Source of the DNA: an uncultured Lachnospiraceae bacterium
GTDB taxonomy: Bacteria > Bacillota > Clostridia > Lachnospirales > Lachnospiraceae
Assembly: GCA_947566705.1 (NCBI GenBank)
Contig: CANOLA010000011.1
Location: 1 to 51,912 of the forward strand
Direction: 5' to 3'
DNA length: 51,912 bases
Program-made: the position numbers and the translations under genes
Shown here: positions 1 through 51,912 of the stretch, piece after piece
Numbering within the stretch: the stretch's first letter is position 1
Layout of the letters: the number at the start of each line of letters is the position of its first letter
The notes under the pieces: generated by a model
The model's input: only the letters and a program-made list of their open reading frames with translations
What the model was told of the DNA's origin: nothing
The model's database searches: none

Positions 1-50
1 AGGCGGATTCGAGACTTTCACTCGTTGGAAACGTGCGCCGCTAGGCGCAC
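1..50 (-). mobile_element. 5' end of a group IIC intron (partial, runs off the left edge)
   Basis: Read on the minus strand from base 50, the sequence begins GTGCGCC, the usual group II 5' boundary. GTGCGCC then pairs with GGCGCAC across a 4-nt loop. A second small hairpin follows, CGAG-TGAAAGT-CTCG and then AAT. This order matches the start of domain I in group IIC introns such as the Oceanobacillus iheyensis one, as I remember it. The element lies 11 nt beyond the stem of an intrinsic terminator, which is the typical IIC insertion site. The rest of the intron and any reverse transcriptase would be outside the window. The first 50 bases are seen; the intron identity is inference. Confidence 0.68.
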
Positions 51-54
51 ATTA

Positions 55-94
55 TAAAAACACCGGATACGGTTTTTGCCGTATCCGGTGTTTT
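55..94 (-). terminator. intrinsic terminator downstream of the HicA-like toxin gene
   Basis: A perfect 12-bp stem (61-72 with 79-90) encloses a 6-nt loop. On the minus strand it is followed by a T run at 60-56. On the plus strand there is also a T run at 91-94, so it could stop transcription both ways. It ends the toxin-antitoxin operon and probably served as the landing site of the intron fragment. Confidence 0.9.
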
Positions 95-109
95 AAATTG
101 AATATCCTG

Positions 110-328
110 TTATATTTTGCTGTTAAAATACTCCTGTGTTACCTGCAGCTGTTTCTTTAGTATTTCTTTCCACATATGTGCATGAATTTCACCGGAGCCC
201 TTTGATACTTTTGTCATTCTCAGAGTTCCATTCGTATCCCTTTTCCGGTAAAAATAATGGTCCGTATCTTTATATAATTCCCACCCGTCCCTGTCACAGA
301 ATCTCTTTAGTTCTTTCCATCCTGGCAC
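110..328 (-). CDS. HicA-like type II toxin (mRNA interferase family)
   Basis: This is a 72-residue basic protein. The order GWKELKRFCDRDGWEL, then DHYFYRKR, then KVSKGSGEI..HMWKEILKKQ follows the HicA/YcfA layout of a small double-stranded-RNA-binding-like fold. In that family a central histidine is catalytic, and the His in DHYFYRK is the candidate here. HicA toxins cleave mRNA when not neutralised. The gene is downstream of the antitoxin and overlaps its end by 22 bp (307-328), which implies translational coupling. A strong terminator follows. The classical GSHHIF box is altered, so this is a divergent family member. Toxin activity is inferred from family and gene order. Confidence 0.75.
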   Translation of the reverse strand: MPGWKELKRFCDRDGWELYKDTDHYFYRKRDTNGTLRMTKVSKGSGEIHAHMWKEILKKQLQVTQEYFNSKI

Positions 329-732
329 TGCAGCATTTCTCCTATTGTTTCCATGTCATCAATAATCAGGGCTTTAAAAATATATGGAATATGCTGCTTC
401 CGGTTTGGACTGTGGGAATATGTTTCATATTCGTTATAATATTCAAGAGAATAATCTAATATGGATTTTGCAAGCTTCATTCGGGCTTCCTGTTCATCTA
501 CACCATTTTCCACAAGGTCAATCTCATTTAGCGATAATGTAACTGAGCCATCCTCCTCCATATATTTTACCGCCGTAAAATGATAAGCCTCCAGTATCTG
601 CGTCATTGTTTCCAGACTGGAAAACCACATCTTATCCCTGGTACGCTTGATAAACCTTGGCTTTTCATGAATCACACTGTCACATACGGCGCTCCATTCT
701 TTCCTTACAGCTGTTGCCTGCTCCATTAACAT
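307..732 (-). CDS. antitoxin partner of the HicA-like toxin
   Basis: This acidic protein of about 141 residues precedes the toxin. Its N-terminal half contains the run FIKRTRDKMW and GSVTLSLNEIDLVENG. Its helical C-terminal part ends near CQDGKN. I do not recognise a canonical HicB fold; it resembles antitoxins loosely labelled RelB- or Phd-like in clostridia. The open frame extends to 792, but those codons lie over the promoter. With a -10 at 755-760, transcription should start near 748. The mRNA would then carry AAAGGAG at 742-748, nine bases before the ATG at 732. An ATG at 741 is the alternative. The gene is probably autoregulated through the palindrome upstream. Confidence 0.7.
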   Translation of the reverse strand: MLMEQATAVRKEWSAVCDSVIHEKPRFIKRTRDKMWFSSLETMTQILEAYHFTAVKYMEEDGSVTLSLNEIDLVENGVDEQEARMKLAKSILDYSLEYYNEYETYSHSPNRKQHIPYIFKALIIDDMETIGEMLQCQDGKN

Positions 733-754
733 ATCCATCATCTCCTTTTCCTCC

Positions 755-794
755 ATTATAACAAAAGTGTACACTATGTCAATAGTGTACACTT
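755..794 (-). promoter_or_regulatory. toxin-antitoxin promoter with double palindromic operator
   Basis: On the minus strand TTGACA (777-782) and TATAAT (755-760) are separated by 16 bp. An inverted repeat with 13-bp arms, AAGTGTACACTAT, lies at 765-777 and 782-794. Each arm contains the self-palindrome AGTGTACACT, and their centres are 18 bp apart. The arms cover the -35 and most of the spacer, so bound antitoxin or toxin-antitoxin complex would block polymerase. Sequence elements are seen; autorepression is inferred from toxin-antitoxin biology. Confidence 0.88.
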
Positions 795-861
795 TATGAT
801 ATACAAATATTCAGATTCTGTTCATCCGTTTTCCAGCAAATTATGATTTTTTATTCTAAAC

Positions 862-3330
862 TTAAACCCCAGTCATATTTACCTTAATCTTATCCAGATG
901 CCAGATATCATCCACGTACTCCTGAATGGTACGGTCTGATGAGAACTTGCCGACATGGGCGATATTTAAAATAGAACTCTTTGCCCATGCACTTGTGTTT
1001 TTATAGTAAGAAGAAATCTTCTTCTGCGCACTTGCATATGCACGGAAATCAGCAAGAATAAAATAGCGGTCAGCTACTTCGCCCTGCTGCGGATTTAACA
1101 GTGAGTTGTAAATCTCACGGAACAGCTGGCGGTCGTTCTTTGCATAGGTACCGTCCACAAGCTGGTTGACCACCCTGCGAAGCTCTGCATCGTTATTATA
1201 TACTTCCTGCGGCTGGTAATCCTTATAATTCTCATGTGCAATGACTTCGTCAGCGCTCATACCAAAAATAAAGATATTGTCCGCACCAACCTCTTCATAC
1301 ATCTCAACATTGGCACCGTCCATGGTTCCGATGGTAATTGCACCGTTTAACATAAACTTCATGTTACCGGTACCGGACGCCTCCTTACTTGCAGTAGAAA
1401 TCTGCTCGCTGACGTCTGCAGCCGCAAAAATCCACTCCGCAATGGATACACGGTAATCCTCGATAAATACCACCTTAATCTTTCCTTTGATGGACGGGTC
1501 ATTATTTACCACATCCGCAACCGTATTAATTAATTTAATGGTGTTCTTGGCATTGCGGTATCCTGCCGCTGCCTTCGCACCGAAGATAAAGGTTCTTGGA
1601 ACAAAATCCATATCCGGATTTTCCTTTAACTGGTTATACAGATACATCACATGAAGAATATTCATAAGCTGTCTCTTGTATTCATGCAGACGCTTTACCT
1701 GCACGTCAAAAATAGAGTTCGGGTCAACATCAATCCCGTTGTGCTCCTTAATGTACTTTGCAAGACGCACTTTGTTCTTGCGTTTAATCTCCATAACTTC
1801 TTTCTGCGCCTGCGGGTCGTTTGCAACCTTTATCAGTCCTTCAACCTTGGAAAGGTCGGTAATCCAGCCTCCCCCCACCTGCTTTGTCACCCATTCTGCA
1901 AGAAGCGGATTTCCATGTGCAAGAAATCTTCTCTGGGTAATACCGTTGGTCTTATTGTTGAATTTCTCCGGGAACATCTCGTAGAAATCCTTAAGTTCCT
2001 GTTTCTTTAAAATATCTGTATGCAGTCTTGCCACACCATTCACGGAAAAACCTGCAACAATTGCCAGATGCGCCATCTTCACCTGTCCGTCATAAAGAAT
2101 TGCCATCTTACGGATTTTTTCTTCATTGTCCGGGTAGCGCTCTTTAATTTCCAGTACAAAGCGGCGGTTGATTTCCTCAACAATCTGGTATACGCGCGGA
2201 AGCAGTCTCTGGAAAATATCAATCGGCCATTTCTCCAGCGCTTCTGCCATAATGGTATGGTTGGTATATGCCACGCTGCGTGTTGTAATATCCCATGCAT
2301 CATCCCAGGAAAGACCTTCCTCATCCAGTAAGATACGCATTAATTCCGCCACCGTAACAGTCGGATGGGTATCATTCATCTGGAATACCACCTTTTCCGG
2401 TAACTGGTGCAGATCCGTGTGGTGCTTTTTAAATCTTTCGATTGCACGCTGGATACTGGCGGACACAAAGAAATACTGCTGCTTTAAACGGAGCTCTTTT
2501 CCTTTTACATGGTTGTCATTCGGGTACAGTACCTCGACAAGGTTACGGGCAAGGTTTTCTTCCTCTACTGCCTTCTCGTAATCACCGCTGTCAAAAGAAG
2601 ACAGCTTAAACTCTTCCTTCGGCTGTGCATCCCAGATAATCAGGGAATCCACAACATTGTTTCCATATCCCACAATCGGCATATCGTAGGCTACGGCAAG
2701 CACGGACTGGTAGTTTACCTGCTCAAAATGCAGCTGGCCGTCCTCATGTTCCCTCTGCTCCACATGGCCTCCGAATTTCACTTCATAGCAATACTCCGGC
2801 CGGCGCAGCTCAAACGGATAGCCGTCCTTTAACCAGTTATCCGGCACTTCCACCTGAAAACCATCAGTAATCTGCTGCTTGAACATTCCGTAACGGTAAC
2901 GGATTCCGCATCCGTATGCCGCATAACCAAGGGATGCAAGGGAATCCATAAAGCAGGCTGCAAGTCTTCCCAGACCGCCGTTTCCAAGCGCCGGATCCGG
3001 CTCCTGGTCCTCGATTACCGAAAGATCCAGTCCAATCTCCTCAAGGGCTTCCTTTACCTCGCTGTATGCCCCAAGGTTAATCAGGTTGTTTCCAAGGGCA
3101 CGTCCCATCAGAAACTCCATGGACATATAATAAACTGTCTTCGGGTCATCCTTTTCAATTGCTGACTGTGTTGCCATCCATTCATCCATGACAACATCCT
3201 TTACCGCAAGCGCCACTGCCTGGAAAATCTCCTGCTGGCTGGCCTCCTTCAGGTTTTTGCGGTACATGGTCTTAACGCTCTCTGTAACAGATGCGATAAA
3301 TTCCTTTTTGTTAAACACCTTATCCCTCAT
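862..3330 (-). CDS. glgP: glycogen/alpha-glucan phosphorylase
   Basis: An 822-residue cytoplasmic GT35 enzyme that releases glucose-1-phosphate from alpha-1,4-glucans. Family length is about 800-830, so it is complete. The pyridoxal-phosphate lysine is in GTGNMKF near residue 658, within the signature EASGTGNMKFMLNGA. Other family blocks are GNGGLGRLAACF, NDTHPT and KTNGITQRR. The frame stays open upstream to 3450, but the start at 3330 has AGGAGG about ten bases before it, and the upstream residues do not fit the family. It lies 82 bases behind ileS with a hairpin between. No other glycogen gene is present. I saw no clear terminator between its end and the toxin-antitoxin promoter. Confidence 0.97.
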   Translation of the reverse strand: MRDKVFNKKEFIASVTESVKTMYRKNLKEASQQEIFQAVALAVKDVVMDEWMATQSAIEKDDPKTVYYMSMEFLMGRALGNNLINLGAYSEVKEALEEIGLDLSVIEDQEPDPALGNGGLGRLAACFMDSLASLGYAAYGCGIRYRYGMFKQQITDGFQVEVPDNWLKDGYPFELRRPEYCYEVKFGGHVEQREHEDGQLHFEQVNYQSVLAVAYDMPIVGYGNNVVDSLIIWDAQPKEEFKLSSFDSGDYEKAVEEENLARNLVEVLYPNDNHVKGKELRLKQQYFFVSASIQRAIERFKKHHTDLHQLPEKVVFQMNDTHPTVTVAELMRILLDEEGLSWDDAWDITTRSVAYTNHTIMAEALEKWPIDIFQRLLPRVYQIVEEINRRFVLEIKERYPDNEEKIRKMAILYDGQVKMAHLAIVAGFSVNGVARLHTDILKKQELKDFYEMFPEKFNNKTNGITQRRFLAHGNPLLAEWVTKQVGGGWITDLSKVEGLIKVANDPQAQKEVMEIKRKNKVRLAKYIKEHNGIDVDPNSIFDVQVKRLHEYKRQLMNILHVMYLYNQLKENPDMDFVPRTFIFGAKAAAGYRNAKNTIKLINTVADVVNNDPSIKGKIKVVFIEDYRVSIAEWIFAAADVSEQISTASKEASGTGNMKFMLNGAITIGTMDGANVEMYEEVGADNIFIFGMSADEVIAHENYKDYQPQEVYNNDAELRRVVNQLVDGTYAKNDRQLFREIYNSLLNPQQGEVADRYFILADFRAYASAQKKISSYYKNTSAWAKSSILNIAHVGKFSSDRTIQEYVDDIWHLDKIKVNMTGV

Positions 3331-3376
3331 AACGCGTTGTCCTCCTGTAATTAATTTGTATGGGTATAAATACCAT

Positions 3377-3409
3377 GAGGGGGAGACAAGCCAGAACCTG
3401 CTCCCCCTC
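3377..3409. terminator. hairpin between ileS and glgP
   Basis: A perfect 9-bp stem, GAGGGGGAG (3377-3385) with CTCCCCCTC (3401-3409), has a 15-nt loop. The T run (3410-3414) follows on the plus strand only. On the minus strand, where the genes are read, no T tract follows. It may therefore act as a 3' stabiliser, a weak attenuator, or a stop for antisense transcription. Confidence 0.5.
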
Positions 3410-3412
3410 TTT

Positions 3413-6400
3413 TTAGTGCTTTTCAACTGCAAGGGTAACCTCCTCACCATTGATGCGCCAGTCTTTCCGGTACCCGCTTAAGGTGCCGGAGGTAACTGCA
3501 TCAGCAAGTACTTCTGAACTTATAGCCTCTCCATATCTGCCAAAAATATCCGTAATCTTCTGCCCTGCAGTGTAGGATACTGCAATATGGTCCATGACCT
3601 CAAAGCCGGCTTCCTTACGCATGGTCTGAATCTTACTGATCAGCTCGCGCACAAAACCTTCCTCTACCAGTTCAGGCGTCAGCCTGGTATCCATAACAGC
3701 GGTAACTGAATTATCACCTTCTGTCACAAAACCTTCTGCCTGTGTCATGGTAATGAGCAAATCCTCTTCTAATAATACAACTTCTTCACTGACACTGTCA
3801 AGCTTAAGTGCGCCCTGGCTGCGGAGCTCTGCCATCGCTTTATTGCCGTCAAGCGCTGCAAGCGCTTCCTGAATCTGCTTTAAATACTTTCCGTACTTCG
3901 GTCCCACGGTGCGAAGCTGCGGCTTGAACAAGTAATCCGTATATGCAGACACATCATCGGTAAACGTAATGTTCTTTACATTAAGTTCATCAGCAATGAT
4001 TGCAACGTAGAAATCATCCAGCTTCTTTTCAGCTTTCACATACATCTGTCCGACCGGCTGGCGGTTTTTGATATTTGCACTGTTACGGCATGCACGCCCC
4101 ATCACCACAATCTTAAGAACCTCATCCATGGAAGCTTCAAGCTCTTTGTCAATCATCTGTTCATTCACCGCCGGAAAATCACAAAGGTGAACACTTTCCG
4201 GTGCAGATGCATCAATGGAACATACAAGATTCCTGTAAATTTCCTCTGTCATAAACGGAATCATCGGGGCCGCTGTCTTACTGATGGTAACAAGCGCAGT
4301 ATACAGCGTCATATAGGCGTTAATCTTATCCTGCTCCATACCCTTTGCCCAGAAACGCTCGCGGGAACGGCGGACATACCAGTTACTCATATCATCCACA
4401 AACTCTTCCAGTACCCGCGCAGCCTCCGGAATCCGGTAAGCCTCCAGATTTTCATCCACTGCTGCAACTGCAGAGTTTAATTTGGACAGCAGCCATTTGT
4501 CCATAACCGTAAGTTTATCAAATTCAAGACTGTATTTTGTCGCATCAAACTGGTCAATTTCGGCATAGAGAACAAAGAACGCATAGGTATTCCACAGTGT
4601 TCCCATAAATTTGCGCTGGCCTTCCTGCACAATCTTTCCGGAAAAACGTTTCGGAAGCCATGGCGCACATGCGGTATAGAAATACCAGCGGATAGCATCC
4701 GCCCCGTATGTTTCAAGCGCTTCAAACGGGTCAACGGCATTGCCCTTTGACTTGGACATTTTCTGTCCGTTTTCATCCTGCACATGCCCTAATACAATAA
4801 CATTTTCATATGGCGCTTTGTCAAACAGCAGCGTGGATTCCGCCATCAGGGAATGAAACCAGCCCCTGGTCTGGTCCACTGCCTCGGAAATAAACTGCGC
4901 CGGAAACTGCTTTTCAAACAGTTCCTTATTTTCAAACGGATAATGGTGCTGCGCAAAAGGCATGGCGCCGGAATCAAACCAGCAGTCGATTACCTCCGGT
5001 ACGCGGTGCATGGTCTTGCCACACTTCGGGCACGGAAATGTCACTTCATCAATATAAGGCCTGTGAAGCTCCACCTTTGCAGCGTTTTCATCCCCGGTAC
5101 GCTCTGCAAGTTCTGCGCGGCTTCCGACAGATTCAAAATTTCCGCATTCACACTCCCAGATATTTAAAGGCGTACCCCAGTATCGGTTTCTTGAAATCGC
5201 CCAGTCCTGAATATTTTCCAGCCAGTTTCCAAAGCGTCCGCTTCCGATGGATTCCGGAATCCAGTTGACCGTATTGTTGTTTTTGATCAGCTGGTCTTTC
5301 ACTGCGGTCTCCTTAATGTACCAGGACTCCCTCGCATAATAGATAAGCGGAGTGTCACATCTCCAGCAGTGCGGATAATCATGCTCAAACTTCGGTGCAG
5401 AAAAAAGCTGTTTTCTTGCATCCAGATTTTTAATCACTTCCGGGTCTGCCTTTTTAACAAACAATCCGGCAAACGGGGTTTCTTCTGTCATTTCCCCTCT
5501 TTCATTGACAAACTGTACAAACGGCAGATCGTAGTTTCTTCCGACATTGGCATCATCCTCACCGAATGCAGGCGCAATGTGTACGATTCCGGTACCGTCT
5601 GTCATGGTAACATAACTGTCGCATGTCACATAAAAGCCTTTTTTATTCTGTCTGTCCGCCACTTCCTTTGCACAGTCAAACAGCGGTTCGTATGCCTTGT
5701 GCTCCAGTGCCGTTCCCTTATATGTTTCCAGCACCTCGTATGCTTCCTGCCCGTCTTCTGCCAGGGAGCCAAGCACGGTATCAGCAAGCGCCTCGGCAAG
5801 GTAATAGGTATAGCCGTCGGCTGCCTTTACTTTCAGGTAAGTATCCTCCGGGTTCACGCAGAGTGCCACGTTGCTTGGAAGTGTCCACGGGGTGGTTGTC
5901 CATGCCAGAAGATACGCATCCTCATCCGCCACCTTAAAGCGAACGATTGCCGAACGCTCCTTTACAAGCTTATACCCCTGCGCAACCTCCTGCGCCGAAA
6001 GCGGCGTTCCGCAGCGCGGACAGTAAGGCACTATCTTAAAGCCCTTGTAAAGCAGGCCTTTGTTCCAAATTTCCTTTAATGCCCACCACTCGGATTCGAT
6101 AAAATTATCGTCATATGTCACATAAGGATCGTCCATGTCCGCCCAGAATCCAACGGTTCCGGAGAAATCCTCCCACATGCCCTTGTATTTCCAGACTGAC
6201 TCCTTGCATTCCTTAATAAACGGCTCCAGTCCATACGCTTCAATCTGGTCCTTGCCGTCCAGTCCCAGTTTTTTCTCTACCTCGATTTCGACCGGAAGCC
6301 CGTGGGTGTCCCAGCCAGCCTTACGCGGTACATACTTTCCTTTCATGGTCTGGTATCTTGGAATCATGTCCTTGATGGTACGTGTTTCAACATGGCCGAT

Positions 6401-6565
6401 ATGGGGTTTTCCGTTTGCTGTAGGCGGTCCGTCATAAAAAGTATAGGTTTCCCCGTCTTTGCGGTTTTCCATGGATTTCCTGAAAATATCGTTTTCGCGC
6501 CAGAACTTTTCTGTTGCTTTTTCGCGTTCCACGAAATTCATATTTGTATCAACTTTATTGTACAT
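3413..6565 (-). CDS. ileS: isoleucyl-tRNA synthetase, IleS2-like type
   Basis: A class I synthetase of 1050 residues that charges tRNA-Ile. HIGH is in GKPHIGH at about residues 55-58 and KMSKS in GQKMSKSKGN near residue 600. The editing (CP1) insertion lies between them and an anticodon-binding region follows. The blocks GPPTANGKPHIGH, GWDTHGLPVE and EKKLGLDGK are those of the eukaryote-like IleS2 group, whose members are generally little inhibited by mupirocin. That resistance is inference. The open frame reaches 6622, but AGGGAGGAAACA directly precedes the ATG at 6565 and the promoter overlaps the longer version. The leader is short, with no space for a T-box. Confidence 0.97.
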   Translation of the reverse strand: MYNKVDTNMNFVEREKATEKFWRENDIFRKSMENRKDGETYTFYDGPPTANGKPHIGHVETRTIKDMIPRYQTMKGKYVPRKAGWDTHGLPVEIEVEKKLGLDGKDQIEAYGLEPFIKECKESVWKYKGMWEDFSGTVGFWADMDDPYVTYDDNFIESEWWALKEIWNKGLLYKGFKIVPYCPRCGTPLSAQEVAQGYKLVKERSAIVRFKVADEDAYLLAWTTTPWTLPSNVALCVNPEDTYLKVKAADGYTYYLAEALADTVLGSLAEDGQEAYEVLETYKGTALEHKAYEPLFDCAKEVADRQNKKGFYVTCDSYVTMTDGTGIVHIAPAFGEDDANVGRNYDLPFVQFVNERGEMTEETPFAGLFVKKADPEVIKNLDARKQLFSAPKFEHDYPHCWRCDTPLIYYARESWYIKETAVKDQLIKNNNTVNWIPESIGSGRFGNWLENIQDWAISRNRYWGTPLNIWECECGNFESVGSRAELAERTGDENAAKVELHRPYIDEVTFPCPKCGKTMHRVPEVIDCWFDSGAMPFAQHHYPFENKELFEKQFPAQFISEAVDQTRGWFHSLMAESTLLFDKAPYENVIVLGHVQDENGQKMSKSKGNAVDPFEALETYGADAIRWYFYTACAPWLPKRFSGKIVQEGQRKFMGTLWNTYAFFVLYAEIDQFDATKYSLEFDKLTVMDKWLLSKLNSAVAAVDENLEAYRIPEAARVLEEFVDDMSNWYVRRSRERFWAKGMEQDKINAYMTLYTALVTISKTAAPMIPFMTEEIYRNLVCSIDASAPESVHLCDFPAVNEQMIDKELEASMDEVLKIVVMGRACRNSANIKNRQPVGQMYVKAEKKLDDFYVAIIADELNVKNITFTDDVSAYTDYLFKPQLRTVGPKYGKYLKQIQEALAALDGNKAMAELRSQGALKLDSVSEEVVLLEEDLLITMTQAEGFVTEGDNSVTAVMDTRLTPELVEEGFVRELISKIQTMRKEAGFEVMDHIAVSYTAGQKITDIFGRYGEAISSEVLADAVTSGTLSGYRKDWRINGEEVTLAVEKH

Positions 6566-6628
6566 TGTTTCCTCCCTTAATATATGTAACTCTCCGAAAG
6601 GAGCAGCGGTTATTGTCCACACTTAAAA

Positions 6629-6657
6629 ATCATAGTAAAAATTGCCTGCTGTGTCAA
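6629..6657 (-). promoter_or_regulatory. sigma-A promoter of ileS
   Basis: TTGACA at 6652-6657 and TATGAT at 6629-6634 are separated by exactly 17 bp, close to the vegetative consensus. Transcription should begin near 6622, giving an untranslated leader of only about 57 bases before the ATG at 6565. Confidence 0.88.
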
Positions 6658-6720
6658 GGTTTTACACGCTTTGCGATGACATAATTTTGAATCACGGTAT
6701 ATGCAGCCCCTTTCCCGGGA

Positions 6721-6751
6721 TAAAACAGCCCTCCGTTTTCCGGAGGGCTGT
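6721..6751 (-). terminator. terminator of the diguanylate cyclase gene
   Basis: An 11-bp stem, ACAGCCCTCCG (6725-6735) with CGGAGGGCTGT (6741-6751), has a 5-nt loop. It starts directly beside the stop codon at 6752-6754. A short T tract (TTTTA) follows on the minus strand. Confidence 0.85.
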
Positions 6752-8458
6752 CTATGCGGTCTTGATACTTCTCTTTAACTGCTCCTTATTTATGTACATC
6801 AGCGTGTCCGCCTGATCTACCATTTCTTTCAGCCGGAGTTTGTTTGCATTTTCGCATTGTGCAAATCCATGCGCAATCTGCAGCTCAAACGGATAATACC
6901 TGGCACTGTTGACCTGGCCGACTGCCTCGTAAAACTCCTCCTTTGCTTTCCGGTATATCTCCTCCGGCTTCTCCGCCTCCAGAAATACACAGAATTCATC
7001 CCCTCCAATCCGGTAGGATTTTCCATACTTCCCAAATGTGCTGGCAATTACTTCTGCAGCAAGCTTAAGCAGCTTATCCCCTTCTTCATGTCCCAGATTG
7101 TCATTGACGGTTTTCAGGTTATTTACATCCAGAAATACCATACCAAGCCTTTTTATGTGTATTTCATCATATTTATTCAGCTGTTCCAGATAAGAAGTAC
7201 GGTTTCCGAGATTTGTCAGTCCGTCATGATAGGCAAGATTGCGTATCAGGTCATACTGCATGCCATTCTGCATCAGCCGGAACGCGCTTATCTCGCTGCT
7301 TACGGCAAACAGGAGGACAAACACCAGCATTCCCGGACGGATTGCCACAGCCCTGTCCATGGAATCCGTATGTGAAAACCGCGCCACCTCAAAAATGGTG
7401 ATAACCCACAGACTGACAACTCCCAGCATCTGCAGGGATACCATCAGGTTTTTCTCCCTGCTCCTGACTGTCTGGATAAAACGCTTCACAACCGTCACCA
7501 TCAGAACCATGTAGAAAATTCCGACAAACGGCAGGGAAATCCGCAGCATGTCGTGCAGATCCGTAAACCCGGTGAGCTGTCCAATCCCGCATACCATAAG
7601 AAATACAATATCCAGACAGCTGAGCAGCTGCAGAAAACGGTTCTTTAAAATATGGTATTCACAGTCCAGATACAGAAGCAGCGGCAGAACAGATACCATC
7701 ATAACCACATTGCCCACCATCTGTAAAAGCCGTGCATCGGAAACAAAAAACTGCACGACATTGGTCTCCAGCAGGCTCCATATACCCGAAAACAGGGTAT
7801 TTAACCCAAGATAAAAAATTCCGTTGCCTTTTTTCGTGTTAAGCCGGGGAATGAAGTTAATAAACAACATAAAAAGACCGGCAAGAATCATAAAAATACT
7901 GATTAAAAGCGCAACCGTCTTACCGGAAATCAGACCGGTAACAATGTCTGCCTCGTTTCCCATATAAATATGGTCAACTGTCACGGCACTCTCATCGTAA
8001 GCATATTTCACCTGCATTTCCAGCACTTTGCCGGAATACTCCGGCATAATATCACAGGTATTCCATATATTTCCAGGCGACTTACTGTAAAACCGTGACT
8101 GCGGTACCTCAGTTTCATACAGGACCTCCCCGTCAACGGCCAGTCTGGTATACACATCCTTTGTCCGCCAGACCAGACTCTGCGCTACGTCCATCCGGGG
8201 CAGCCGGTAATAAATGGACAGCACATCACTGTCACTGGAAAAACCATCACCCAGGTGCTTCATATCCGCCGGAATACTACCGGAAGTATCCAGAGTCCAT
8301 GCATCATCTGTCAGTATAAAAGATTCACCGCCATCTTTCTTTTCCGGCATTGTCCTTCCGGCAAATACTGCTGCTATCATGATAAACATCACTGCCATTC
8401 CGGTAAGGAAACCTGTTCTTATTAATTTACCATAACTGTCCTTATTTTTATTTTTCAT
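6752..8458 (-). CDS. membrane-bound GGDEF diguanylate cyclase
   Basis: A 568-residue protein predicted to make cyclic di-GMP from two GTP. The order is a first membrane helix, an extracytoplasmic beta-rich domain of about 150 residues, then about seven or eight membrane helices, similar in layout to 7TMR-DISM receptors. A C-terminal GGDEF domain follows, with YHDGLTNLGNR at its entry and RIGGDEFCVF at the active site. The residues where the inhibitory RxxD site would lie read GKYG, so product inhibition at that site is probably absent. The frame opens at 8572, but the promoter lies over those codons. The ATG at 8458 has GGAG five bases upstream. It is monocistronic. The ligand is unknown. Confidence 0.92.
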   Translation of the reverse strand: MKNKNKDSYGKLIRTGFLTGMAVMFIMIAAVFAGRTMPEKKDGGESFILTDDAWTLDTSGSIPADMKHLGDGFSSDSDVLSIYYRLPRMDVAQSLVWRTKDVYTRLAVDGEVLYETEVPQSRFYSKSPGNIWNTCDIMPEYSGKVLEMQVKYAYDESAVTVDHIYMGNEADIVTGLISGKTVALLISIFMILAGLFMLFINFIPRLNTKKGNGIFYLGLNTLFSGIWSLLETNVVQFFVSDARLLQMVGNVVMMVSVLPLLLYLDCEYHILKNRFLQLLSCLDIVFLMVCGIGQLTGFTDLHDMLRISLPFVGIFYMVLMVTVVKRFIQTVRSREKNLMVSLQMLGVVSLWVITIFEVARFSHTDSMDRAVAIRPGMLVFVLLFAVSSEISAFRLMQNGMQYDLIRNLAYHDGLTNLGNRTSYLEQLNKYDEIHIKRLGMVFLDVNNLKTVNDNLGHEEGDKLLKLAAEVIASTFGKYGKSYRIGGDEFCVFLEAEKPEEIYRKAKEEFYEAVGQVNSARYYPFELQIAHGFAQCENANKLRLKEMVDQADTLMYINKEQLKRSIKTA

Positions 8459-8543
8459 GCCAACTCCAAAATATTCTGTCCATTCCAGATGCCTGTCATA
8501 CAGATAATCATATTCTTTCTGAAAGCAAAGTATACTTAGAATA

Positions 8544-8572
8544 AGTATAAACGAACCGGATAAGAATTGCAA
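8544..8572 (-). promoter_or_regulatory. promoter of the diguanylate cyclase gene
   Basis: TTGCAA at 8567-8572 and TATACT at 8544-8549 are separated by 17 bp on the minus strand. The start point would be near 8537, leaving a leader of about 80 bases before the ATG at 8458. Confidence 0.75.
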
Positions 8573-8601
8573 GAACTATAAAATAAAAATAGTAACGTAC
8601 C

Positions 8602-9231
8602 TTAAGGCAGACTGTAGCGGGGTTTCAGAATAATTGTCCCGTTTTCAACGGCAAGATAAGGAGCCTGAAGGTTTTCCATCTGGTTATACTGCTCGTCCAG
8701 AAGCTTTCCCAGATGCAGAAGTTTCACATCCTGCTCCTTTTCCTGCTTCTGTAAAAACGACTCCAGGTAACTTCCCAGGTCATCCGGAAGGGACTGCTCT
8801 GCTTCAAACAGAGCATCTATGTCGTCCGTTACACAGACATAGGTATTGCGCGGAAACAGCTCGCTTTTCTGCAGATATTTCAGCATTTTTTCATACTGCT
8901 CCCTTTCCCCTGCCAGGGAAGTGCCAAAAACCAGCACCTTCATATGGTTACAGTCCGCAAGCCTGTTCATTTCCTGGTTGTAACGCCTTACGCTTTCCGC
9001 AAAATTTCCTCCGGCTGCCATGGATATATTGACAGTCCCGGCATCCAGGTCCGTATCATCTTTCTGGCTGAGCTGCGGAAAGCCATAGGCAAAATCCACC
9101 TGCCCGTCCCTGTAATCAACCGCTGCCATCATCGGAAAACAGCGGTCCTCCAGCTCTGTTGCAGTACATGCAGCAAGAATCCATGCACTGGTTAAAACAG
9201 CAGATGCCATCACGGCAATTTTTTTCATCAT
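8602..9231 (-). CDS. gerAC: Ger(x)C-family germinant receptor lipoprotein, short form
   Basis: A 209-residue predicted lipoprotein, last gene of a GerA-type operon. The N-terminal signal ends in a lipobox, LAAC. Residues up to about 180 match the N-terminal domain of Ger(x)C proteins: ELEDRCFPMMAAVDY, the helix with MKVLVFG, then NTYVCVTDD. Usual family length is about 350-400, so the C-terminal half is absent. There is no continuation in another frame before the next promoter at 8544. The gene overlaps gerAB by 4 bp. C subunits help assemble the germinant receptor in the spore inner membrane. Whether this short form works is unknown. Confidence 0.8.
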   Translation of the reverse strand: MMKKIAVMASAVLTSAWILAACTATELEDRCFPMMAAVDYRDGQVDFAYGFPQLSQKDDTDLDAGTVNISMAAGGNFAESVRRYNQEMNRLADCNHMKVLVFGTSLAGEREQYEKMLKYLQKSELFPRNTYVCVTDDIDALFEAEQSLPDDLGSYLESFLQKQEKEQDVKLLHLGKLLDEQYNQMENLQAPYLAVENGTIILKPRYSLP

Positions 9232-10328
9232 CCCTTTTTCCCTGCCTTTCCAAAAATAAGAACTGCTGCCGGAAGCGCCACAAGAAGCGGTCCCGCGAAG
9301 CAGCTGATATAATTTAAAAACATTCCTGTAAAGTCTGTCCGGGCAAACAGTTCCGCTGCCAGAAATACCAGAACCAGCGAAGCGGATAAAAACAGTCTTG
9401 GTCTTTTCACATTTCCTCCTTTTTTAAACAGATGCCGGATGACATCCTGTCCGTAAAATAAAAATACATTTAAAAGGGCAAACAGTGTAAAAAACCAGAT
9501 TCCAATCATAAATGCGTCCAGGCGTTTTAAAAAGCTTCCCTGCAGATGGATGCTGCTCATCAGGGTAACTGCCGGATACTGCATGACAGAAAGCGCCCCC
9601 GCCCCGAAACTTCCAAGTAACACCACATAAAAAACCGCGATAACAGCAACGGCAAACACGATTGCTCCGGCGGCTGCCTTAACCAGCTTTCCCCACTTGT
9701 CCTTCTGTACATAGGAAGGGAAAAAAAGGACAAGAAACACTGGGGAAAAACAAAACATCACGGGCATGCTTCCCTTTGCCACCTGTGACACGGATGTTGT
9801 GAAAAACGGCTGCAGGTAATTGGTATCCACGTCTTTAAATGCAATCACCATCATAATAAGCAGCAGTATAAACAATGCCGGAAACAGCACCTCATACACC
9901 CTTGCCCGGCTCTCAATGCCCCCGGAAACCGCATATCCTGCCACAAGAAGGACAAGGATTAAAATCAGTGTATGGGATTCCCCTCCGATCAGCCCCTGTT
10001 TCATAACATCGGAAAACAGCCATGCCCCGTACCCTGCCATAAGAATAAAATGGACCGTCAGAAAAACAAGTATGGTTTTCCCCAGCCAGACCGGAAGCAA
10101 CTGCTCCATATAGGCTAAAAGATCCGTATTCATGCCCTGCAGAACCCTGCTTAAATACCAGAGATAAATCCCCGCCAGCGCTCCTCCCAGCAGGATGGCA
10201 AATACACCGTCATTTCCTGCAGACGATGCAAGCTGTGCAGGCAGCACCAGAGTGCTTTCCCCGACAAAGTCAAACACAAACAGGCGGAATACCTGGCGTG
10301 TGGATAATTTATTATTATTTGAAAACAT
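9228..10328 (-). CDS. gerAB: GerAB-family spore germination permease
   Basis: A 366-residue integral membrane protein of the amino-acid/polyamine/organocation superfamily type. About ten hydrophobic helices are visible, starting after STRQVFRLFVFDFVGES. GerAB-type subunits bind or sense the germinant in the spore inner membrane. The length fits the family (about 360-370). The ATG at 10328 follows a GGAGGAA site, and the gene lies 5 bp behind gerAA and overlaps gerAC by 4 bp. The germinant cannot be read from the sequence. Confidence 0.92.
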   Translation of the reverse strand: MFSNNNKLSTRQVFRLFVFDFVGESTLVLPAQLASSAGNDGVFAILLGGALAGIYLWYLSRVLQGMNTDLLAYMEQLLPVWLGKTILVFLTVHFILMAGYGAWLFSDVMKQGLIGGESHTLILILVLLVAGYAVSGGIESRARVYEVLFPALFILLLIMMVIAFKDVDTNYLQPFFTTSVSQVAKGSMPVMFCFSPVFLVLFFPSYVQKDKWGKLVKAAAGAIVFAVAVIAVFYVVLLGSFGAGALSVMQYPAVTLMSSIHLQGSFLKRLDAFMIGIWFFTLFALLNVFLFYGQDVIRHLFKKGGNVKRPRLFLSASLVLVFLAAELFARTDFTGMFLNYISCFAGPLLVALPAAVLIFGKAGKKG

Positions 10329-10333
10329 AGTTT

Positions 10334-11824
10334 CTACTTCCTCCTGAGCCGCACACGCTTATCACGCCTTGCATAAATCGGCCGCCGTTTCATCATGCGC
10401 AGCGGCGACCGCCAGATGGAATCCCTCTCATCCTCATAACCGCTTAAATCTGCCCCTACAAATGGCATAAAATAAGGAATTCCAAAGCTTTTCAGCCTTG
10501 AAAGGTGGATAAGGACGGTAAGAAGTCCCAGTAAAAATCCAAAAAATCCCAGCCACGCGGACATGATAATGATATAAAATTTCAGCAGCCGGAAGGAAAA
10601 CGCAAATTCCTCATTCGGAATGGAAAAGGAACAAAGCGCGGTAAACGCAACCACAATTACCACAATCGGACTGACGAGGTTTGCCTCAACCGCCGCCTGT
10701 CCGATAATCAGACCGCCCACAATTCCTATGGTGTTTCCCATGGCTCCGGGCAGGCGCACCCCCGCCTCCCGCAGCAGTTCAAACGAAACTTCCATCAGTA
10801 TGACTTCAAGCGCCGCCGGAAACGGCACCCCGATACGCGCTTCCCAGAAAGAAAGCAAAAGCGGCGTCGGCAGTATCTGGGTATGGAAATTGGTAACTGC
10901 AAGGTAAAGCCCCGGAAATGTCATGGCAAGAAAAGACGCCATGTAACGCAGCAGGCGCGCAAAAGTCGCCACTTCAAAACGGTTGTAATAATCATCGCTT
11001 GTCTTTAAAAACGAATTAAAATCGGTTGGCAGAATTAATGCCGTCGGTGAATTATCGGAAAGCAGCACCACCCGTCCCTCCAGCACTGCAATTGCCGCAC
11101 GGTCCGGCCTCTGCGTTGTCTGGAACTGCGGAAACGGGGAATACCACTTGGTTTCTGCAAGCTGTTCAATGATTCCGCTGTCCATCACCCCGTCAATCTC
11201 GTACGCTTCCACCCGCTTCTTGATTTCCTCCAGAACCGACGGATAAATAAGGTCATCCATATAAACCAGGTCAACCGCCGTATGGGAACGAAGTCCCTGG
11301 TTTAATTCCTGTACTTTTACCCGGTTTGACCGGATACGCTTACGGATTAATGCCGTATTCATTTTTATGGAATCCGTAAATCCCTCCTTGGAACCGCGGA
11401 TAACTTTTTCTGAATCCGGCTCTTTTACCCCTGCACCGGGATATCCCTTGTCTGCAATCTTTAATGCCTTATCATAGCCGTCAACAAATAAAACGGCGTC
11501 CCCGGTCAGCATTCCTGCCGCCGCATCCTCCACATATTCAAACGGCGTCACATCGGAAATCCCCATGGCATTTGCATCCAGCACAAAATTAATGTCTGCA
11601 CCGGGAGTCTGCCCCAGAAATGCAAGGGCGCGCCCTAATGCAGTCGTTTCCAGAAGCATATTGCTGACTGCCACCTCAATATAGGCAAGAAAACAGCGGG
11701 TCTTTTTCTCGCTGCCAAGCCACATTTCCTTCATTTTTATGTCTGCACAGTCTGCAAACAGTTTTTTGTAAGCGTCTATATTTTTTTGTATGTCTGTAGA
11801 TATTTTTGTCTTTTCATCACTCAT
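10334..11824 (-). CDS. gerAA: GerAA-family spore germination protein
   Basis: About 496 residues. A large hydrophilic N-terminal region (1-270) carries EVAVSNMLLETTALGRALAF and the block YMDDLIYPSVLEEIKKR. A membrane domain of four to five helices with FPGLYLAVTNFHTQILPT and LREAGVRLPGAMGN follows, then a basic C-terminal tail rich in Arg and Lys. These are classic GerA-family signatures. It is the first gene of a three-gene receptor operon, expected to be expressed in the forespore. The start at 11824 is chosen because upstream codons overlap the previous terminator. The ribosome site there is weak. I could not identify a convincing sigma-G promoter. Confidence 0.93.
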   Translation of the reverse strand: MSDEKTKISTDIQKNIDAYKKLFADCADIKMKEMWLGSEKKTRCFLAYIEVAVSNMLLETTALGRALAFLGQTPGADINFVLDANAMGISDVTPFEYVEDAAAGMLTGDAVLFVDGYDKALKIADKGYPGAGVKEPDSEKVIRGSKEGFTDSIKMNTALIRKRIRSNRVKVQELNQGLRSHTAVDLVYMDDLIYPSVLEEIKKRVEAYEIDGVMDSGIIEQLAETKWYSPFPQFQTTQRPDRAAIAVLEGRVVLLSDNSPTALILPTDFNSFLKTSDDYYNRFEVATFARLLRYMASFLAMTFPGLYLAVTNFHTQILPTPLLLSFWEARIGVPFPAALEVILMEVSFELLREAGVRLPGAMGNTIGIVGGLIIGQAAVEANLVSPIVVIVVAFTALCSFSIPNEEFAFSFRLLKFYIIIMSAWLGFFGFLLGLLTVLIHLSRLKSFGIPYFMPFVGADLSGYEDERDSIWRSPLRMMKRRPIYARRDKRVRLRRK

Positions 11825-11881
11825 AACACAAGTTTTCCCAATTATGGGGAAAATATGTCTTTTACTTCTGAAAAACGTACA

Positions 11882-11933
11882 AAAAAGCATCCAAACCGTC
11901 TGTGTCCTGTCACAAACGGTTTAAATGCTTTTT
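11882..11933. terminator. terminator after tetR, before the ger operon
   Basis: A two-part inverted repeat: AAAAAGCAT (11882-11890) pairs with ATGCTTTTT (11925-11933), and AAACCGT (11893-11899) pairs with ACGGTTT (11916-11922). A T tract follows on the minus strand. It ends the RND-tetR transcript and is symmetrical enough to work in both directions. Confidence 0.85.
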
Positions 11934-11972
11934 CTTCATAAAATGAAATTATTTTTCATGCACTGTCTGAAA

Positions 11973-12608
11973 CTATGACAGCATCTTTATCATTCCTTCA
12001 TATGCATATTCACGGACCTCTTCATACGGCATCGGGAAAAAAGATTTTTCACTCTTCTCCCCAAATGTCATTGCCACCTGCAGAATCATTGTCGCAAATG
12101 CCATACGGCGCCTGATCATATCCGTCTGGGTAAAATCACCTTCACAAAATCCCTGCTCCATCAGGTAATCAATCCCGGATGTCATGTAATCTTTCATACC
12201 ATCAAGCAGATTATGAAATCTGCCGCTGTTTACATCACAAAGCCTTTTCTCACTTCCAATGCACACCCTCAGCATCTGGATAAACGTCATATGGTATTCC
12301 CCGTGTCCATGCAGCCAGTCCAGTATCCTGTGCATTTTATCACAGAACCCTTCTGTCTGTTTCAGGATAACCTCCAGTTCCTGCAGCAGTTTCCCGTAGT
12401 CATAAAACAGCGCAACCACAATCAGTTCCTCACGGGAGGAAAAATAACTGTACGCAGTCCCTTTTCCAATACCGGCACGTTCCGTAATCATCTGCACGGT
12501 TATGGAATTTAAGTCGGCTTTTTCCGCAATCAGTTTACTTACTGCCTCAAACATCCTCTTAACTTTCTCCGGCGGACGAAAAAGCATCTCCACACCCATG
12601 TTTTCCAT
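11973..12608 (-). CDS. TetR/AcrR-family transcriptional repressor of the RND pump
   Basis: A 211-residue protein with an N-terminal TetR helix-turn-helix: ITVQMITERAGIGKGTAYSYFSSREEL at about residues 36-62. An all-helical ligand and dimerisation domain follows. It is the second gene of the pump operon. The pump stop and this start share one base (TGATG), and GGAGGAA lies five bases before the ATG. A perfect 18-bp palindrome sits just downstream of the operon promoter, so autogenous repression relieved by a pump substrate is the natural inference. The inducer is unknown. Confidence 0.92.
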   Translation of the reverse strand: MENMGVEMLFRPPEKVKRMFEAVSKLIAEKADLNSITVQMITERAGIGKGTAYSYFSSREELIVVALFYDYGKLLQELEVILKQTEGFCDKMHRILDWLHGHGEYHMTFIQMLRVCIGSEKRLCDVNSGRFHNLLDGMKDYMTSGIDYLMEQGFCEGDFTQTDMIRRRMAFATMILQVAMTFGEKSEKSFFPMPYEEVREYAYEGMIKMLS

Positions 12609-15600
12609 CAGAGTTCCTCCTCCACCATGCTCTTTTCGCGGTTGAATGCATCATAGATACACGGAATGACGATCAGTGTCAGAACCGTTCCATACAACAG
12701 TCCGCCGATGATGGTTATTGCCATCGGACGCATCATGACCGAACCCTCGCTCGTGCCAAGCGCCGTGGTAAACATGGCAAGAACTGTCGTCAGCGTTGTC
12801 ATCAGAATCGGACGGATTCGTGTGATTCCTGCCTCAATAATTGCCTCTTTCTTTGAAACGCCTTCCCTCCGCTGCTGGTTAATATAGTCAATAAGCACAA
12901 TACCATTGTTTACAATCAGTCCGGAAAGCATGATAAGTCCCAGCATGGAAATAACATTGAGCTCCTGTCCGGTTAAAAGCAGCGCGATAAAACCGCCGGT
13001 AAATGCAAGCGGAATGGAAAACATAATGATAAACGGTGACGTAAGGGACTGGAACTGCACCACCATTATCAGATAGATAAAGATTACTGCAAGAAGCATC
13101 ATCAGCCCCAGCTGGCTCATGGAATCGTTAATTGTCTCATCCTCACCCGCCATTTCCACATTGTATCCTTCCGGAATTTTCAGTTTGTCAATTTCTTTCT
13201 GCACACTGTCACTGACAAGCGTGATATTATGTTCCTCATCAATTCCGCAGGACACCGTCAGGTATCTGGTCTGCGAATCACGGCTGATGGTACTTAAAGT
13301 CGTTGTTTCCTCCATCTTACATATCTTTGTAAGCGGAATTTCTTTTTCTTTGCCTTCTTTGTCCGTATGCGTAAATTTAAGCTTTCGGATATCTTCCAGT
13401 TTCGGATCTTCCTGCTCCTTTGTCTGAAGATAAACGGCATAGTCCTTAATATCCGTGGAAATCGTTGTTACGCTGCGGCTGTCCGCCAGACCTGCATACA
13501 CAAGCTGGTAAACCTGCGCCACGGTCATTCCATACTCCGCTGCTTTTTCCTTATCCACCTTTATTTCCAGCTGCGGGGTCGCCACATCCAGTCCGTCGTC
13601 CACATCAACGGTACCTTCCGTCTTTTCCAGAATTTCTGCCACATCCGCTGCAAGTTTCTGTAATTTATCCAGGTCATTCCCCTGAATATTAATGGACAAT
13701 CCGCTTCCAAAAAAGGAGGTCATATCCATGGAAGAAGCACTGGTTGATACTTCACACTCCTCCATATTTTCCGTGCGCTTTACGATTTCATCAGATACAT
13801 CGGAAGCCTTAACCCCTGACTCTTCATCCAGCAGAATATACATGCTCACGCTTTCATTTCCGCCGCCCATCAGGCTCATGGTTGAATTTCCGCCCGCCAT
13901 GGCTCCTATTGTGTCAATTCCCTCAATATCTGATATCTTACTGATAACGGAATTTGCCGCATCCCTTAATTCTTTGAAGGTAAGCGTCTCGCCTTCCTTT
14001 GCCGCCACCGTTACGGAAAGCTGGTTTGTTTCCATGTCCATATCCATAAAGTTCATACCCCTGGACAAAGACAGCGCCATGCTTCCGGCAAGAAGCACCA
14101 CTGAAACAATAAAGACAACCGGCTTAAACCGCAGGCATCCGGACAGAAATCCTGCATATATATCCTTAAATGCGTCAAACAGCGGATGCCTGATTTCCTT
14201 CGTGCGCCGCAGCGTTGCCGTGGACAGCGCCGGAACAAATGTAAGCGCCACCACAAGAGAGGCAAGGAGCGTAAATGCAATTGTCAGGGCAAGGTCCACA
14301 AACAGCTGCCTTGTGATTCCCTCTGTAAAAATAATCGGCGCATATACGCTGATAGTGGTAAGGGTGGACGCCACAAGCGCCCCTACCATCTGGTCCGCGC
14401 CCTGTACCGCCGCCTGCTTAATGGAATACCCTTCCCCGCGCAGACGGTAGATATTTTCTATGACGACAATGGAATTATCCACCAGCATTCCGATTCCAAG
14501 CATCAGTCCTGAAAGGGACATCATATTCATCGTGATACCGGTAAAGTACATCAGCACTACCGCCGTAATTACGGAAAGAGGAATCGAGCAGGCAATAACA
14601 ACTGTCGGCTTGAAGTCTTTCAGGAATAAAAACAGTACAATTACGGCAAGTATGGCCCCGACAATCATGTTCTGGAACACACTGTCCACAATCATGTCTA
14701 TGTAGATTCCCTGGTTCATAAGAACCGAAAGATGCAGGTTTTCATCCTCATCGGAAAGTCTGTCAAACTTTTCCAGAATCCGGTCAGCCACTTCACCCGT
14801 GGAATAGCCGGTCTGTTTTTCCATGGACAGCATGATACCTGGATTTCCGTTGATTACGGCATAGGTTTCATCGGAATTATCGGTCATTTCCACATCTGCA
14901 ACATCAGACAGCCGGATAATACCCACATCATCCATGCCAAGGTCCAAAAGAACCAGATCCTTTAATTCATCCATGCTCTTAACGGCTTCCCCGACGCGGA
15001 CCAGGTACTGGGTATCCCCTTCCATCGCATAGCCTGCCGGCATATCAAAATTCTGGGCGGTAAACAGCCCTGACAGTGTGTCTTCGCTTAAAATTTCATT
15101 TAAATCTGCGGAGTCATATGCATTTTTTCTCGCATCATCCAGATTGGACTGCGCGGTTTCCAGGGAAGATGCAGCCGTTGACAGCTCTGCCGAACCGGTG
15201 CTCATTTCCAGTGCGGCAAGCGCGGCGTTTGCGTTTAATGTTTCCAGCGCCTTTGACAGGGAAACCTTTCCGGTCTCCACCTGTTCGAGGGCACTCTCAA
15301 TCGTCGCAATTCCCTGGTTGACCTGCGTCAGCAGCTTTCCGATTTCAGCTGCCGCTTTCGGCAGGTCCTCATAGGTTTCCACTTTAATGCCAAGAGGTTC
15401 AAGCGCGGCAAACATGGTTTTGATTTCTGCATTCAGCGCATCAATCTGTGCCTTTACCTCCGGAAGCTCCACTGCCTGCGGATTCTGCTTTATCATGGTA
15501 ATCAGCCCCTGGTAGATTTCAGACTCCATAAAGGACTGGATGCCGCTTTGAATCTGCTTTAGGGACTTCTGCTGTTCTTTTAATTCTTTTAACTGTTTCT

Positions 15601-16369
15601 TTAAGTCCTTTTCTGTTTTTTCCAGTTCCTCCTGCTTTGCCATTGCCTGGTTAATGGCAGAGCTTAACTGGTCTTTTCCGGAGTCAAGGGAAGACTGGCC
15701 GTTCTCCACCTTATTCTTTCCGTCATCTATTTCCGCCTGTGCATCATCAAACTCTTTATCAATGCTCTTTCGGATTTTTTTGTTCAGTGCCTTTATTTTA
15801 TCCTCATTCATTGTAACCTGGATGCTTTCTTCCAGCTGTCCGGTTGTTGTGACGGACGCCACGCCCTCTATACTCTCTATGGACGGGACCAGGTCGTTTT
15901 CTACATAGTCTGAAATTTCAGATGCATCCATCCCGTCAACATCAACTGCCGCAGCAAGAACCGGAAGCATATCCGGGTTTATTTTCATAATAATCGGTGT
16001 TCCGACGGAATCCTCCCACTGCCCCGAAATCTGGTCCAGACTCTGCTGGATCTCAATAACAACAGAATCCATGTTGGCATTCTGCTCATACTCCAGTGTA
16101 ACAATGGAATAACTGTTATAGGATATGGAACGGATTTCCTTGATATTTGATGTGGTTGCCATTGCAGCCTCGATGGGCGCAGTAACATCCTTTTCTACTT
16201 TTTCCGGACTCGCCCCGATATCTGTGGTAATTACCAGCGCATACTGCATGCTCATTTCCGGTAAAAGATCCGTTGTCATTTTTGACAGCGAAACCACGCC
16301 GAGCACGATTACCAGCAGTACACCCACCAGCACGGTAAACGGCCGTTTGACACTGTACTTTGAAATCAT
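12608..16369 (-). CDS. RND-superfamily efflux permease with a long coiled-coil insertion
   Basis: A 1253-residue AcrB-like proton-driven exporter; the usual length is about 1030-1060. The N-terminal helix, two large extracytoplasmic loops and twelve helices are recognisable. The TM4 motif reads GIGMLVDNSIVVIENI (second relay Asp replaced by Asn). The TM10 region reads SGLIVNNGIVLIDYI, where AcrB has its relay Lys. Residues about 196-425 are an extra, highly charged Q/E/K-rich helical segment inserted in the first loop, where AcrB has its docking domain. No adaptor or outer-membrane gene is nearby, as expected in a monoderm. AGGAGG precedes the ATG. The substrate is unknown. Confidence 0.93.
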   Translation of the reverse strand: MISKYSVKRPFTVLVGVLLVIVLGVVSLSKMTTDLLPEMSMQYALVITTDIGASPEKVEKDVTAPIEAAMATTSNIKEIRSISYNSYSIVTLEYEQNANMDSVVIEIQQSLDQISGQWEDSVGTPIIMKINPDMLPVLAAAVDVDGMDASEISDYVENDLVPSIESIEGVASVTTTGQLEESIQVTMNEDKIKALNKKIRKSIDKEFDDAQAEIDDGKNKVENGQSSLDSGKDQLSSAINQAMAKQEELEKTEKDLKKQLKELKEQQKSLKQIQSGIQSFMESEIYQGLITMIKQNPQAVELPEVKAQIDALNAEIKTMFAALEPLGIKVETYEDLPKAAAEIGKLLTQVNQGIATIESALEQVETGKVSLSKALETLNANAALAALEMSTGSAELSTAASSLETAQSNLDDARKNAYDSADLNEILSEDTLSGLFTAQNFDMPAGYAMEGDTQYLVRVGEAVKSMDELKDLVLLDLGMDDVGIIRLSDVADVEMTDNSDETYAVINGNPGIMLSMEKQTGYSTGEVADRILEKFDRLSDEDENLHLSVLMNQGIYIDMIVDSVFQNMIVGAILAVIVLFLFLKDFKPTVVIACSIPLSVITAVVLMYFTGITMNMMSLSGLMLGIGMLVDNSIVVIENIYRLRGEGYSIKQAAVQGADQMVGALVASTLTTISVYAPIIFTEGITRQLFVDLALTIAFTLLASLVVALTFVPALSTATLRRTKEIRHPLFDAFKDIYAGFLSGCLRFKPVVFIVSVVLLAGSMALSLSRGMNFMDMDMETNQLSVTVAAKEGETLTFKELRDAANSVISKISDIEGIDTIGAMAGGNSTMSLMGGGNESVSMYILLDEESGVKASDVSDEIVKRTENMEECEVSTSASSMDMTSFFGSGLSINIQGNDLDKLQKLAADVAEILEKTEGTVDVDDGLDVATPQLEIKVDKEKAAEYGMTVAQVYQLVYAGLADSRSVTTISTDIKDYAVYLQTKEQEDPKLEDIRKLKFTHTDKEGKEKEIPLTKICKMEETTTLSTISRDSQTRYLTVSCGIDEEHNITLVSDSVQKEIDKLKIPEGYNVEMAGEDETINDSMSQLGLMMLLAVIFIYLIMVVQFQSLTSPFIIMFSIPLAFTGGFIALLLTGQELNVISMLGLIMLSGLIVNNGIVLIDYINQQRREGVSKKEAIIEAGITRIRPILMTTLTTVLAMFTTALGTSEGSVMMRPMAITIIGGLLYGTVLTLIVIPCIYDAFNREKSMVEEEL

Positions 16370-16406
16370 AGCTTAACCTCCTGACTTGAACATCGATTGC
16401 ATTTAT

Positions 16407-16424
16407 TGACCGACCGGTCGGTCA
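16407..16424. promoter_or_regulatory. TetR-type operator, perfect 18-bp palindrome
   Basis: TGACCGACCGGTCGGTCA is fully self-complementary. It covers roughly +4 to +21 of the RND-tetR transcript if the start is near 16428. This is the expected place and shape for repression by the TetR-family protein encoded at the end of the operon. Confidence 0.9.
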
Positions 16425-16435
16425 GTTTCGTTTTC

Positions 16436-16463
16436 ATTATACGCGACAGGATAAGATTTACAA
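16436..16463 (-). promoter_or_regulatory. promoter of the RND-tetR operon
   Basis: TATAAT at 16436-16441 and TTGTAA at 16458-16463 are separated by 16 bp on the minus strand. The palindromic operator lies immediately downstream, and the AGGAGG site and ATG (16369) follow. Confidence 0.82.
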
Positions 16464-16539
16464 GCCAAACTTCTTATTTTTTACATTTATTTTAGATTTT
16501 ATACAGACCTGGGAAATAATTTCCATGAAACTTGCATAC

Positions 16540-16569
16540 AAAAAGCAGGGATGATACCGTCCCTGCTTT
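16540..16569. terminator. terminator of the 42-codon peptide gene
   Basis: AAAGCAGGGA (16542-16551) pairs perfectly with TCCCTGCTTT (16560-16569) around an 8-nt loop. The minus strand continues with a T run. It separates the peptide gene from the RND promoter. Confidence 0.88.
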
Positions 16570-16577
16570 CTGCTTCA

Positions 16578-16706
16578 TTATTCTTCTTCAAGACTCTCTT
16601 CATCCACAATTGCTGCAGATGCGCCTGATACGGCTGCAATGACTGCAATCAGCGCTCCAAGAACCGCAACGCCTGCCACTGCCCCGATGATAAATAATAC
16701 TTCCAT
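16578..16706 (-). CDS. 42-residue hydrophobic peptide with acidic tail
   Basis: Translation from the ATG at 16706 gives MEVLFIIGAVAG, then an Ala/Val/Ile/Gly-rich membrane-length segment up to about residue 30. It ends in the acidic tail VDEESLEEE and a TAA stop at 16578-16580. GGGAG lies about nine bases upstream. It has its own near-consensus promoter (16741-16769) and a strong terminator (16540-16569), so it forms a complete small transcription unit. One membrane helix and an acidic cytoplasmic or external tail are predicted. I recognise no family. Candidates are a small membrane regulator, a toxin-like peptide or a secreted peptide precursor; none is shown. Confidence 0.7.
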   Translation of the reverse strand: MEVLFIIGAVAGVAVLGALIAVIAAVSGASAAIVDEESLEEE

Positions 16707-16740
16707 CTTTCTTTCTCCCGGATTCTTTTATGATATATCC

Positions 16741-16769
16741 AGTATAGCACATGCCAGAGGCTGGTACAA
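16741..16769 (-). promoter_or_regulatory. promoter of the 42-codon peptide gene
   Basis: TTGTAC at 16764-16769 and TATACT at 16741-16746 are separated by 17 bp on the minus strand. The start would be near 16734, leaving a leader of about 28 bases. Confidence 0.78.
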
Positions 16770-16803
16770 GCTTTAGTTCAAATAATGTCAGCCTCGGAAA
16801 ATT

Positions 16804-18162
16804 TTACAGACAGATTGTCATATAGGGAGGAATGCACAGTATGTCATCCTTTACCGCTAGATTCCGCGGATGAATGATATAACATTCGCCAATTCTTGTT
16901 TTATATTTTTCCCGGAACCGCAGAAGGGAGGCTGTTGTATAATTTTTCCCGGACTTCACCTCGACCGGAAACAGTTTATACTTTATTTTACTGTTGCTGG
17001 AAAGCAGAAAATCAATCTCTATGTCATTTCTGTGCTTTTCCTCACTGTAATGCGTGTAAAAATAAAGCTTATGACCGTTTGCGACAAGCATCTGCGCAAT
17101 CATGTTTTCATAAAGCATGCCTTCATTCATAGACAGTTTTCCTGCCAGAATCTGCTTATATACCTCTGCTTCCAGCAGTTCATTTTCGTCAAATGCATGG
17201 CTGACCAGTAAACCTGTATCTCCCATGTAACACTTGACATACGCCCTTGTTTCATTTATGGACAGCCCGATATTCGGATCATTACAGAGAAAACACTCAT
17301 TCGCTATCATGGAATCTGCCAGCCAGAAAAATGTATTGTCGTACTGTTCGGCATAGGAACCCTCTTTAATCTGCTTAAAGACCACCCGTTTTTCATGCTG
17401 GGAAAGCAATCCCGGCATCTGGTCATAAACTGCCAGCACTCTGGCTTTGTACTGTGCGCCGATTTTCATGATGTCGCTTCTGTATAATTCCAGTATATCT
17501 CTTTTTTCCAAGTCCGCCTGCTCAAAATCCTTATGGCTTTCCAGAAAAAGGACAACACTTTTCGGCATTCCGCCAACCAGCATATACTGTTTGAACAGCA
17601 TCATGGCATTATTATGCAGACTGCGTTCCAGCGGTTTCTTTTTTTCAAAGCACTCTCTGATATAATTTATCAGCGGCTCCTCGCCAAAAGCCCACGCAAA
17701 CTCCTCAAAGTCCAGCGGATTCATCTTTAAATGCCGCTCTTCCGACGGAATTACAATATCCGCTACATTTTCCCTGATGGATATCAAAGAACCCGTTTCC
17801 AGATAATCATATCTGCCGTCTGCAACCAGATATTTAATTGCTGCCCGCGCTGTGGGAAACATCTGTATCTCATCAAAAATCAGAAGGGAATCCCTTTCAT
17901 ACAGTTTCGTTCCATAGTAAGTGGAAACAAGCATGAACAAGGTATCGAGATCATTCATATACCGCCTGAAATAGCCTTTCAGCTCATCTGATTCCCTGGC
18001 AAAATCAATCACTATATAGCTTTTATATTCATTTTTACCAAACTCCTCGCATACGGTTGATTTCCCGATTCGTCTGGCTCCTTCAATTAACACAGCCTTT
18101 TTCCCCCGACTGGTTTTCTTCCAGTCCAGAAGCTTATCGTATATTTTCCTTTTCAGAACCAT
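16804..18162 (-). CDS. AAA ATPase (AAA_14) with C-terminal DUF4143
   Basis: A 452-residue protein. Walker A is GARRIGKST at about residues 28-36 and Walker B is LLIFDEIQ near 93-100. A middle helical part and a C-terminal DUF4143 region follow, with IDFLL and, further on, FPVEVKSGKNY. The spaced D and E-x-K residues recall PD-(D/E)XK nuclease folds; that link is inference. The family is widespread in gut bacteria and its function is unsettled. GAGGAGA lies eight bases before the ATG. Upstream is an array of five 34-bp direct repeats that overlaps the predicted promoter, so expression is probably controlled there. No partner gene is evident. Confidence 0.9.
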   Translation of the reverse strand: MVLKRKIYDKLLDWKKTSRGKKAVLIEGARRIGKSTVCEEFGKNEYKSYIVIDFARESDELKGYFRRYMNDLDTLFMLVSTYYGTKLYERDSLLIFDEIQMFPTARAAIKYLVADGRYDYLETGSLISIRENVADIVIPSEERHLKMNPLDFEEFAWAFGEEPLINYIRECFEKKKPLERSLHNNAMMLFKQYMLVGGMPKSVVLFLESHKDFEQADLEKRDILELYRSDIMKIGAQYKARVLAVYDQMPGLLSQHEKRVVFKQIKEGSYAEQYDNTFFWLADSMIANECFLCNDPNIGLSINETRAYVKCYMGDTGLLVSHAFDENELLEAEVYKQILAGKLSMNEGMLYENMIAQMLVANGHKLYFYTHYSEEKHRNDIEIDFLLSSNSKIKYKLFPVEVKSGKNYTTASLLRFREKYKTRIGECYIIHPRNLAVKDDILCIPPYMTICL

Positions 18163-18207
18163 TCCGGTATCTCCTCTTTTCTTACCCTGCGCCTGATAAA
18201 TCCACTA

Positions 18208-18357
18208 TTTTGATTATGCGCACTTTTATTGTACATTATTCTTTGATTATGCGCAAGGTTAAAAAGTGTATATTCTATGATTATGCGCAGTGTTATAAAA
18301 TGTCTATTATTTGATTATGCGCAGTGTTATGAAGTGCTTATTCTTTGATTATGCGCA
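18208..18357. repeat. iteron-like array: five direct repeats of 33-34 bp
   Basis: The 12-base core TGATTATGCGCA recurs without change at 18211, 18244, 18278, 18312 and 18346, so the steps are 33, 34, 34 and 34 bp. The 21-22 bases between cores are partly conserved, mostly AT-rich with a GTGTTA..AAGTG..TATT pattern. The array fills the space between the ATPase start (18162) and the deacetylase stop (18362). No reading frame uses it sensibly, since the period is not a multiple of three. Confidence 0.95.
18228..18256 (-). promoter_or_regulatory. candidate promoter of the ATPase gene inside the repeat array
   Basis: On the minus strand TTGCGC (18251-18256) and TACAAT (18228-18233) are separated by 17 bp. 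The -35 lies within core copy 2, and core copy 1 would cover the transcription start near 18221. Copies 3-5 would then lie at about -62, -96 and -130. The -35 match is only partial. Confidence 0.5.
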
Positions 18358-18361
18358 ATAT

Positions 18362-19165
18362 TTACTGTTTTTTTTCATTTGCAATCTGCTTTCCCGCCAC
18401 ATCCATGTGGTAATTTTCCTTCATAATCAGCTCAGATATCGGCCCAATGGTATATCCCTGCCCTTCCAGGTTCGTCAGCATGGTATCCAGTGCCTCCGCG
18501 GTGTATTTCGCGCCGTTGTGGCAGAGAATGATTGCCCCCGGTCCCAGCGCCTTATGGTTGCACACGGTACTGATAATGGAATCCACGCCGTAATCCTTCC
18601 AGTCCAGACTGTCCACGGACCACTGGATTGGATAATATTTTAATCTGTATGCGGTTTTTATCACTGCATTGTCATACGCGCCATAAGGCGGACGGAAAAG
18701 AAACATCTCATATCCAGTCAGTTCTTTCACTTTATTATGTACATCCATCAGTTCTTTTTCCTGTTCACTCTGGGAAATCGTTGTCATATCATAATGATGC
18801 TGGCTGTGGTTGCCCAGGTCATGCCCCCTTTTTACCAGCTCCTTTACGCAGTCCGGATTATCATCCACCCAGCCGCCTGTCATGAAAAAAGTCACCTTTA
18901 CCTTGTGCTTATCCAGAATATCCATGATTTTCGGAAAATCCTCCGCTCCCCATGCAGCATCAAAACTTAATGCGATCCTCTTTTCTGTTGTATCCACACA
19001 GTAAATCGGCAATTCCCTGTCCCCGACAGTTGCACTTGTAATGACTGCGCTTGTGCTTTCATAGGCAATAAAAATCAGACATGCAAAAAGAGCCACTAAA
19101 AAAAACCCGTTTTCCAGATTTTTCCGTGCCTCTTTTTTGTATTTGTTAAATTGAAATATCCGCAT
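18362..19165 (-). CDS. polysaccharide deacetylase, PdaB-like (NodB domain)
   Basis: A 267-residue protein with a single N-terminal membrane anchor (about residues 21-43), so the enzyme domain is extracytoplasmic. The NodB homology domain shows IALSFDAAWG (motif 1), HSQHH (the two metal-binding His, motif 2) and RPPYG (motif 3). The SFDAAWG form is typical of sporulation-associated PdaB-like proteins acting on peptidoglycan or other N-acetylated glycans. The ger operon elsewhere in the window fits a sporulating host. The stop is five bases from the last repeat core of the array; no terminator is visible between them. Confidence 0.88.
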   Translation of the reverse strand: MRIFQFNKYKKEARKNLENGFFLVALFACLIFIAYESTSAVITSATVGDRELPIYCVDTTEKRIALSFDAAWGAEDFPKIMDILDKHKVKVTFFMTGGWVDDNPDCVKELVKRGHDLGNHSQHHYDMTTISQSEQEKELMDVHNKVKELTGYEMFLFRPPYGAYDNAVIKTAYRLKYYPIQWSVDSLDWKDYGVDSIISTVCNHKALGPGAIILCHNGAKYTAEALDTMLTNLEGQGYTIGPISELIMKENYHMDVAGKQIANEKKQ

Positions 19166-19193
19166 ATTTCACCCGCCAGACGGAACTCTTATT

Positions 19194-19646
19194 CTATTGT
19201 ATGTGCGGTTGGCAGAAGTTAGAACCTGAACTGTATTTTTGGTTTTCCTGATAAAGATTTTTTAAATCTTCAATTGCCATTTCATAGGACATAACATGGA
19301 GTCCCTGAAACATCCTGTTTAAAAGGGACAGCGGTGCCTGGGTTATAATTTCCTCCGGTGTATCATCATACAGCAGGCTCCATACACGGTACAGATACCC
19401 CGCCCAGTACATTACATCATCTGAAAAAGTTTCGCCTTTTTCAAAATGAAGCTCATCCTCCAGCACGGACATAACATAAGTTTCGCCCAGCCAGTTTGTC
19501 GGCAGGTCCTTATTGTAAAAAACCGGTGCAATTTCCGAGTGAAAAAGCCGCTCTGCAAATTTAACGGAATCAGCATTTCTCTCATTTGCAAGTAAAAAAA
19601 GCTTTGCTGACTGTCTGCATAAACTATGGTCTGCTGCCAAATTCAT
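19194..19646 (-). CDS. unrecognised 150-residue protein, partner of the DUF3990 gene
   Basis: I do not recognise a family. The protein is helical and acidic, with SAKLFLLANERNADSVKFAERLF near the start and a central YRVWSLLYDD. It begins inside the end of the DUF3990 gene. The ATG at 19646 has GGAGG six bases upstream and the overlap is 23 bp, so the two are translationally coupled. That arrangement is common for toxin-antitoxin or effector-immunity pairs. The frame extends to 19670, but the better ribosome site favours 19646. Function is inferred from position only. Confidence 0.65.
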   Translation of the reverse strand: MNLAADHSLCRQSAKLFLLANERNADSVKFAERLFHSEIAPVFYNKDLPTNWLGETYVMSVLEDELHFEKGETFSDDVMYWAGYLYRVWSLLYDDTPEEIITQAPLSLLNRMFQGLHVMSYEMAIEDLKNLYQENQKYSSGSNFCQPHIQ

Positions 19647-20262
19647 TCCATTCCTCCAGTATTTCATCAAAATATTTCACATCTCTGGCATGCCGGTATT
19701 TTACCTTTATCTGCGGAACAATATCCGCTGTCTGTATTTTTCTGTTTTTCTCCTGCGCGACGGCTGTTTTTAGCTCGGCATCACTTAATTTTTTTTCGTC
19801 CACTATTTTAATATGTTTATCAGAACATGCTTTTACCGTTTTAAAAACATACTGACTCCCCAATTTAACCCTGGTAAGAGCTTCTAAGAATCCCCTGTCA
19901 CATACATTCATATTAAAAAATTCGTCAATAATCTGATACATTTTATCATTTGCAATTAATCCTGCAATAACATCATAATCCCGATTATATGCAATAAAAA
20001 GTGCCCAGTCCATCTGCTCCACATAATCTTCACCAAATTTTTTTACGTTCAGTCCATCCAGATTACAGTCAAGCACATAAAATCTGTGACCAGGCCATGC
20101 CGCAATCATTCCCCGCGGCTGGTCAGGTTTATCTCCCGTATAAAATCCACAGCCGAAATCACATTCTCCCCTGCTGGTATCAGGTCTGATATTCCCCCGT
20201 ATTCCCTTTTTTGAACCATGATATAATCTTATCACAGGCAGCTCCTTTGTCCATGTCTTCAC
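19624..20262 (-). CDS. DUF3990 protein, ADP-ribosyltransferase-like
   Basis: A 212-residue protein. The N-terminal part shows VIRLYHGSKKGIRG at about residues 10-23 and CDFGCGFYTGDKP at about 34-46. That pattern is characteristic of DUF3990 and resembles the H and Y elements of the ADP-ribosyltransferase fold. A later block, YDVIAGLIANDKMYQIIDEFF, is also typical of the group. Start is a GTG at 20262, five bases after GAGG. It lies 33 bp behind mtnN and overlaps the downstream unknown gene by 23 bp. Catalysis, target and toxicity are inference. It is out of theme among the metabolic genes around it. Confidence 0.72.
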   Translation of the reverse strand: MKTWTKELPVIRLYHGSKKGIRGNIRPDTSRGECDFGCGFYTGDKPDQPRGMIAAWPGHRFYVLDCNLDGLNVKKFGEDYVEQMDWALFIAYNRDYDVIAGLIANDKMYQIIDEFFNMNVCDRGFLEALTRVKLGSQYVFKTVKACSDKHIKIVDEKKLSDAELKTAVAQEKNRKIQTADIVPQIKVKYRHARDVKYFDEILEEWNEFGSRP

Positions 20263-20295
20263 ACATTCCTCTTTTAATAACCGAAGGCATGCCTC

Positions 20296-20994
20296 CTACC
20301 CTTCCAGCTCATCCGCCCTGTTAATAAAGTCCACGACCACCAGAATGGACTGCAGCGCCGCCTTCTCAGCAAACGTCTCATAATCCATGGCACCGCCTTC
20401 CCCATCGGAAATGGAGCGTAAAATTGCAAACGGCACTTTGTTGACAAAACAGACATGACCGATGCTTCCGCCCTCCATCTCTCCTGCAATCGCTCCAAAA
20501 CGGGAATGCAGCAGTGTCTTCTGCGTTTCCTTGTGTAAAAAGAGGTCCCCGGTCGCAATCGTTCCCACTTTGTAGGAAATCCCCTTTTCCTGCAGACAGC
20601 GGCATAAAAGTTTGCGCATTTTTTCATCCGCCGGCAGAAAAACCTGGTTCAGTCCGGATAAAAGTCCAATCGGGTCCCCAAGTGCGGAAGTATTCATGTC
20701 ATGCTGCACCACCTGGTCGGCGACTGCCACATCCATAACCTTAAGGTCTTTGCAGAGTGTTCCAGCCACACCGATATTTATTATACAGTCCACATGGAAT
20801 TTAAGAATCATCGCCTCGGCACAGATTGCCGCAAATACTTTGCCGATTCCGCACACTGCGGCAACCACATCTTTTTCCCCAATTGTTCCGCTGACATATG
20901 TTACCCCGCTGTATTCTTCTGTTCTCACATTGTCCATGGACTCCTTTAATGTGTCCACTTCCATCTGCATTGCCCCTATTACTCCAATTTTCAT
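20296..20994 (-). CDS. mtnN: 5'-methylthioadenosine/S-adenosylhomocysteine nucleosidase
   Basis: A 232-residue cytoplasmic hydrolase that splits adenine from methylthioadenosine and S-adenosylhomocysteine. Family residues are in place: Glu12 in MQMEVD, the GTIATGDLF loop, the ribose-binding EMEGGSIGHV, and the catalytic Asp in RSISDGEG. It follows luxS by 27 bp, so the two steps that turn S-adenosylhomocysteine into homocysteine and DPD are encoded together. Confidence 0.96.
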   Translation of the reverse strand: MKIGVIGAMQMEVDTLKESMDNVRTEEYSGVTYVSGTIGEKDVVAAVCGIGKVFAAICAEAMILKFHVDCIINIGVAGTLCKDLKVMDVAVADQVVQHDMNTSALGDPIGLLSGLNQVFLPADEKMRKLLCRCLQEKGISYKVGTIATGDLFLHKETQKTLLHSRFGAIAGEMEGGSIGHVCFVNKVPFAILRSISDGEGGAMDYETFAEKAALQSILVVVDFINRADELEG

Positions 20995-21021
20995 AATCTA
21001 ATCCTTTCCAAGCATATATTT

Positions 21022-21483
21022 TTATTCCGGATAAGTAAATTCCATATTTGTCTGTGCCTCAAGCACTGCCAGGTATTTTTCCGCTTCCTTCTGCGCTGCT
21101 GCAAGGGACAGGTTTTCATAATGCCCGCATTCAGCCGCCGACGCCCCGAACACCGGACCGTCATGCTCCAGGGTCTGTTTTAATACCTTCTTGGTTTCCT
21201 CAAAAACCTCTTTGGGACTGCGGCTGTCACGTACCAGAAGGTAAAATCCGGTCTGGCAGCCCATCGGTCCGAAATATACCACATCATTCCCCATATCGGA
21301 ATTACGGATTAAAGTTGCAATCATGTGCTCCAGGGAATGCATACTGGCGTTGTCCATATAATCGCCTGCATTCGGTTTTCTGGTTCTTAAATCGTAGGTA
21401 ATCACATCCCCGTCCTCTCTGGAAATATAAAATCCCGGAACAAGTATATCATGATTAATCGTAAAGCTTTTTATTTTTTCCAT
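21022..21483 (-). CDS. luxS: S-ribosylhomocysteine lyase
   Basis: A 153-residue metalloenzyme converting S-ribosylhomocysteine to homocysteine and the AI-2 precursor DPD. The metal ligands are visible: His49 and His53 in HSLEH, and Cys119 in AAECGH. The catalytic Cys76 is in FGPMGCQTGF. AAAGGAGAT precedes the ATG. It is followed by mtnN, the enzyme acting just before it in the pathway. Confidence 0.97.
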   Translation of the reverse strand: MEKIKSFTINHDILVPGFYISREDGDVITYDLRTRKPNAGDYMDNASMHSLEHMIATLIRNSDMGNDVVYFGPMGCQTGFYLLVRDSRSPKEVFEETKKVLKQTLEHDGPVFGASAAECGHYENLSLAAAQKEAEKYLAVLEAQTNMEFTYPE

Positions 21484-21529
21484 ATTATCTCCTTTTTATC
21501 AGGCCATCCTGATGATAATTTCTGAATAT

Positions 21530-23326
21530 TTACCTGGCAAACTGCTCCAGGTAGTTCTCAAACACAAGCAGCGCATCCTCCACCGGTTTCGGTGTACCCA
21601 TATCCACACCGGCTGCCGCAAGAAGTTCAATCGGATCCTTTGAACAGCCGCCGCTCAGGAAATTATTAATGTAGCGTTCCACTGCAGGCGCACCCTCCTC
21701 TAAAATCTTTTTTGAAAATGCCACTGCCGCAGAATATCCGGTCGCATACTGGTAAACATAAAACGCATTGTAAAAATGCGGAATCCGCATCCACTCATAA
21801 TCAATTTCTGTATCCACTACCATGTCCGGTCCGTAATACAAAACGTTCAGGTCATGGTAAATCCTGTTGAGCTCCTGCATGGTGAGTGTCTCACCCTCTG
21901 CCACCTTATTATGTACGATCATTTCAAATTCCGCAAACATCGTCTGGCGGAACAGAGTTGTACGAAACGCTTCCAGCGAGTGGTTCAGTAAAAACCTGCG
22001 CCTGGTTTCATCTGTTTCTGTCTCCAGCAGGTAATGGCCAAGCAGCGATTCATTGCAGGTAGATGCCACTTCCGCCACAAAAATAAGGTAATCCGCATAA
22101 GTCACGGACTGGTTTTTACTGGAATAATAACTGTGGATGGCATGCCCCATCTCATGGGCAAGCGTAAACATGCTTTCCAGGTCATCCTGCTGGTTTAACA
22201 GCACATACGGATGCGTCCCGTATGCCGCCCATGAATATGCCCCGCTTCTTTTGTTTTCATTTTCACAGACATCAATCCATCCGTTTTCAAAGCCTTCCTT
22301 TAAGATACTGACGTACTCCTCCCCCATCGGGGCAAGCGCACGCGCAACAGTTTCCTTTGCCTTTTCATACGGGTAAACGCTGTCTGTATCCTTTACGAGC
22401 GGCACATACAGATCATACATGTGAAGCTCTTTTACACCAAGAATTTTTTTCCTGAGCGACATATAACGGTGCAGCGCCGGAAGATGGTTATGTACTGCCG
22501 TAACCAGACTGTCATATACGCTTTCCGGAATATTCCCCCGGCTTAAATGCATGGCGCGCACACCCGGATATTTCCGCAGCTTCGCATAAAAGTGTTCCTG
22601 CTTTAGATTACTGACAAAGGTTGCGGCAATCGTATTCCCAAAACGTTCATAAGTATGGTAAACCGCTTCAAAAACCTTCTTCCGCAGCTGTCTGTCTCCA
22701 TCATGCATAAAACGGATAAAATTTCCGTGCGTAACCGTAACCTGGTTTCCTTCCGTATCCGTGACGGATGGAAATTTCAGGTCCGCGTTATTAAACATGG
22801 AAAAAATATTTTCCGGACCAGCCGCCAGTTCTTTTGCTTCCGCCAGAATATTTTCCTCCGCAGGTGAAAGCGTGTGCTCCCGTTCCCGTAAAATTACTTC
22901 CAGTGCCCGGCGGTAATGGCTAAGCCCCGGCTCCTCACCAAAAAAGGCATCCAGCCTCTCTTTTGGGATTGCAAGTATCTCCGGCTCTGCAAAACTTACA
23001 GCAGAAGCAGCCTCCACCCTGACAGAATCCGCCTTTGCCGCATACCCCTGGTACTTCGCATCTGCCATGTCCTGGTGCCAGCTTTCATTTGCATAAACAT
23101 AAACCCTTGACAGATGGAAGGAAAGCTCATCCTGCTTTTTGAAAAATGCAAGCAGAACAGCTGCACTTTCTCCCAGTGTACCGTTAAACGCTGACAGCTC
23201 TCCTATCAGTGTACGGACTTTATGAACTTCCTCTTCCCATTGTTCATCGGAAGCAAACAGATCCGTAAGTTTCCATCGATACTCTCCGGGAATCTCCGAA
23301 CGCCTGCGCAGCTTTTTTTCTGCCAT
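21530..23326 (-). CDS. pepF: oligoendopeptidase F (M3 family)
   Basis: A 598-residue cytoplasmic zinc metallopeptidase that cleaves short peptides. The zinc site is LAHEMGHAIHSYYSS near residue 390, with the downstream Glu ligand in VAEVASTCNE. Length fits PepF (about 600). AAAGGAGG lies five bases before the ATG. It sits between the carbamate kinase-like gene and luxS with short gaps (34 and 46 bp), so co-transcription is likely. A weak 6-bp hairpin lies after its stop. Confidence 0.96.
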   Translation of the reverse strand: MAEKKLRRRSEIPGEYRWKLTDLFASDEQWEEEVHKVRTLIGELSAFNGTLGESAAVLLAFFKKQDELSFHLSRVYVYANESWHQDMADAKYQGYAAKADSVRVEAASAVSFAEPEILAIPKERLDAFFGEEPGLSHYRRALEVILREREHTLSPAEENILAEAKELAAGPENIFSMFNNADLKFPSVTDTEGNQVTVTHGNFIRFMHDGDRQLRKKVFEAVYHTYERFGNTIAATFVSNLKQEHFYAKLRKYPGVRAMHLSRGNIPESVYDSLVTAVHNHLPALHRYMSLRKKILGVKELHMYDLYVPLVKDTDSVYPYEKAKETVARALAPMGEEYVSILKEGFENGWIDVCENENKRSGAYSWAAYGTHPYVLLNQQDDLESMFTLAHEMGHAIHSYYSSKNQSVTYADYLIFVAEVASTCNESLLGHYLLETETDETRRRFLLNHSLEAFRTTLFRQTMFAEFEMIVHNKVAEGETLTMQELNRIYHDLNVLYYGPDMVVDTEIDYEWMRIPHFYNAFYVYQYATGYSAAVAFSKKILEEGAPAVERYINNFLSGGCSKDPIELLAAAGVDMGTPKPVEDALLVFENYLEQFAR

Positions 23327-23360
23327 AATACCTCCTTTATCTGCCTTGCTCCATCGTCTT

Positions 23361-24293
23361 TTATTTTTTAATCAGTGTTCCCATTCCTCCGGTAAGTTCG
23401 CCGGCCTCTTTATTCAGCTTCGTAATTAAAGCTGAACGGATGGCGGATTCACCAATAAAATCAATTGCCGCCTCAATCTTCGGAGCCATGGTTCCCGCCT
23501 CAAATTCTCCTGCCTCCAGATACTTTTTCGCATCGGAAAGGGAAAGCGTATCCAGTTTTATTTCATCCTCTTTTCCGAAATTCAGGCAGACTTTGTCCAC
23601 ACTGGTAAGAATTACCAGCATATCCGCATGAAGAAGCTCTGCCAGTTTTCCTGCTGCCAGATCTTTTTCAATAACGGCGCTGGCCCCCTGCAGTCTGTGG
23701 TTCTGCGCAAGCACAGGAATACCTCCGCCGCCGCAGGCAATGACCACCTGGTCCGCATCGGAAAGCGTACGGATTGCATCAATTTCAACAATATCCACCG
23801 GCTTTGGCGCTGCAACCACCCTGCGGTAACCGTTTTCCACACTCTTTACATGGTTTCCTTTTCTCTCTTCTTCCTCAGCTTCTTCTTTGTTCATCACACG
23901 CCCGATCAGCTTGGATGGTTCGTAAAATGCTTCATCATACGGATCTACAACGACCTGCGTCAGAACGGTTGATACTGTCTTGTAAATCCCCCTGTTTAAC
24001 AGCTCGGTGCGGATTGCATTCTGTAAATCATAGCCGATATATCCCTGGCTCATTGCAGAGCACACGGAAGTCGGCGTTGCCGTATACTCCGGATACAGAC
24101 GGCAGAACTCGTTCATCGCCGTATGGATCATCCCCACCTGCGGTCCGTTGCTGTGGGTAATCACCACCTGATAATCCTCCCTGATAAAATCAGCCACCGC
24201 CTTTGCTGTCCGTACTGCTGCCTTCTGCTGCTGCGGCAGTGTACTTCCGAGTGCTTCATGCCCCAGTGCAATCACAATTTTCTTTTTTTTCAT
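23361..24293 (-). CDS. carbamate kinase-like amino-acid kinase
   Basis: A 310-residue protein of the amino-acid kinase fold. Carbamate kinase blocks are THSNGPQVG, SVCSAMSQGYIGY, AAPKPVDIVEI, ACGGGGIPV, VIEKDLA and GTMAPKIEAA. Carbamate kinases make ATP from carbamoyl phosphate. The first loop reads IALGHEALG, where the family normally has ALGGNAL, so one of the most conserved glycine-rich segments is changed. No arcA, arcB or purine-degradation gene is nearby. The start at 24293 follows GAGGAGGG; the longer frame to 24329 lacks a site. The substrate may differ from carbamate. Confidence 0.82.
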   Translation of the reverse strand: MKKKKIVIALGHEALGSTLPQQQKAAVRTAKAVADFIREDYQVVITHSNGPQVGMIHTAMNEFCRLYPEYTATPTSVCSAMSQGYIGYDLQNAIRTELLNRGIYKTVSTVLTQVVVDPYDEAFYEPSKLIGRVMNKEEAEEEERKGNHVKSVENGYRRVVAAPKPVDIVEIDAIRTLSDADQVVIACGGGGIPVLAQNHRLQGASAVIEKDLAAGKLAELLHADMLVILTSVDKVCLNFGKEDEIKLDTLSLSDAKKYLEAGEFEAGTMAPKIEAAIDFIGESAIRSALITKLNKEAGELTGGMGTLIKK

Positions 24294-24330
24294 ATTATAT
24301 TCCCTCCTCGCTTGAACATCTGCCCACACC

Positions 24331-24723
24331 TCAGGCCTCTAAAAACATTTTCCGTGAAATAAAATTATATACGGTAACAAGCAGGGCTGAAAGTATTTTT
24401 GCCACTGCATAAAATATCCTGAAAAACTCCACGGCTATCCACATAATCATCTGGTTAAATGCCAGTCCCACCAGACTGAGTGCCACAAAAATAAGCATTT
24501 CCTGCATTTTACTGAGATTATCCCTGCCCTGGAAGACAAACCGCATACTGAGTATATAATTCACTATAACAGAAACGGTAAAAGACAATGCACTTGCCCC
24601 AAAATAGCCTACAACGCCAAATTCTGTCAGCAGTACCATCAGTCCGTAATCAATACAAAAACACAATGTTCCAACTATTCCGAACTTGCCAAACTGCACC
24701 AGCAGCTTCTCTGCTCTCTTCAT
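24331..24723 (-). CDS. GtrA-family membrane protein
   Basis: A 130-residue protein with four hydrophobic helices and typical GtrA features: KFGIVGTLCFCIDYGLM at the first helix and NYILSMRFVF after the second. GtrA proteins are thought to move lipid-linked sugars across the membrane or to assist glycosyltransferases. AGGAG precedes the ATG, and the htrA terminator lies directly upstream. It ends 37 bp before the carbamate kinase-like gene. Confidence 0.9.
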   Translation of the reverse strand: MKRAEKLLVQFGKFGIVGTLCFCIDYGLMVLLTEFGVVGYFGASALSFTVSVIVNYILSMRFVFQGRDNLSKMQEMLIFVALSLVGLAFNQMIMWIAVEFFRIFYAVAKILSALLVTVYNFISRKMFLEA

Positions 24724-24735
24724 TTCTGACTCCTG

Positions 24736-24767
24736 CGAAAAATAGATTGTCCTATGGACAATCTATT
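24736..24767 (-). terminator. htrA terminator
   Basis: A perfect 12-bp stem, AATAGATTGTCC (24741-24752) with GGACAATCTATT (24756-24767), has a 3-nt loop. On the minus strand it is followed by TTTTTC. It lies between the htrA stop (24807) and gtrA. Confidence 0.85.
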
Positions 24768-24806
24768 ATATCGCATTTTATTCATTTTGTCTATTTTGAC
24801 TGTTTT

Positions 24807-26231
24807 CTAATTTGCACCGGTCTGTGACCCAAGCTTCACTTCAATGGTCTGTTCCTCATAGCCGTTGTTCAGACGGCTTAATTTGATTTTTACCTTCTGG
24901 CCGGATTTATAGTAGGTCATCAGTTCTTTCAGCTCCCTCATGGTTCCAACTCTCTGTCCGTCAAATTCGGTGATAATATCCCCCTGACGGAGTCCTGCCT
25001 TATCAGCGGCAGAGCCTTCAACCACCTCAACAATGCAGATGCCCTCCGGCATATTGTAAGCTTCCGCAACATCCGAAGAAATATCGCTTCCCTGGACGCC
25101 AAGGTATGCACTCTCGGATTCATCCACCTTTTCCCGTGTAATTAACTGCTCCACTATCGGCATTGCATCAGAAATCGGAATTGCATAGCCAAAGCCTTCC
25201 ACATCAGTGTCTGCATACTTTACGGAATTGATGCCGATTACCTCCCCGTTTGCATTGAGGAGCGCACCGCCGCTGTTTCCCGGATTGATGGCTGCATTTG
25301 TCTGAATCATGTTATTATTGATAATCGTCTGCCCGGTCTGTGTATCCTGCACTGTAATGGTACGTCCCAGCGCACTGACAATACCGTTTGTCACAGACTG
25401 TCCGTATCCTAAGGCATTTCCGATGGCAATCACTCCCTGGCCGACCTCAAGGCTTTCGGAATCCGCAATCGTGGCTACCCTTATGGAATTTAAGGTTTCC
25501 GGCTTAATACTGTCCAGCGCAACCCTTACAACTGCAAGGTCATCCGCCTTATCAGTCCCCTTCACCTCACAGCTTACGGTTTCATTATCCGAAAACTGGA
25601 CCGTAAGGGTATTTGCATCTGCTACCACATGGTTGTTTGTCACAATGTACAGATAATCATTATCCTGCCGGATAATGATACCGGAGCCGCAGCTTTCGCT
25701 TTCCCTCTCCTGGGTTCCCCAGAATGTCTGGTAGGAAACGGTGCCGGTATTTGTAATTGCCACGATGCTCGGCATTGCAGCCTTTGCAATCGCAGATACA
25801 TCAGAAAGATCCTTTGCACTGCCGGTGTTTGTCTGCTGCACGGATGAAGAGGCACTGCCGCTGTCCTTTTTCCCGGCTTCCTTACTGCTTTCACTGGTAA
25901 TGCCAAGCGCTTTTGTACCTGCATAGCTGATACCAGTAAAAATTCCGCCTGCCACCAGTCCGAACACTGCTGCAACCGCTGCGGCCTTTGCAAGTGTAAT
26001 GCCAAAACCGGATTTTTTCTTCGGTTTTTTTACCTTCCCGCCTGATGGCTGTGTATAAGTCTGGTACGCCGGCTGGTTACTGTACTGCTGGTACGGATTC
26101 TGCTGCATGCCATTTCCTGCATATCCGTTCTGGCTGCCGGCTGTGTACTGGCTGTTCCAGCCGTTCTGGTTATTCTGGTTGTTCTGGTTCTCCTGGTCTG
26201 TATTATTGTTATTGAAATAATTATTATCCAT
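24807..26231 (-). CDS. htrA: HtrA/DegP-like membrane-anchored serine protease
   Basis: A 474-residue S1C protease. Residues 1-65 are an Asn/Gln-rich cytoplasmic segment, followed by a KKPKKKS stretch and one membrane helix (about 78-100). The trypsin-like domain has its triad in TNNHVV (His near 200), ADDLAVV (Asp near 228) and NPGNSGGAL (Ser near 318). One PDZ domain follows (about 375-465). It degrades or refolds damaged proteins outside the membrane. AAAGGGG precedes the ATG. Short direct repeats lie 55-88 bases upstream and may bind a stress regulator. Confidence 0.96.
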   Translation of the reverse strand: MDNNYFNNNNTDQENQNNQNNQNGWNSQYTAGSQNGYAGNGMQQNPYQQYSNQPAYQTYTQPSGGKVKKPKKKSGFGITLAKAAAVAAVFGLVAGGIFTGISYAGTKALGITSESSKEAGKKDSGSASSSVQQTNTGSAKDLSDVSAIAKAAMPSIVAITNTGTVSYQTFWGTQERESESCGSGIIIRQDNDYLYIVTNNHVVADANTLTVQFSDNETVSCEVKGTDKADDLAVVRVALDSIKPETLNSIRVATIADSESLEVGQGVIAIGNALGYGQSVTNGIVSALGRTITVQDTQTGQTIINNNMIQTNAAINPGNSGGALLNANGEVIGINSVKYADTDVEGFGYAIPISDAMPIVEQLITREKVDESESAYLGVQGSDISSDVAEAYNMPEGICIVEVVEGSAADKAGLRQGDIITEFDGQRVGTMRELKELMTYYKSGQKVKIKLSRLNNGYEEQTIEVKLGSQTGAN

Positions 26232-26285
26232 ATTGATAGTCCCCTTTCTTGTTTTCTAGGAGTATTCTACCCGTAATCTGTGTTC

Positions 26286-26319
26286 AAATTGTGATAAAAA
26301 ATTGTAAAAATTGTGATAA
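26286..26319. repeat. direct repeats upstream of htrA
   Basis: The 12-mer AAATTGTGATAA occurs exactly at 26286-26297 and 26308-26319, 22 bp apart, about two helical turns. A third relative, AAATTGTAAAAA, lies at 26299-26310 between them. The location just upstream of a stress protease gene suggests a regulator site. A good -10/-35 pair was not found with confidence. Confidence 0.6.
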
Positions 26320-26345
26320 GCGGACTTTCATGCGGTTTGCTCCTT

Positions 26346-28181
26346 TTACTCCACCGTCACAGACTTTGCAAGGTTCCTCGGCTTATCCACGTCCAGACCT
26401 TTCCCAACAGACACATAATAACCAAACATCTGCAGGGGGATGATTGCAAGCGAATTGGTAAAATATTTGTTTGTCTTCGGAATGTAGATTACACGGTCAG
26501 CAGTCTTTTCAATTTCAAAATTATCGTCATTTGTCACGGCAAGCACATAGGCCCCCCTTGTTTTTACCTCAACAATATTGCTGATAATTTTTTTATAGAG
26601 CTCTTCCTGCGTTACAACAGCCGCTACCAGCGTCCCTTCCTCAATCAGGGAAATCGTCCCGTGCTTTAACTCTCCCGCAGCATATGCCTCGGAATGGATG
26701 TAGGAAATCTCCTTAAGCTTAAGCGAGCCTTCCAGCGAAATCGCATAATCCACCCCGCGCCCGATAAAGAATACATCACGCGCTGCAACATAACGGCTGG
26801 CAAACTTCTGGATTTTTTCTTTGTTGCCAAGCAGTATTTCTATCTGGTTCGGAAGCATTTCCATTTCGTGCAGGTATTCTGTCAGCGTCTCCCCGTCAAT
26901 CTGTCCCCTTGCCTCGGCAAATTTGATTGCAAGCAGATACTGCGCAACAAGCTGGCAGCTGTATGCCTTGGTGGTTGCAACCGCAATCTCCGGCCCCGCC
27001 TGCGTATACATGACTTTATCCGCTTCCCTCGCTATGGAACTTCCCACAACATTTACAATGCCAAGCGTCTTTACCCCGTATTCCTTTGCAAGGCGCAGCG
27101 CGGCAAGGGAATCCGCGGTTTCCCCGGACTGGCTGATAACAATTACGAGCGCACCTTCCTCTAAAATCGGATTACGGTAACGGAATTCAGATGCAAGATC
27201 CACTTCCACCGGAATTCTTGCAAGCCCCTCAAAAATATATTTTCCGGTCACGCCTGCATGGTATGCAGAACCGCATGCCACAATATAAATCTTTGTCACT
27301 GCCCGGATTTCCTCATCAGTCATCCCCAGCTCTTCAATCACTATTTTATCATCTTTGATACGAGGACGGATGGTATCCCTGACAGCTTTCGGCTGCTCAT
27401 ATATTTCCTTAAGCATAAAATGCTCATAGCCGCCTTTTTCCGCAGCGTTGATATCCCATTCAATATGTTTTGACTGTTTTTCAACCGGCTCTCCGTCCAC
27501 ATTGAAAAACTCAATGTTATCCTCTGTCAGGCGTGCAATTTCCTCATTTTCGATAAAGTATACATCACGGGTATACTTTAATACCGCCGGAACATCAGAG
27601 GCAATCAGATTTCCCTCCTTTGCCTTTCCGACAATCAGGGGACTGTCTTTTCTGACACTGTATACCTCATCCGGAAAATCCGAAAAGATAATACCAAGCG
27701 CATAAGAGCCCTCCACACGCTGAATCACTTTTACAACTGCGGTAAGCGGATCTTTGTCGTATTTATTATAGTAGTAATCCAGAAGATGCGCCACTACCTC
27801 CGTGTCTGTTTCTGAACGGAACACATACCCCCTGTCCGTCAGAACCTTTTTCAGTTTCAGGTAATTTTCAATAATTCCATTATGCACAACAGCAATTGTC
27901 TGTGCTTCGTTAAAATGCGGATGCGCATTCGCTTCTGTAGGCTCTCCGTGTGTCGCCCAGCGCGTATGCCCGATTCCGATGTGCCCCGGCATATTTTCCC
28001 CGTCATGCGTCAGCTCGCTTAATACTTTCAGTCTGCCAGTTGACTTACTGATAACAATTTTTTCCCCGTCATAAACTGCCATCCCGGCAGAATCATATCC
28101 GCGGTATTCAAGTTTTGACAGACCATCCAGAAGAATCGGGGCTGCCTGCTTTTTTCCAACATAACCAACTATTCCACACAT
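26346..28181 (-). CDS. glmS: glutamine-fructose-6-phosphate aminotransferase (isomerising)
   Basis: A 611-residue cytoplasmic enzyme making glucosamine-6-phosphate. Cys2 (MCGIVGY) is the N-terminal nucleophile of the glutaminase domain, which also shows YRGYDSAG and GHTRWATHG. Two SIS domains follow, with SQSGETADSL in the first. The C-terminal PRNLAKSVTVE is typical. It starts only 15 bp behind the UDPGP gene, so there is no room for a glmS ribozyme. It is the last gene of a precursor operon. Confidence 0.98.
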   Translation of the reverse strand: MCGIVGYVGKKQAAPILLDGLSKLEYRGYDSAGMAVYDGEKIVISKSTGRLKVLSELTHDGENMPGHIGIGHTRWATHGEPTEANAHPHFNEAQTIAVVHNGIIENYLKLKKVLTDRGYVFRSETDTEVVAHLLDYYYNKYDKDPLTAVVKVIQRVEGSYALGIIFSDFPDEVYSVRKDSPLIVGKAKEGNLIASDVPAVLKYTRDVYFIENEEIARLTEDNIEFFNVDGEPVEKQSKHIEWDINAAEKGGYEHFMLKEIYEQPKAVRDTIRPRIKDDKIVIEELGMTDEEIRAVTKIYIVACGSAYHAGVTGKYIFEGLARIPVEVDLASEFRYRNPILEEGALVIVISQSGETADSLAALRLAKEYGVKTLGIVNVVGSSIAREADKVMYTQAGPEIAVATTKAYSCQLVAQYLLAIKFAEARGQIDGETLTEYLHEMEMLPNQIEILLGNKEKIQKFASRYVAARDVFFIGRGVDYAISLEGSLKLKEISYIHSEAYAAGELKHGTISLIEEGTLVAAVVTQEELYKKIISNIVEVKTRGAYVLAVTNDDNFEIEKTADRVIYIPKTNKYFTNSLAIIPLQMFGYYVSVGKGLDVDKPRNLAKSVTVE

Positions 28182-28196
28182 ATCATTTTCCTCTCT

Positions 28197-29396
28197 CTAT
28201 ATTGCAATGCCATTCTTCTTTAAAAGCTCCCTTGCCGATTCCACGGAATCCGTTCCGGCCGCATTTTTCACCGGGGCAAATTCCCGTTCACGGCAGACTT
28301 CAAACGGCAGGCAGTTTTTCATCATATAAACCATATCCAGTATCAGCGTTTCAAACTTAAAAGCGTTTGGCTCTTCTGGTTTTTGCAGCCTGCCCCCTCC
28401 GTCAAGATACGGCACCTTCTTTTCCACAACATGAAGCGGAAGATTTGAATGAACAATATCCATCAGCTCTCCCACAGAAAACAGGTAATTCAGTATTACG
28501 CCAAAACCGTACAGCAGTGTCCCGTTCTCATCCACTGCCTCCGCCATTTCCGGAGTCAGGTCATAGTATTCCACAATGGACGGCCTGCCGTTTTCCAGGC
28601 ACATGGCGCCCACACGCTCATACGGATCCACCTTCTTCACTACTTTGGCGCCGCTGACACAGCCTGATAAAACCGTTGCTCCCACAAATACCGGGTCTGC
28701 AATACGCTGCAGCACATTATCAACAGCAAATACATTCAGCCATTCCACGCCTTTTTCTTCCAGATCCTGTTTTAATCCGGCTTTTAACATGGATTTAAAC
28801 CAGCCTCCATTGCCATTTGGCGACATTGCAAGGGAATCCTCAGATTCCAGCAGGATATTGCCGTCAAAATCCACCGCCGGAACCATCTCCTGCACGAAAA
28901 AACTGATATAATCACTGTTATAGCCGAAATAATCTTGCTCTTTAAAAAATTCCCGCGTTTCTTTGTCATTTTTCTCACTTGTCATAATATACAGGGGAAT
29001 ACTCTCTCCGGCTGCCTGCCTGAGATTTTCTATAAGCTGCTCAAAGATGTAGAGATTTTTGTGCACTCCAATGTTAAACATTCCTTTTGCCCGGTCAAAG
29101 CCCAGTCTGGTTCCCTGACCTCCGGCAAGCAGGACCGCCCCGACTTTTCCCTGGTTTATAATTTCCAGGCCCTTTGCCCGGAACTCTTCCCTGCGTGGTT
29201 CAATTTCTGAAAGTTCCATCGCTTTTAATGGTTCAAAATGTCCGCGTTCCCTTTTCTTTTCATGTATCAGCTCCAGGCATGACCAGTCCATTTCCTCCAG
29301 CTGTTTTTCAATTCGGCCGGGAATCTCTGCACCCAGAAACCTGGACAGGTACTTCTGGTCTGTATCCTGTATCCGCTGCTTTATTGTGTCTTTCAA
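28197..29396 (-). CDS. UDPGP type 1 family nucleotidyltransferase (UDP-sugar/UDP-HexNAc pyrophosphorylase)
   Basis: A 399-residue enzyme with the nucleotide loop LLAGGQGTRLGFDRAKGMF near residue 92, then MSPNGNGGWFKSM and KVDPYERVGAM. These match eukaryote-like UDP-N-acetylhexosamine/UDP-glucose pyrophosphorylases. Given glmS next door, UDP-GlcNAc is the likely product, but UDP-glucose is possible. The start is a TTG at 29396, nine bases after AAGGAG. A stem-loop lies 40-71 bp upstream. Confidence 0.85.
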   Translation of the reverse strand: MKDTIKQRIQDTDQKYLSRFLGAEIPGRIEKQLEEMDWSCLELIHEKKRERGHFEPLKAMELSEIEPRREEFRAKGLEIINQGKVGAVLLAGGQGTRLGFDRAKGMFNIGVHKNLYIFEQLIENLRQAAGESIPLYIMTSEKNDKETREFFKEQDYFGYNSDYISFFVQEMVPAVDFDGNILLESEDSLAMSPNGNGGWFKSMLKAGLKQDLEEKGVEWLNVFAVDNVLQRIADPVFVGATVLSGCVSGAKVVKKVDPYERVGAMCLENGRPSIVEYYDLTPEMAEAVDENGTLLYGFGVILNYLFSVGELMDIVHSNLPLHVVEKKVPYLDGGGRLQKPEEPNAFKFETLILDMVYMMKNCLPFEVCREREFAPVKNAAGTDSVESARELLKKNGIAI

Positions 29397-29435
29397 AATA
29401 ATAGTCTCCTTATTATATGCTTTGCTCCATACAGT

Positions 29436-29467
29436 AGTAGACCAATCAAAATTATGACTGGTCTACT
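29436..29467. repeat. inverted repeat between the LCP gene and the UDPGP gene
   Basis: AGTAGACCA (29436-29444) pairs with TGGTCTACT (29459-29467) around 14 bases. No T tract follows on the minus strand. It is therefore more likely an operator or mRNA element than a terminator. Confidence 0.5.
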
Positions 29468-29488
29468 GACATTTTATGCCTTTTCATT

Positions 29489-30622
29489 TTATTCAGTGCT
29501 TTTTTTCAGCTGGTCCGTACCATCTGCTCCCACCGTTTCGTTATATTCCGAGGTATCCACTTTTACAGCATCCGCGGTAACACCGGTCTTTGTCATAATG
29601 GTATCGCTGATTGTCTTTACTGTCTGCGAACATACATAGTTTTTATCGTCAAACATATATTCATGCAGCTGCTTCACGTTGTTCGCCAGGTCAATCGGAA
29701 CTACCGTATCCCCGCTGGTAAGATTTTTGGTTGTCAGGTCAAACGGAAATCCCGTGGTGCTTTTTATATTGTAATTCATGACATCCTTTGCCAGTGACAG
29801 TATCCGGCTGGTGGACATACTCGTCTGGATATGGTCAACAACGGTATTACATATCTGTGTCAGTGTCCCGATTCCCGCCTTCTTTGCCTTTTCCAGCATT
29901 GCCTGCAGCACGATTCTCTGACGGGATGCACGCTTGTAATCATCCCCGGCAAGCTTACGGATTCTGGCATATGTGGTCGCCTGTGTACCGTCCAGATGCA
30001 CTTTGCCGTATGTGGTTACATCCGGTGTAATTTTACCGGTTACTTTATCCACATCCTTTTTGTATTTGTTAATCTGGAGCATTTCACCCTGCGTAATCTC
30101 AAGGTCAAGTCCGCCAAGGTCATCAATCACCTCTACCACGGCTGCCCAGTCAACGCTGACATATTCCTTAATATCAAGGTCCAGATTGGAATTAAGCATC
30201 TGGACTGCCTGGGTTGCCCCGCCGCGTGCATAAGCGCTGTTGCACTTGGAGTAACTGCCGCTTCCAACCGTCAGATAAGTATCGCGGTATACAGATATCA
30301 GCTTTACGTCCTTGGTTTTGTTGTTGATACTTGCAATCATGACAACATCGGAATTTCCGCCGTTGTAACTGCCCTGGGATCTGTTGTCCAGACCAAAAAT
30401 TGCGATATTGGTATATCCTTCCAGCGATTCCTTTGTATTTTCATCCAGATCCTTGTTAATGCCCGCTTCCGAAACATCCATCTCATCATGATTGATCCGG
30501 TTCAGCATCTGGAACCCGTACGCAGCCACCAGCAGCACACCAAGAAACAGAACCTCAAACGCAAATAACAGCAGCTTCCTGCTCTTCTTTTTCTTCTTTT
30601 TTCTTTTTTTATTATTTGCCAT
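29489..30622 (-). CDS. LytR-CpsA-Psr (LCP) family protein
   Basis: A 377-residue membrane-anchored protein. A strongly basic N-terminus (KKRKKKKKKSRK) precedes one membrane helix (about residues 16-37). The LCP domain carries NIAIFGLDNR, SVYRDTYL and YARIRKLAGDDYKRASRQR, the Asp and Arg motifs that bind the polyprenyl pyrophosphate head. LCP enzymes transfer teichoic acids or capsule to the wall. The ATG at 30622 follows AAAGGAAT; the frame upstream overlaps the zinc-ribbon gene. A Ser/Thr-rich C-terminal tail follows. It is one of two LCP proteins in the window. Confidence 0.93.
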   Translation of the reverse strand: MANNKKRKKKKKKSRKLLLFAFEVLFLGVLLVAAYGFQMLNRINHDEMDVSEAGINKDLDENTKESLEGYTNIAIFGLDNRSQGSYNGGNSDVVMIASINNKTKDVKLISVYRDTYLTVGSGSYSKCNSAYARGGATQAVQMLNSNLDLDIKEYVSVDWAAVVEVIDDLGGLDLEITQGEMLQINKYKKDVDKVTGKITPDVTTYGKVHLDGTQATTYARIRKLAGDDYKRASRQRIVLQAMLEKAKKAGIGTLTQICNTVVDHIQTSMSTSRILSLAKDVMNYNIKSTTGFPFDLTTKNLTSGDTVVPIDLANNVKQLHEYMFDDKNYVCSQTVKTISDTIMTKTGVTADAVKVDTSEYNETVGADGTDQLKKSTE

Positions 30623-30626
30623 ATTT

Positions 30627-30827
30627 TTATTCCTTTTGCCTGTTATGTATATACAGCCATGCCTGAGCATAGCTTGTCCGTTCTTCCTCTGACATATCCG
30701 TAAATTTTTCCAAATCAAGATTGGTCAGGCGCATCTGTCCGTCTCCGCACTGAAGACATTCCACATCCTTACGCCTGGATACCATCCGTATCCAGCCGCA
30801 CTGTGGACAAATATATATTTTCATCAT
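30627..30827 (-). CDS. small zinc-ribbon protein
   Basis: About 66 residues. CPQCG and, 16 residues later, CLQCG form a four-cysteine zinc ribbon. An acidic helix with EKFTDMSEEERTSYAQAWLY follows. It sits between pgcA and the LCP gene, 4 bp from the latter, so it belongs to the operon. The ATG pair at 30827/30824 is preferred; an in-frame TTG at 30848 overlapping the pgcA end is the alternative. The ribosome site is weak. Its role is unknown. Confidence 0.7.
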   Translation of the reverse strand: MMKIYICPQCGWIRMVSRRKDVECLQCGDGQMRLTNLDLEKFTDMSEEERTSYAQAWLYIHNRQKE

Positions 30828-30840
30828 CGCATTATACCGC

Positions 30841-32565
30841 TTATTCAAAAGCCTTAAGCACTTCTGCCTTTAATTCCTCAAGCGTCTGGTCTGCCCCTGC
30901 AAGTGAAGTTCCCTTCACACCTACATAGAACTTAATCTTAGGCTCCGTGCCGGACGGACGCACACAGCACCATGCATTGTCAGAAAGCTCATAATACAGC
31001 ACATCGGAGGACGGAAGTCCGGTTGGAGCGCTCTGTCCGGTCTTTAAGTCCTTTCTGGTATCCGCCTTGTAATCCCTGACTGCAAGCACTTCAAATGCAC
31101 CAAGCTTTTCAGGCGTGTTATTTCTTGCCCTGCCCATAATTTCCTTAATCTGCGCAGCGCCGTCAATGCCTTTAAGCGTCATGGTCGCAATTCCTTCCCT
31201 GTAGTAGCCGTATTTTTCATATATTTCTATCATGCCGTCCCACAGCGTTTTTCCCTGCGACTTGTAAAAAGCGGCAACTTCACAGAGCATGCACACTGCT
31301 GCCGGAGCATCCTTATCCCTTGCATATGTACCAGGCAGGCATCCGTAGCTTTCCTCGAAACCAAATACATAATTCTTTTCACCGGATTTCTCATATTTAA
31401 GCATCTGCTCACCAATATACTTAAACCCGGTCAGCACTTCCACCAGCTCCACGCCGTATGCAGCTGCAATTGCCTTAGCCATGTCTGTGGATACAATGGA
31501 TTCCACAAGCACCGGGTTTTCCGGCATTGTATTATTTTCACGCTTCTGGCCAAGAATATACTCCGCAATCAGCATGGCAGACATATTTCCGGTAAATGTC
31601 ACATATTCCCCTGTCTTCGTATCCTTGCAGTATACCCCGAGGCGGTCGGCATCCGGGTCAGTGGCAAGCACAAGGTCAGCGTCCTTTTCTTTTGCCAGCT
31701 TAAGCGCAAGCTCCCATGCATCCGGGTTTTCCGGGTTCGGATACGGTGCCGTCGGAAAATGTCCGTCCGGAACGGCCTGCTGCGGCTCAATGTATACATT
31801 CTCAAATCCCAGGTCCTTTAATACCCTCTTAACCGGCTCTAAACCTGTGCCGTGAAGCGGTGTATAAACAATTTTAATATCCTTTGCCATCTGTTTTATG
31901 ATTTCCGGATGAATGGAAAGGGAACGCAGTGTCTTAAAGTAATCCTCGTCCAGCTCCTCCCCTATGATATTGTACAGTCCTGCCGCCACAGCATCATCCT
32001 TTTCCATTGTCTTTACCACGGAAAAGTCTGTCACCTTCTGAACCTCTGCCATAATGCCGGTATCATGCGGAGGCGTCACCTGCGCGCCGTCCTCCCAGTA
32101 TACCTTGTATCCATTATATTCCCTTGGGTTATGGCTTGCAGTAATCACAATACCTGCAATACAGCCAAGCTGCCTTACTGCAAAAGATAGTTCCGGAACC
32201 GGGCGAAGTCCGGAAAACACATATGTTTTTATACCGTTTGCTGCAAGCGTAAGCGCCGCTGCATCCGTAAATTCATCTGCCATCAGACGGGAATCGTGTG
32301 CAATCGCCACACCACGCTCCTTCCCGTCCTGGGTCAGAATATAATTGGCAAGCCCCTGTGTCGCCTGCCTTACGGTATATATGTTCATCCGGTTCGTTCC
32401 TGCCCCGATGATTCCGCGGAGTCCGGCTGTACCAAACTCCAGGGTCCGGTAGAAACGGTCCTCGATTTCTTTCTCATCCCCTGCCAGTGCCTTAAGCTCT
32501 GCCTTCGTATCTTCATCAAAATATGCATCGCTGCACCATTTTTCATACTCCTGCCTATAATCCAT
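30841..32565 (-). CDS. pgcA: alpha-phosphoglucomutase/phosphomannomutase
   Basis: A 574-residue alpha-D-phosphohexomutase interconverting hexose-1- and hexose-6-phosphates. The phospho-serine is in ASHNPREYNGYK near residue 144, the Mg loop is DPDADRLGV, the sugar loop GFEESYG, and the phosphate-binding loop RPSGTEPKIKFY. Length and layout match the Firmicutes PgcA type. AGGAGG precedes the ATG. It opens the precursor operon and would feed glucose-1-phosphate to UDP-sugar synthesis. Confidence 0.95.
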   Translation of the reverse strand: MDYRQEYEKWCSDAYFDEDTKAELKALAGDEKEIEDRFYRTLEFGTAGLRGIIGAGTNRMNIYTVRQATQGLANYILTQDGKERGVAIAHDSRLMADEFTDAAALTLAANGIKTYVFSGLRPVPELSFAVRQLGCIAGIVITASHNPREYNGYKVYWEDGAQVTPPHDTGIMAEVQKVTDFSVVKTMEKDDAVAAGLYNIIGEELDEDYFKTLRSLSIHPEIIKQMAKDIKIVYTPLHGTGLEPVKRVLKDLGFENVYIEPQQAVPDGHFPTAPYPNPENPDAWELALKLAKEKDADLVLATDPDADRLGVYCKDTKTGEYVTFTGNMSAMLIAEYILGQKRENNTMPENPVLVESIVSTDMAKAIAAAYGVELVEVLTGFKYIGEQMLKYEKSGEKNYVFGFEESYGCLPGTYARDKDAPAAVCMLCEVAAFYKSQGKTLWDGMIEIYEKYGYYREGIATMTLKGIDGAAQIKEIMGRARNNTPEKLGAFEVLAVRDYKADTRKDLKTGQSAPTGLPSSDVLYYELSDNAWCCVRPSGTEPKIKFYVGVKGTSLAGADQTLEELKAEVLKAFE

Positions 32566-32611
32566 AGCCTCCCGTACCTCCTGTATTTCTTATATAATTC
32601 CACGCTTTTCC

Positions 32612-32640
32612 ATTCTAGCACAATCCGTATCGTTTGAAAA
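32612..32640 (-). promoter_or_regulatory. promoter of the pgcA operon
   Basis: On the minus strand TAGAAT (32612-32617) is preceded by TGTGC, which gives an extended -10. A weak -35 TTTTCA (32635-32640) lies 17 bp upstream. The AGGAGG and ATG of pgcA follow about 45 bases downstream. Confidence 0.6.
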
Positions 32641-32696
32641 GTTATTACTGAAAAAATCTGCCGGAAGTTACGGAACCGCAGAAAAAAAAGACACGT

Positions 32697-32735
32697 AAAA
32701 ACGCCGCATCGTACAATTTTTGTATCGACACAGCG
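32697..32735 (-). terminator. imperfect terminator upstream of pgcA
   Basis: An imperfect stem between roughly 32702-32716 and 32721-32735 is followed on the minus strand by TTTTT and a few bases later by eight more T. It lies directly after the mini-ORF and would stop transcripts from the sigma-28-like promoter. Confidence 0.5.
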
Positions 32736-32801
32736 CCTTCACATGTTGTTCCATTCTGCCATTTTTATCTCCTTACTGTAATACTTTGCAGGAGTTTCCT
32801 G

Positions 32802-33056
32802 CTAGCAGTATGCCTGAAACGTCTGATCCTCCTCAAGCTCCAGCATCCGCATCTGTTTTTTCAGAATCCCGTCAAAGGAACCCTTTTTTGTATTCGCCTG
32901 CTGGTCATCCCTGTTCCGCGGTGTGAAATATGAAACAGTCGTTACCGGACCTATCGGAATAATTACCTGATATCTCTGCTCGAACTTTGCTGCGGTAACA
33001 CGCCTCCCTTCCGTGATTGGCGGTTGTAATGTTCCGTCCCATGGAGCATTACTCTT
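32802..33056 (-). pseudogene. open frame without a start codon, probable gene remnant
   Basis: On the minus strand a frame stays open for 84 codons between a TAA at 33057-33059 and a TAG at 32802-32804. It reads ...NAPWDGTLQPPITEGR, then QRYQVIIPIGPVTTVSYFTP, and ends in a charged helix finishing EEDQTFQAYC. It looks protein-like, with a beta-rich middle and a helical end. It has no ATG, GTG or TTG before its last 20 codons. Two other frames have ATG starts at 33049 and 33042 but stop early. A lost or frameshifted 5' end is the simplest explanation. I recognise no family. The promoter just upstream suggests a former motility-regulon gene. Confidence 0.5.
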
Positions 33057-33073
33057 TTATTGTTTCAATATAT

Positions 33074-33100
33074 TTATCGGACTTTTCAGGATTTTATTTA
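33074..33100 (-). promoter_or_regulatory. sigma-28 (SigD/FliA)-type promoter
   Basis: On the minus strand TAAA (33097-33100), 15 bases, then TCCGATAA (33074-33081). The motility sigma consensus is TAAA-N15-GCCGATAA, so 11 of 12 positions and the spacing match. Transcription would start about seven bases further on, at the beginning of the start-less frame. Confidence 0.65.
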
Positions 33101-33130
33101 GCTTTTTCTGAAAATTTTTATTTAAAATAC

Positions 33131-33167
33131 AAAAAGCGGCAAAACCATGAAGATTCTGCCGCTTTTT
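33131..33167. terminator. terminator at the end of the surface-polymer locus
   Basis: AAAAAGCGGCA (33131-33141) pairs perfectly with TGCCGCTTTTT (33157-33167), with a 15-nt loop. T runs exist on both strands. It lies 11 bases beyond the stop of the last gene of the locus. Confidence 0.92.
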
Positions 33168-33178
33168 TCATTATTTTA

Positions 33179-34102
33179 TTATTTCTTTTTTTCCATTGTA
33201 TAGGCCTGTGTAACAAGTTCGTAATGGTCAAATGTTGGATGGCTGTAAGTACCTTTGGAAACAGAATATTCTGATGTTGTCTCAGTTGCTTTCTTATTCA
33301 CATAAGCAGTCCTTCTTGTCATATCAATAATATTTCCCTGAGAATCATAGGAAATCAGGTAATTTACTACCTGTACATTCTGATTCAGCTTATTCTTAAT
33401 CCTGAGCTTGAAGGTAATGTTCGTTCCATCGTCCGCCTCGTCCATCTTTGTAACGGTCAGGTTTTTCTTTGCCACGTTCTTATATGTATATCCCGGATCA
33501 CGTTCAGCGGCAGTCACTTTTGCCTCACACTGTGAAAAATCAATATTCTGGTCCCTTCCAACGTAAATACTGTCATATGCGGTCTTTCCCGTCATAACAT
33601 AATTTACTCTTTCAACATCCTCTTTAATAACCTGTCCGGATGCATTTTTAAGTGTATACCGTACCTCAGCCCTTTCAAAGGTCTGCTTGGTATTATTCTT
33701 TACTTCCAGCAGGACATATCCTGAATCCAGCGGCTTGACAGTTGCTGTAATATCCAGTTTATTTACAGTTACCTTCAGCTTTTTGGTATGGGTCTTTCTG
33801 GTGTAATCCTTATATTTAATGGTGACGGTTGCGCTGCCGGTCTTTTTTGCCTCCAGAGTGCAGGCATTGGTTCTGTCCTTTACCTTTGCAGTCTTTACCA
33901 CTTTTTTACTGGAGGAGGATACACTTGTAACCGTTGCGCCATAAATGATGTACTGGAACTTCTCCCCCACATACATGGTCTGCTTCGTTGCTGCCTTTAC
34001 AGCAGGTACAGGCATAAACGCTGTCATCACCATGGCAAACAGCACAAGCGCCGTTACTGCTTTTGCCAGCAGGTTCTTTCTGATCTTAAATTCTTTTTTC
34101 AT
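33179..34102 (-). CDS. secreted protein with an Ig-like N-terminal domain
   Basis: A 307-residue protein with a clear signal peptide (basic start, hydrophobic core, cleavage near PAVKAATK). Residues about 40-115 form a bacterial Ig-like (BIG2-like) domain with VGEKFQYIIYG and KKTGSATVTIKYKD. The rest is beta-rich, with two stretches resembling FxLyD-type modules (VLLEVKNNTKQTFERAEVRY; ITFKLRIKNKLNQNVQVVNY). There is no sortase motif or membrane tail, so it is released or held non-covalently. GGAG precedes the ATG. It lies 70 bp behind the next secreted protein gene. Its role is unknown, probably surface or glycan binding. Confidence 0.82.
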   Translation of the reverse strand: MKKEFKIRKNLLAKAVTALVLFAMVMTAFMPVPAVKAATKQTMYVGEKFQYIIYGATVTSVSSSSKKVVKTAKVKDRTNACTLEAKKTGSATVTIKYKDYTRKTHTKKLKVTVNKLDITATVKPLDSGYVLLEVKNNTKQTFERAEVRYTLKNASGQVIKEDVERVNYVMTGKTAYDSIYVGRDQNIDFSQCEAKVTAAERDPGYTYKNVAKKNLTVTKMDEADDGTNITFKLRIKNKLNQNVQVVNYLISYDSQGNIIDMTRRTAYVNKKATETTSEYSVSKGTYSHPTFDHYELVTQAYTMEKKK

Positions 34103-34172
34103 AACACACTCTCCTTATCTAATACTGGTTCGCAAATCTTCCATATCCTCTCTCCTGCAGAATATGAACTGT

Positions 34173-35507
34173 CTATTTATTCACACGCACTGTACAGCTG
34201 TATGTCTTTCCGTTGACTTTCATTTTAATGGAAGCCGTTCCCGCACCCTTTGCCGTAACTTTTCCGTTTTTGTTTACTGTTGCGACTTTTTTATTGCTGC
34301 TGCTCCAGGTAATCCCCTTTGTTTTTCCGGATGCCTTAAAGGTTCCGGTCTTTCCTACGGAAAGCGTCAGGGTGCTTTTGTTTAAGGTGACATTTCCGCA
34401 GCCTGTTGTGGTAAAGTTCTTATCCGCTTTGCTTGAAGCAATAGAGGATGCCATATAGGACTTTCCTGCAATGGTCACGTAATTTTCAAGGTGTGACCTG
34501 CCGTTCTTTTCCTTTACCTTTATTCCATAATGGGTAAGGATTTTATGGTATGCCCCCGTGTAACCCTTGTAATTGACCTTACCGCCCTCGAATGCCTTTT
34601 TTACGGAAACGGAAGTTCCGGACGGGTCCACATTTTCCTTCATCCACTGGTTTGCAGCAACTGCCTTTTCATAATCGCTCATATCCGCAGTCACATAATT
34701 TGCCCAGACTACCTTTAACACATTTTCCTGTGTGCGCTTTAAAACCTTAAATGTATAACTGTATCTCTTAGAGCCAACAGTTGCTGTAATCTGTGTTTTT
34801 CCTGCCTTAAGCGCCTTAACGCGCCCTGTTTCATCAACCGTTGCAACAGACGGACTGGAACTTTTCCATACCGGTGCGCTGGAAGCGTTTAAAACAGCTA
34901 TTTTTCTGCTTTCGCCCGCATACATGGTGCGGTCACCTGTCTGGACCTGTAAGGACTTTCCGTTTGAGAAATTAATATTGTTTGCAACTGCAAATTTTTC
35001 CGCTGCGGAACCATACGGCGCCACAATGGTCAGACGGCTCATGTTGCAGCCTGCAAACGCCAGCTTGTCAATTTTTGTCACGCTAGCCGGAATCACAATC
35101 CTGTAGAGCTGAACCTGGTTTGCAAACGCTTCCTTCTGAATTGTTTTATAGCCGGATGGTATTGTTACACTTTTAAGCTGTGTAAGCAGGCTTACATTTC
35201 CGCCGATATCCGTAACAGTATAGGTTCCGTTTTTACCGGATGCATAATTCTTCGGAAATGTAATATCCGTTTTTGTTCCCCCGTACAGACCAATGGTGCA
35301 TCCGTTCTTTTTGGTTGCCCCCTTTGGAACATAATAAACAAAACCGTCGGAATCCTGCGCATAAACAGAACCATCCGAATCCACGGATTCAGAAACTATA
35401 TTTGCCGCCCATGCAGTATCAGGTGCACAGACTCCGCTTCCTGTAACAATCATGCCCGCTGTCAGCACTGCTGCCGTCAGCTTTTTTAATAAGCTCATTT
35501 TTTCCAC
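34173..35507 (-). CDS. secreted LRR/BIG2 protein with a degenerate transglutaminase-like domain
   Basis: About 444 residues. A signal peptide precedes a BspA-type leucine-rich segment (LKSVTIPSGYKTIQKEAFAN; VIPASVTKIDKLAFAG), then a BIG2 domain (VWKSSSPSVATVDETGRVKAL). Next comes a transglutaminase-like segment (SDYEKAVAANQWMKENV ... NYKGYTGAYHKILTHYGI), and finally a second BIG2 domain (ITWSSSNKKVATVNKNGKV). Where active family members have VCQGYA, this has VNYKGYT, so the catalytic Cys is missing. The start is GTG at 35507, eight bases after GGAGG; a further ATG is at 35498. It has its own promoter at 35560-35588. Confidence 0.82.
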   Translation of the reverse strand: MEKMSLLKKLTAAVLTAGMIVTGSGVCAPDTAWAANIVSESVDSDGSVYAQDSDGFVYYVPKGATKKNGCTIGLYGGTKTDITFPKNYASGKNGTYTVTDIGGNVSLLTQLKSVTIPSGYKTIQKEAFANQVQLYRIVIPASVTKIDKLAFAGCNMSRLTIVAPYGSAAEKFAVANNINFSNGKSLQVQTGDRTMYAGESRKIAVLNASSAPVWKSSSPSVATVDETGRVKALKAGKTQITATVGSKRYSYTFKVLKRTQENVLKVVWANYVTADMSDYEKAVAANQWMKENVDPSGTSVSVKKAFEGGKVNYKGYTGAYHKILTHYGIKVKEKNGRSHLENYVTIAGKSYMASSIASSKADKNFTTTGCGNVTLNKSTLTLSVGKTGTFKASGKTKGITWSSSNKKVATVNKNGKVTAKGAGTASIKMKVNGKTYSCTVRVNK

Positions 35508-35559
35508 TGGTAATGCCTCCCATTCATTTTTAAGTAATACTGTACTTCTGTAATACCTT

Positions 35560-35588
35560 ATTATACTGCCTGGACCTGGTTTTCTCAA
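35560..35588 (-). promoter_or_regulatory. internal promoter before the LRR/BIG2 gene
   Basis: TTGAGA (35583-35588) and TATAAT (35560-35565) are separated by 17 bp on the minus strand. A 10-bp inverted repeat, ACCTGGTTTT (35574-35583) with AAAACCAGGT (35601-35610), overlaps the -35 and spacer. It could act as an operator or a weak terminator of the upstream gene. Confidence 0.78.
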
Positions 35589-35628
35589 TCCTTTTTTGAA
35601 AAAACCAGGTTATTCCAGACACGTAATG

Positions 35629-37818
35629 CTAATTTTTATCTTTTTTGTCCTTCTTGTCCTTATCTTTCGGCTTTTTAATATCACTCTTTACTTTCCCCTT
35701 AACTACAAGAAGCTTATCCTTTCCTTTCTTTACTGTTATGGAATTCTTGGTAACAGTAATCTTCTGTTTGGAGGAAGTATTGATGGCAATCGGTGTCCTG
35801 CTGCACTTTTTAATTGTATTCCCCTTGATTGCCAGAGCATTTTTTGTGGAGTAAATATAAATTCCCTCCTGTGTTGCCGTCGTAATTTTATTATAGCCGA
35901 TCATACTTTCCACTGTGGAATCATCCCGTATCAGTATGCCTTTTCCCTTCGTATTGGAAATGGTATTATATTTGATTCCGTCTGCTGAACAGTTCTCACT
36001 CAGCTGGATGGCATGCATCTGGTTTTTGGAAATTTTGTTTGATGAAATATTTCCGGTCACAGAACTTCCGTCATACAGTGCAATGGCATATTTTTTATTT
36101 TCTGTCAAAGTATTTTTGGTAACGGAATTTGCTGCGGATTCTTTATTGATAAATATTCCGTTCTGGATACATTTGGAAACCTTGTTTCCAGTAATGCTTC
36201 CGTTTACAGTACTGTTGTCATAAAGGTTGATACCATGCCAGCCGGTACTGCTTATGGTATTGTTCCGGATTCCTTTTGCCGAACAGTAGCCGCTTAAATG
36301 GATTCCGTTATCCGCACAGCCCTTTATGGTATTTTTTTCAATATAGCCGGTTACCTTACTGTTATCATATATATTAATCCCGTAGTAGTCCCCGCCGGTA
36401 ATTTTATTTTCTGAAATTGTCTTTGCAGACGAAAAATCCTCTATAAAAATACCATGCCTGGTTGCATTTTTGATTTCATTTTTCTGAATCATAATGTTCT
36501 GGCTTGACGCATCAACTGTAATGCCGTCTTCCCATGAATCCGCATAGGTATTGGTAATCTTATTGCCGGAAACAGCGCTGTTTCTGACATCTGACAGGTG
36601 GATTCCGTAGCCGCAGGTTTTAATTGTGTTTCCAATGATATTTACGTTGCTGATATAATAGTTGTCAGCCGGAATAACATCATCAGAACCATTTCCGGTC
36701 GCCTGCTTGTCCTGTTCAAGTTCATAGCCGTATACACGGATTCCCGTATATTCATCAGCATACCTGTCTTCGCTCAGTGCAATGATATTATTGGAAATAT
36801 AGGTATTTGCATCCGGCATACGCTGCGGATTAATTTCCTGCGTACCATCAAAAATCGTCGTGTATACCGCCTTGATTGCCGTATTATCGTTTACCGGCGG
36901 CTTAAAGTATTCAAACACAATCCCGGCACCGCAGTTGACAATCATGTTATCCTTAATATCACAGTTTCTGTAATTTAACGCAACGATACACTCTCCGTCC
37001 ACGTTACGGAAAATATTGTCCGTAATCTTTATATCGGTATGGTAACGGCCGATCAGCATATTGTGCGTTCCCAGTCCTCTCGGTACATTCTCAAAGGTAC
37101 ATCCGGTTACAAGCACATTTTTCATCGGCGTCCCGTCCAGGATAATTCCGCTGAACACATATGTGGAACAAGGCATGTCAAACTGGAGCGCCTCCTGCTT
37201 TCCGGTGGATTCGTTTCCAGGCATTTCCATCAGCTTGCAGTTTTTAATGGTAAAACCGTCAATTGCGGCAATCTCCATCTGGTGGGCACATCCCCCGCCG
37301 CTGATGATGCAGCCGTCAAAGGTGACATTTTTTGCATGCGCCATCCGTATCAGGGAAGAGGAATTGGAATTGTTTCCCATCCATGTTCCGCCTTTTACGG
37401 TGATATTTGCAATCGTTCCATATCCGCCCATCGTCGCAATGTTTTTATTGCTTTCCGGTCTTCCAAGCATAATCATATTGCCGGAATTTTTGGTATAGGT
37501 CAAGGTCACTCCGGTAAGGTCAAGCGTCGTATTTCCAAAAATATGAAGGGTACTCTTTAAACTGTAATTTCCGGCAGGTACCTTCACGGTAAAAATTCTC
37601 CCTGCCTGGTAATTCATCCTGGCATAGTCCAGCGCATTGTCAATGGCGTCCCAGACAGACGGTGCGGAATCCACATCCACCGTAATCGTATTCCCGTCTA
37701 CACTATAACCCGACCCTGCACTGACCGGCTCTGCCCCGGTTCCTGTCCAGATACTGCCTGCAAAGAGTAAAAACGTAAGTAAAACAAGTCTTAACATTGT
37801 CTTTCTTAAATATCTCAT
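35629..37818 (-). CDS. secreted right-handed parallel beta-helix protein (729 aa)
   Basis: The signal peptide is followed by an N-terminal segment with PAGNYSLKSTLHIFGNTTLDL, typical of pectate-lyase-like folds. A long run of parallel beta-helix coils comes next. The central region has GGGCAHQMEIAAIDGF and QEALQFDMPCSTYVFSG. From about residue 460 a super-repeat of about 46 residues recurs: YDNS.V.G.I..N.I, then GI.L, then CSA..I..NTI. The tail is a Lys/Asp-rich stretch (KDKDKKDKKDKN). No catalytic residues can be assigned; lyase, epimerase or binding roles are possible. It overlaps its paralogue upstream by 4 bp (ATGA). Confidence 0.88.
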   Translation of the reverse strand: MRYLRKTMLRLVLLTFLLFAGSIWTGTGAEPVSAGSGYSVDGNTITVDVDSAPSVWDAIDNALDYARMNYQAGRIFTVKVPAGNYSLKSTLHIFGNTTLDLTGVTLTYTKNSGNMIMLGRPESNKNIATMGGYGTIANITVKGGTWMGNNSNSSSLIRMAHAKNVTFDGCIISGGGCAHQMEIAAIDGFTIKNCKLMEMPGNESTGKQEALQFDMPCSTYVFSGIILDGTPMKNVLVTGCTFENVPRGLGTHNMLIGRYHTDIKITDNIFRNVDGECIVALNYRNCDIKDNMIVNCGAGIVFEYFKPPVNDNTAIKAVYTTIFDGTQEINPQRMPDANTYISNNIIALSEDRYADEYTGIRVYGYELEQDKQATGNGSDDVIPADNYYISNVNIIGNTIKTCGYGIHLSDVRNSAVSGNKITNTYADSWEDGITVDASSQNIMIQKNEIKNATRHGIFIEDFSSAKTISENKITGGDYYGINIYDNSKVTGYIEKNTIKGCADNGIHLSGYCSAKGIRNNTISSTGWHGINLYDNSTVNGSITGNKVSKCIQNGIFINKESAANSVTKNTLTENKKYAIALYDGSSVTGNISSNKISKNQMHAIQLSENCSADGIKYNTISNTKGKGILIRDDSTVESMIGYNKITTATQEGIYIYSTKNALAIKGNTIKKCSRTPIAINTSSKQKITVTKNSITVKKGKDKLLVVKGKVKSDIKKPKDKDKKDKKDKN

Positions 37819-39623
37819 TTCTTTACCACCCCGTTAATTATATGAATTTTATCCTTTCCTTTTTCTGCTGTAATCTTATTTTTGCTGACTGTAATTTTCT
37901 TTTTAGAGGATGTATTAATCACAACCGGATACGCTGATACGTTCCGGATGGTATTTCCACTGATTTTCTTTGTATGGCATTTTAATGAAACGGAAATCCC
38001 GTGGGATTTGCATCCGTCAATTTTATTGCCGGTAATTCCGCTGCTTACCGTGCACTTGTCATATAAACCAATGCCAGTGCCGCCGCTCTTTTTTACTGTA
38101 TTTTTATTTATGCTCTCTGCACTGCATCCATGATTCAGAAAAATGGCGTTGGATTTACTGTTTTCTATGGTATTTCCGGTAATTCCATGGATTACCTTGC
38201 TGTTATCGTAAAGACCGATTCCGTATTTCCCGCAGGAACCAAGGATTTTATTGTCTGAAACTGTCTTTGCGATCGTTTTGTGCTGCAGGAATATCCCGTA
38301 ACGGGCTGCCTTTTTGACAGTGTTTTTCTGAATAGAAAGGTTTTTGCATGCAAACTCTGCAAAAATCCCGTCTTTTTCTGAGCCCTGCTTAATATTTTCT
38401 ATGGTATTTCCTTTTACCACTGCATTGGATGCATCCATCAGATGGATGCCATGTCCGCAGGTTTTTATCCTGTTCCCGGAAACTGTGATGTTTTTTACCG
38501 AATAATTTCCTTTTGGAATCAAGTCTGAAGAACCTTTTCCAGTTGCCCGTGTATCTTTTTTCAGGTTAAATCCGTATATTTTGATTCCAACACGTTCGTC
38601 TGCGTGTTTTTTAGCAGACAGCGTAATATCATTACCGGAAATGACCGTTTTTACATTGTTGTCAATCTTTCCCTTTTTTACTGTTTTTCCATCATTAACC
38701 GTTGTATAAACTGCCCTGGCCCCCGGCTTGAAATTCTGGAACAGGATTCCCGCCCCGCAGTTTTTGATTTTATTTGCCGTTATGGTACAGTTCCTGTAGT
38801 TTAAGGCAATAATGCATTCCCCGTCAACGTTCTCAAAAGTATTGTTCAGGATTTTAATATTTTCATGATATACCCCGACCAGCATGCTGTGGGAGCCCAG
38901 CCCGCGCGGTACGTTTTGAAACGTGCATCCGGAGACTGTGACATTTTTCATGGGCGTACCGTCCAGCTCAACGCCCGAAAAAATGTATGAAGAACATGGA
39001 ATGTCCAGCTGCAGGGCTTCCTGCTTTTCATCTGTGCCATTCCCTTTCATATCACGGAATGTACAGTTTTTTACGGTAAATCCGTTAATTGCCGCAACCT
39101 CCATCTGGTGGGCGCATCCTCCGCCCGAAAATGTACAGCCGTCAAATGTGATATCCGTTCCGTGAGCCATTCTGACCAGTGAAGAGGAATTTACATCATT
39201 TCCATGAAAAGTTCCGCCGGTAATGGTGATTTTTCCCTTTTGTCCGTATTGCACGGTATTTTTTCCTGATTCATCCGTATGGCTTAAAAGTATCATGTTT
39301 CCGGTTTTTTTTGTGTATTTTAAGGTAACGCCCGTTAAATCCACTTTCACCCCGGGAGAAAGAATTATTTCACTGCCCTGCTCGTACTCCCCCGCCGGGA
39401 GCTTTATCGTGTATGTCACACCTTCTTTTTTATGGTCTGTAATATACTGCAACGCCCTTTTAAAACCGGTTTCCACCGGAACAGACGGGTTTAAAACCAG
39501 GGTTGTTCCCGAAACTGTATAATCCCCCGCTGCCTTAACAGTTCCGCAGGCATGCACCACAGCCAGTGCCGCACAAAACAGTACTGCAGCCAGAATCCTT
39601 CTGCGGGTTTTTCCCAAAACCAT
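37815..39623 (-). CDS. secreted right-handed parallel beta-helix protein (602 aa), paralogue
   Basis: The signal peptide (cleavage near VKAAGDY) is followed by the same layout as the 729-residue neighbour: PAGEYEQGSEIIL, then GGGCAHQMEVAAINGF, QEALQLDIPCSSYIFSG and NVPRGLGSHSML. About two of the 46-residue super-repeats follow, and the end NTSSKKKITVSKNKITAEKGKDK is shared. It lacks the charged tail. The two genes are clearly a tandem duplication that diverged and changed repeat number. AAGGGGA precedes the ATG. Its position behind the polymer genes suggests action on, or binding to, the wall polymer; that is inference. Confidence 0.88.
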   Translation of the reverse strand: MVLGKTRRRILAAVLFCAALAVVHACGTVKAAGDYTVSGTTLVLNPSVPVETGFKRALQYITDHKKEGVTYTIKLPAGEYEQGSEIILSPGVKVDLTGVTLKYTKKTGNMILLSHTDESGKNTVQYGQKGKITITGGTFHGNDVNSSSLVRMAHGTDITFDGCTFSGGGCAHQMEVAAINGFTVKNCTFRDMKGNGTDEKQEALQLDIPCSSYIFSGVELDGTPMKNVTVSGCTFQNVPRGLGSHSMLVGVYHENIKILNNTFENVDGECIIALNYRNCTITANKIKNCGAGILFQNFKPGARAVYTTVNDGKTVKKGKIDNNVKTVISGNDITLSAKKHADERVGIKIYGFNLKKDTRATGKGSSDLIPKGNYSVKNITVSGNRIKTCGHGIHLMDASNAVVKGNTIENIKQGSEKDGIFAEFACKNLSIQKNTVKKAARYGIFLQHKTIAKTVSDNKILGSCGKYGIGLYDNSKVIHGITGNTIENSKSNAIFLNHGCSAESINKNTVKKSGGTGIGLYDKCTVSSGITGNKIDGCKSHGISVSLKCHTKKISGNTIRNVSAYPVVINTSSKKKITVSKNKITAEKGKDKIHIINGVVKK

Positions 39624-39648
39624 TCTGTCAGTCCCCTTTCTTCATTTG

Positions 39649-41061
39649 TTATTCCCACACTGCCACCATGATAAGCTTCATTCCGCGTTCCAGTGTCCAC
39701 TCCGGTATCACTTCCCCGTCCCGGAACAGGTACGGATTTATTCCTTTCCCCGGTTTCAGGTCCCCGCCGCCGTGATACATATGGTCACTGCAGTACCACA
39801 GCTGCTTTCCATCCACCCTGACGCGCAGCTTCCATCCGGCAAAGTTTTTTCCTTCCAGTGTGTATCTGCATTTCTGCAGCGTGCGCTTTCCATCGTTTTC
39901 CCAGACCGTCTGGTCCTTGTATTCCCAGTTCCCGCTGCCCACGCGCTCCACCACACTCCCATCCTCCGGGGTGTAATGGCTCACGGCATCCTTTGCGCCG
40001 CTGTTGTAGTAGACATAAAACGGATGTCTCCCCATCCGCTCTTTGTTGTTTAAAAGCATTTCCTCTGTAATAAAATCCGTACAGAGGGTATTCACCCCGG
40101 AATCCAGCAGTTTCTGTGCCGCCGCCAGATCCTTATTTACAGTATAACACATTACATACAATCCTGCATTCCGAATTTTTTTAACAAGTGCAGGTTTTGC
40201 CAGATTCATCCTGAGTGCCAGCACGCAGATTCCATGGTCCAGCGCATAAGTGATGATATTGTCCAGGTCATGGATATTCTCCCCTACCAGATACTGGTAA
40301 TGTTTAAAGTGGTAAACCGCGTCCATATCCTCAAACATCCGGCGTGAATATGCCTGGATGAGCAGCCTGTCCAGTAATTCCTTATTCTTTTTCCCGCCGA
40401 AATCCGAAAGCAGCGCCTGGATTCTTTGCTTAACGTCCCTGCCGGAAATATTATGGAAATCAATTTCAAAAGTATATTCTTTGTGCTGCTTCATCCATTT
40501 TGCAAATTCCCGCGCATCCATAACCGGATTCCCGTGAACTTTCATTGAACGTATCCGCCGGTAGGTCATATTCTTAAAATCCGGCTCCCATGCCAGGCCC
40601 GTATGCCTGCAGTTCGCCTCCGTCCATCCGTGACAAAGCACCAGCCGCCTGTCAGTAGTATAGGACAAATCCGCCTCAAAATACTGGTAACCGTTTTCCA
40701 CGCCGTTTAAAAGCGCTTCTTTTGTGTTATGGTAGGTTTTTCCATCCATCCCCCCGAATGCATGCGCCATCAGCTTATTGGAAAACATCTGCCAGCCCAC
40801 AGAGCACCGTCTTCCTTCCCTGTCCGCCCACTGCCTGTCATAAACCAGTGGTTTTCCGTCGTCAGAAACCTGTGCTTCAAATTCCTCTTTTGTCTGCCAC
40901 ATCTTTTTTCCCGGCATATCGGCAGCAGCCGGATGCCAGGCGCCGTCCTCACAGTACCATTCCCATTCCAGGTCCGTCCGCCTTCTGACATAATACCCAA
41001 GGAACGTTAGCCCGGGCTGTTCTGTTTCCATCTGCTTTTGTCTTTTATGAAATATGCTCAT
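39649..41061 (-). CDS. GDPD-like (glycerophosphodiester phosphodiesterase) protein with extra flanking domains
   Basis: About 470 residues without a signal peptide. The middle third is a GDPD/PI-PLC-like barrel: LMAHAFGGMDGKTYHNTKEAL, YFEADLSYTTDRRLVLCHGW, FEIDFHN, and a late strand with YTVNKDLAAAQKLLDSGVN. The family's first HRG motif is HAF here, while the E-x-D pair and the second His remain. Residues 1-100 and the last 120 residues, with several Trp/Tyr pairs, match nothing I know. The start at 41061 has AAAAGG six bases upstream; a TTG at 41079 is possible. It is 25 bp behind a glycerophosphotransferase gene, so polymer trimming or precursor turnover is suggested. Confidence 0.8.
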   Translation of the reverse strand: MSIFHKRQKQMETEQPGLTFLGYYVRRRTDLEWEWYCEDGAWHPAAADMPGKKMWQTKEEFEAQVSDDGKPLVYDRQWADREGRRCSVGWQMFSNKLMAHAFGGMDGKTYHNTKEALLNGVENGYQYFEADLSYTTDRRLVLCHGWTEANCRHTGLAWEPDFKNMTYRRIRSMKVHGNPVMDAREFAKWMKQHKEYTFEIDFHNISGRDVKQRIQALLSDFGGKKNKELLDRLLIQAYSRRMFEDMDAVYHFKHYQYLVGENIHDLDNIITYALDHGICVLALRMNLAKPALVKKIRNAGLYVMCYTVNKDLAAAQKLLDSGVNTLCTDFITEEMLLNNKERMGRHPFYVYYNSGAKDAVSHYTPEDGSVVERVGSGNWEYKDQTVWENDGKRTLQKCRYTLEGKNFAGWKLRVRVDGKQLWYCSDHMYHGGGDLKPGKGINPYLFRDGEVIPEWTLERGMKLIMVAVWE

Positions 41062-41086
41062 ACTCCACCTTTTCCACAATGTTAAA

Positions 41087-44029
41087 TCATGAAATAATTT
41101 TCTTTACTACACGTTTTGCTTTCGCAAGCAGTGAGCCTGCCCTGACAGTTTTATCCCGCTTTTTTTCAGCCTCTGCAGACATACCGAAAAACATCCCTGC
41201 ATCCTTCCTGTCAAGAAAATCATACTGACAGGAATCAGCCATCGGCTCCTCCTTCTGCTGCATCAGCTGCATGGAATATTCCATAACGGTATCCGTAATC
41301 CTTTTACAGTTGTCTGTATCATCATATGCAAAAAATTCGTCTGCACGAGCCCTGTAAAAGTCATCCATGCGGCAGTCCTTTTCCATACAGGCACAGAGAT
41401 AATCCACAAGCTTTTCATGCTCGTCAATCACCGGACCGAATCCCATCTCCTGGTAAGTAAAGGCTGCGCTTTCGGTATAATGCGGCGGAAGCGAGGCAGG
41501 ATGGTAATAAACAACCGGTTTTCTCATATAGGCAAAATCAAACTGCACCCCTGAATAATCCGTAACCATCAGACTGGACTCCGTAAGCACTTTCTCATAG
41601 CTCATGTCCCCGGCAGCTGCAACAATATCCACGTATTTATTCGTATCAAAATCCCCGGTCTGTGAACTTAAAGTCGGATGAACCAGATAGATGATGCGGT
41701 AATTATTTTTTTGGGCACAGGCAATCAGTCTCGGATCATTAATCAGCCGGTTATATACCTTAAAATATTCGGTTTCCTTAAAGAAATCATTTTTTGCCCT
41801 GACATTTCCGGACGAACCGGCATTTACCAGATTCCTGCGCCATGTCGGTGTAATTAAAATCTGACGTCGGTCACTGTTTACCAGCCCGTCATATCGTGCG
41901 AGTCCGGTTAAACGGATTTCCTTATCTGTATATCCGTACTCCGGCTGTCTGATATTTTCCACCTCATGTTTGGAAGCGCAGCAGTATAGTCTGGTATTGT
42001 CGCACAGTACATTCTGCCAGACTGCAATATCCTGTACGGTAAGCCCGTGCTGGATGCAGACAATCCGTGCGTTATACAGGTTTTTCAGGTAACGCTTTTC
42101 CCCTTTGGTAACAAATCCGCACCCTGACATTGTATTGGTGTGGGTTGCGAGAATCAGCTGCGCCATTAATACCTTCTGCTTTGCCTCCACAGACCCGTGG
42201 ATAAGCACATGGCCGTCTTCTTTCAGCCTTTCATAATCCGGCGAGTTTTCGGTGATTAAATAATATATATCGACATCCGGACAGTTTTTCCTTACATAAT
42301 GAAACAGATATTCGCCGTTGTCACCCGCCTTATACAGCTTGTCATAGGTAATCCATACCGGCTTTTTGTCTGCAGTATTCCATTTTTCCTTCCAGTAATT
42401 CCTGCGCAGCTGAACCAGACTGCGCTTTTCCCGGCCGGTAAGCGTCCGGTCCAGTTTTACCGCACGGCAGAACGCCGATTCAACTGCAAGAAGCTCTGCC
42501 TTTGTACATTTTTCTATAATAAACCTCTGTTTTGCAGGCTGGTACTGTAAAATCCTGTCCCCTGCAAAATTCCAGTAGTTTTCACTGATACTTGCCGTCA
42601 GGCGCGCCGCCGGACGGTTGGCAAAAACGCAGGAAAGGCTGTGGCAGTTTCCCTGTACCAGCAGGGAAAAGTGAAACTGCTGGTATTTTTTTTCCGGATG
42701 AAACGGAATCCATGCACGGTAAATCACAGGACTTCCCACCACCCGGCCAAAACACAGCCGGTCATTGTAAATCCTGGTTTTTTCCACCTCTCCGGCTGAA
42801 ACCGTAATTTCCGGTGTAAACTCTTCTATAAGTACAGATGCAAACAATGGCAGTCCCAGATCCACACGCAGCTTTCCGTCTTCATAATCAATGGCATATA
42901 CCGTTGCCTTACTTTCACCAAAATTACAGAATGTATACCTTGAATTTGTCCCCTGCCTGTCCGTAATGCGCAAAATCGCGGTTCCGTCTACCGCAAACAG
43001 CCGGTATGTGCTCTCCATAAAGCTGATCTTATGCCTGATAAACCTCCAGAGCAGCCAGTCTCCCATTGTCTGGTTTTTTACCTTGTGCTGCCCGAGCAGT
43101 GTTTCGTAGCTTAAATACCGGCATACATACTCCGCTGCCTCATATAGTTCGTCAATCTCGCTTTCTGCCAGGATTTCGTTATCGGAAACGCCCATATTGC
43201 AGGCAAACCTCATGTACAGCAGATACAAAACCGCCGCTTCGGTTGCAGCAGTCATTCGTCCGGACGCAAAACGCTCTTTCACAAAAGGAAGGTAACATTC
43301 CCGCAGGGTTTTCGTATACCAGTCCTTCTGGTGCTGCGGCGCAAACAGTCCTTTTGCGTCTTCAAGCGCATGATAATAGCGGATGCACGGTCCCGTCCTG
43401 CAGTAATATTTCTTTACCTTTTCCAGAAGCTCAATGCAGAACAGGGAACGGCTTTCCACCGGAAATTCCTCATGAAACTGCAGTTCTTCAAGCAGCGCAC
43501 GGCTGACAAAATAAGAATACAGACAAAGATTTACATTGGTTGTACTCGCCTCTGTATCCCGTACCCCGTTCGCTCCCGGAAAAACTGCGTAATTAATTTC
43601 CATGCCCTCCGGCCTTACATAAACCGGACGGATGCAGACGCACTGTCTGTCTTCATCCGGAATGGATGCATCCTCAAGAATTTCACAAAGCGTCCAGAAT
43701 GCCTTCGGCGAATACTTACTGTCAGCATCCACAAATGCTGCATACTCCCCCTGCACATGCTCCAGCGCCTGCTGGTAACACTGTGCGGTATTCTTCCCGG
43801 CACAGTCAAGGTATAAAAGCTCTGCCCATTCCGGCAGCCCGGATTCCAGTACGGTCTTCCAGGCATTTTCACCGGCAGCATCCGTCACAATAAGCTGGAT
43901 TTTGGGAATTTCCTTAAAATGCCCGCCAGCCTCCTCACCCTTATATATCTGCTGGTCTTTTAAGCTTTCCAGCAGCTGGTCCGCCTGAAATTCCTCCTGC
44001 AGGTATGCAATGATCGTCAGTTTTTTCAT
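41087..44029 (-). CDS. bifunctional GT2-like / CDP-glycerol glycerophosphotransferase
   Basis: A 980-residue protein. The N-terminus (1-230) is a GT2-type nucleotide-sugar fold (MKKLTIIAYLQEEF; EYAAFVDADSKYSPKAF with a DAD motif). A helical and then beta-rich middle (about 230-560) follows. The C-terminal TagF/TagB-type domain shows DKKPVWITYDKLYKAGDNGEY, ARIVCIQHGLTVQDIA, LTGLARYDGL, LITPTWRRN and SSLMVTDYSGVQFDFAYMRKPVVYY. Such enzymes polymerise glycerol- or ribitol-phosphate from CDP-polyols at the cytoplasmic face. It overlaps the acyltransferase gene by 4 bp. It could link sugar and polyol-phosphate units alternately. Confidence 0.9.
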   Translation of the reverse strand: MKKLTIIAYLQEEFQADQLLESLKDQQIYKGEEAGGHFKEIPKIQLIVTDAAGENAWKTVLESGLPEWAELLYLDCAGKNTAQCYQQALEHVQGEYAAFVDADSKYSPKAFWTLCEILEDASIPDEDRQCVCIRPVYVRPEGMEINYAVFPGANGVRDTEASTTNVNLCLYSYFVSRALLEELQFHEEFPVESRSLFCIELLEKVKKYYCRTGPCIRYYHALEDAKGLFAPQHQKDWYTKTLRECYLPFVKERFASGRMTAATEAAVLYLLYMRFACNMGVSDNEILAESEIDELYEAAEYVCRYLSYETLLGQHKVKNQTMGDWLLWRFIRHKISFMESTYRLFAVDGTAILRITDRQGTNSRYTFCNFGESKATVYAIDYEDGKLRVDLGLPLFASVLIEEFTPEITVSAGEVEKTRIYNDRLCFGRVVGSPVIYRAWIPFHPEKKYQQFHFSLLVQGNCHSLSCVFANRPAARLTASISENYWNFAGDRILQYQPAKQRFIIEKCTKAELLAVESAFCRAVKLDRTLTGREKRSLVQLRRNYWKEKWNTADKKPVWITYDKLYKAGDNGEYLFHYVRKNCPDVDIYYLITENSPDYERLKEDGHVLIHGSVEAKQKVLMAQLILATHTNTMSGCGFVTKGEKRYLKNLYNARIVCIQHGLTVQDIAVWQNVLCDNTRLYCCASKHEVENIRQPEYGYTDKEIRLTGLARYDGLVNSDRRQILITPTWRRNLVNAGSSGNVRAKNDFFKETEYFKVYNRLINDPRLIACAQKNNYRIIYLVHPTLSSQTGDFDTNKYVDIVAAAGDMSYEKVLTESSLMVTDYSGVQFDFAYMRKPVVYYHPASLPPHYTESAAFTYQEMGFGPVIDEHEKLVDYLCACMEKDCRMDDFYRARADEFFAYDDTDNCKRITDTVMEYSMQLMQQKEEPMADSCQYDFLDRKDAGMFFGMSAEAEKKRDKTVRAGSLLAKAKRVVKKIIS

Positions 44030-45168
44030 AATGATTCTGTTCCTCTCTGTCCCGTATTCCTTTTGCTGTCAAAAATATACCGAATTCCCTTTTCCATCCA
44101 TAAAAGGATATATGCAGCCGCAAAGGTTCCTGCCACAATGACCAGAATCTGTCTGCGGTGCGGCCATCCGCCAAATAATCCCGTAACAATATTAATAACG
44201 CCTACCTGCGTAAGGTACAGCGGCAGACTGAGTTTTCCCAGATGAAGAAATACTGCATTGTCAAAAAAACCTGCACCGGAAGAAACACCGGAAAAAGCCA
44301 GTGTCACAAGGAGAAAGAGTGCCGCCAGCTCCAGCTGTTCCCATTGATACGGAAATGTCCCGACACAGTAAACCATAATGCAGGCAAACAGCAGAAACTC
44401 CGCTGCTGCAAACAGATTACGCGCCGCCTTTTTATAATTTCTTCCGGAAATATGCCTTGCAAGTTCAAATGCCGCCGCCCCAAGCGCAATTTCAATAAGC
44501 GCCCGCAGCACGGACTTATAACAGATTCCGCTCCAGTGTGACACCCCGGTAAGCCTTCCCGTGGTTTTTATACAGTAACCAAGCAGAAGGACAGCCGCAA
44601 ACGGAGCAATATAGTGGGTAAACATTGTATAATATTTTCTGCATAACGGATACAGAACCGCCATCGCAATCAGCATGCAGGAAAGATACCATGTCACATG
44701 GTTCGGATTAACCATTCCCATTCCCGTCATCTGTACCAGAAACAGATTTGGTATGCTTTCCAGTGCACCAGACAATATTTTCAGCCAGTTCAGCTTTTCC
44801 ACAACAGCATAAGTAACAAATGCAAAAACAAATGCCGGCACATGCATGGGAAAAATACCCAGGTACTTCCCCTTTAAAAACTGCAGGCTGTCCGCGGCCA
44901 GGGCTTTTCCATCCAGATCACCGGACAGATTCCCCTTAAATTCATTCTTTTTGTATGCCGTTTTCGCCATAAGAACGCCCGATACAAGAAAGAAAAATTC
45001 TACTCCCATCGAGCCGTGGCAGAACAGGCTCAGATGGTATCCCTTTTCGCAGGACGGCTCTCCGAGTACATATTTGCAGCAGTGAAACAGCAGTACCGCC
45101 ATACAGAATACAAACCTGAGAAATTCTATCTTTCCATTTCTTTTAGACTTGTGCATCTTCTGCATCAC
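44026..45168 (-). CDS. membrane acyltransferase (acyltransferase family 3)
   Basis: A 380-residue protein with about ten hydrophobic helices. It begins with the family signature NGKIEFLRFVFCMAVLLFHC and has GVEFFFLVSGVLMAK, with the catalytic-type His in the first helix. These proteins O-acylate wall sugars, teichoic acids or peptidoglycan. It overlaps both neighbours by 4 bp (LCP upstream, GT2/TagF downstream), so it belongs tightly to the polymer operon. The acyl group and acceptor cannot be told. Confidence 0.9.
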   Translation of the reverse strand: MMQKMHKSKRNGKIEFLRFVFCMAVLLFHCCKYVLGEPSCEKGYHLSLFCHGSMGVEFFFLVSGVLMAKTAYKKNEFKGNLSGDLDGKALAADSLQFLKGKYLGIFPMHVPAFVFAFVTYAVVEKLNWLKILSGALESIPNLFLVQMTGMGMVNPNHVTWYLSCMLIAMAVLYPLCRKYYTMFTHYIAPFAAVLLLGYCIKTTGRLTGVSHWSGICYKSVLRALIEIALGAAAFELARHISGRNYKKAARNLFAAAEFLLFACIMVYCVGTFPYQWEQLELAALFLLVTLAFSGVSSGAGFFDNAVFLHLGKLSLPLYLTQVGVINIVTGLFGGWPHRRQILVIVAGTFAAAYILLWMEKGIRYIFDSKRNTGQRGTESL

Positions 45169-46742
45169 CAGGTTCCTCCCGTCTGGGTCTGCGGCGGATA
45201 CTGCGGCATGTCCATATCCGCATCCGTCAGGATTTCACCATCCACCACTTTGTTGACAAGCTGTTTGGCGTATGCCACCTGCTCCTCATCGGGATACATC
45301 ACGTAGCTTCGTTTGGTCGGCATGGAATATGTGGCTGCCTTTCCCCCGGTTCCGGTTACAGCAAAGGATTTGACATTCCATGATGCCATGTCGGAAAGCT
45401 GCATCTTTACCAGTGAGGAAATATCCTCCGTACTCATGCTGGTTGCAAACATGCCGGACATACTTTCCATAATTCCGGAGTAACTGCTTAAAATGGTCGT
45501 TCCTGACGAAAGCTTCTTAATAATCGCCTCCATAGCCATCATCTGGTGCCGTCCCCTGGCATTGTCTCCGTCCGCAAAGGCTTTCCTCTCCCTTACATAG
45601 GACAGCGCCACGGTTCCGTTTAACTGATTTGTCCCCTGTGAAATATAAAATCCGCCCTCACTGGTATAAAACGACTTTTCTGATTCAATCGTAATTCCCC
45701 CGATGGCGTCCACAAGCGTCTGGAATCCACTGAAATTAATCTGTACATAATCGTCCACCGGCTCGTCATAAAGCATTCCCAGAGTTTCCATGGAGCAGTC
45801 AATTCCATATATTCCACAGTGTGTCAGTTTATCCTTCGCACCGCTGCTGGACGCCGCCGTCTGGACATAATAATCCCTTGGCGTGTTGATTAAAAGCACC
45901 TGTTTTGTTTTCGGATTTACGACCACAAGAATATTAACGTCGCTTCTGCTGCTCGCCAGGCTGAGCTGCCTTGTATCAGAGCCGCTGATATAAACAAGAA
46001 ATGGATCTGTGGTGATATTATGCTCTTCCTCTTCGGTACTTTCCGTTCCCAGCACGGTTTCCTGCTCATGGTCAAAAAGTGTCCGCGTCTTCTGGGAAAA
46101 CGTCTCGTACTCCCTCTGCATCTCAATCAGCTCCACATATGCAGCGTTTAAAATCATGGCATCCACTTCATTTTCATACAGGGCATGTGCCATTTCAAAG
46201 AAGTTGTCAAAACTCTTCGTCTGTATTTTGGTTCCTACGGTATCCTCTATTTCCTTTAACGCTTTTTCGGTACGCTCATAATCGTACTGGTCCGTAATGG
46301 CAAAAGTATAGTCTTTTGCATCCTGAAGTGTTTCGGCAGGGTTTTCTTTTAACACATAGGCGGATACCACATCGGTCACACTGGCATAGTTGGAAATTTT
46401 TTTAAGCATCGCCCCCGCCTCAGAACCCATAACCGAACCAATGCAGCACACTGCCATCACGCAGACTGAGATGATACAGCCGATGCTTCTTTTTATGAAG
46501 ATGCGTATTTTCCGGCTTTTACTGTCCAGTGCTTTTTTCTTTGAAATGCCCGAAAAAAAGAAAAAATACACAAGCGTCCACAGGAGTATAAACACAAGCA
46601 GCAGTATTACTAAATACACTGCCGGAAGCAGATTAAGCGATGCTGCAACCCCAATGGCAACAAAACTGAAAAAAAGCTGGAAAACCAGCAGAAATGCTGC
46701 CGCCACATTCCATTTGCCATTTGCTTTATCCTTTGTTCCCAT
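45165..46742 (-). CDS. LCP-family wall polymer ligase with N-terminal membrane region
   Basis: A 525-residue protein with three N-terminal membrane helices (to about residue 110). An extracellular segment of about 130 residues with DYTFAITDQYDYERT and MILNAAYVELIE resembles the accessory domain of CpsA-like proteins. The LCP domain follows: FLVYISGSDTR, LINTPRDYYV, GIDCSMETLGMLY and YVRERKAFADGDNARGRHQM. The Arg/Asp residues for pyrophosphate binding are present. It should join the finished polymer to peptidoglycan. It overlaps the acyltransferase by 4 bp and follows the dehydrogenase gene by 10 bp. Confidence 0.93.
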   Translation of the reverse strand: MGTKDKANGKWNVAAAFLLVFQLFFSFVAIGVAASLNLLPAVYLVILLLVFILLWTLVYFFFFSGISKKKALDSKSRKIRIFIKRSIGCIISVCVMAVCCIGSVMGSEAGAMLKKISNYASVTDVVSAYVLKENPAETLQDAKDYTFAITDQYDYERTEKALKEIEDTVGTKIQTKSFDNFFEMAHALYENEVDAMILNAAYVELIEMQREYETFSQKTRTLFDHEQETVLGTESTEEEEHNITTDPFLVYISGSDTRQLSLASSRSDVNILVVVNPKTKQVLLINTPRDYYVQTAASSSGAKDKLTHCGIYGIDCSMETLGMLYDEPVDDYVQINFSGFQTLVDAIGGITIESEKSFYTSEGGFYISQGTNQLNGTVALSYVRERKAFADGDNARGRHQMMAMEAIIKKLSSGTTILSSYSGIMESMSGMFATSMSTEDISSLVKMQLSDMASWNVKSFAVTGTGGKAATYSMPTKRSYVMYPDEEQVAYAKQLVNKVVDGEILTDADMDMPQYPPQTQTGGTW

Positions 46743-46752
46743 TGCCTGTCTG

Positions 46753-47802
46753 TTACTCCCCCTTCATCCAGCGAATCATTCTGCGGTAAGAGTCTGAAAG
46801 ATTCATCTCCGGCTCCCAGCCAAGCGCACGCATTCTGGACGCATCCAGCCACATTTTTACCGGCGGGGCATATCCAAGCGACGCACTGTCTTCTGGAATA
46901 TCAATCACTGTCTTTATGCTGCCGCCTGCAATTTCTCTGGCAACCATTTCCGCCATCCCGCGGATGGTAATATGGCTTTCCTCGTTTGCAATATTGTAGG
47001 CAGTTCCCGCCTCACCTTTCACAAGCAGGATTAAAAGCGCAGCAAGTGCATCCGCTGTATACACGTAATTCCCCTCGGATTCACCCGTTGTATGAAGTAC
47101 AATATCCGTTCCGTTCATTGCGCTTCTTGCAAACTGGGCAAACACACGGCTTTCTGTCGGCAGGATTCCTGCACCGAACGTCTGGGCCAGCCTTGCACTT
47201 TTGGCATTTACCCCGTACTGTGCGGCATATGCGGTGCACAGGCATTCACACATGCGCTTTCCTTCCGGGTAACAGCTTCTGACAGATGAAATATCCACAT
47301 CCCCCAGATCCTCTTCCTTCGTCTTTCCTTCTGTTTTCGGCTGACCGTATACCTCCATGGAAGAAATATACACAACTGATTTTGTTTTCTTTTCCACGGC
47401 AAGGTCCAGAACCTTTTTTGTTCCGTCAATGGCGGTAAAAATGGTTCCGACAGGGTCTGTCACCATCATTTTTGATGCTGTGACTGCTGCCGCATGGACC
47501 ATATAGTCACAGTTCCCGTCAAATTTTATTTCATCCTTTTCCAGATCCGCCGTCAGATACTGCAGCGCATCCGTCTTTACGCCGTCAAATATCCGGTCGG
47601 CCTTTTCCACACTGCGGACAACGGCATAAATCTTTGCATTCAGGTTTATTTCCTGGTTGGCAAACAAAAGAAACTTAATCAGAAGAGAACCGATAAGACC
47701 TGTTGCCCCTGTAACCAGAAATGTGCTGTCTTTTAATTCTTCAAACGGAATGTTCCTCTTTGCCAGACTTATAAAATCCTCTTTTAAAACATTGTCTTCC
47801 AT
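46753..47802 (-). CDS. NAD-dependent epimerase/dehydratase (extended SDR)
   Basis: About 349 residues. The Rossmann motif GATGLIGS is near residue 30. Later blocks are VHAAAVTAS, VYISSMEVYG, and the catalytic YxxxK in SCYPEGK. The C-terminal part has SDSYRRMIRWM. Such enzymes reduce, epimerise or dehydrate nucleotide sugars. Its place right behind the cytidylyltransferase suggests a CDP-linked substrate. The start at 47802 follows AAGGGG; the longer frame to 47847 overlaps the upstream gene. Confidence 0.9.
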   Translation of the reverse strand: MEDNVLKEDFISLAKRNIPFEELKDSTFLVTGATGLIGSLLIKFLLFANQEINLNAKIYAVVRSVEKADRIFDGVKTDALQYLTADLEKDEIKFDGNCDYMVHAAAVTASKMMVTDPVGTIFTAIDGTKKVLDLAVEKKTKSVVYISSMEVYGQPKTEGKTKEEDLGDVDISSVRSCYPEGKRMCECLCTAYAAQYGVNAKSARLAQTFGAGILPTESRVFAQFARSAMNGTDIVLHTTGESEGNYVYTADALAALLILLVKGEAGTAYNIANEESHITIRGMAEMVAREIAGGSIKTVIDIPEDSASLGYAPPVKMWLDASRMRALGWEPEMNLSDSYRRMIRWMKGE

Positions 47803-47812
47803 AAATTTCCCC

Positions 47813-48535
47813 TTATAAACCGTAAATCTGTGCTTCCTCCCTTGCATCTAAAAGTGCACGCATGGTATAGAAGTCGTCCGGTGTTGTTATTTTAATGTTT
47901 TCCTGCGGTCCCTCAATCAGGTAAAGTTTTTTTCCGTAATACTGCATCATGGAGCAGGAGTCAATGAAATCCGTCCTGCCTTCCTCTACTGCCTTACGGT
48001 GCGCACCGATAATCTCATCCAGATAAAAGCTTTGCGGCGCCCTTGCAAGCCTTGTATCTGCACGTCTTGGCACATCCTCAATCGAGCTGTCCTCTGCGAC
48101 CACCAGAACCGTTTCCTTTACTTTTACACAGGTAATGGAAGAACCATGCTCTTTTACGGAGCGGATGTTGTCGGTAATCGTCTGGGCATTGATTAACGGA
48201 CGTACCCCGTCGTGAATCAGTACCACTGATTTTTCACCCTGTGCGATTTCTTCCGCTGCCTTTAATCCGTTATAAATGGATTCCTGACCGCATGAACCTC
48301 CCGGAACAATCTTTTTCACCTTTTTAATATTAAATTTCTCCAGAAGGTTTTCCAGGTATCCAATCCAGTCCTCAAGACATGCCACAGCAATTGCATCAAT
48401 CTCAGGATGGTTGTCAAACAACTCCAGTGTATGGATGATAATCGGCTTTCCGTACACATCAATAAACTGTTTTGGTTTTACGCGGCTGTTCATGCGTGTA
48501 CCGACGCCGCCTGCAAAAATTACTCCAATGTTCAT
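47813..48535 (-). CDS. IspD/TarI-like cytidylyltransferase
   Basis: A 240-residue enzyme of the IspD fold: IFAGGVGTRM (nucleotide loop), KPKQFIDVYGKPIIIHTL, IHDGVRP, and RAPQSFYLDEI. In a teichoic-acid setting it most probably makes CDP-ribitol or a related CDP-polyol, as TarI does; MEP cytidylyltransferase (IspD) is the alternative. It sits between tagD and the dehydrogenase, whose start it nearly touches (10 bp). Confidence 0.85.
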   Translation of the reverse strand: MNIGVIFAGGVGTRMNSRVKPKQFIDVYGKPIIIHTLELFDNHPEIDAIAVACLEDWIGYLENLLEKFNIKKVKKIVPGGSCGQESIYNGLKAAEEIAQGEKSVVLIHDGVRPLINAQTITDNIRSVKEHGSSITCVKVKETVLVVAEDSSIEDVPRRADTRLARAPQSFYLDEIIGAHRKAVEEGRTDFIDSCSMMQYYGKKLYLIEGPQENIKITTPDDFYTMRALLDAREEAQIYGL

Positions 48536-48557
48536 CGCTTTCTTCTCCTGTTATTTT

Positions 48558-48947
48558 CTATTTTCCAAGGTCATCCTTAATCTGTGTGGTTGAAATCTCC
48601 GGTGTTCTGGACAGGTAAACCACATCGCAGTATTCCTTTAAAAAATCAAATTTCCCTTCCCAGTCATTTCCCATCACAAATGTGTCAATCCGAAACTCCC
48701 TGACATCCTCTTTTTTCTGCTCCCAGCTTTCCTCCGGGATTACTAAATCCACATAGCGGATCGCCTCTAACATCTGTTTTCGTTCCTCGTAGGTAAAATA
48801 GCATTTTTTCTGCTTTTCATTCCAGTTAAATTCATCTGTGGATAAAGCAACAATCAGATAATCCCCCTGTTCCTTTGCCCTGCGCAGCAGATTAATGTGC
48901 CCGTAATGCAGAAGGTCAAAAGTCCCATAAGTAATTACTTTTTTCAT
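48558..48947 (-). CDS. tagD: glycerol-3-phosphate cytidylyltransferase
   Basis: A 129-residue enzyme making CDP-glycerol from glycerol-3-phosphate and CTP. The signatures are GTFDLLHYGHINLL (HxGH motif) and RTPEISTTQI (the R-x-x-x-I-S-T-T motif). Length equals TagD (about 129). AAGGAG lies six bases before the ATG. It feeds the glycerophosphotransferases encoded on either side. Confidence 0.96.
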   Translation of the reverse strand: MKKVITYGTFDLLHYGHINLLRRAKEQGDYLIVALSTDEFNWNEKQKKCYFTYEERKQMLEAIRYVDLVIPEESWEQKKEDVREFRIDTFVMGNDWEGKFDFLKEYCDVVYLSRTPEISTTQIKDDLGK

Positions 48948-48957
48948 AGCATTCTCC

Positions 48958-51912
48958 TTATTCGCATACAACCATATTGATAAGATTCCTTAACTCTTCC
49001 GCACTGGAAACCACCTGGATTCTGCAGTCTTCTCCCAGAATTTCCTGCAGTATGATTTTCTGTTCTTCGGAAGATACAAACACCCCCCGCATATAAGGCA
49101 GCACAAAACGCAGTGCATCCGTCAGGAACTCATTTTTATCCCGCAGTGCCTCCGACATGCTTTCACTGACAAACAGCAGCTTGTTTGCCGTCTTCATCAG
49201 TGACAGCGAAAGTATTCTCTCCGGGTCAGTAACATCATAAATCAGAACCAGATTAAAATCCGCCCTGCCGAACATTCTTCTGGAAGCCAGTGCATAGTCA
49301 TATTTTAACACATCCATGGCCTGTTCAAAAGTAATCATCTGCTTTTTGTACATCATCAGGGCTGCTTTTCCGGCAGCGCTCAGATGCGGATTCTGGTTTG
49401 TTCCAATTACCGGAACCTCCGAAAGCATCGGGTATGCACTGTTCTTATTCGCATCCACCCTGCCCATTTCACACCCAATGTAAAGCTGCAGCAGTGCCTT
49501 GTCATAAATCTTAACAAGTTCCTTAAGCCGGTCTGTTTCCCTTGTGGCTGCACATTCATCCGAATAGATTAATACCTGCTTTCTTCCATTCTTTGGAATC
49601 GGCACAGCATCAACTTCCTCCTCGCTGCCCGTTAAAAGACTGCACAGCTTTTTCGCATTCCATACGGAATCATAGGAACAGAATGTGTTAAATGCACCGG
49701 AATCATCATACTGTTTTCCGCGGTTTAACGCCTCCATGACCTCTCCCGGCGTCCGTGCCTTGTCAAACGGAAGTTCCATTAAATCCATATAGGTTCCGCG
49801 CTTTTCCCTGTAAATCTCATAATCTGCACAGTACAGAATAATCTGCCTGCGCAGCACCAGATAATCAAAAAACACACTCGAATAATCTGTAATCAGGGCG
49901 TCTGTCAGGGCAAGGAGCTGGTAGCTGTCAACCGTGGACGGAAACTGGCGGATTTTGCGGTAAACGCTGTAATCCAATGAATCACTGACTTTATGGTGCA
50001 GATTCACATACAGAATCTGGTCCTCCTGCAGGTTTTCATCCAGGTAATCCAGAAGCTGCCTGGACTCCTCTACAACCTCTTCCACCTTAAGGTAATCCTT
50101 CCAGGTTGGCATATACGCATAGATTTTTTCACCGTTCGGGGCAAGCAGTGCAAGAAGCCCGCTCTGGTCGCTTTCTGCCGCCTCCAGCATACCGCCGGTA
50201 CGCGGATATCCGAGGTTTAGCGCCTTTCCTTCCATAAGCTCTGACACCTTATAGGATGCCAGCATATTTTTCTTTGTATACTCATTCGGGTATAAAAGAT
50301 AATCCGCTTCTATAAAATTCCGCTGTGTGGTACCATCCTTGTGGATACTGTTGGTATTTTTTGCAAGTCCCAGTTTTTTAAGCGGAGTTCCATGCCAGAT
50401 ATTGATGTAAACCTGGCCGTCCTTTTTAATCCATGATTCCGGAAAATACACTTCCGTAATCAAATACCGGACGGATTCAAGCAGCTTCATATATCTGCCG
50501 TTTTCCGGAACTGTTTCCGTTCTGGTCCAGTGATTGTTTGCAATGTATGCCTGCACCACCGGGTCTGTCTCCTCCGATGTCCTCACATAAATTTTAAAGC
50601 CTTCAAACCTCTCACTGCCATTTAATTCATTTAAAATATACTGCATGCTGCCCCGGACACCTTTTCCAAGCCCTACCAGCGCAACTGTCTTATCCCTTAC
50701 GGGTTCGTCATAATAATGGTCTGCAACTGTTTTCTTTCCGATTTTTACCTCATGCCCTGCAGCAAGCGCGTAAATCTCCTCCGCACTTTCTTTCCGTCCG
50801 GAAACATCCAGTGCAGCTGACTGTCCCGGTTTTAACACATAAGCCCTCTGCGGCCCGTGCTTATGAAGAATCTTCTGGTTCTGGTAGGCAATCATCGTAT
50901 TGTAAATACGCTTGCAGTTGTTTCTGTCATCGTAATAGAAGAAATCGTCCGCACGTCTTACATACTCCGGCTTCATCTTACAGCCGTTTTTCATGTATTC
51001 ACAAAGAAGGTCTATCAGCTCGTCATTGTCATGCGCAATTTCACCGAACGCCATCGTGTCATAAAAGAACGTTCCTTCCTCATAGTGCTGCGGAATATCC
51101 CTGTGGTGCAGATATACCAGCGGCTTTCTCATATAGGCAAAATCAAACTGGATTCCGGAAAAGTCTGTAACCATCAGGCTGGATTCACAGAACATCTTTT
51201 CATAGCTCATGTCCCCGACAGCCGGAATCACATCCACATAATCATTTTTGTCGAAATCATCCACCTGCGCACTGACAATCGGGTGCAGCACATATTTAAT
51301 GCGGTATCCGTATTTTTTTGCCGCCTCCACAAGGCGCGGGTCGTTAATCAGGGAATTAAACACTTTAAAATATGTGCTTTCCTTAAATACCGGATTGTAA
51401 TCCCGCTGCTCGCCCTCGCTGGTGCGCACCGGCACAGCCGCCTGCATCCGCCAGGTCGGACTAATCAGTATCTGCTTTTTGTCATCATTTACCAGCCCGT
51501 CATAGCGCGGAACCCCGGTCAGCTTTAAGGCATCATATCCTACATAATCATATACCGGTTTTGACAGATTTTCGATCTCATACCTGGAAGCACAGAAGTA
51601 AAGCCTTGTATTGTCACGCAGACGGTTCTGCGCCACCGCAATCTTTTGTACGGACATGCCGTGCTGCACGCAGCAGACATGAAAATCCACTAAATCCCTG
51701 ACATAGCTGGAATTTGGCAGACCGAAATTATTAAATGCAAAGACGGTGGAATTGGAAATCACCATCATATCCGCCATCAGAAATACCAGCCGGTGTTTGA
51801 TGCTGCCACGCACCAGCGGCTTATATCCGTCTTTTTTCAGACGTTTGTAATCCGTGGTATGTTTGTCAATCAGATAGTAATGTTTGATATTATCCTTCTG
51901 CGCCACGGAATA
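48958..51912 (-). CDS. tandem CDP-glycerol glycerophosphotransferase (partial, 5' end outside window)
   Basis: At least 984 codons; the frame is open to the right edge, so the N-terminus is missing. Two glycerophosphotransferase domains lie in line. The first has VCCVQHGMSVQKIA, LTGVPRYDGL, LISPTWRM and VTDFSGIQFDFAYMRKP. The second has VYINIWHGTPLKKLG, LNLGYPRTG, YMPTWKDYL and LITDYSSVFFDYL. The last 230 residues resemble the C-terminal half of a GT-B glycosyltransferase. The first domain is a paralogue of the C-terminus of the gene at 41087. One enzyme may prime and the other extend the polymer, or two linkages may be made. It lies 10 bp before tagD. Confidence 0.9.
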   Translation of the reverse strand, partial: YSVAQKDNIKHYYLIDKHTTDYKRLKKDGYKPLVRGSIKHRLVFLMADMMVISNSTVFAFNNFGLPNSSYVRDLVDFHVCCVQHGMSVQKIAVAQNRLRDNTRLYFCASRYEIENLSKPVYDYVGYDALKLTGVPRYDGLVNDDKKQILISPTWRMQAAVPVRTSEGEQRDYNPVFKESTYFKVFNSLINDPRLVEAAKKYGYRIKYVLHPIVSAQVDDFDKNDYVDVIPAVGDMSYEKMFCESSLMVTDFSGIQFDFAYMRKPLVYLHHRDIPQHYEEGTFFYDTMAFGEIAHDNDELIDLLCEYMKNGCKMKPEYVRRADDFFYYDDRNNCKRIYNTMIAYQNQKILHKHGPQRAYVLKPGQSAALDVSGRKESAEEIYALAAGHEVKIGKKTVADHYYDEPVRDKTVALVGLGKGVRGSMQYILNELNGSERFEGFKIYVRTSEETDPVVQAYIANNHWTRTETVPENGRYMKLLESVRYLITEVYFPESWIKKDGQVYINIWHGTPLKKLGLAKNTNSIHKDGTTQRNFIEADYLLYPNEYTKKNMLASYKVSELMEGKALNLGYPRTGGMLEAAESDQSGLLALLAPNGEKIYAYMPTWKDYLKVEEVVEESRQLLDYLDENLQEDQILYVNLHHKVSDSLDYSVYRKIRQFPSTVDSYQLLALTDALITDYSSVFFDYLVLRRQIILYCADYEIYREKRGTYMDLMELPFDKARTPGEVMEALNRGKQYDDSGAFNTFCSYDSVWNAKKLCSLLTGSEEEVDAVPIPKNGRKQVLIYSDECAATRETDRLKELVKIYDKALLQLYIGCEMGRVDANKNSAYPMLSEVPVIGTNQNPHLSAAGKAALMMYKKQMITFEQAMDVLKYDYALASRRMFGRADFNLVLIYDVTDPERILSLSLMKTANKLLFVSESMSEALRDKNEFLTDALRFVLPYMRGVFVSSEEQKIILQEILGEDCRIQVVSSAEELRNLINMVVCE

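Follow-up and report, generated by a model that had tools for sequence, protein, structure and literature searches.

A clade-specific repeat array that diverges with its ATPase-nuclease is a candidate operator of PDC-S01 genes

In the genome of an uncultured Lachnospiraceae bacterium, five copies of a 12-bp word stand in front of a gene for an AAA_14/DUF4143 ATPase, which raises the question of whether the repeats belong to the ATPase and what they might do there. The window, i.e., the whole stretch of DNA that was analysed, comprises 51,912 nucleotides. TGATTATGCGCA is found in it as five exact copies of one orientation, between a polysaccharide deacetylase gene (18362..19165, minus strand) and the ATPase gene (16804..18162, minus strand, 452 aa). 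Read in the direction of the ATPase gene, the word becomes TGCGCATAATCA, and the minus-strand copies lie at 18211..18222 (nearest to the ATPase), 18244..18255 (second nearest), 18278..18289, 18312..18323 and 18346..18357 (farthest), with steps of 33, 34, 34 and 34 bp. Exact matching thus bore out the five-copy invariant core and its step of 33-34 bp that the initial annotation had described, but moved the start of the array from 18208 to 18211. That the array exactly fills the gap between the two genes is slightly overstated: 4 bp separate it from the end of the deacetylase frame at 18362, but 48 bp lie between it and the ATPase ATG at 18162. No exact TGATTATGCGCA other than these five was found in the window, and the rest of the genome assembly (160 contigs, 84% complete) held one more, single and inside an unrelated coding frame. 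The region upstream of the ATPase gene reached the maximal three-copy score (36/36), which was attained by 0 of 200 dinucleotide shuffles.

The window ATPase was assigned to PDC-S01 by family profiles covering most of the protein. The PADLOC profile PDLC04792 matched residues 3-452 (E 2.2e-103), Pfam gave AAA_14 (E 8.4e-21) and DUF4143 (E 1.3e-16), and NCBIfam returned no match. PDC-S01, an ATPase fused to PD-(D/E)XK, is described in the accessible text of its report as ranking fourth in frequency among the defences of all prokaryotes (PMC12988326). According to the accessible accounts, validation is pending for most such candidates, and no test of PDC-S01 is reported there. PADLOC places the window protein in a widespread family of defence candidates; it is possibly a defence element, and a role in phage defence is plausible from its family. 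The structural model gives the protein a STAND/Cdc6-like ATPase and a PD-(D/E)XK nuclease: an ATPase core is followed by a winged helix with the STAND/Cdc6 fold, as in STAND/MNS-type ATPases, and the motifs of both ATPase and nuclease are intact. The likeliest candidate for a DNA reader is the winged-helix-like region (residues 233-345, 17128..17466, minus strand), whose limits were drawn from the model and whose residues 262-269 are modelled with low confidence. Group-specific residues occupied 12 of its 113 columns versus 17 of 339 elsewhere, a modest raw excess that is confounded by phylogeny. The nuclease domain covers residues 346-452 (16807..17127, minus strand), and a motif check agreed with the nuclease-like D...E-x-K spacing noticed earlier at the C terminus: E352, E401 and K403 were invariant in 72 aligned sequences of the array clade, and D384 was present in at least 90%. 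A PDB sequence search returned nothing for the window protein or its profile, and the nuclease profile gave weak matches only (best E 0.047). A profile scan of the ATPase and three neighbouring genes detected only AAA_14, DUF4143, a sub-threshold AAA_22, the deacetylase and DUF3990.

Does the array accompany such ATPases elsewhere? One genome for each of 84,980 species was scanned for two exact cores 12-40 bp apart, which yielded 26 loci. In 13 of them, from Treponema, Lachnospiraceae and other Clostridia, the cognate ATPase was the immediate neighbour of the array, always in the same relative orientation (L009 and L016 are truncated where the contig or locus ends, and L024 is distributed over different frames); five more carried pieces of the gene. 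The core was thus not found mostly away from DUF4143 genes, an outcome that the initial annotation had allowed for. Three loci from Bacilli (L012, L019 and L022) had the 12-mer in common but were rejected as relatives, since their repeats are unrelated and have other steps, and the sequence examined contained no ATPase; the L012 genome gave no DUF4143 match. In L012 (1160-1714) and L019 (5163-5974), we observed long arrays of about 51-bp units, each containing the same 12-mer and an inverted CACTGAAT...ATTCAGTG pair. Since the core-pair scan is biased toward the word of the window, genes were then chosen by protein alone. Window-type ATPases are rare across the phylum, with 3 of 299 phylum genomes, the own genome included, positive at E <= 1e-60; among 250 genomes of the family, 38 had a match at E <= 1e-100. 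Thirty loci were chosen by protein, the window included, and all 29 testable ones (44-100% identity to the window protein) carried a direct-repeat array upstream, with p values of 0.0 to 0.025 against 200 shuffles and a word mostly different from that of the window.

DUF4143 genes were then put through a common test, in which three 12-mers with steps of 28-36 bp were sought within 250 bp upstream of 168 genes; 23 of 191 candidates had been dropped as duplicates or because the script found no gene or start. Because a script picked the start codons, the p value of an individual gene can shift. At p <= 0.005, arrays were detected in 81/168 upstream regions versus 4/102 downstream regions and 0/168 coding regions. 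As this set combines draws from the family with genes related to the window protein, the overall fraction is uninformative on the whole family, and the split by clade is what informs. At p <= 0.01, arrays with a period of 28-36 bp were present directly upstream of 60 of the 68 genes of the window clade (Walker A GARRxGKS), and four of the eight failing genes had p values of 0.012-0.04. Ten of the clade's genes (L209-L218) were added later; two were not testable, and the eight tested, among which L210, L213 and L214 failed, are counted within the 68. L188 passed at steps of 26-38 bp and failed at 28-36 bp. Three window-clade genes examined later still (L252, L253 and L255) all had arrays. The sister block (GxRQ..GKT) had arrays in 23/41, including L155, for which the test picked up a neighbouring array of the window type. 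At the same cut-off, the G[IV]RR[CS]GKS clade had none (0/20), other GxRQ genes had 2/26 (1/26 at 23 bp), and the GPK[WG]C clade had 0/11 at 33 bp and 11/11 at 23 bp; two of two GPRQSGKT genes of this first set had arrays at 23 bp. As a control, upstream regions of 102 other genes in 35 loci gave five matches, and four at 23 bp; two of the five (L021 and L023) were the same array as in the window, seen from the neighbouring gene. The link between repeats and ATPase therefore extends well beyond the locus (60/68 versus 5/102). The proposition that all DUF4143 genes have arrays was rejected, since the arrays are clade-specific; the opposite one in the initial annotation, that homologues generally lack them, is true of some DUF4143 clades and false of others.

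When 12-of-13 matches were counted per lag in the 168 upstream regions, the number of genes had a sharp maximum at 33 bp (60), followed by 34 (19), 32 (16), 29 (8) and 31 bp (5). Harmonics appeared at 66 (38) and 99 bp (8), while 23 (12) and 46 bp (13) formed another series; shuffle means were 0 to 0.6 genes per lag. A separate phylum-wide draw of 25 loci, three of them not testable, gave arrays in 3/22 genes, exactly the three GPKWCGKT genes and all at 23 bp. None was detected in its two GPRQSGKT genes, its three sister-type genes, or L270, L272 and L273, which have a GARR- or GPRR-like Walker A and fall outside the window clade (E 3e-6 to 0.04 to the window protein, versus 1.6e-90 or better for the clade members compared). 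Most DUF4143 genes of this draw were without a direct array, and the 23-bp rule held for the GPK clade and failed for GPRQSGKT. The 23-bp arrays (L082, L089, L092, L095, L100, L104, L105, L158-L161 and L267-L269) belong to proteins with Walker A GPK[WG]CGK[TS] and one GARWCGKT; their step is exactly 23 bp, roughly a helical turn less than 33 bp.

Perfect 9-bp inverted arms were distributed otherwise: they were found upstream of 11/28 genes grouped as other, 3/20 of the G[IV]RR clade and 5/41 of the sister block, and of 2/68 in the window clade and 0/11 in the 23-bp GPK[WG]C clade. With 30 shuffles each, 8 of the 28 other genes had p <= 0.05, which is only suggestive of inverted-repeat operators in other DUF4143 clades. 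Such inverted repeats were noted in L048, L052, L056, L061, L138, L140, L145, L146, L150, L152 and L165, with 24-35 bp from start to start in 10 of the 11. Separately, the last lysine of the nuclease motif seems to have been lost in the G[IV]RR clade, where arrays are absent, and is kept by array-bearing clades, as read from few sequences (L120 and L128 versus L054, L082, L095, L105, L153, L158 and L160). A count with our nuclease-motif pattern (1/20 in the G[IV]RR clade) pointed the same way, but this pattern was too strict: the E-x-D...E-[IV]-K present in the GPK[WG]C clade escaped it.

Word identity rose with protein identity among 84 array genes, selected at p <= 0.012 after leaving out L155 (neighbouring array) and L048, L061 and L142 (other clades). 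It was about 0.47-0.50 below 60% protein identity, close to the 0.46 of shuffled words, and reached 0.56 at 60-70%, 0.69 at 70-80% and 0.79 above. The Mantel r was 0.355, and the largest of 2000 permutations gave 0.114. Shared descent of linked DNA contributes to this correlation and would alone give some of it. Paralogues within one genome had unrelated words (26 hand-listed pairs, at least one further pair, L184 with L239, lying outside the set; mean 0.49, highest 0.62); the window gene, L038 and L034, for instance, share a genome and have three different words. One ATPase subclade, on the other hand, has the same word in Treponema as in Lachnospiraceae, amid flanks that are mostly unrelated. 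Recognition is favoured because words of paralogues are unrelated while one subclade keeps one word across hosts, and the word tracks the ATPase, not the host. The same data bear on the idea that the array is bound by a host regulator instead of the ATPase. It is common for an operator to be bound by another protein, but a host regulator would hardly account for words that follow the ATPase sequence and differ between paralogues of one host, or for an identical word in Treponema and Lachnospiraceae hosts, and we consider this reading improbable.

The arrays also have the position of an operator. In the 84 array genes, the last copy ended at a median of 38 bp before the start codon; arrays had three (51), four (22), five (9) or six copies (2), and 133 of 214 steps were exactly 33 bp. 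The earlier proposal that the second core supplies a -35 and the first covers the start point fits the window sequence. A putative -35, TTGCGC (18256-18251, minus strand), overlaps the second-nearest copy; a putative -10, TACAAT (18228..18233, minus strand), follows at 17 bp, within the 33-bp step nearest the gene and 11 bp before the next core, so the expected start falls on the copy at 18211-18222. Among 17 intact arrays of the window's subclade, 12 have one step shortened to 29 bp, and 11 of these 12 steps contain a -10 hexamer (TATAAT, one mismatch allowed) that starts exactly 7 bp ahead of the next core, versus any such box near the next core in 4/32 steps of 32-34 bp. The window's own array has no 29-bp step, and L180-L182 were poorly caught by the promoter-step script because their words differ. 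Given a 17-bp spacer, the -10 box of a 29-bp step would place the -35 on the core before it and the start on the core after it. The repeats accordingly overlap the predicted promoter of their own gene.

Taken together, we think it probable that each PDC-S01 ATPase of the window clade acts as a repressor of its own promoter by binding the array in front of its gene. The array would be the private operator of the gene downstream, and the winged-helix region beside the STAND/Cdc6-like core would probably be the part of the ATPase that recognises the repeated word. Copies about three helical turns apart could let the ATPase align as an ATP-dependent oligomer, much as Orc1/Cdc6 lines up on origin repeats. 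With repeats over the -35 and the start site, occupancy would shut the promoter and keep the level of the nuclease low; if occupancy were lost, because the ATPase is drawn away or its nucleotide state changes during invasion, expression would rise and the PD-(D/E)XK nuclease might be released. The suggestion of a self-contained DNA-recognition unit with an autoregulated ATPase is in this respect well supported by comparison, i.e., by clade-wide arrays, co-divergence of word and protein, and promoter geometry, all of them read from DNA.

Simple autorepression leaves unexplained the arrays that lack a cognate ATPase, which come from incomplete assemblies. Ten of the 26 scanned loci had an array without a working cognate gene, five with gene pieces and five without clear pieces. 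The remains were codons 379-452 in L003, the last 15 codons in L025, the last six in L008, the first 41 in L005, and the last ten in L021, the latter found by eye since a stop precedes the piece and the debris script missed it. L004, L006 and L007 showed no clear gene debris beside the array, and the near-identical L011 and L013 had a six-residue match only (p 0.037 and 0.017). These ten incomplete genome assemblies contained no relative above 61% identity at E <= 1e-60. Also observed in L013 (Spirochaetaceae) were short repeated TTACGTA-type palindromes common to the upstream regions of two neighbouring frames (upstream of 6703 and 7510). Orphan arrays would be expected if the array were less an operator than an address or loading site for the nuclease, at which the ATPase assembles and is licensed or held inactive, with orphans acting as decoys or protection against an incoming copy. 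The three to six phased copies, more than one repressor site needs, and the modelled likeness to STAND and Cdc6 proteins point the same way. The promoter geometry, however, closely fits an operator, and 8 of the 10 orphan arrays lack a -10 box between cores and five retain gene debris, as plain relics would; we therefore regard a loading site as rather unlikely.

In L003, L008, L021 and L025, about 20 bp or less lie between the edge of the array and the remaining last codons of the gene, an arrangement that looks like a recurrent deletion from the array edge to the gene end. Internally deleted mobile elements have this appearance, and array and ATPase might form such an element, with the array and the 3' end of the gene as its ends. 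Sequence before the array and past the stop codon is, by eye, mostly unlike among relatives, so the inherited unit is array plus gene, and five same-genus loci gave no blastn match to array or ATPase behind the deacetylase gene (a sixth, L178, matched partially). Deacetylase genes of these five are only 67-79% identical, however, so a clean empty site is undefinable. Most relatives share no sequence at either edge, and the downstream stretch common to L014, L015 and L017 past the stop codon fits a shared neighbourhood. A DNA transposon was rejected because no paired ends were found: the four inverted pairs of at least 12 nt in 16300-18900 do not link the array with the end of the gene. The profile scan found no transposase or integrase domain in the protein, and selection against the gene would also explain the deletions. 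Autorepression by the ATPase is preferred over a mobile element, which we judge quite improbable; what stands of the label mobile is horizontal spread of the array-gene unit, not transposon ends. The window further contains a DUF3990 gene and a small partner frame (19194-20262) between a nucleosidase-like gene and the deacetylase gene. These two are adjacent in L168, so the DUF3990 pair also looks inserted; gene names other than DUF3990 and deacetylase were read from translations.

Some relatives of the window ATPase lie on plasmids. From 72 plasmid and phage records with a match, 11 plasmid or fecal-scaffold loci were tested, and 10 gave p = 0.005. The step was 32-34 bp in nine of these ten, from Bacteroidota (L241, L243, L247 and L251), Actinomycetota (L246), Pseudomonadota (L249), Bacillota (L242) and two unassigned scaffolds (L244 and L245), and 42 bp in L250; L248 had p = 0.05. 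In L248 and L249 (Acinetobacter and Vibrio plasmids), the units before the ATPase gene are palindromic around TGCGCA. A viral origin of the array was rejected, as no exact core pair was detected in a scan of viral contigs; a relative does occur on fecal "phage" scaffolds, but these records are unverified and their words differ. Plasmid relatives, together with operator-size direct repeats beside an ATPase of initiator-like fold, could recall a plasmid iteron or copy-control remnant, as first suggested. This is very doubtful: no replication-initiator domain was found in the ATPase or the three neighbouring genes, the relative L018 sits on a 6.3-Mb contig, genomes of the family sample have up to 13 DUF4143 genes, several paralogues per genome are differently addressed, and the arrays end before the start codon as operators do.

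More tentatively, we can imagine PDC-S01 proteins as individually addressed sentinels, each with a private, co-evolving address on which its STAND/Cdc6-like ATPase would assemble and whose occupancy would silence the gene and restrain the nuclease. Disturbance of the assembly by infection would release it, orphan arrays would confer immunity to incoming copies, and the layout (33 bp, 23 bp or, in other clades, inverted pairs) would reflect the grip of each clade's oligomer on DNA; this broader scheme is conceivable, though not likely. A matched address before the gene offers a binding substrate and a measurable promoter for PDC-S01, whose published accounts, in their accessible text, do not explain how the candidate works, and thus a direct handle on family function. 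The many natural protein-DNA pairs can be used for learning a recognition code, and orphan arrays are a way to spot lost PDC-S01 genes. If each paralogue reads a private address, the reason for many paralogues per genome becomes testable. The accessible literature on DUF4143, PDC-S01 and AAA_14, preprints aside and including PMC12988326, PMC13356809 and PMC4406477, contained no report of such arrays.

How does this arrangement compare with known systems? PDC-S01 as published is the same protein family (E 2.2e-103), and its accessible description makes no mention of a direct or tandem repeat, promoter, operator or iteron, whereas the window gene has a matched cis array. Matches of the STAND/MNS-type archaeal ATPases 2QEN and 2FNA to the window protein stop short of the nuclease domain. 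The archaeal initiators Cdc6/Orc1 have, like the window protein as modelled, a related ATPase fold with a winged helix, and repeated DNA words at the origin, here found beside the gene; unlike them, the window clade has a C-terminal nuclease, an array over the promoter, differently addressed paralogues and no sign of an origin. Iterons of plasmid Rep systems are tandem direct repeats with a near-constant step, an autoregulation-like position and words that diverged between units. The array shares these features, but differs by the absence of a Rep domain and by its main step of 33 bp; iteron steps are about 22 bp, to which the 23-bp clade is nearer. In restriction-modification controller systems, repeated sites overlie the promoter of a nuclease gene. 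The likeness would be one of working, with the difference that here a single protein would be both nuclease and regulator, acting on long phased arrays.
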